Shown here: piece after piece, positions 1-23,062 of the stretch
Numbering within the stretch: the first letter of the stretch is position 1
Layout: the number at the start of each line of letters is the position of its first letter
DNA from: a virus
Direction: 5' to 3' (one strand)
DNA length: 23,062 nucleotides
Virus record (IMG/VR): IMGVR_UViG_3300012936_003905
Location: 1-23,062 of that record
Program-made: the position numbers and the translations under genes
Notes under the pieces: generated by a model
Told to the model about the DNA's origin: nothing
Database searches by the model: none
What the model saw: the letters and a program-made list of their open reading frames with translations, nothing else

Positions 1-395
1 CAACAGGTCAAGGCAGTTATATAATTGATAATTTTAGAGCTACATTTCAAGCTAATGGAGCATGTGATTGTAGAATAGATATTAGAGAACAAAGTTCTCC
101 TATGACTGATAGTTGGAATTATGTTAACCTAGATTATTCTAACGGACAAGTTTTAAGTTCAGATGATTTACCTCAAGCAAATACGTATGGAGGTTTATTT
201 AAATGGCAAGAGCCTGTCCCGGATATTATAGAAGAAACTTTCACTTTTACAGTTTATGGGTCATTGACAGTTATTACCACGGGCCCGGGATTATACTCTT
301 TTTCACAAACTTGGGATGTTGATATGAATGTATATTTTGATTATGCACCAGTAATTTCAATTTTACCGACTGTCGTTTCACAGGGGAGATTTTAA
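1..395 (+). CDS. C-terminal part of a probable virion structural protein (5' truncated)
   Basis: The reading frame is open from base 3 of the window through the stop at 393-395, so the first in-frame ATG (102) is probably internal and the gene begins outside the window. About 130 residues are visible. They are rich in beta-forming and aromatic residues, have no membrane segment, and end in VVSQGRF immediately before the next ATG (396), so the two genes are joined without a gap. The next gene is a PAAR spike-tip protein, which suggests a tail, baseplate or fibre component. I do not recognise the family; the structural role is inferred from position only. Confidence 0.6.
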   Translation, partial: TGQGSYIIDNFRATFQANGACDCRIDIREQSSPMTDSWNYVNLDYSNGQVLSSDDLPQANTYGGLFKWQEPVPDIIEETFTFTVYGSLTVITTGPGLYSFSQTWDVDMNVYFDYAPVISILPTVVSQGRF

Positions 396-719
396 ATGCC
401 ATCAGTATCAAGATCATTAAATGTAGATAGAATTTTAACAGGACATACATGTTCTGCGACAGCACCGATTTTAGGTTCCTTACAAAGTTTTGCAACAATA
501 GGAATACAAAACGTACCAATAGCAGTAGTAGGTGATCCAATTGGTCCTCATCTTATTAGAGCTGGAAAGTTTTGTATTCCTCATCCAGCAATTATTAACA
601 CTTTTCCAGGGAAAGGTTCACAATTTGTATCTGTAGGCATTACACCGGTAGCTAGAATAGGAGACTCTGCTGACGCTGGTTCAGTTATTTCTGGGTCGAG
701 ATTTGTATGGGCAAATTAA
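396..719 (+). CDS. PAAR-domain protein, tail-spike tip (gp5.4-like)
   Basis: A 107-residue protein with the features of PAAR proteins. It is small and Gly/Pro/Ser rich, with short beta repeats, an early TGHTCSATAPI segment, and later HP and VARIGD segments that resemble the metal-binding PAAR repeats. In T4-like phages such a protein (gp5.4) caps the central spike below gp5 and sharpens the membrane-puncturing tip. His and Cys residues at about 17, 19, 51, 59 and 63 could bind the single metal ion, but I cannot assign ligands without a model. The start directly abuts the preceding structural gene and the stop overlaps the next ATG by one base (TAATG). Confidence 0.7.
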   Translation: MPSVSRSLNVDRILTGHTCSATAPILGSLQSFATIGIQNVPIAVVGDPIGPHLIRAGKFCIPHPAIINTFPGKGSQFVSVGITPVARIGDSADAGSVISGSRFVWAN

Positions 720-877
720 TGATAGATGTACAAAAATTAAAAGAGGCCTATATCAAGGTGTATGGCGAAAAGTGGAAAGAATATTGGATTAAGTATCATT
801 GGTGTGTTTATGATGCTATGGGTCGTCCAAATGAATGGTTGACAAAACCAAAAAAGTATGATACAATACAAAAATAA
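719..877 (+). CDS. Small hypothetical protein, 52 aa
   Basis: ATG at 719 overlaps the PAAR stop by one base (TAATG), and its own stop overlaps the next ATG (877) in the same way. This tight coupling supports translation. The product begins MIDVQKLKEAYIKVYGEKW, is rich in Lys, Tyr and Trp, and has no signal or membrane segment. The 3' end of the gene contains a promoter (839-867). Function unknown. Confidence 0.6.
   Translation: MIDVQKLKEAYIKVYGEKWKEYWIKYHWCVYDAMGRPNEWLTKPKKYDTIQK
839..867 (+). promoter_or_regulatory. Early-type sigma70-like promoter
   Basis: GGTTGACA with TTGACA at 839-844, then a 17-bp spacer and TACAAT at 862-867. It belongs to the family of eight GGTTGACA promoters in this window. 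It lies inside the end of the 52-aa ORF, and the predicted transcript start (about 874) falls just before the nuclease gene, separating nuclease expression from the late tail genes. Confidence 0.65.
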
Positions 878-1566
878 TGAAAAGTGAAAATATTATGAAG
901 TTTAATCATGTTCAAATGGAGCACAAGCTTCCAGAACTAAAAGCTGTAACGACAAAAAACGGGAGGGTTTATGTCACACCAGAGGGCAGGAAGTATCCGT
1001 CTATTACAACAATCCTTGGCGAGCTCTCGAAGGAGAGCATCAACGCTTGGAGGCGTAAAGTCGGTGCCGAAGAGGCAAACAGAATATCAACCCAATCCTC
1101 AATCAGAGGAACAGCAGTACACCAACTCGCAGAGGATTACCTCAACAACAAACCAGATTGGGACAAAGGAGCAATGCCTGTTAACCTCATGTCCTTCCGG
1201 GATATTAAACAAATACTCGATGAGAGAGTAAATAATATTTGGCAACAAGAAGTGCCGCTATATAGTGATAAGTTAGAGATTGCAGGTCGAGTTGATTGTA
1301 TTGCAGAATTTGATGGAGTCTTAACTATCATAGATTTCAAGACGGCACGTAAACCTAAAAAGAAAGAGTGGATTCAAAATTACTTTATGCAAGGTTCATT
1401 TTATGGAGCTGCTTTCTTTGAACAAACTGGAGTGCCTATCAAACAAACTGCTATCATTATAGCCGTTGATGGGAATGAACCTCAAGTATTTGTAGAACCA
1501 ACTTTCGATTATTTGAAACCACTTTTAGAATGTAGAAATGCCTACAGACAGCGTTATAATTTCTAA
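877..1566 (+). CDS. PD-(D/E)XK (RecB-like) exonuclease
   Basis: A 229-residue putative nuclease. The RecB/Cas4-type motifs occur in order: RGTAVH (His82), GRVDCIAEFDG (Asp140), IIDFKTA (Asp153, Lys155) and QGSFY (Gln172-x3-Tyr176). These are the metal-binding and catalytic residues of this fold, also found in MGME1-like and phage exonucleases. Likely role: processing DNA ends during recombination-dependent replication or host DNA breakdown. The start at 877 couples to the previous stop, but the promoter at 839-867 would start RNA near 874, making that ATG almost leaderless. The ATG at 895 (MKFNHVQ) is therefore a credible alternative start. The 3' end overlaps the next gene by 29 bases. Confidence 0.8.
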   Translation: MKSENIMKFNHVQMEHKLPELKAVTTKNGRVYVTPEGRKYPSITTILGELSKESINAWRRKVGAEEANRISTQSSIRGTAVHQLAEDYLNNKPDWDKGAMPVNLMSFRDIKQILDERVNNIWQQEVPLYSDKLEIAGRVDCIAEFDGVLTIIDFKTARKPKKKEWIQNYFMQGSFYGAAFFEQTGVPIKQTAIIIAVDGNEPQVFVEPTFDYLKPLLECRNAYRQRYNF

Positions 1567-2005
1567 ACAAGAAATACACGAAATATTGCCTCATGGTCCT
1601 GGATTTGTATTTGTTGATGAAGTAAAAATTATCGATGAAAATAATGCTATAGGATACAAGAAAGTTAGACAGGATGAACCTTGGATTAAAGATCATTTTC
1701 CAGGCAGGCCTATGTTTCCAGGATTTTACTGTTTAGAGGCTATTTCTCAAACAGCAGGTATCTTTTTAGGATACAGAGAAAATGAACTAGATAAGCAAAC
1801 AAATATAAACTCATTTCAAGGAATAGTAGGAGTAGAAAATTTTAGTTGGAGAAATCCAATAGTACCTGGTGACGATTTAATAATGAAAGTCAAGTTGATG
1901 GTCGGATCACATAGACATCCACTTTGGATTATTAATGGATCAATATTTGTAGGACAAACTGCTTGTTGTTATGGTACTATAAAAGCTGCCTACAAAAAAA
2001 ATTAA
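1538..2005 (+). CDS. FabZ-like beta-hydroxyacyl-ACP dehydratase (hotdog fold)
   Basis: A 155-residue protein, very close to the length of bacterial FabZ (about 150). It carries the FabZ pattern LPHGPGFVFVDEV near residues 17-29 and DHFPGRPMFPGFYCLEAISQ at 52-71. His53 and Glu67 match the catalytic His/Glu pair and keep its 14-residue spacing. FabZ dehydrates 3-hydroxyacyl-ACP to trans-2-enoyl-ACP in fatty acid elongation. The catalytic residues look intact, so enzymatic activity is plausible. It overlaps the nuclease gene by 29 bases in another frame; there is no strong Shine-Dalgarno, so it may be translationally coupled. The natural acyl substrate cannot be read from sequence. Confidence 0.8.
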   Translation: MPTDSVIISKQEIHEILPHGPGFVFVDEVKIIDENNAIGYKKVRQDEPWIKDHFPGRPMFPGFYCLEAISQTAGIFLGYRENELDKQTNINSFQGIVGVENFSWRNPIVPGDDLIMKVKLMVGSHRHPLWIINGSIFVGQTACCYGTIKAAYKKN

Positions 2006-2024
2006 AAAAAAATTAAAATAATGG

Positions 2025-2053
2025 TTGACATCTGGTTTAAGATGTATTATATT
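2025..2053 (+). promoter_or_regulatory. Early-type sigma70-like promoter
   Basis: GGTTGACA (TTGACA 2025-2030), 17-bp spacer, TATATT at 2048-2053. It is preceded by an A-rich tract (about 2000-2020) that could act as an UP element. The predicted start (about 2060) gives a roughly 25-base leader with AGGAG before the ATG at 2085. Confidence 0.8.
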
Positions 2054-2084
2054 ATATAAGCATCGTAACGATTAGGAGTAAATT

Positions 2085-2273
2085 ATGACAGCAGTTTGGA
2101 TTGCAAAACCTAATTTGAACAACCTCACAGGTTCTAAAGAATTTGCGGATGCTAAAGCAGCCGTCAAATATCTCGAGGAATACACCGGCTTCGAGATGGG
2201 TAAAGAAAAAGACCCGAAAACAGGTGTAATTACTTACGACTGGGAACTTATTGGTAAGTTGTACCAGAAGTAA
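2085..2273 (+). CDS. Small hypothetical protein, 62 aa
   Basis: Begins MTAVWIAKPNLNNLTGSKEF, with AGGAG seven bases upstream of the ATG and a good early promoter ahead. Charged and soluble, with no membrane segment and no recognised motif. It is the first gene of a two-gene early unit with the helix-turn-helix-like gene at 2307. Function unknown. Confidence 0.65.
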   Translation: MTAVWIAKPNLNNLTGSKEFADAKAAVKYLEEYTGFEMGKEKDPKTGVITYDWELIGKLYQK

Positions 2274-2306
2274 ATCATGTTAAACAATGTAAAGGAGAAG
2301 ACATAT

Positions 2307-2582
2307 ATGTCTAATTTGAACGTGTCCCCTGAATCTAAACAGGGTAAAGTATTGTCAGGTCTACAGGCTTCAACAGCAAAAGGCTTGACAGGAAAGCAAA
2401 TTGAAGCAAGGTTCAGCGTAGGTAACGCTAGAGCTATGGTAAGTTCACTTCGAATGAAGGGCTTCCCAATCTATGCTAATGAGCATACAGATACAAAAGG
2501 TCGTACAAAGACATTCTATCGTCTAGGTACACCGAGCCGTAAGGTTATTGCTGCAGGTTACAGAGCACTCGCTACTGCGTAA
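2307..2582 (+). CDS. Small winged-helix/HTH-like DNA-binding protein, 91 aa
   Basis: The start is placed at 2307 (MSNLNVSPES) because AAAGGAGAAG lies just upstream; the earlier in-frame ATG at 2277 has no such site. The middle (about residues 27-66) has a helix-turn-helix-like pattern (GLTGKQIEARFSVGNARAMV) followed by a short beta-wing-like stretch (FPIYANEHTDTKGRTKTFY), typical of small phage winged-helix proteins. The basic C-terminus (PSRKVIAAGYRALATA) would suit nucleic-acid binding. An early promoter and a terminator frame it with the 62-aa ORF, suggesting an early regulator; the target is unknown. Confidence 0.6.
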   Translation: MSNLNVSPESKQGKVLSGLQASTAKGLTGKQIEARFSVGNARAMVSSLRMKGFPIYANEHTDTKGRTKTFYRLGTPSRKVIAAGYRALATA

Positions 2583-2611
2583 AGCAAACCTTCATTTCTC
2601 TTTGTTCTTTA

Positions 2612-2640
2612 GGGGGTAGCGCAATGCTACCCCTTTTTTT
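2612..2640 (+). terminator. Rho-independent terminator
   Basis: GGGGTAGC (2613-2620), loop GCAAT, GCTACCCC (2626-2633), then seven T. It closes the early unit 2085-2582. Confidence 0.9.
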
Positions 2641-2657
2641 ATATTAGCTCTAACTAA

Positions 2658-2665
2658 TATAAATA
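2658..2665 (+). promoter_or_regulatory. T4-type late promoter (TATAAATA)
   Basis: A perfect TATAAATA, the T4 late -10 motif read by gp55 with gp33 and the sliding clamp. It lies between a terminator and the BMP-family gene, with a predicted start near 2672 and a leader of about 78 bases. gp33 is encoded in this window, consistent with this promoter class being used. Confidence 0.75.
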
Positions 2666-2683
2666 CGATTGTTAGAGTTATTA

Positions 2684-2729
2684 TGTTCTCGTGCAACCCC
2701 GGGTGAAGCATTTTAGTTAAAGAACACCC
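2684..2729 (+). promoter_or_regulatory. Possible structured 5' leader (pseudoknot-like)
   Basis: Within the leader of the BMP gene, GTTCT (2685-2689) can pair with AGAAC (2721-2725), and GGGT (2701-2704) lying between them can pair with ACCC (2726-2729). This is an H-type pseudoknot topology ending about 10 bases before the AAAGAAAGG ribosome-binding region. It could be a translational control element or a small riboswitch. I do not recognise a known class, and helices this short can arise by chance. Confidence 0.3.
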
Positions 2730-2749
2730 TCTTAAAGAAAGGAAAAATA

Positions 2750-3778
2750 ATGAAACTATTAAAGATTTTATCTGTAGCATTTACGATGCTACTGACAGTA
2801 CCCTTTTCATTAGCAAATGCTGATGAAAAACTTAAAGTTGGATTCATATATATTGGCCCAGTCAGCGACCATGGATGGACTTATATGCATGACCAAGGCA
2901 GACAATTGATTGATGCCAAATTAGGTGATAAAGTTTCTACGATATATGTAGAAAATGTTAAATATGGACCTGATGCCGAAAGAGTAATGAGGCAGATGGC
3001 TCAAACAGGCGTAGATATGATTTTTGCAACATCTTTTGGTTACATGGAATCCATGTTAAAAGTTGCAAAAGAATTTCCAGATGTAAAATTCGAACATGCT
3101 ACTGGATATAAAACTGCTCCTAATATGTCAGTATACTCATCAAAATTTTATCAAGGTAGATATATTCAAGGTGTTATTGCTGGGCATATGAGTAAAACAG
3201 GAAAAGCAGGATACATTGCTTCATTTCCAATTCCAGAGGTCATTCGTGGTATTAATGCATTCTATCTAGGTGCTACAAGTGTAAATCCAGATTTTGATAT
3301 CGATGTAGTGTGGGTTAATTCCTGGTATGATCCAGCTAAAGAAGCAGATGCAGCTAAAGTTCTCATTTCTCAAGATGCTGATATTATCACTCAGCATACA
3401 GATTCTCCTGCTGCATTACAAATTGCTGCCATGCATGAAGGTGTGATGGCATTTGGTCAAGCTTCTGATATGATTAAATTTGCACCTGAAACTCAACTAA
3501 CTGCAATTATTGATGATTGGGGTCCGTACTATGTAAAAAGAGTACAGGAACTAATTGATGGCACTTGGAAAAGTTCAGACACATGGGGAGGTATGGATAC
3601 TGGTATGGTGAAAATGGCATCATATTCAAACATGCCTGCTGCTTTAGCAAATATTGCTGAAGAACTAGAAGCTAAAATTACTAGCGGTGAATTAGATCCA
3701 TTTGGTGGCAAATTTACAGACATTGAGTTATTAGGCATGAGTGAATACTTGCCTGGTATCGATGCAATCAAACCTTAA
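2750..3778 (+). CDS. BMP-family (PnrA/Med-like) periplasmic solute-binding protein
   Basis: 342 residues, with a clear Sec signal peptide (MKLLKILSVAFTMLLTVPFS, cleavage likely after ANA at about 24) and then a BMP-family substrate-binding fold: KVGFIYIGPVSDHGWTY, SFGYMESM, FEHATGYKT, GRYIQGVIAG and a VWVNSWYDPAKEADAA segment. Members of this family bind nucleosides or related ligands and deliver them to an ABC importer. No lipobox Cys is present, so the product should be a free periplasmic protein, as in Gram-negatives. No permease or ATPase gene is nearby, so it would have to use a host transporter. It is expressed from a late promoter and ends in a terminator. Length is normal and the gene looks intact; ligand unknown. 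Confidence 0.85.
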   Translation: MKLLKILSVAFTMLLTVPFSLANADEKLKVGFIYIGPVSDHGWTYMHDQGRQLIDAKLGDKVSTIYVENVKYGPDAERVMRQMAQTGVDMIFATSFGYMESMLKVAKEFPDVKFEHATGYKTAPNMSVYSSKFYQGRYIQGVIAGHMSKTGKAGYIASFPIPEVIRGINAFYLGATSVNPDFDIDVVWVNSWYDPAKEADAAKVLISQDADIITQHTDSPAALQIAAMHEGVMAFGQASDMIKFAPETQLTAIIDDWGPYYVKRVQELIDGTWKSSDTWGGMDTGMVKMASYSNMPAALANIAEELEAKITSGELDPFGGKFTDIELLGMSEYLPGIDAIKP

Positions 3779-3810
3779 CTATTATATAAAATAACTCTAA
3801 TGCAATAAAA

Positions 3811-3835
3811 GAGGGGCTAATAACCCCTCTTTTTT
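3811..3835. terminator. Bidirectional rho-independent terminator
   Basis: GAGGGG (3811-3816), loop CTAATAA, CCCCTC (3824-3829), followed by a T run on the + strand and, read on the minus strand, by TTTTAT. It ends the BMP transcript and, from the other side, the tRNA operon a few bases after the encoded CCA. Confidence 0.9.
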
Positions 3836-3838
3836 ATT

Positions 3839-3942
3839 TGGCTCTAGGGGAAGGAGTCGAACCTCCACGATAAATACTTTTTTGCCAAGAATTTATCACA
3901 TGATTAACAGTCATGCGTGTCTACCAGTTTCACCACCCTAGA
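3839..3942 (-). tRNA. tRNA with anticodon GUU and an unusually long variable arm (class II body)
   Basis: Read on the minus strand. Acceptor stem TCTAGGG/CCCTAGA (7 perfect pairs), D arm GTG-AAACTGGTAGA-CAC, anticodon arm CATGA-CTGTTAA-TCATG (5 perfect pairs, anticodon GTT at 3906-3908), T arm GGAGG-TTCGACT-CCTTC, discriminator G, and encoded CCA (3839-3841). The anticodon reads Asn codons, but the variable region is 32 nt, with a 7-bp helix GATAAAT/ATTTATC (3867-3898). tRNA-Asn is a class I tRNA with a short variable loop. The D arm (GGTGAAACTGGTAGACACGC) resembles tRNA-Leu, while G73 is not the usual Leu base. The amino acid it carries is therefore open. It ends the AsnRS-like operon. Confidence 0.85.
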
Positions 3943-3949
3943 TTAATTA

Positions 3950-4072
3950 TTATTTGTAGTTACCATCTCTATCGTAATGCTTACAATTATGATATGCATA
4001 ACCAATACAAAGAATATATCCATAACCTTTTGAGGTGAGATGTTTATACCACCAGAAGAAATCTTTAATCAT
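3950..4072 (-). CDS. Small hypothetical protein, 40 aa
   Basis: Starts MIKDFFWWYKHLTSKGYGYI and ends CKHYDRDGNYK. Its ATG overlaps the stop of the zinc-finger ORF upstream (GATGATTAA), and its stop lies 8 bases before the tRNA 5' end. Aromatic-rich, with two Cys; one weakly hydrophobic stretch (GYGYILCIGYAY) could touch a membrane. Function unknown. Translational coupling is the main support. Confidence 0.5.
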   Translation of the reverse strand: MIKDFFWWYKHLTSKGYGYILCIGYAYHNCKHYDRDGNYK

Positions 4073-4276
4073 CTTCTTGTTCCTTCATTCTAAACTTTAT
4101 ATCGCAATAACCACAAACAACTTCTCCTCCATCTGGTATTGTATAATATACCTTAGGATGATCCATATGTTCACCCATACACCAAACTCGGTTAGTATCA
4201 GAATATATTATTGTTTCTGGATATTCCATATTCTTCTCAATAAATCTACGTATTTTTTTAGTTCTTCTTTACTCAT
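4065..4276 (-). pseudogene. zf-CHCC-type zinc-finger protein, frame interrupted at a 7-A run
   Basis: The 54-residue ORF 4065-4229 contains C17-x6-HPKVYY-x-IPDG-x3-VCGYC (Cys17, His24, Cys39, Cys42), the pattern of the zf-CHCC zinc finger of NDUFS6-like and alphaproteobacterial proteins. The ATG that couples to the upstream synthetase stop (4276, ATGA overlap) opens a different frame, MSKEELKK, which runs into a stop after 22 codons. Adding one A to the A7 tract (4253-4259) joins them as MSKEELKKIRRFIEKN-MEYPE, a continuous protein of about 70 residues. This may be a sequencing indel, a real mutation, or slippage on the A-run. If broken, 4229 can still start the finger alone. Confidence 0.55.
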
Positions 4277-5073
4277 AATGTCTCCATTGCATTTATCATT
4301 CTAGTCATACCAATACCGCCACCGACTCTTGGGAAGAAATCAAACTTGAGAAATGTTTCTAGTTCTGCTTCTACTCTTTCCTTACCAAACAGTTTAAATA
4401 GTAGTGCTGAATATTCTCCATCAGTAATTGTGTGAAAGGTATCTCGCATTTGTTCTACATCAGTTGATCTTTCAGCAGAGCCTATTGTTTCCATTCCACC
4501 TAAGATGACATCTATCTTTTTACTTGTAACACCATCATCATTTCTAGACATATTCCAAAAAGGTGAAGTAAATTCTGGAAAGTGTGTTATCATTCCATTC
4601 CATATTTTTTCCTCATGCTCATGCTCAAGCTCTTCTGTTTCAAACTCACTAGCCCAATTGTAATAAGTTTTATCTTGTAATTTTGGAAATCCTAAATGCT
4701 CGCAAAGTTCAATTTCCATTGCTTTTAAGTCATCTACATTGCCAGGCATTTCAAATTCAAACATTGGAAAGATAATATCATGTCTACCTGGGACTGCGTT
4801 TGGTTCTTGTCGATACGAAGTGGAGACACAAAAAAAGCCCTTTGCATCGGGCTTGGATAATAATTCGTGTTCTAACCACATTTGACCTGTTTGAGGTAAA
4901 GGCCAAACTTGTCCTGCATAATTATATGTTGCTACATTGAATGGATCTTCACAAGCAGCCAGAATACTTAATCTGTTTTGTGTGTGTACTTCTTCAAACC
5001 CTTTATCTAAAAAAAAGGACCTCAATAGGCCCACTGTGTTTGTAAATTTTGTTGGATTTATTAATTGCGTCAT
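4273..5073 (-). CDS. AsnRS/AspRS-like class II aminoacyl-tRNA synthetase catalytic core without anticodon-binding domain
   Basis: 266 residues. Motif 2-like region: YRQE at 87-90, then GRHDIIFPMFEFE at 96-108, matching the fRxE...RH..EF...E pattern of AsnRS. IDVILGGMETIGSAERSTD resembles the AsnRS G-x-GEI-x-GGS-x-R block. Motif 3 is GGGIGMTRM near the C-terminus, with Arg258 in the ATP-binding position. The N-terminal OB-fold anticodon domain is absent; the protein starts almost at the catalytic core. Possible roles: aminoacylating the neighbouring GUU tRNA, modifying something other than tRNA, or making asparagine like the archaeal AsnRS-derived asparagine synthetase, which has the same truncated layout. 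GGAG lies 9 bases before the ATG, and a late promoter motif lies at 5131-5138. Confidence 0.75.
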   Translation of the reverse strand: MTQLINPTKFTNTVGLLRSFFLDKGFEEVHTQNRLSILAACEDPFNVATYNYAGQVWPLPQTGQMWLEHELLSKPDAKGFFCVSTSYRQEPNAVPGRHDIIFPMFEFEMPGNVDDLKAMEIELCEHLGFPKLQDKTYYNWASEFETEELEHEHEEKIWNGMITHFPEFTSPFWNMSRNDDGVTSKKIDVILGGMETIGSAERSTDVEQMRDTFHTITDGEYSALLFKLFGKERVEAELETFLKFDFFPRVGGGIGMTRMINAMETL

Positions 5074-5130
5074 TTTCTTTTCTCCTTTCAGCTGCCCAAA
5101 AAAAATTTGGTATCATTTTGACGTTGTGTT

Positions 5131-5138
5131 TATTTATC
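5131..5138 (-). promoter_or_regulatory. Late-type promoter GATAAATA (minus strand)
   Basis: GATAAATA on the minus strand, matching the NATAAATA late consensus of marine T4-like phages. It lies 58 bases upstream of the synthetase start and back-to-back with the early + promoter at 5152-5180. Confidence 0.6.
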
Positions 5139-5151
5139 ATAAAAATAATGG

Positions 5152-5180
5152 TTGACATCTGGTTTACAATGTATTATTAT
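5152..5180 (+). promoter_or_regulatory. Early-type sigma70-like promoter
   Basis: GGTTGACA (TTGACA 5152-5157), 17-bp spacer, TATTAT 5175-5180. The flank AAAATAATGGTTGACATCTG is shared with the promoter at 2025. It drives 5207 onward. Confidence 0.8.
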
Positions 5181-5206
5181 ACATATTCTGATAAAGGTAA
5201 AGAACA

Positions 5207-5740
5207 ATGGCTAGAAATAATGTGTGGGTTATCAGCGATACTCACTTCGGACACAAAAACATTTTATCCTTTAAGGATAAAGATACCGGTGATGTAATTA
5301 GGGGTAAAACATTTTCATCTATAGATGAGATGGACGAAACCTTAATTGATAACTGGAATAGAGTAGTTAAACCAGGTGATAAAATTTATCACTTGGGTGA
5401 TGTATTTTTTGGTAACAAACAAGATTTCATCCAGAAGTGGAATAGATTAAATGGTAAAAAGAGATTGATTCTTGGCAACCATGACGATGCTACTTTCTTT
5501 ATGAAAAACAATTTGGTATCCAGGATTGGAGTATGGAGACTATTTCCAGAATACAATCTTGTCTTGACACACGTTCCATTACATGATACTGTGTTGAGAG
5601 AAAATAGGTTCAAAGGTAAGATAGGGATAAATATCCATGGTCATATTCACCATAATCCATCTCCTACTGAGAACCATAGAAATGTCTCAGTTGAGAACAT
5701 TAATTACACCCCAATAAACATTGAGGAATTTATATTATGA
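5207..5740 (+). CDS. Calcineurin-like metallophosphoesterase
   Basis: 177 residues carrying the complete metal-binding motif series of the family: SDTHFGH (10-16), GDVFFG, GNHDD, a lone His in LTHVP, and HGHIHH near the C-terminus. These coordinate the di-metal centre that hydrolyses phosphomonoesters or phosphodiesters; the substrate is not evident. Such single-domain phosphoesterases are common in phages and may act on nucleotides or RNA ends. AAAGGTAAAG lies upstream of the ATG, and this is the first gene after an early promoter. Its stop overlaps the next ATG (ATGA). Confidence 0.85.
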   Translation: MARNNVWVISDTHFGHKNILSFKDKDTGDVIRGKTFSSIDEMDETLIDNWNRVVKPGDKIYHLGDVFFGNKQDFIQKWNRLNGKKRLILGNHDDATFFMKNNLVSRIGVWRLFPEYNLVLTHVPLHDTVLRENRFKGKIGINIHGHIHHNPSPTENHRNVSVENINYTPINIEEFIL

Positions 5741-5874
5741 AATATTTGATTGGCTTTATTATAGGATTTCTTGTTGTAACCTATAATCCACATTTGGGCG
5801 AGAAGTTTCTTGCTACAGAAATTGATAAGTGGTTAAAAGATACAGCAGTAGGAGCTTATAATGAGTATAAATGA
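5737..5874 (+). CDS. Small membrane-anchored protein, 45 aa
   Basis: ATG overlaps the phosphoesterase stop (ATGA). The N-terminus MKYLIGFIIGFLVVTY is a single hydrophobic segment and could be an uncleaved anchor; the rest is short and charged. The 3' end overlaps the next gene by 14 bases. Function unknown. Confidence 0.55.
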   Translation: MKYLIGFIIGFLVVTYNPHLGEKFLATEIDKWLKDTAVGAYNEYK

Positions 5875-6040
5875 AATGTTTGAAATGATTGAGGAGTTGA
5901 AAAATATTGCTCCTTATCTTTCTGGTGATAATAAATCTATTGTAGAAATGCGAATTGCCTCTCTACAAAAACAAACCGATGAATACGATTCTTGGGTTGA
6001 CCAAGAAGCACAAAAACAAGGAGATACACATGTCTATTGA
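5861..6040 (+). CDS. Small hypothetical protein, 59 aa
   Basis: Starts MSINEMFEMIEELKNIAPYL. Acidic and probably all-helical. It overlaps both neighbours (14 bases before, 11 after), as in the tightly packed early units around it. TAGGAG, 10 bases upstream, supports the start. No recognised family. Confidence 0.55.
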   Translation: MSINEMFEMIEELKNIAPYLSGDNKSIVEMRIASLQKQTDEYDSWVDQEAQKQGDTHVY

Positions 6041-6245
6041 CTCGATAGGAATGGCACACGCTTATTTAACTTTAAGTTCATTTAGTAGAGTTAATCCCGT
6101 TAGGGGCGAAATAGAACAACACAAGTATGTCTCAGTAAACGGCGGTATACCCCAACATACCGTCACCTATAAGACGTATAATCGGTTAGGTCAGATTGAA
6201 GAGCCTCAACCAGTTGGGGAGAAAGTAAATATTAATGTCAAGTAA
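6030..6245 (+). CDS. Small hypothetical protein, 71 aa
   Basis: The start chosen is 6030 (MSIDSIGMAHAYLTLSSFSR) because AAGGAGAT sits just upstream; the longer in-frame ATG at 5955 lies inside the preceding gene and has no site. The product has a short N-terminal helix, then polar residues. Function unknown. It overlaps the next gene by 11 bases. Confidence 0.6.
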   Translation: MSIDSIGMAHAYLTLSSFSRVNPVRGEIEQHKYVSVNGGIPQHTVTYKTYNRLGQIEEPQPVGEKVNINVK

Positions 6246-6480
6246 TTGGATAAAATGTGAAGATAAAATGCCTGATGTGGGGCAAAAAGTATGGTATTAT
6301 TTTGAGCCTGTTGGAAGGCATCGTGGTACCTTCGATGGTTGGTATGTCGATGAGGAAGGCAAGCAATGGAGTGGTATGCATATGTTTAGTTGTAGTTATG
6401 GTTGGTTGACTGGTGATGTTACTCACTGGCATGAAGACCAGGAAGAAGTACCTGATGAACCTATTACTGAGTTCCATTAA
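6235..6480 (+). CDS. DUF551-like small protein, 81 aa
   Basis: Begins MSSNWIKCEDKMPDVGQKVW and contains GDVTHWHEDQEEVPDEP. This is the layout of DUF551 phage proteins: W-I-x-C-x-x-x-x-P opening, a central beta region, then THW-x(4-6)-P close. The family is common in phages and has no established function. GGGGAGAAAG lies upstream, and the stop overlaps the next ATG (TAATG). Confidence 0.65.
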   Translation: MSSNWIKCEDKMPDVGQKVWYYFEPVGRHRGTFDGWYVDEEGKQWSGMHMFSCSYGWLTGDVTHWHEDQEEVPDEPITEFH

Positions 6481-7040
6481 TGAACCTATTCATTCTTAAT
6501 AAAGATCCTATCATCGCTGCTCAGCAGCAGTGTGATAAGCATGTAGTTAAGATGCCTTTAGAGAGCGGTCAAATGTTATCGACCGCTCATCGTCTTTTAG
6601 ATGGCGATGAATATTTTGAAATTAACGAAAAAGGTAGAAAACTAAAACGTTGGAAGCTAGATGACTATAGAGAAGATATTCTTTACAAAGCAGTTCATCC
6701 TAAGCATCCTTGCACACTATGGACAATGGAATCTTCTGCAAATTATAGATGGCATTACGAGCATTTTAGAGCATTAGCAAAAGAGTTCGAATATAGGTAT
6801 GGCAAGCAACATTCTACTTGGGTTGATTTACATGAGACATTAGCCATGTTACCCAAGAATATACCATTGAAAAATAGCATGACTCCTTTTAAACTTGCTA
6901 TGGGAGTTGCCCCTGACTGCATAAATATTGCTGACCCGGTAGGTTCATATCGAAAGTTTTACATGACTAAACAATATAGATTTAGCATGGAGTGGACAAA
7001 AAGACCTATACCAGAATGGTTCGAAAAAGCAGTTGCTTAA
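6480..7040 (+). CDS. Pyrimidine-dimer DNA glycosylase-like (Pyr_excise-type) protein
   Basis: 186 residues beginning MNLFILNKDPIIAAQQQCDK, then HVVKMPLESGQMLSTAHRLLDG. This N-terminal pattern is shared by marine T4-like phage proteins that resemble the T4 DenV/Pyr_excise glycosylase family, and the size is right. If active, it would excise UV-induced pyrimidine dimers, useful for a surface-ocean virus. I cannot confirm the catalytic N-terminal residue or lyase chemistry from sequence alone, so the enzymatic role is tentative. It is the last gene of the early unit from the 5152 promoter; no clear terminator follows. Confidence 0.6.
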   Translation: MNLFILNKDPIIAAQQQCDKHVVKMPLESGQMLSTAHRLLDGDEYFEINEKGRKLKRWKLDDYREDILYKAVHPKHPCTLWTMESSANYRWHYEHFRALAKEFEYRYGKQHSTWVDLHETLAMLPKNIPLKNSMTPFKLAMGVAPDCINIADPVGSYRKFYMTKQYRFSMEWTKRPIPEWFEKAVA

Positions 7041-7100
7041 AATTATTTTTCAAAAAAATCATAACCCATTGATTTTTAAGCAAATAAAAATGCAATTATT

Positions 7101-7156
7101 TTTGCTAGACCGGTTGACATTTCCGGTTGGAGCCATTATATTAATAGTATGATGAT
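7101..7156 (+). repeat. Promoter-containing repeat, copy 1
   Basis: The left half TTGCTAGACCGGTTGACATT and the right half TATATTAATAGTATGATGAT recur at 9514-9569 with the same spacing, while the 15 bases between differ. Duplicated regulatory DNA in front of the VWA and AAA+ genes. Confidence 0.8.
7114..7142 (+). promoter_or_regulatory. Early-type promoter of the VWA gene
   Basis: CCGGTTGACA (TTGACA 7114-7119), 17-bp spacer, TATATT 7137-7142. The predicted start near 7149 argues for the ATG at 7173 rather than 7149. Confidence 0.85.
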
Positions 7157-7172
7157 TAATAAAGAGGTAGTT

Positions 7173-9446
7173 ATGTCACAGACACTTACACAGAAGTCAA
7201 TCCTCGCTCGACTCCTAGCAAAGGAGAATATCGAGGTTGTCCAAGGTAACTATCAAACTGCTTTCTTTGATGTTGAGAATCGTGTTTTGGGCTTGCCCCA
7301 CTTCAAAGATGTTTCCAAAGATTTATATGACCTTCTCGTAGGACACGAGGTTGGTCATGCTTTGTATACACCTGCTGATGGTTGGCATGATTCTGATAAA
7401 GAAATCCCAGGTGTTCCTCGAGCATTCGTTAATATTGTAGAGGACATTCGTATTGAGAAGAAAATCTTACGTGAGTATCCAGGTCTTATTGGTGGATTCA
7501 AGCGTGGTTATAATGATCTTCTTGAAAAGAATTTCTTTGGTATCAAAGATAAAAATGTGAATGAGATGTCTTTTATGGACCGTCTCAATATTTTCGCAAA
7601 ATCTCGTGGTTTGGTTGATGTTGAATTTTCAGAAGAAGAAAAGCCTTACTTAGACATGGCAATGAAAGTTGAGAAGTGGGAAGATGTTCTTTCAACTTGT
7701 AAAACAATTGCTGAGTGGTTAGGTTCAAAATCTGATGAAGATAAAAAAGAAGAACAAGAAGTCGAGATTGAGATTCCTGTCATGGCAATGCCTGATGAAA
7801 ACTCAGATGATGATGTAGAGCAAGAAGAACAAACTTCTGGTAACGATGGTGAAGATGACCAACCAGAAGAACAAGAAGAAGATTCTGATGGTTCAAGCTC
7901 AGACGAAAATGATGAGCAAGAAGAAGAACAAGATTCTGACTCATCTGATGGCGCTTCAGACGATGTTGAAGAGGAAAAAGAAGAAGAAGCAAAACTAGAG
8001 CCTGCTCAAACAGGTGGTAGTGATGCTGGTAACACTCATCAAGATCCTCTTGCGACTAATACAGATGAGACATTCCGTGAAAATGAAAAATCTCTTGTCA
8101 ATGATGTAACAGAAAAAGATGGTGTTCTTCATATCAAAGGTATTGCTAGAGAGCAATTTGAAATTTCAAAAGTTTCTTTCAAAGAGCAAGAACAAAAAAG
8201 AAATGAGTTCTTATCAAAAGGATTGACAGGAGCTATTTTTCCTCAAGACAAATATGATGCTTGGTTGAAAGATGCGAAAGTATCAGTCAACGTTTTGGTC
8301 AAAGAATTTGAGATGAGGAAAGCAGCATATCGTACCTTGCGTGCTCGTACTTCGACAAAAGGTTCACTTGATGTAACCAAACTTCACAAGTACAAGTATG
8401 ATGATAACTTGTTTAAGCAGGTTACTCATCTTGCAGATTCAAAATCTCATGGTATGTTGATGTTCATTGACTTTTCTGGTTCAATGAGTCGAGTGATTGA
8501 ATCTGTTCTTAGGCAGACACTTATCTTATCAATGTTCTGTGATAGAGTTGGTATTCCTTATGAAGTATATGGATTTACTGATGCAGGTGGTAAGCTAGAC
8601 CAAGAGCAAAAGTTGTGGTTAGCTAATAATACAATGCATACTAGAATTACTGCCGAGTCTCAAGTTACAGAGATGCTTACTTCTTCGATGAGTAAAGCTG
8701 ATAAGCAACAAGCAGTAAAATACATGTTCAACATCTGGAGGCATTTGTACTACCAGTCAACAATTTATGACACAATGCGAGGCACACCTCTTAACGAGGT
8801 TTACATGGCTGCCCATTATATCTGTGATGACTTTCAAAAGAAGTACAATGTTCAAAAGATGAATGTTACTTTCTTGACTGATGGATATTCAGATCGTCTT
8901 TACTTTACTGAAGGTGATGATATCAAAAGAACTAGAATGCTCGAAAAAGACGGAAAGCCTTCTTGGTTCTCAATTGGTGAAGATAAAAGGCGTTTAGGAA
9001 TGACTGAGCTTGACTTCCGTGGTAACACATTCAAGATCGACATGGCTAGTTATGATAGTGGTTCAAATGAGATAGGTCCACAGCAGGTCCTACTAAACAA
9101 CCTTAAGAAAGAATTTGGTTGCTCTCTTGTTCACTACTTCATTGCTGACTCAGCCCGTGAGTTTCGTTCTCAGATAGGAAGAGTAACTGACTACTCTAAG
9201 TTCGAGAAAGAAGTTCAAAACGCTCGTAAGTCAGGTGCCTTTGTGATTGATAACAATTATGGTTTCGACCGTAGGTTGATTCTCGAGGCCCGTGGAGATA
9301 TCCTAAGGTATCGTGCCGAAGAAGGTGAACTAGAAGTAAACGAGACAATGACTGCTTCTCAGATTGCCACCGCTTTCAAAAAGCAAGCAGGTAGCAAGCA
9401 TAAGAAGAGTTATATATCTCGAAAGTTTGCCGAGATGGTAGCCTAA
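7173..9446 (+). CDS. CobT-like von Willebrand A protein with an N-terminal HExxH metalloprotease-type motif
   Basis: 757 residues from the ATG at 7173 (MSQTLTQKS), chosen because AAAGAGGT precedes it and transcription should begin around 7149. Order of parts: an N-terminal domain with HEVGH (58-62) and NIVED (87-91), the layout of a zinc metallopeptidase with a downstream acidic third ligand; a long Asp/Glu/Ser-rich linker (about 190-280); and a C-terminal VWA domain with the MIDAS motif DFSGS (about 431-435) and a later FLTDG. CobT, the VWA partner of CobS, has a similar acidic-linker-plus-VWA plan. The next gene is a MoxR/CobS-type ATPase behind the same promoter block, so they probably form one AAA+/VWA machine. 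No CobN is seen, so a cobalt-chelatase role is unproven. Confidence 0.8.
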   Translation: MSQTLTQKSILARLLAKENIEVVQGNYQTAFFDVENRVLGLPHFKDVSKDLYDLLVGHEVGHALYTPADGWHDSDKEIPGVPRAFVNIVEDIRIEKKILREYPGLIGGFKRGYNDLLEKNFFGIKDKNVNEMSFMDRLNIFAKSRGLVDVEFSEEEKPYLDMAMKVEKWEDVLSTCKTIAEWLGSKSDEDKKEEQEVEIEIPVMAMPDENSDDDVEQEEQTSGNDGEDDQPEEQEEDSDGSSSDENDEQEEEQDSDSSDGASDDVEEEKEEEAKLEPAQTGGSDAGNTHQDPLATNTDETFRENEKSLVNDVTEKDGVLHIKGIAREQFEISKVSFKEQEQKRNEFLSKGLTGAIFPQDKYDAWLKDAKVSVNVLVKEFEMRKAAYRTLRARTSTKGSLDVTKLHKYKYDDNLFKQVTHLADSKSHGMLMFIDFSGSMSRVIESVLRQTLILSMFCDRVGIPYEVYGFTDAGGKLDQEQKLWLANNTMHTRITAESQVTEMLTSSMSKADKQQAVKYMFNIWRHLYYQSTIYDTMRGTPLNEVYMAAHYICDDFQKKYNVQKMNVTFLTDGYSDRLYFTEGDDIKRTRMLEKDGKPSWFSIGEDKRRLGMTELDFRGNTFKIDMASYDSGSNEIGPQQVLLNNLKKEFGCSLVHYFIADSAREFRSQIGRVTDYSKFEKEVQNARKSGAFVIDNNYGFDRRLILEARGDILRYRAEEGELEVNETMTASQIATAFKKQAGSKHKKSYISRKFAEMVA

Positions 9447-9457
9447 ATAGCAAATAC

Positions 9458-9481
9458 CAATGGGTCTTTCGAGGCCCATTG
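9458..9481 (+). other. Strong hairpin with UUCG loop between the VWA and ATPase genes
   Basis: CAATGGGTCT-TTCG-AGGCCCATTG: a 10-bp stem with one G-U pair, capped by the very stable UUCG tetraloop. It is followed by A runs, not T, on the + strand, so it is not a canonical terminator in that direction. It may protect the 3' end of the upstream mRNA or weaken read-through into the next promoter. Confidence 0.6.
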
Positions 9482-9513
9482 ATAAAAAAAAAATGAAAAA
9501 AAATGAAAAAATA

Positions 9514-9569
9514 TTTGCTAGACCGGTTGACATTTGGACCAAAAATGATTATATTAATAGTATGATGAT
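9514..9569 (+). repeat. Promoter-containing repeat, copy 2
   Basis: Same left and right halves as 7101-7156 with an identical distance between them; only the spacer core differs. Confidence 0.8.
9527..9555 (+). promoter_or_regulatory. Early-type promoter of the AAA+ gene
   Basis: CCGGTTGACA (TTGACA 9527-9532), 17-bp spacer, TATATT 9550-9555. Confidence 0.85.
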
Positions 9570-9588
9570 GAAAAAAGGTGAGTATATT

Positions 9589-10770
9589 ATGAAACTAAAC
9601 AGTGAACAAACTAGCATCCTTGATGCGCTTATGTCTAAGAAGAACAATGAAACCGTCTTTACATGGCGGGAGATCTTCGATACTGCAGTTGAAGTTGGTC
9701 TTACAGAAGGTAAGGCATTTACTTTTGCTAACAAATTTCCAAAAGTAAAGCGAGGTGTCTATAACCTCACCGCTGCAGTAGCCCCACTTAATCCTAACGC
9801 TAACGTGGTAGAGTTGCCTAAGCCGGCGTCTTCTCCTGTAGCGCAACCTAGTGTGGGTAAAATCCAAAGCACCTCATCTGACGAGGTTTATATACCTGCT
9901 AAGGTATCAACGTTTGTGCAGTGGGGACACTTCGCAGACCTGAAGAAAATCATTTCTTCAAAAATGTTTTATCCTACTTACATTGCTGGGTTGTCCGGTA
10001 ATGGTAAGACGTTCATGGTTGAGCAAACTTGTGCTCAGTTAAACCGTGAATATGTCCGTGTCCAGATTACTCCGGAGACTGATGAAGATGACCTTATCGG
10101 TGGATTCCGACTCATCAATGGTGAGACAGTTTTCAGCAAAGGTCCAGTAATCAAAGCTATGGAAGCTGGTGCGGTTCTTCTGATTGATGAGATTGACCGA
10201 GGTTCAAACAAACTCATGGCACTACAAGGTGTCCTAGAGGGTAAGCCCGTTCTCATCAAGAAGACTGGAGAGGTTGTTATTCCTCAACCTGGATTCAATG
10301 TGATTGCTACTGCTAACACAAAAGGTAAAGGTGATGAGGCAGGACGTTTTATTTCTGCTACCATCATCGATGAGGCGTTCCTCGAGCGTTTCACAATCAC
10401 ACTTGAGCAACCTTATCCAACTGCTACGACTGAGAAGAAAATTATTCTCAACCACATGGAAGAATTTGGTGCCACAGACTCTGAGTTTGCTGATGTTCTT
10501 ATCAAGTGGTCAGTAGCGATCCGAAAGACATTTGAGGATGGAGGTGTTGATGAGATTGTCTCAACAAGACGTCTATGCCACATTGTCCAAACATTCTCAA
10601 TCTTCAATAACCAAAAGAAGGCAGTTGAGATGTGTGTGAACCGCTTTGATACAGATACCAAAGCAGCGTTCATTGATCTTTACGAAAAGATCGCAGGAGG
10701 TGAGGACCTTGGCTTGATTGACTCAGCTAATGCATCAGTAGAGAGTACTGAAGACAAGGCTCCCTTCTAA
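9589..10770 (+). CDS. cobS: MoxR/CobS-like AAA+ ATPase
   Basis: 393 residues from the ATG at 9589 (MKLNSEQTS) behind AAAAAAGGTGAG; the in-frame ATG at 9460 lies upstream of the promoter and is rejected. The N-terminal ~65 residues look like a small winged-helix-type domain (TWREIFDTAVEVGLTEGKAF). The ATPase core has Walker A GLSGNGKT (about 133-140), Walker B VLLIDEID (about 191-198), ATANT as sensor 1 and Arg residues typical of the CbbQ/NorQ/CobS clade. Marine T4-like phages often annotate this gene cobS. Such ATPases usually remodel a metalloenzyme with a VWA partner, and the VWA gene here sits directly upstream under a twin promoter. The family is clear; the actual client is unknown. Confidence 0.85.
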   Translation: MKLNSEQTSILDALMSKKNNETVFTWREIFDTAVEVGLTEGKAFTFANKFPKVKRGVYNLTAAVAPLNPNANVVELPKPASSPVAQPSVGKIQSTSSDEVYIPAKVSTFVQWGHFADLKKIISSKMFYPTYIAGLSGNGKTFMVEQTCAQLNREYVRVQITPETDEDDLIGGFRLINGETVFSKGPVIKAMEAGAVLLIDEIDRGSNKLMALQGVLEGKPVLIKKTGEVVIPQPGFNVIATANTKGKGDEAGRFISATIIDEAFLERFTITLEQPYPTATTEKKIILNHMEEFGATDSEFADVLIKWSVAIRKTFEDGGVDEIVSTRRLCHIVQTFSIFNNQKKAVEMCVNRFDTDTKAAFIDLYEKIAGGEDLGLIDSANASVESTEDKAPF

Positions 10771-10774
10771 TACT

Positions 10775-10782
10775 CATAAATA
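10775..10782 (+). promoter_or_regulatory. Possible late promoter CATAAATA
   Basis: Matches NATAAATA in the 60-base gap before 10831. The predicted start would fall right before the hairpin at 10792-10809, which makes use as a promoter for 10831 doubtful. Confidence 0.35.
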
Positions 10783-10791
10783 TCATCACTA

Positions 10792-10815
10792 GGGGGCCTT
10801 AGTGCCCCCGCTTTT
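10792..10815 (+). terminator. Rho-independent terminator after the AAA+ gene
   Basis: GGGGGC (10792-10797), loop CTTAGT, GCCCCC (10804-10809), then GCTTTT. The T run is short, so read-through into 10831 is possible. Confidence 0.7.
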
Positions 10816-10830
10816 ATATGAGGAGAAAAA

Positions 10831-11196
10831 ATGGGTATGTATTATACTTTTGGATTACTTTTCGCAATACTAAACATTCAATATGGCGGAGGGTTTGGAG
10901 CAGAAATGATAGCACTCATGCTTGGATTTTCTGCTACGTTTATTTACTTTTTAGTATGCAGAAGTTTAGTAGGTATTACAGATTTAAAATTTAACATAGA
11001 CGATGATTTTGATCCTTGGTTTTCATTGGCAAGAAAAGCTACAGAATGCTTAGGTGCCACAATGTTAATTATGTTAGGCGATTGGTACGCACTAACAGCT
11101 CTTTTTTCTATGCCCTATATCATTATGACTGCTTATGCAGAAATCTTTGGAACTCTTTTATACTATGGGATTATCGTTATAGATAAAAAAGATTAA
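10831..11196 (+). CDS. Small integral membrane protein, 121 aa
   Basis: AGGAGAAAAA directly before the ATG. Hydrophobic, with probably three to four membrane segments (about 4-26, 28-45, 73-90, 92-115) and a polar loop DLKFNIDDDFDPW between the second and third. No signature I recognise. It converges on the minus-strand operon, and the two stops overlap by four bases, so no terminator separates them. Function unknown. Confidence 0.65.
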   Translation: MGMYYTFGLLFAILNIQYGGGFGAEMIALMLGFSATFIYFLVCRSLVGITDLKFNIDDDFDPWFSLARKATECLGATMLIMLGDWYALTALFSMPYIIMTAYAEIFGTLLYYGIIVIDKKD

Positions 11197-11669
11197 CTAC
11201 CGTGGTTCATAAGTAACCATATAAAACCAATTAAAGCAGAAAGACCGATACAAACAGATACTATGACTAGGAAGACATCAATCCAAAACTGTTGTCTTTC
11301 TTTTTGTTTATATATCATCTCCTGTCGATCTTTTCTAATCTTTACTTCCATCTGAACTAACTCGTTCCACTTAGATGGTCCATGTAGCAAAGAAATCATA
11401 TTCCTTAAATCATCTCGCATTTGATCTGCTTTCAACTTAGCAGCAAATGCATCCATAGCTTCTTGCTCGACTGATTTACTAGCTACCAATTTTTTAAATA
11501 GGGGTGGCTTTTTAGCGGCATCTGATGCTTTATTCAGATCGGACATGGCACCCATCCAGCGACTTAAGTCGCCTGCCATATCTTCTACCTCTCTACCAAT
11601 TTCAAAACCTTTCTTTATAACATTATAAGCGGCAGATGCAGTAGCTAAAGCACTAACTGGATCTATCAA
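11193..11669 (-). CDS. Tail-anchored membrane protein with helical region, 158 aa
   Basis: The N-terminal part starts MIDPVSALATASAAYNVIKK and is a predicted long helix (Ala/Lys/Asp/Glu rich, about 1-120). A single membrane segment near the C-terminus (about FWIDVFLVIVSVCIGLSALI, 128-152) ends in a short tail. AAAGGAGAAATAAAATTG precedes the ATG. It is the last gene of the minus-strand late operon. Similar proteins occur in marine myoviruses without known function. The topology would suit an inner-membrane protein acting during lysis or assembly; that is inference. Confidence 0.65.
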   Translation of the reverse strand: MIDPVSALATASAAYNVIKKGFEIGREVEDMAGDLSRWMGAMSDLNKASDAAKKPPLFKKLVASKSVEQEAMDAFAAKLKADQMRDDLRNMISLLHGPSKWNELVQMEVKIRKDRQEMIYKQKERQQFWIDVFLVIVSVCIGLSALIGFIWLLMNHGS

Positions 11670-11683
11670 TTTTATTTCTCCTT

Positions 11684-12319
11684 TTAATTAGCAAGTGGAT
11701 TATCCAATGCTCTCTGTAGTCGCTTATTAAGTCTGTCTTCTAAGTCCTTTAAGTCACGCTCAACTTTTGTTTCCATCTGTGAGATATTTCTATCTACTTT
11801 ATTATTCAATTCATCCATTCTACTATTGTTAGACTCTGATAAGCGATTTGCTTTTTCATCATAGTCATTCTGAAGTGCATCACGTTTATTCTCAAAACGA
11901 GTTTCGGCATCATCAATTATCTGCCTTGTTTCATTTTCAGAATCACGTAACTTATCTTCCATGCGGTCAACATTTTTTTCAATACCTAAAATATCATCTC
12001 GTAATCCAGATTTAATATCTCTAGTATAGTCGACTGCTTCATTTAATTTTGTTTCAATAATTTCCATACGCTGGTCATAGGCAGCAATCTTATCTTCATA
12101 TTCTTGCTGTTGCTCAACAAAAGCGATTGCATCTTCTATCTTCTGATACATTAGGAACCCACCATAGAGTCCACCAACTATCGTACCTAATATAGTTACA
12201 AGTGCTGTAACACTAACGAATGAAACTTTAATTCCTAAAATTTTAAATTCTTTGCTTTTTAGATTCTCGATATCAGTTTCTATATTTTCGAGACCTTCGC
12301 CAAGATCTTTATTTGCCAT
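11684..12319 (-). CDS. Membrane-anchored coiled-coil protein, 211 aa
   Basis: The start is placed at 12319 (MANKDLGEGLENIETDIENL), with CTGGAGAAG just upstream; the longer ATG at 12349 has no such site. One membrane segment lies at about 37-60 (VSVTALVTILGTIVGGLYGG), followed by about 140 residues of heptad-rich, highly charged helix (for example KSGLRDDILGIEKNVDRMED), probably a long coiled coil in the periplasm or cytoplasm. The design (one TM plus long coiled coil) recalls spanin-like or tail-length scaffold proteins but does not prove either. It overlaps the upstream gene by 11 bases. Confidence 0.65.
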   Translation of the reverse strand: MANKDLGEGLENIETDIENLKSKEFKILGIKVSFVSVTALVTILGTIVGGLYGGFLMYQKIEDAIAFVEQQQEYEDKIAAYDQRMEIIETKLNEAVDYTRDIKSGLRDDILGIEKNVDRMEDKLRDSENETRQIIDDAETRFENKRDALQNDYDEKANRLSESNNSRMDELNNKVDRNISQMETKVERDLKDLEDRLNKRLQRALDNPLAN

Positions 12320-12674
12320 TTTTCTTCTCCAGTTTTTTAATTCGTTCATTTAACTCAGGCCATACTTCGAACTCGTGTAATTCTTTAGATGGGTGAGAGT
12401 CTTTTTCTAATAATTTTATTTTTTCTTCTAATTCATCTATCTTTTTTGTAACATATGGATACTTTTTACGCCATGCATCTGTTGGTTGTTCGAACCATGT
12501 CCAACCCCATCTTTCGACAAGGTAATCTAGAAACATATCAAACTTAGCGTAACACCAAAGGCCTGCTCTTGTGTCCTTAAAGTAAGCAAGGAAAGCAGCG
12601 CCTAAGAGAGAACCTGCTATTGCGGTATAAATCCATAATGTATCGCTTAACATTCTGTCTATTAATTCCATCAT
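12309..12674 (-). CDS. Small membrane protein with C-terminal coiled coil, 121 aa
   Basis: The ATG overlaps the lipase stop (ATGA). The N-terminal hydrophobic segment (LWIYTAIAGSLLGAAFLAYF, about 13-32) is followed by a Trp/Tyr-rich soluble part and a charged C-terminal helix (IDELEEKIKLLEKD and NERIKKLEKK). Either of two adjacent ATGs (12674 or 12671) could be used. Function unknown; it is probably expressed with the lipase and coiled-coil genes. Confidence 0.6.
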   Translation of the reverse strand: MMELIDRMLSDTLWIYTAIAGSLLGAAFLAYFKDTRAGLWCYAKFDMFLDYLVERWGWTWFEQPTDAWRKKYPYVTKKIDELEEKIKLLEKDSHPSKELHEFEVWPELNERIKKLEKKNGK

Positions 12675-13408
12675 TTGTCGCTAGTCCTTAATGCCTCGTA
12701 GTAATTTCCTATCCCATGGTCAAGCATTCCATCGAGAATACCAGAACGCCAACCTCTCCACTTATCTTTAATAGCTTGCCATAAAGTTAATTTTCTGACA
12801 TTACCATAAAAGTTAATATATCTCAATAACCCATGATGCTTATATCCCATTAACCATAAAGGAACAGTCGTAACCAAGTCATTATTATTTTTGTGTCTAT
12901 AATGTAAAACATTACAGGACTTGATAAATGATCTTGTTCCTACTCTAGGACTGCCATATGTATATAAACAGTCAACTGTATCAATTAAATTGAATCTTGA
13001 AGCAGCTATTGTAGCCATTGCACCTCCTAAAGAATGTCCAGTGATATAAAATGTACATTCCTCATGGGATTTCTTATGTGCTTTAATTTGGGACCAAACT
13101 TTTTCAACCTCGTTTTGAAATCCATTATGAACCCATCCACCTGATACTCCTTTATCTGGAAAAGCATTTAAATCTGCTAATATGTCAGAAAGTTCATCAG
13201 GTTCAGTTCCCCTAAATGCAAGCACATAAACACCTGCTGTCTTTTTGGTTGACTTTACCCAAATAGCATGAACCTGGGCACCATCAACGTCCCAAAATTT
13301 ATGATTAGGATATCCCGCTTCTTTAAATTCTTTTTTAGCCTCTTTTCCATCTAGATAAGCTATCTGAGCTAGTTTTGCCATCTCAGCACAGCGTTTAATA
13401 TGTAACAT
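12671..13408 (-). CDS. Class 3 lipase (alpha/beta hydrolase)
   Basis: 245 residues of the Lipase_3 family. The nucleophile elbow is TGHSLGGA (Ser126), followed by the family's YGSPRVG. Asp177 (NNNDLV) and His231 (LDHGIGNYY) complete a plausible Ser-Asp-His triad. AFRGTE (64-69) provides the usual oxyanion region. There is no signal peptide, so the enzyme is made in the cytoplasm. It would hydrolyse acylglycerols or phospholipids. The setting, a late operon with exported and membrane-anchored proteins next to an endolysin, suggests membrane damage at lysis; lipid scavenging is the alternative. TTTAAGGAG precedes the ATG. Confidence 0.85.
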   Translation of the reverse strand: MLHIKRCAEMAKLAQIAYLDGKEAKKEFKEAGYPNHKFWDVDGAQVHAIWVKSTKKTAGVYVLAFRGTEPDELSDILADLNAFPDKGVSGGWVHNGFQNEVEKVWSQIKAHKKSHEECTFYITGHSLGGAMATIAASRFNLIDTVDCLYTYGSPRVGTRSFIKSCNVLHYRHKNNNDLVTTVPLWLMGYKHHGLLRYINFYGNVRKLTLWQAIKDKWRGWRSGILDGMLDHGIGNYYEALRTSDK

Positions 13409-13441
13409 AAAAACTCCTTAAATTGTTATTGTGTCCCAAGA

Positions 13442-14983
13442 TTAATCATATTGCATATCGACCATTTTTTCATGTAAAATTTGTTGTGCTAAACCGTTTC
13501 TTAATCCTCTTTTTGATTCTGGTATTACTCTTTCATCGTACATTTGACCATCTGGATAAAATCCACTAATGTATTCTTTCCTATAAACATTGAACCCTGC
13601 TTTAAAATTTAACAAAGCTAAAATTTGACTTTGAACTAATTTTTGAGATTCAAAAGAAGCAGCATCAGACATTTTTTCTGCTAATGTCGCTACTCTTTCA
13701 TCTACTATTTTTTCAAGTACTTTTTCTTGAAGTTCTTTTCCGCCTTCATCTGCCTTCCTAGCCGACTGCTCGGGTTCACTTCCCCCTGTAGTACCTTCTT
13801 CGGTTCTGACAATCTCTTCTTCGTAATCGGATCCGTCTTGTCCACTGTCCCCCTCACTATCCACTCGCTTTTTATCATTACTATCGGACTGAACTTCTCT
13901 GTTTGTCTGGTCATTTTGTATTGCTTCTTTCTGCACTATCTCCTCTATAGGTGCGTTATTGTTTTCTACTATTACTTGGTTAACTATCGGATCCTCAATA
14001 AGAGGAACCTCAGTAATTTGTGATACTGGATCACTCGTTAATAAATTTTCTACACTAGCTGTTTCATCTCCTGGATGGTGATGGTCCTCATCTTCGACTA
14101 AACTCAAAACATAATCATCATAACCCGGACAATCTTCGCTATACATTATATCCAAAGTACACTGCTGTGTAAGGTATGCACTTGCGTAACCCGGGCAAGC
14201 TGGGTCGTATAAAGGATCTATTGTACATTGTTGGGTAAATTGTGCTGTAGCATACCCAGGACATGTCGGATCAAATAAAGGATCTGCTGTGCATTGTTGA
14301 TTAAAAATCTGTGTTGCCATTGCAGTAGCATACCCAGGACATGCTGGGTCATACAAAGGATTATTATGACAAGGATTAGTAGAATATATTAATGAAAATT
14401 CTGATTGGTCAACATTAAATTCTGGACCATACCAACCTGCCCAAAATCCACTATCTTCTGCTTCTGCTGTTATATCAATGTTACCAAAGAATGATGGCGG
14501 CAAAAAACTATCTGGAAATAATTCTGTGCCTTCATGGGTTGTCCAATTATGTGAAAATCCATAGTCGTAACTATAAGATTGATATAATGTGCCATCTGCC
14601 TTATGCACATCAACAGTTATTTCCATTGGGTCAATGCCTGGTTGCTGTGTAAAAATATTAGCATTACCATTTTTGACTCTCCACTTATATGTGAAACCAT
14701 CGACCTGGATACCTTGTTGTTGCAAAGCATTATTAATTGCAATTGAAGTGCCTAAAGCAGTTTGTCCATGACTCCATATGAATCCAGTATCATCAGGAAG
14801 TCTATTTGGATCAGGTCCACCAGACGTACCACCCCACCAACCAGTTCCATAGTTACCGGTCCATTTTTGAGCGCTAGGCTCTAATAAATCTGGTGTGGTC
14901 GTCTGGGCTTTTGTTCCACTATAAAAGCAAAAGCAAAATACCAAGACCAGCAGCGCCCATTGCAGCACCTTTAAGCGTGTCAT
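13442..14983 (-). CDS. Exported Cys-repeat protein, 513 aa
   Basis: AGGAAGAGAGAAGGA precedes the ATG at 14983, so the 65-base overlap with the upstream gene is genuine. A Sec signal peptide (about 1-26, ending TKA) is followed by a Gly/Trp-rich domain (to about 200) and four 19-residue repeats (203-291) with the core Cys-x9-CPGY. A His/Asp cluster EDEDHHHPGDE, a long acidic low-complexity region and a helical C-terminal domain (about 420-513) follow. Each repeat places two Cys exactly ten apart, suggesting one disulfide per repeat once exported to the periplasm. Homologues exist in marine myoviruses, but I know of no function. It could be an envelope-associated or virion protein. Confidence 0.7.
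   Translation of the reverse strand: MTRLKVLQWALLVLVFCFCFYSGTKAQTTTPDLLEPSAQKWTGNYGTGWWGGTSGGPDPNRLPDDTGFIWSHGQTALGTSIAINNALQQQGIQVDGFTYKWRVKNGNANIFTQQPGIDPMEITVDVHKADGTLYQSYSYDYGFSHNWTTHEGTELFPDSFLPPSFFGNIDITAEAEDSGFWAGWYGPEFNVDQSEFSLIYSTNPCHNNPLYDPACPGYATAMATQIFNQQCTADPLFDPTCPGYATAQFTQQCTIDPLYDPACPGYASAYLTQQCTLDIMYSEDCPGYDDYVLSLVEDEDHHHPGDETASVENLLTSDPVSQITEVPLIEDPIVNQVIVENNNAPIEEIVQKEAIQNDQTNREVQSDSNDKKRVDSEGDSGQDGSDYEEEIVRTEEGTTGGSEPEQSARKADEGGKELQEKVLEKIVDERVATLAEKMSDAASFESQKLVQSQILALLNFKAGFNVYRKEYISGFYPDGQMYDERVIPESKRGLRNGLAQQILHEKMVDMQYD
14111..14377 (-). repeat. Four tandem Cys-x9-CPGY protein repeats
   Basis: In the 513-aa protein: NPCHNNPLYDPACPGYATA, QQCTADPLFDPTCPGYATA, QQCTIDPLYDPACPGYASA and QQCTLDIMYSEDCPGYDDY, with start-to-start periods of 26, 22 and 22 residues. 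The spacing of the two Cys is invariant; the last copy has lost DPL-x-DP. Confidence 0.85.
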
Positions 14984-15497
14984 TCCTTCTCTCTTCCTGT
15001 TCTAAATTTTCAGGCCTTAACTCTGGATTTTTCTTCCAAAGTGCTGCTGCCTCACTACCAATTTTTCCCATGAAAGGACAAGGTGTTCCTGCCATTTCCA
15101 TAGCAGAAAATACTCTTGGGTCACCACACATTACAGATACAGCTGCGACCTTCATTCCCATATCATATAATGTCTTTGCGTTTTTCAATCTTTCGCAGTT
15201 TAAGTCTCTTACAGTTTGTCCTCCAGATATACCCAAAATTTGAGTTTGCACGGCACCCGATACACCGACTGTACATAAGTCGCTATTCGAACCCGAACCC
15301 AAAGATGGTGATATAGCAGAAGGTGGCGGTGACTTTACAGTAGTCTCCGCTTTAGTGTTAGAATTTACTGTTGAATTAGATGTAGATTCTGTTATGATTG
15401 GTTCAGCCATCACAGGCGAACACATGGTCATTATCCCGGCACTTAGCCCAGCAAGCAACAGAACCTGACACCAAGTCAGTATTCTTTTTAAGTTCAT
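14919..15497 (-). CDS. Exported protein with C-terminal hydrophobic tail, 192 aa
   Basis: The start is at 15497 (MNLKRILTWCQVLLLAGLSA) behind GAGGGGAGAA; the longer frame beginning at 15566 starts upstream of the late promoter. Signal peptide about 1-31 (SPVMA/EP). Then a Ser/Thr/Asn-rich linker and a conserved-looking core with several Cys (DLCTVGVSG, LNCERLKNAK, VMCGDPRVF, GTPCPF), and a terminal hydrophobic stretch GAAMGAAGLGILLLLL that could anchor it. It is the first gene after the minus-strand late promoter. Function unknown; export plus a membrane tail suggests an envelope role. Confidence 0.65.
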   Translation of the reverse strand: MNLKRILTWCQVLLLAGLSAGIMTMCSPVMAEPIITESTSNSTVNSNTKAETTVKSPPPSAISPSLGSGSNSDLCTVGVSGAVQTQILGISGGQTVRDLNCERLKNAKTLYDMGMKVAAVSVMCGDPRVFSAMEMAGTPCPFMGKIGSEAAALWKKNPELRPENLEQEERRNDTLKGAAMGAAGLGILLLLL

Positions 15498-15547
15498 CAG
15501 TTCTCCCCTCGTTTTGAACTGTAGACAAGATCTTCTGTCTACAAGTA

Positions 15548-15555
15548 TATTTATA
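15548..15555 (-). promoter_or_regulatory. T4-type late promoter TATAAATA (minus strand)
   Basis: A perfect TATAAATA on the minus strand, 51 bases upstream of the first gene of the six-gene minus operon. It is divergent from the early promoter at 15586-15614. Confidence 0.8.
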
Positions 15556-15585
15556 AAAAATAGCAAATAATAAATAAATTATCGG

Positions 15586-15614
15586 TTGACAATACACACA
15601 TACATTGATATAAT
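15586..15614 (+). promoter_or_regulatory. Consensus sigma70 promoter of the endolysin gene
   Basis: CGGTTGACA (TTGACA 15586-15591), 17-bp spacer, perfect TATAAT at 15609-15614: the best match to the host consensus in the window. Confidence 0.9.
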
Positions 15615-15646
15615 CCTATTATCGAGTAAAAACAAAAGGACTTTCA

Positions 15647-16387
15647 ATGAAGCGTACAATTAAATATATGCAACTTTCATTCAATTGTTTAGCATTTATT
15701 GCAATTATTTCATTTGTTCTCACTTTACATTTGTCTGAAGATAAAGCAGCAAGTATAACAGAACCTAAAATTGAAACAATTGAATTACCCCCGCTAGCGG
15801 ATGTATCGATTGAACCTATTGAAGAATCTAAGGTTACCATTCAGAACAAAGAATATTTATCATTGCCTCCTGCAAAGATAGTCAAAGTTATCGATAAATT
15901 TTCTAACTTTGATAATCCTAAAGCAATAATTTTGTTAAACAAATATTCTGAGGAAGAGCTAAAATGTTTATCACTAAATGTATACCATGAAGCCCGAAAC
16001 CAGTCTATCCTAGGACAAGAGGCGGTTGCATGGGTAACTTTAAATCGTGTTAATCATAAAGGATATCCTTCAAATATTTGTGATGTTGTAAAACAAGCAA
16101 AGTATTCAAAATGGTGGAAAGAAAAGCATGGCAAAGATGTTCCTATTAGAAACAAGTGTCATTTTTCTTGGTGGTGCGATGGTAAGAGTGATGAACCTTT
16201 TGAGCAAAAGCATTGGGAGATAGCAAAAAAGGTTGCCTACTACGTATCCTCAATCTATGGACATATCGATGATCCAACACAAGGAGCTATTATGTATCAT
16301 GCTGACTATGTAAAACCTTACTGGCGTAAAGATTACCAAAGATTGACTGTAATTGATACACATATCTTTTATGGAGAACATATATAA
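15647..16387 (+). CDS. SleB/CwlJ-type cell-wall hydrolase with N-terminal membrane anchor (probable endolysin)
   Basis: 246 residues. An N-terminal hydrophobic segment (LSFNCLAFIAIISFVLTLHL, about 10-29) looks like a signal anchor. A Pro/Glu-rich spacer leads to a Hydrolase_2 (SleB) catalytic domain: CLSLNVYHEARNQ with Glu115 as likely catalytic acid, GQEAVAWVTLNRV, CHFSWWCDG and, near the C-terminus, YHADYVKPYW. SleB-type enzymes are lytic transglycosylases that cleave peptidoglycan. The anchor suggests a secreted, membrane-tethered or signal-anchor-release endolysin needing no holin. AAAAGGAC lies upstream of the ATG. The lipase operon on the other strand starts from the same intergenic region. 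Confidence 0.8.
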   Translation: MKRTIKYMQLSFNCLAFIAIISFVLTLHLSEDKAASITEPKIETIELPPLADVSIEPIEESKVTIQNKEYLSLPPAKIVKVIDKFSNFDNPKAIILLNKYSEEELKCLSLNVYHEARNQSILGQEAVAWVTLNRVNHKGYPSNICDVVKQAKYSKWWKEKHGKDVPIRNKCHFSWWCDGKSDEPFEQKHWEIAKKVAYYVSSIYGHIDDPTQGAIMYHADYVKPYWRKDYQRLTVIDTHIFYGEHI

Positions 16388-16390
16388 ATA
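16383..16390 (+). promoter_or_regulatory. T4-type late promoter TATAAATA
   Basis: A perfect TATAAATA across the endolysin stop, 33 bases before the kinase ATG at 16423. It may drive the block 16423-18677. Confidence 0.7.
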
Positions 16391-16422
16391 AAAGTATGTT
16401 CAATTTTAATATGGAGTAGATT

Positions 16423-16854
16423 ATGAAGATTTTGATTTTTGGTCTTCCCGGTTCCGGTAAAACAACATTAGCTAAACCTTTCGCTGAATTGATTGGCGGT
16501 ATTCATATTAATGCTGATGTTGTAAGAACAAGTTACGATGATTGGGACTTTTCTCCTGAAGGTCGTATCAGACAAGCACAACGTATGAGACATTTAGCAG
16601 ACGGAGTAGTGATGGCAGGTAAAATTGCTGTTGCCGATTTTGTTTGTCCTACAGAAAAAGCACGTGCTGAGTTCAATCCGGATTATACTATTTGGATGGA
16701 TACTATTGAAGAGGGTAGGTTCGAAGATACTAATAAAATGTTTGTACCACCTGAGCATGTAGATTATAAAGTATCTAAGTGGTTTGACGATACTCATGTA
16801 CAGTTAGTAGAAATTGTTTCTAACTACATGAAAAGAAATGATGGAAAAGGTTGA
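16423..16854 (+). CDS. Adenylylsulfate-kinase-like P-loop kinase
   Basis: 143 residues. Walker A GLPGSGKTT (7-15), then HINADVVR (about 28-35) in the place of the CysC substrate loop, FSPEGRIRQAQRMRHLADGV resembling the CysC stretch that binds APS, and a Walker-B-like IAVADFVCPTEKAR. CysC phosphorylates adenylylsulfate to PAPS. It is shorter than bacterial CysC (about 200) because the C-terminal part is reduced, so another small phosphoryl acceptor is possible. ATGGAG lies upstream of the ATG; it overlaps the next gene by 17 bases. Next to a nucleotidylyltransferase, it may form a two-step activation pathway. Confidence 0.7.
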   Translation: MKILIFGLPGSGKTTLAKPFAELIGGIHINADVVRTSYDDWDFSPEGRIRQAQRMRHLADGVVMAGKIAVADFVCPTEKARAEFNPDYTIWMDTIEEGRFEDTNKMFVPPEHVDYKVSKWFDDTHVQLVEIVSNYMKRNDGKG

Positions 16855-17059
16855 AAAGAAACGGCATCTCGCTAAAGCCGTAACGTGGCGAGTTATAGCT
16901 TCTACTACAACAGCATTAATTGCTTGGGCATTTGGATTACCTCCTAAAGCTATTGGAGGTGTTTTTGTAGCAGATTTAATAATTAAATTTATACTTTACT
17001 ACGGACATGAAAGAATGTGGTATAGTTACATAAAATTTGGAGTAAAAAAACATGTTTGA
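16838..17059 (+). CDS. DUF2061-like membrane protein, 73 aa
   Basis: MEKKRHLAKAVTWR-type opening (KRHLAKAVTWRVIASTTTAL) and the HERMWYSYIKFG close match DUF2061: KR-x-x-x-KA-x-TWR start, two membrane segments (about 18-34 and 38-55) and an HE-x-x-W motif. Function unknown in the family. Lying between an APS-kinase-like and a nucleotidylyltransferase gene, overlapping both, it is probably co-translated with them. Two adjacent start ATGs (16838, 16841) are possible. Confidence 0.7.
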   Translation: MMEKVEKKRHLAKAVTWRVIASTTTALIAWAFGLPPKAIGGVFVADLIIKFILYYGHERMWYSYIKFGVKKHV

Positions 17060-17456
17060 TTGGAAAAAACCAACTGTTCAAATGTTAGGAAGATGGCAAC
17101 CTTGGCATAAAGGACATAGAGAATTATTTAAAAGATGCCATGCGATTTCTGGACAAGTTTGCATTATGATAAGAGATGTTCCAGTTGATACAGAAGCGAA
17201 TGCTCGAGTCCCAGGTCAAGATGATAACCCATTTGATTTTAAAGAAATTGTTAAGCGTATTGCATTAGATTTAGTATCAGAAGGATATGAGTTAAACGTT
17301 GACTTTATTATTCAAAAGGTTCCTAATATTGTAGATATTTCCTATGGGCGTGGTGTTGGTTATACATTTACAGAACATGATTTAGGTTCAGAAATTCATA
17401 GCATCAGTGCAACAAAGATTAGACAACAAATGAGAGAAGATGGTGATATAGAATGA
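17052..17456 (+). CDS. HxGH-family nucleotidylyltransferase
   Basis: 134 residues. GRWQPWHKGH (13-22) is the nucleotide-binding HxGH signature, and ISATKIR (118-124) corresponds to the ISSTKIR motif of the cytidylyltransferase/NMN-adenylyltransferase superfamily. Such enzymes transfer AMP or CMP from NTP to a phosphate or sulfate. Candidates are NMN adenylyltransferase (NAD synthesis) or an adenylyltransferase working with the kinase at 16423; sequence alone does not decide. Its stop overlaps the heme oxygenase ATG (ATGA). GGAGTAAAAA lies upstream of the start. Confidence 0.75.
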   Translation: MFDWKKPTVQMLGRWQPWHKGHRELFKRCHAISGQVCIMIRDVPVDTEANARVPGQDDNPFDFKEIVKRIALDLVSEGYELNVDFIIQKVPNIVDISYGRGVGYTFTEHDLGSEIHSISATKIRQQMREDGDIE

Positions 17457-17995
17457 ACCTAAAAGAATTGACATGGGAGAATCATAAAAATGCAGAAAGA
17501 AAACAATTTGCATCTCTCTTAATGTCTGGAAATATTTCACCTGAACTATATTTCAAATATTTAAGCAATCAATTTTTGATGTACTCTGTATTAGAACAAA
17601 AAGTTGATTTAGATGGTTTAGGTATTAGTGGTATTCGAAGGGCACCTAGTATTTTAGAAGATATGACTGAACTTCAAATGACTCACAAATTCATGTATGA
17701 TGAGAATAACCATGCATGTTCTGTAACAAAGGATTATATCCAATATGTTGCAACAAAAACCTCTGCAGAACTCGTACCTCATATTTACGTAAGACATTTT
17801 GGTGATATGTATGGTGGTGCAATGATTAAGAAAAAGATCCCAGGGTCTGGTAAAATGTATGAGTTCGAAAATAAAGAAGAATTAAAAGAAAAAACAAGAG
17901 CAATATTAAACGATGATATGGCGGATGAGGCAAACAAATGTTTTGAATTTGCTATTCGTCTATTCGAGGAGTTGTTACCTAATGATACAAAGTAA
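17453..17995 (+). CDS. ho1: Heme oxygenase
   Basis: 180 residues. The proximal-heme His is probably His11 in WENHKNAERKQF, matching the H-x-x-AE pattern of HO-1. The distal helix signature is YVRHFGDMYGGAMI (112-125), with the flexible Gly pair. The enzyme opens heme with O2 and reductant (ferredoxin) to biliverdin, CO and Fe2+. It is the standard length for bacterial or phage HO without a membrane tail. The stop lies 14 bases inside the bilin reductase gene, so biliverdin would be handed to that enzyme. It is translationally coupled to the upstream nucleotidylyltransferase (ATGA). Confidence 0.9.
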   Translation: MNLKELTWENHKNAERKQFASLLMSGNISPELYFKYLSNQFLMYSVLEQKVDLDGLGISGIRRAPSILEDMTELQMTHKFMYDENNHACSVTKDYIQYVATKTSAELVPHIYVRHFGDMYGGAMIKKKIPGSGKMYEFENKEELKEKTRAILNDDMADEANKCFEFAIRLFEELLPNDTK

Positions 17996-18677
17996 AATAT
18001 GGGATGCGTTACTAGGTCTGAAAAAACATTACATTGAAACACTTGACGATATCGCTACAGAATATCAAGAACCTGGATTAGAAAAATTTAACCATGCTGA
18101 TGGCGGTTGGGTCAATAGGACATGGAAGAATGAAGATTTTAGACGTGCCCATGTTGATGTTGTAGACGCTCGAGAATCTAATAAACTATGGATGATGCAT
18201 GTCTGCATCTTTCCTCAATATAGCAATGATGGTCCTATATATGGATTTGATGTTATTGCTGGTCCTAATAAAATGACAGGAGCCTTCCATGACTTTAGTC
18301 CTACAATTGATGAAGAAAATGAAATGCATATTTGGTTCAATAAAAAGACAGCCGAAATGCAATGGAAAAGAGAAAGAGAATTACCTGATTGGGCAAAAGA
18401 AATATTTTCTGAAGGAATGATGGCAGCTGGTATGGTTAAAGAACAACATGAAATTGACCAGGTTGTAAACTTTGCAAAAACATCACTAGATTATTATTCT
18501 AAAACCATAGGTAAAACCAATGGTAATCTTTCTGTTGAAATGGGACAAGGTGCCCAAAACAGATACGCACATTTTCAAAAGCAAAATCCTCATACACCAC
18601 GAGTTATGAAATCTTTAGGCCTCGACCCAGAAGCGGTCGATGAGTTTCAAGAGAAATGTCTATTCCCAGAATTATAA
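17982..18677 (+). CDS. Ferredoxin-dependent bilin reductase (PcyX/PebS-like)
   Basis: 231 residues from the ATG at 17982 (MIQSKIWDALLGLKKHYIET); upstream in-frame ATGs lie inside the heme oxygenase gene. Family features: WVNRTW and RRAHVDVVDA, MHVCIFPQ with His73, PIYGFDVIAG with Asp90 (the active-site His/Asp pair of PcyA), FHDFSP, and a C-terminal NPHTPRVMKSLG...CLFPEL block. These enzymes reduce biliverdin with electrons from ferredoxin to phycobilins. In phages, the related PebS and PcyX make phycoerythrobilin; an alphaproteobacterial host would point to PcyX, but the product cannot be read from sequence. Together with ho1 it converts heme to a bilin in two steps. Confidence 0.85.
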   Translation: MIQSKIWDALLGLKKHYIETLDDIATEYQEPGLEKFNHADGGWVNRTWKNEDFRRAHVDVVDARESNKLWMMHVCIFPQYSNDGPIYGFDVIAGPNKMTGAFHDFSPTIDEENEMHIWFNKKTAEMQWKRERELPDWAKEIFSEGMMAAGMVKEQHEIDQVVNFAKTSLDYYSKTIGKTNGNLSVEMGQGAQNRYAHFQKQNPHTPRVMKSLGLDPEAVDEFQEKCLFPEL

Positions 18678-18729
18678 ATTTCTTATGTGAGCGCTGAGGT
18701 AAAATCAGCAAACAATAAAGGAGGTATAT

Positions 18730-19689
18730 ATGGACGCACTCACACTATGGATGGCGGTCGGATTCCTGTTCGCAGGATACGCTGTTATCGCCAACGATTC
18801 TGTACAAACCCTAGGTACTTGGATCGCATCAAACAACGAAAAATTTAACTGGAAAGTAATGTGGGGAGCAGCATCAGCTGTTCTACTATACACGCTTTGG
18901 TATGGTTGGTATATGAATGGTGGAGACATCAGTTATGGACGACTAAACAAAATTCCTTTCCAGGAGATACAATGGTACCATGCTATGGCACCAGCTCTAC
19001 TATTAATACTTACAAGAATAGGTGTGCCAGTCAGCACATCTTTTTTAGTATTAAGCGCATTTGCTAGTACGTTTGTATTAGAAAAAATGCTAATGAAATC
19101 CATGATGGGTTATGCAGTAGCGGCAGTAGCTGCTTATGCTATTTGGATTGTAGTGAGTAAAATATTAGATGAAGCAAAACCTGTTAAAGAAGAACATAAA
19201 AACTATTGGCGTATAGCACAATGGGTTACCACAGGATTCTTATGGTTCACTTGGTTATCACATGATATGGCAAATATTGCTGTATTCTTGCCAAGACAAA
19301 TACCTTGGGATTTGATGATTCTAATTAGTATCGTGTTTGTCGCTGGTCTGGCATTTATGTTCCGTGAAGGCGGAGGTAAAATTCAAAACATTGTATTAGA
19401 AAAGCATAATACTCGTTATGTTAGGTCAGCAACTATTGTTGACTTAGTATACTGGCTAATCCTTTTCTTCTTCAAAGAACTAAACGATATTCCAATGTCA
19501 ACAACTTGGGTGTTCGTAGGTTTGCTTTGTGGTAGAGAATTAGCAATGGCAACAGTAACAGGCAAAGAGAAGTTCAAGACAGTGTTTCCACTTGTCGGTA
19601 GAGACTTCTTTAAAATGATGATTGGTCTGGGTGCATCAGTAGGTGTAGTTTTAGCAATCCATTACGTAATCGTACCTAACGGATTGTAA
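18730..19689 (+). CDS. PiT-like inorganic phosphate transporter
   Basis: 319 residues, about eight to ten membrane segments. It has the internal duplication of the PHO4/PiT family: ANDSVQTLGT (21-30) and HDMANIAVF (178-186) are the paired ND/HD signatures, and GVPVSTSF (98-105) and DIPMSTTW (253-260) the paired P-x-ST motifs. PiT proteins import phosphate (or metal phosphate) with H+ or Na+. It is shorter than typical bacterial PiT (about 400-500) because the central cytoplasmic loop is missing. AAAGGAGGT directly before the ATG is the strongest ribosome-binding site in the window. Phosphate uptake would serve phage DNA synthesis in a P-poor ocean. Confidence 0.8.
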   Translation: MDALTLWMAVGFLFAGYAVIANDSVQTLGTWIASNNEKFNWKVMWGAASAVLLYTLWYGWYMNGGDISYGRLNKIPFQEIQWYHAMAPALLLILTRIGVPVSTSFLVLSAFASTFVLEKMLMKSMMGYAVAAVAAYAIWIVVSKILDEAKPVKEEHKNYWRIAQWVTTGFLWFTWLSHDMANIAVFLPRQIPWDLMILISIVFVAGLAFMFREGGGKIQNIVLEKHNTRYVRSATIVDLVYWLILFFFKELNDIPMSTTWVFVGLLCGRELAMATVTGKEKFKTVFPLVGRDFFKMMIGLGASVGVVLAIHYVIVPNGL

Positions 19690-19697
19690 AAAACCGG

Positions 19698-19726
19698 TTG
19701 ACAAACCCCAAGCAGTAATATACAAT
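19698..19726 (+). promoter_or_regulatory. Early-type sigma70-like promoter
   Basis: CCGGTTGACA (TTGACA 19698-19703), 17-bp spacer, TACAAT 19721-19726. The ATG at 19732 lies only five bases after the -10 box. Confidence 0.8.
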
Positions 19727-19731
19727 GTATT

Positions 19732-20025
19732 ATGAATGAAGCAAAATACTTTAATAAAACATGGAAATGGATAAAAAATGACTGGTATTCCAATCGATTT
19801 AGATTCATTGTTGAACTTGCTGCTTGGGCTATTTCTATTGGGTGTAGCATTACGATGGCTCTTACCGTTCCTAATCCGCCTTTGCTGGTTCTTTATCCGG
19901 TATGGATCATTGGGTGCTGCATGTATGCTTGGGCTAGTTGGAGTCGCAAGTCTTTTGGCATGATTGCTAACTACTTACTGTTGATTACAATTGATACAGT
20001 AGGTCTTATTAGAATGTTAACTTAA
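19732..20025 (+). CDS. Small membrane protein, 97 aa (possibly leaderless)
   Basis: MNEAKYFNKTWKWIKNDWYS, then RFRFIVELAAWAISIGCSIT, a second hydrophobic stretch LLVLYPVWIIGCCMYAWASW and a third ANYLLLITIDTVGLIRML: three membrane segments. This arrangement is common in T4-like marine phages, with no known function. The ATG sits at the expected transcription start of its promoter, so it would be translated either leaderless or from read-through of the PiT transcript. A shorter hydrophobic ORF in another frame (19778-19963) is treated as a shadow. Confidence 0.6.
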   Translation: MNEAKYFNKTWKWIKNDWYSNRFRFIVELAAWAISIGCSITMALTVPNPPLLVLYPVWIIGCCMYAWASWSRKSFGMIANYLLLITIDTVGLIRMLT

Positions 20026-20037
20026 AGGATATTTATT

Positions 20038-20421
20038 ATGACTATGCATTTGGTTGGTCCTTATATGACTACAACTAATTATAAAAAACGTAAAGCAAAA
20101 AACAAAACAAAAAAGATGTTAGAAGCAGAAGCCAGACATAATAAATGGCTACGAAAAATGAATGCTCATCCAGAGCAAATAGCTGAAAACAAAAAGAAGA
20201 ACGCTGGCAATCCTATTCGTTCTATTCCTGATTATAGATCTAGAGGTAATAGTATTCCTACAAGTGATGTTATTCCTGGAGGTAGCACTGCACCACAACA
20301 AAGGCTTGTGTATTCAGGAGAAAGAAAATTATTAGGAGTAGCCACTATGCACAAGAGCAATATGGTTCCTGTGTTTGATAGTAAAGATGCAAAAGATATT
20401 GCACAAATGAGGCGTAATTAA
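20038..20421 (+). CDS. Conserved phage hypothetical protein, 127 aa
   Basis: AAAGGATATTT precedes the ATG. The product starts MTMHLVGPYMTTTNYKKRK, has a very basic N-terminal half (KKRKAKNKTKKMLEAEARHN) and a polar C-terminal half with SIPDYRSRGNSIPTSDV. The opening HLVGP-x-(M/L)TTT-x-x-KKRK recurs in marine T4-like phages. The basic region would allow nucleic-acid binding, but no fold is recognised. It is cotranscribed with the preceding membrane protein. Confidence 0.6.
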   Translation: MTMHLVGPYMTTTNYKKRKAKNKTKKMLEAEARHNKWLRKMNAHPEQIAENKKKNAGNPIRSIPDYRSRGNSIPTSDVIPGGSTAPQQRLVYSGERKLLGVATMHKSNMVPVFDSKDAKDIAQMRRN

Positions 20422-20434
20422 TTTCAAAAAATGG

Positions 20435-20463
20435 TTGACATTTTAACGTGTTTATTGTATATT
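20435..20463 (+). promoter_or_regulatory. Early-type promoter of the tmRNA
   Basis: GGTTGACA (TTGACA 20435-20440), 17-bp spacer, TATATT 20458-20463. AATAAATA (20464-20471), a weak late-type motif, follows directly and could extend expression into the late phase. Confidence 0.8.
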
Positions 20464-20471
20464 AATAAATA

Positions 20472-20760
20472 CGTATTGCATTGATGAAACAAGTTGATGC
20501 TCTTCTGGACCCGGGGGCGGTACCCGGCGCCTCCACCATAAGCACTCGTAGATGAGATAATTGGATCACTGCTTGCGAGTGCTTTTGATGGGGGCGAAAT
20601 AGGTTCGACAGGATAGAGAAGATGAGTGGAGATGCCGTGTAGGAGCTACGTTAACGCAACAAAAAAACTAAATGCAAACGACAATTTTGCATCTGAGGAT
20701 TACGCTATCGCAGCGTAGTTACTCGGGGTATGGGTTCCACCTAGCAACAGAACGGGCCTC
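20472..20760 (+). ncRNA. ssrA: Circularly permuted two-piece tmRNA
   Basis: Order: acceptor piece, removable loop, coding piece. The acceptor piece ends with T arm CCGGG-GGCGGTA-CCCGG (20511-20527), acceptor strand CGCCTCC and encoded ACCA (20535-20538). A loop (20539-20589) folds as a 9-bp hairpin AAGCACTCG/CGAGTGCTT. The coding piece begins GGGGGCGAAATAGGTTCGACA (from 20590); GGGGGCG pairs with CGCCTCC across seven positions. The tag frame is GCA-AAC...GCG-TAG (20674-20718), encoding ANDNFASEDYAIAA, ending in the hydrophobic/Ala tail read by ClpXP-type proteases. Near the 3' side, CAGAA can pair with TTCTG of the acceptor piece. This permuted layout is characteristic of alphaproteobacteria. 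tmRNA rescues stalled ribosomes and tags incomplete peptides. Exact outer ends are approximate. Confidence 0.93.
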
Positions 20761-20782
20761 ATTTTTTAGGAGATTCCCAAAC

Positions 20783-20986
20783 ATGAGTAATACAATTATA
20801 ATTGATACACCGGTTGACTATACGTTGAATCCGGATTATGATGTTACTATTACATTTGACGGTGAACCTATACAATGTTCTAATATAGAAATATTGTCCA
20901 ATACAAATATAGAATATGTGTATACAAACGATAATTCTGATTATGATATTGTATATAATTTTGATATAGATACGGAACAAAAATGA
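20783..20986 (+). CDS. Small acidic hypothetical protein, 67 aa
   Basis: The start is at 20783 (MSNTIIIDTPVDYTLNPDYD) behind TTAGGAGATT; the longer frame from 20672 would run through the tmRNA tag region. Very acidic and Tyr/Asn rich, beta-like (DVTITFDGEPIQCSNIEI). Its stop overlaps the next ATG (ATGA). It could be expressed by read-through from the tmRNA promoter. Function unknown. Confidence 0.6.
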   Translation: MSNTIIIDTPVDYTLNPDYDVTITFDGEPIQCSNIEILSNTNIEYVYTNDNSDYDIVYNFDIDTEQK

Positions 20987-21189
20987 CATCTACAGTAATA
21001 TCAACATACCTACATGAAACATCAAAAGCAAAAGCAGACGTTGTTTTAGAAGGTGATTGTTATAAAATTAACTATTATGACGCTCGAGGAGAGCTATTTA
21101 AAACAGAACCATTTCCAGAAAAATCTGTCTGGTATGTAGAATCAGCTGCTGAGAATTGGGCATTAGGAATAAAACAACTCAATGGCTGA
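20983..21189 (+). CDS. Conserved phage hypothetical protein, 68 aa
   Basis: MTSTVISTYLHETSKAKADV, then DCYKINYYDARGELFKTEPF and SVWYVESAAENWALGIK. Small beta-rich proteins of this kind are found upstream of gp33 in marine T4-like phages, with no known role. Coupled to both neighbours by overlaps. Confidence 0.6.
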   Translation: MTSTVISTYLHETSKAKADVVLEGDCYKINYYDARGELFKTEPFPEKSVWYVESAAENWALGIKQLNG

Positions 21190-21415
21190 AATAAAATTAG
21201 AATTAAACTCAGAGAAAATCATGCGAGATATTTCTCATATGATTGACCAAGGTGTTTCTTACATAGACGCAATATGTGAATATGCATCACAAAATGAATT
21301 AGAAATTGAAGTTCTAGGAGAAATCATTCGAAGGTCACCAATCCTGAAAGCAAGAATTTACGAAGAAGCAGAAGACCTAAATTTGGTAGAAAAGACAGTA
21401 AGGTTACCTATATAA
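21182..21415 (+). CDS. 33: gp33-like late-transcription coactivator
   Basis: 77 residues: KIMRDISHMIDQGVSYIDAI, then EIEVLGEIIRRSPILKARIY and the C-terminal EEAEDLNLVEKTVRLPI, which resembles the cyanophage gp33 tail. T4 gp33 bridges RNA polymerase and the gp45 sliding clamp so that gp55 sigma initiates at TATAAATA promoters; this window contains several such motifs. The position directly before gp59 and gp32 supports the assignment. The family is short and diverged; T4 gp33 itself is 112 residues. Confidence 0.75.
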   Translation: MAEIKLELNSEKIMRDISHMIDQGVSYIDAICEYASQNELEIEVLGEIIRRSPILKARIYEEAEDLNLVEKTVRLPI

Positions 21416-22024
21416 ATGTCCTTATATTCAGATGCGGATGCGTTTGGTTTGTATACCTATTATGTCGCTGTGAAACAGCATTTCACAAGTGATTATGATT
21501 TCTTTAAATATGGTGGCAAACTACGCTTAAAACAAACAAGTTTTGATACACGCAAAGATAAGTTTTTCTTTTACAAATTGACAAAGAAGGAAGATGCAAA
21601 GAAAAGAATTCTAGCTAATTTGCTACACAATCCAAAAGTATGGATAGGTGATATAGCAGATAGCGAGAAATGTGAGCAGGTTTATACAGATTGGCTCACA
21701 CGGCAACAACGACTTAGATATTCTTTTAAGTCGGATTTGTCTGAACTTGATGATGACTTTGATACCGAGTTCAAAGTAGTCGGAGGACAACATCCTCATG
21801 TTCTTAAACTATATCTTCAAAAGAGGATAGGTATTGAAACATTGGTTATCTTAGATGACCTTCTCGGGTGTTTTAAATATTGGGATAAAAAAGTTAGAGA
21901 TAACATCGTATATCCCAATATAAATAATAGTGTCAGCAATTATCGACCTTTCCTATACGAGGAGAGTTTTGAGTTAGATAAATTCAAAAAGATTTTGCTT
22001 GACAAATACGAAAATATATTGTAA
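21416..22024 (+). CDS. 59: gp59-like replicative helicase loader
   Basis: 202 residues starting MSLYSDADAFGLYTYYVAVK, with HFTSDYDFFKYGGKLRLKQTSF and DTRKDKFFFYKLTKK, the conserved N-terminal features of T4 gp59 relatives. gp59 binds fork DNA and gp32 and loads the gp41 helicase onto recombination intermediates. It starts directly after the gp33 stop (no gap) and is followed by gp32, the classical T4-superfamily order. Length (T4: 217) is normal. Confidence 0.85.
   Translation: MSLYSDADAFGLYTYYVAVKQHFTSDYDFFKYGGKLRLKQTSFDTRKDKFFFYKLTKKEDAKKRILANLLHNPKVWIGDIADSEKCEQVYTDWLTRQQRLRYSFKSDLSELDDDFDTEFKVVGGQHPHVLKLYLQKRIGIETLVILDDLLGCFKYWDKKVRDNIVYPNINNSVSNYRPFLYEESFELDKFKKILLDKYENIL
21919..21926 (+). 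promoter_or_regulatory. Possible late promoter TATAAATA inside gp59
   Basis: A perfect TATAAATA 135 bases upstream of gp32, inside the gp59 coding sequence. It could give late gp32 expression, but the match could also come from the AT-rich codons. Confidence 0.4.
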
Positions 22025-22027
22025 CAT
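21999..22027 (+). promoter_or_regulatory. Possible promoter of gp32
   Basis: GCTTGACA (TTGACA 21999-22004), 17-bp spacer, TAACAT 22022-22027. Weaker -10 and no GG before TTGACA. An AAGGAG site precedes the gp32 ATG. Confidence 0.5.
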
Positions 22028-22060
22028 ACAACGCTATATAACGCATAAGGAGACATACAA

Positions 22061-23008
22061 ATGACAACATCATTTTCAGCCCTCAAGAAGTCACGTTCAT
22101 CTTCATTCGATAAGTTGAACCAGCAACTTCAAAAAATGAATACCCAAGGGGGAAGCAATTCAGAACAAGACGAATTTTGGAAACTAGAGGTAGACAAAGC
22201 TGGTAACGGCTATGCTGTGCTTCGTTTCCTTCCTGCTCCTAAGGGGGAAGATATGCCATTCGTTAGAATGTGGGACCATGGTTTTCAAGGTCCAGGTGGT
22301 TGGTATATCGAAAATTCATTGACAACTATTAATCAAGATGACCCAGTATCTGAATACAATAGCAAACTCTGGAACTCAGGCGTAGAGTCTGATAAGGATA
22401 TTGCACGTAAGCAGAAGAGACGTCTTAATTATATTGCCAATGTCTACGTTGTCAAAGATCCTACCAATCCTCAGAACGAAGGCAAGGTCTTCAAGTATAA
22501 GTTTGGTAAGAAAATCTTTGATAAACTAAACGATGTTATGAATCCACAATTTGAAGATGAAAATCCAGCTAATCCGTTTGATTTCTGGGAAGGTGCGGAT
22601 TTCAAATTGAAAGCACGTAATGTGGAAGGATATCGTAACTACGATAAGTCAGAGTTTTCACCTGTTGGTCAAATGACTAATCCAGATGGTGAGGATCTTT
22701 CTGACGAAGCATTAGAGAGTCTTTGGGAAACTCAATACTCTCTTCAGGATCTCGTTGCTCCTAAAAACTTCAAGACATATGATGAACTAAAAGCGAAGCT
22801 TTATAAGGTTCTTGCTCTTGATAGCAGTGACCACGCACCCCAGAACACTGCTGAGGACGATGAGGCGGAGATGAACTTTCAACCAAAGTTTAAGTCTCAA
22901 GAAGCCCCACAGCAACCTGAGGCGCCATCTCCATTAGAGTCTCGTTTTTCCGAAGAAAGCGATGATGATGCATTAGCAATGTTTAAATCACTTGCGAATG
23001 ACGATTAA
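22061..23008 (+). CDS. 32: gp32-like single-stranded DNA-binding protein
   Basis: 315 residues. The basic N-terminal segment KKSRSSSFDKLNQQLQKM corresponds to the cooperative-binding arm; the core has FWKLEVDKAGNGYAVLRFLP, GPGGWYIENS, YIANVYVVKDPTNPQNEGKV and FKYKFGKKIFDKLND as in T4 gp32; the acidic C-terminal tail (SEESDDDALAMFKSLANDD) is the protein-interaction domain. The T4 zinc site (His64, Cys77, Cys87, Cys90) is missing; the whole protein has no Cys. gp32 coats ssDNA in replication, recombination and repair and binds gp59. AAGGAGAC lies upstream of the ATG, and a strong terminator follows. Confidence 0.95.
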   Translation: MTTSFSALKKSRSSSFDKLNQQLQKMNTQGGSNSEQDEFWKLEVDKAGNGYAVLRFLPAPKGEDMPFVRMWDHGFQGPGGWYIENSLTTINQDDPVSEYNSKLWNSGVESDKDIARKQKRRLNYIANVYVVKDPTNPQNEGKVFKYKFGKKIFDKLNDVMNPQFEDENPANPFDFWEGADFKLKARNVEGYRNYDKSEFSPVGQMTNPDGEDLSDEALESLWETQYSLQDLVAPKNFKTYDELKAKLYKVLALDSSDHAPQNTAEDDEAEMNFQPKFKSQEAPQQPEAPSPLESRFSEESDDDALAMFKSLANDD

Positions 23009-23029
23009 TCTTTTTTAGGTGAGATTCGG

Positions 23030-23058
23030 AAATAGGGGCTTCATGCCCCTATTTTTTT
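23030..23058 (+). terminator. Rho-independent terminator after gp32
   Basis: AAATAGGGGC (23030-23039), loop TTCAT, GCCCCTATTT (23045-23054), continuing into a T run. Confidence 0.95.
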
Positions 23059-23062
23059 ATTA

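Follow-up and report, generated by a model that had tools for sequence, protein, structure and literature searches.

An intact two-piece tmRNA gene upstream of gp33 in a marine T4-like phage fragment, with overlapping early-type and late-type promoter elements

The DNA analysed here (the window) is a 23,062-base IMG/VR virus sequence and represents a fragment of a T4-like virus. On its plus strand, at 20478-20756, it carries an intact, circularly permuted tmRNA gene of the alphaproteobacterial type. An original prediction, made from the sequence alone, had described such a gene, with an acceptor half and encoded CCA preceding the coding half and a hairpin-forming segment between them, and had proposed a covariance search with the alpha-tmRNA model. 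That search matched RF01849 (alpha_tmRNA) at 20431-20763 (+) with 129.3 bits (E 2e-35, model positions 1-355), and RF04321 (tmRNA_permuted) matched 20478-20718 (+) with 118.7 bits (model positions 1-213); the Rfam cut-offs are 50 and 47 bits, respectively. ARAGORN independently called a permuted tmRNA with the tag ANDNFASEDYAIAA. The gene order agrees with the prediction: the acceptor half comes first, followed by the coding half. The 3' boundary at 20756 is approximate, and the Rfam match runs on to 20763.

Table. Features of the tmRNA gene, its upstream region and the genes that follow it (positions in the window)
Feature	Position	Strand	Details
Sigma-70-type early promoter, TTGACA-N17-TATATT	20435..20463	+	11/12 consensus positions
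T4-type late-promoter box AATAAATA	20464..20471	+	fits cyanophage consensus NATAAATA
Acceptor half (5' extension, T arm, acceptor 3' strand, encoded ACCA)	20478..20538	+	
T arm	20511-20527	+	stem 20511-20515/20523-20527
Acceptor-stem 3' strand CGCCTCC	20528-20534	+	
Encoded ACCA	20535-20538	+	
Intervening segment, 51 bases, expected to be removed	20539..20589	+	hairpin 20540-20551 with 20573-20584
Coding half (acceptor 5' strand, D-like loop, resume codon, tag, conserved 3' CCTAGCAACAGAA)	20590..20756	+	
Acceptor-stem 5' strand GGGGGCG	20590-20596	+	
Tag reading frame ANDNFASEDYAIAA, stop TAG	20674..20718	+	ARAGORN; resume codon GCA at 20674
Small ORF directly 3' of the tmRNA	20783..20986	+	AGGAG ahead of start; conserved in L112 and L102
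gp33-like late-transcription coactivator	21182..21415	+	PF16805 1.9e-8; phrog_25387 1.5e-12
gp59-like helicase loader	21416..22024	+	PF08993 5.7e-15; phrog_269
gp32-like ssDNA-binding protein	22061..23008	+	PF08804 2.1e-42

The predicted pairing of the acceptor stem across the two halves is complete, with all 7 bp formed, and U20532-G20592 supplies the G3-U70 alanine identity pair; a G-U pair in the acceptor stem is what AlaRS reads. Folding of 20472-20640 gives -58.4 kcal/mol (z -2.5; matched by 5 of 200 shuffles), and in the predicted fold the intervening hairpin stacks on the acceptor stem. An alignment of 18 diverse marine-phage tmRNAs shows pairing in 100% of acceptor-stem and T-stem cells, with compensatory (two-sided) changes in 6 of the 12 pairs of these stems and an invariant G-U pair (18/18). 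The whole structure has a covariation score of 0.364; shuffles give 0.109, none of 500 reaching the observed value, and sliding the structure gives at most 0.137. For a long H2-like helix joining the halves, as predicted by folding, support is weak: the chosen columns pair in 46% of cells of the 18 phage tmRNAs, and covariation did not support the simple MFE helix as H2. The tag frame is complete, as predicted, and ends in IAA, the less common ending among 57 dereplicated phage tags (IAA in 3, LAA in 51).

The tmRNA gene heads a same-strand block that runs, through two small ORFs on that strand, into gp33-gp59-gp32 of the T4 type, and its carrier is a marine T4-like phage. A plus-strand terminator scan of the interval from the tmRNA to gp33 found none, making joint transcription plausible. 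Marine-phage accessory genes fill the remainder of the window. Among them, a heme oxygenase (17453-17995) overlaps a ferredoxin-dependent bilin reductase (17961-18677), a pair that resembles the marine-phage hemO-pcyX cassette (PMC11480375). A FabA-like dehydratase and a Bmp/PnrA-like ABC substrate-binding protein, at 1538-2005 and 2750-3778, are unusual phage cargo. Two neighbouring minus-strand genes encode a tRNA (3842-3942), whose Leu/Ser-like body has a long variable arm and whose anticodon loop, CUGUUAA, gives GUU (Asn), and a 266-aa class II aminoacyl-tRNA synthetase-like protein (4273-5073; PF00152) that shares 73-74% identity with the protein called 'tRNA ligase' in Prochlorococcus phages P-SSM7 and P-SSM2. 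The order is the same in P-SSM7, where the ligase is followed by an 85-nt tRNA-Asn whose variable arm is apparently long as well; the tRNA and the synthetase-like protein may constitute a phage-specific pair.

A tree of 189 tmRNAs places the copy in the window within a virus-only clade of 59 that includes the tmRNA of the methylophage Melnitz (support 0.991, resting on ~270 aligned columns), and its tree distance is 0.37 to the nearest other phages, 1.09 to the nearest bacterial gene and 1.25 to the nearest SAR11-order gene. SAR11-order genomes were picked by the presence of a sequence that we take to be the SAR11-441 16S probe. The best bacterial BLAST match reaches 71 bits among 385 alphaproteobacterial genomes and the best SAR11-order match 60 bits among 78 genomes, whereas other-phage tmRNAs match the window with up to 191 summed bits. 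SAR11-order ssrA genes score ~190-244 bits against 129 bits for the window, so the window tmRNA is divergent. When isolated phages were searched by DNA-level BLAST, the hits were confined to short stretches of the T arm, apart from a single one of 91 bases in a Sinorhizobium phage.

We then considered the locus in relatives, defined as 80 virus loci from a scan with a single gp59 and thus limited to ~49% identity or more. In 33 of them the sequence extends at least 3 kb beyond gp33 on its upstream side, and 30 of these have a same-strand tmRNA; in all 48 loci with a tmRNA, the gene shares the strand of gp33 and lies 0.2-3 kb ahead of it. A partial recheck with Rfam of loci scored as lacking the gene recovered L245, L317 and L320; no tmRNA was found in L266, L299 and L300, so the gene is not essential to the lineage. 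Divergence of the tmRNA tracks that of gp59 (Mantel r 0.68, 0 of 5000 permutations) in 24 dereplicated loci, where dereplication only partly removes the kinship of same-population loci, which are not independent. Two independent metagenome contigs (L242 and L241) repeat this gene together with its context, with gp59 identity of 99-100%. Collectively, these comparisons indicate that the window tmRNA is an old phage gene, inherited vertically and not recently captured. The suggested comparison with host ssrA, made with the sampled alphaproteobacterial genomes, came out in favour of a conserved phage lineage.

The promoter region bears on when the gene might be used. The predicted early promoter is there, but the tmRNA promoter is probably not only early, as a T4-type late box overlaps it in most relatives. 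In the window, this putative late box stands directly after the early promoter and 7 nt before the point taken as the mature 5' end of the tmRNA, where the scan region ended. The box departs from TATAAATA at its first base; it was scored on the cyanophage late-promoter consensus (PMC2984593). Among the 57 phage tmRNA genes left after dereplication, the early pattern occurs in 43 and the late box in 47; 37 have both and 10 the late box only. The 47 boxes compare with ~1.5 expected by chance, with 1 in 165 other (non-SAR11) bacteria and with none upstream of 17 SAR11-order ssrA genes of equal GC. Most late boxes share the early -10 (31/37) and might therefore be taken for an ordinary -10 element. 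Against this, TTGACA-N16..18-NATAAA is followed by TA in 31 of 32 cases, where the background is 11% (the binomial value ignores relatedness), and in the window and four other loci (L243, L246, L274, L286) the late box is shifted away from a separate -10. A TATAAATA box also lies at 21919-21926, upstream of gp32, and likewise in several relatives and in Melnitz, as would be expected of a real late signal. In RB49 and S-PM2, the middle mode of expression is believed to come from early and late promoters that overlap (PMC2984593).

Taken together, our data are best explained by an intact, phage-owned two-piece tmRNA that is inherited with its lineage upstream of gp33-gp59-gp32, is processed by the host and works both early and late in infection, a reading to which we assign a probability of roughly 85%. 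We infer its function by homology and its early/late timing from promoter sequence. Host tRNA-processing enzymes would split the precursor into its acceptor and coding halves, which would stay together by base pairing, and host AlaRS would charge the RNA via the G-U pair. With host SmpB, the tmRNA would then enter ribosomes stalled on truncated mRNA and release them, adding ANDNFASEDYAIAA to the unfinished product, which host proteases would remove. The overlapping elements would transcribe the tmRNA with the gp33-59-32 block from the early into the late phase, and trans-translation would be kept running while host mRNA and the host chromosome are destroyed.

The gene might instead be a recently captured host ssrA, or the product of an assembly join of phage and host contigs. 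tmRNA genes are frequent integration sites for mobile elements, and the type here is alphaproteobacterial, although that type does not fix the host, given that Melnitz carries it and infects a gammaproteobacterium (PMC9004378). The T4 replication genes downstream of the tmRNA and the repetition of the arrangement in two independent contigs speak against a join as well as a capture, and the virus-only clade and the low bacterial BLAST scores led us to reject both for the genomes sampled; we consider this origin barely credible. The claim that the tmRNA is phage-encoded stands. The RNA could also be a relic, or a decoy that interferes with host trans-translation, as has been reported for mycobacteriophage DS6A, whose tag-less tmRNA-like RNA inhibits the endogenous tmRNA (PMC11915505). 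Here, however, the tag frame is complete, and the phage tags mostly keep their LAA ending. Compensatory changes preserve the acceptor and T stems, which fits an RNA that is charged and decoded, so that stem covariation and the retained tag ends together speak against a relic, and we regard this possibility as very unlikely.

A closer competitor accepts a working tmRNA and places its main value in proteolysis, the early recycling of host proteins into amino acids, in which case early expression would be what matters. The strong TTGACA-17-TATATT promoter fits this idea, which is one proposal made for Melnitz (PMC9004378). Yet the late-type box is kept in most relatives, including the 10 without a recognisable early promoter, and its conservation predicts expression while virion proteins are made. 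Moreover, tagging follows stalling and so does not choose host proteins. We find this proteolytic role improbable, if less so than a decoy. The more specific view of the phage-owned, working tmRNA, that it is a near-standard part of the replication/late-transcription module which, with its early and gp55-type late promoters, would stay under phage control throughout infection, virion production included, and would serve phage translation and not early host-protein breakdown, seems to us about evenly balanced between right and wrong.

A tmRNA in a lytic phage means that the phage brings its own ribosome rescue although its likely hosts already have a tmRNA, as do 72 of the 78 SAR11-order genomes sampled. 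Vertical inheritance, together with an arrangement of promoters suggestive of use both early and late, points to selection for rescue in widespread ocean phages. The overlap of early and late elements predicts expression throughout infection and calls into question the published conjecture that the gene is expressed in early infection alone (PMC9004378). In that report, late promoters in Melnitz were sought with TATAAAT, and the single promoter described for the tmRNA is an early one.

A 2022 paper described this gene at this position in Melnitz, and Pelagibacter phage Mosig was also named as a tmRNA carrier (PMC9004378). That survey found tmRNA in 402 of 18,146 phage genomes, with 53 two-piece structures, and counted 17 of 47 clustered contigs as carriers (PMC9004378). 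The original prediction that phage tmRNAs are rare is thus right for phages overall but fails within this T4-like marine lineage, where they are common. Melnitz (EXVC044M, a Methylophilales phage, MZ577097) resembles the window in having a permuted tmRNA of the alpha type that precedes gp33 and gp59 on their strand, and in the promoter elements ahead of that tmRNA, TTGACA-17-TATAAA with TATAAATA. It differs in its tag, ANDNYVPVDYALAA where the window has ANDNFASEDYAIAA, in its known host, the gammaproteobacterial OM43, and in a glutamine riboswitch after the tmRNA; a search of the window at Rfam cut-offs found no such riboswitch.

We also find a permuted tmRNA in Pelagibacter phage HTVC008M (NC_020484, ~145103-145461; 5104-5462 of locus L351, which spans NC_020484.1 140000-147284) that is absent from the record's annotation. 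Like that of the window, it is of the alpha type and lies a few hundred bases upstream of gp33, but its tag is ANFNEYALAA, its score is lower and it falls outside the clade of 59; upstream of it, neither an early nor a late box was found. Alphaproteobacterial ssrA genes, those of the SAR11 order included, share with the window the layout, the T arm, a tag starting with AN and the RF01849 match, yet are about twice or more as distant as the nearest phage relatives, and SAR11-order tags are shorter than the window's (mostly ANDELALAA), with no NATAAATA box in 17 genes. In the part of the literature covered, we found no earlier report of the early/late overlap, of the co-divergence of tmRNA and gp59 or of the gene in HTVC008M. 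A two-piece tmRNA at the gp33 locus is already known, and the window is a further member of that group; what this analysis adds is its old inheritance within phages and the usual presence of overlapping early-type and late-type promoters.
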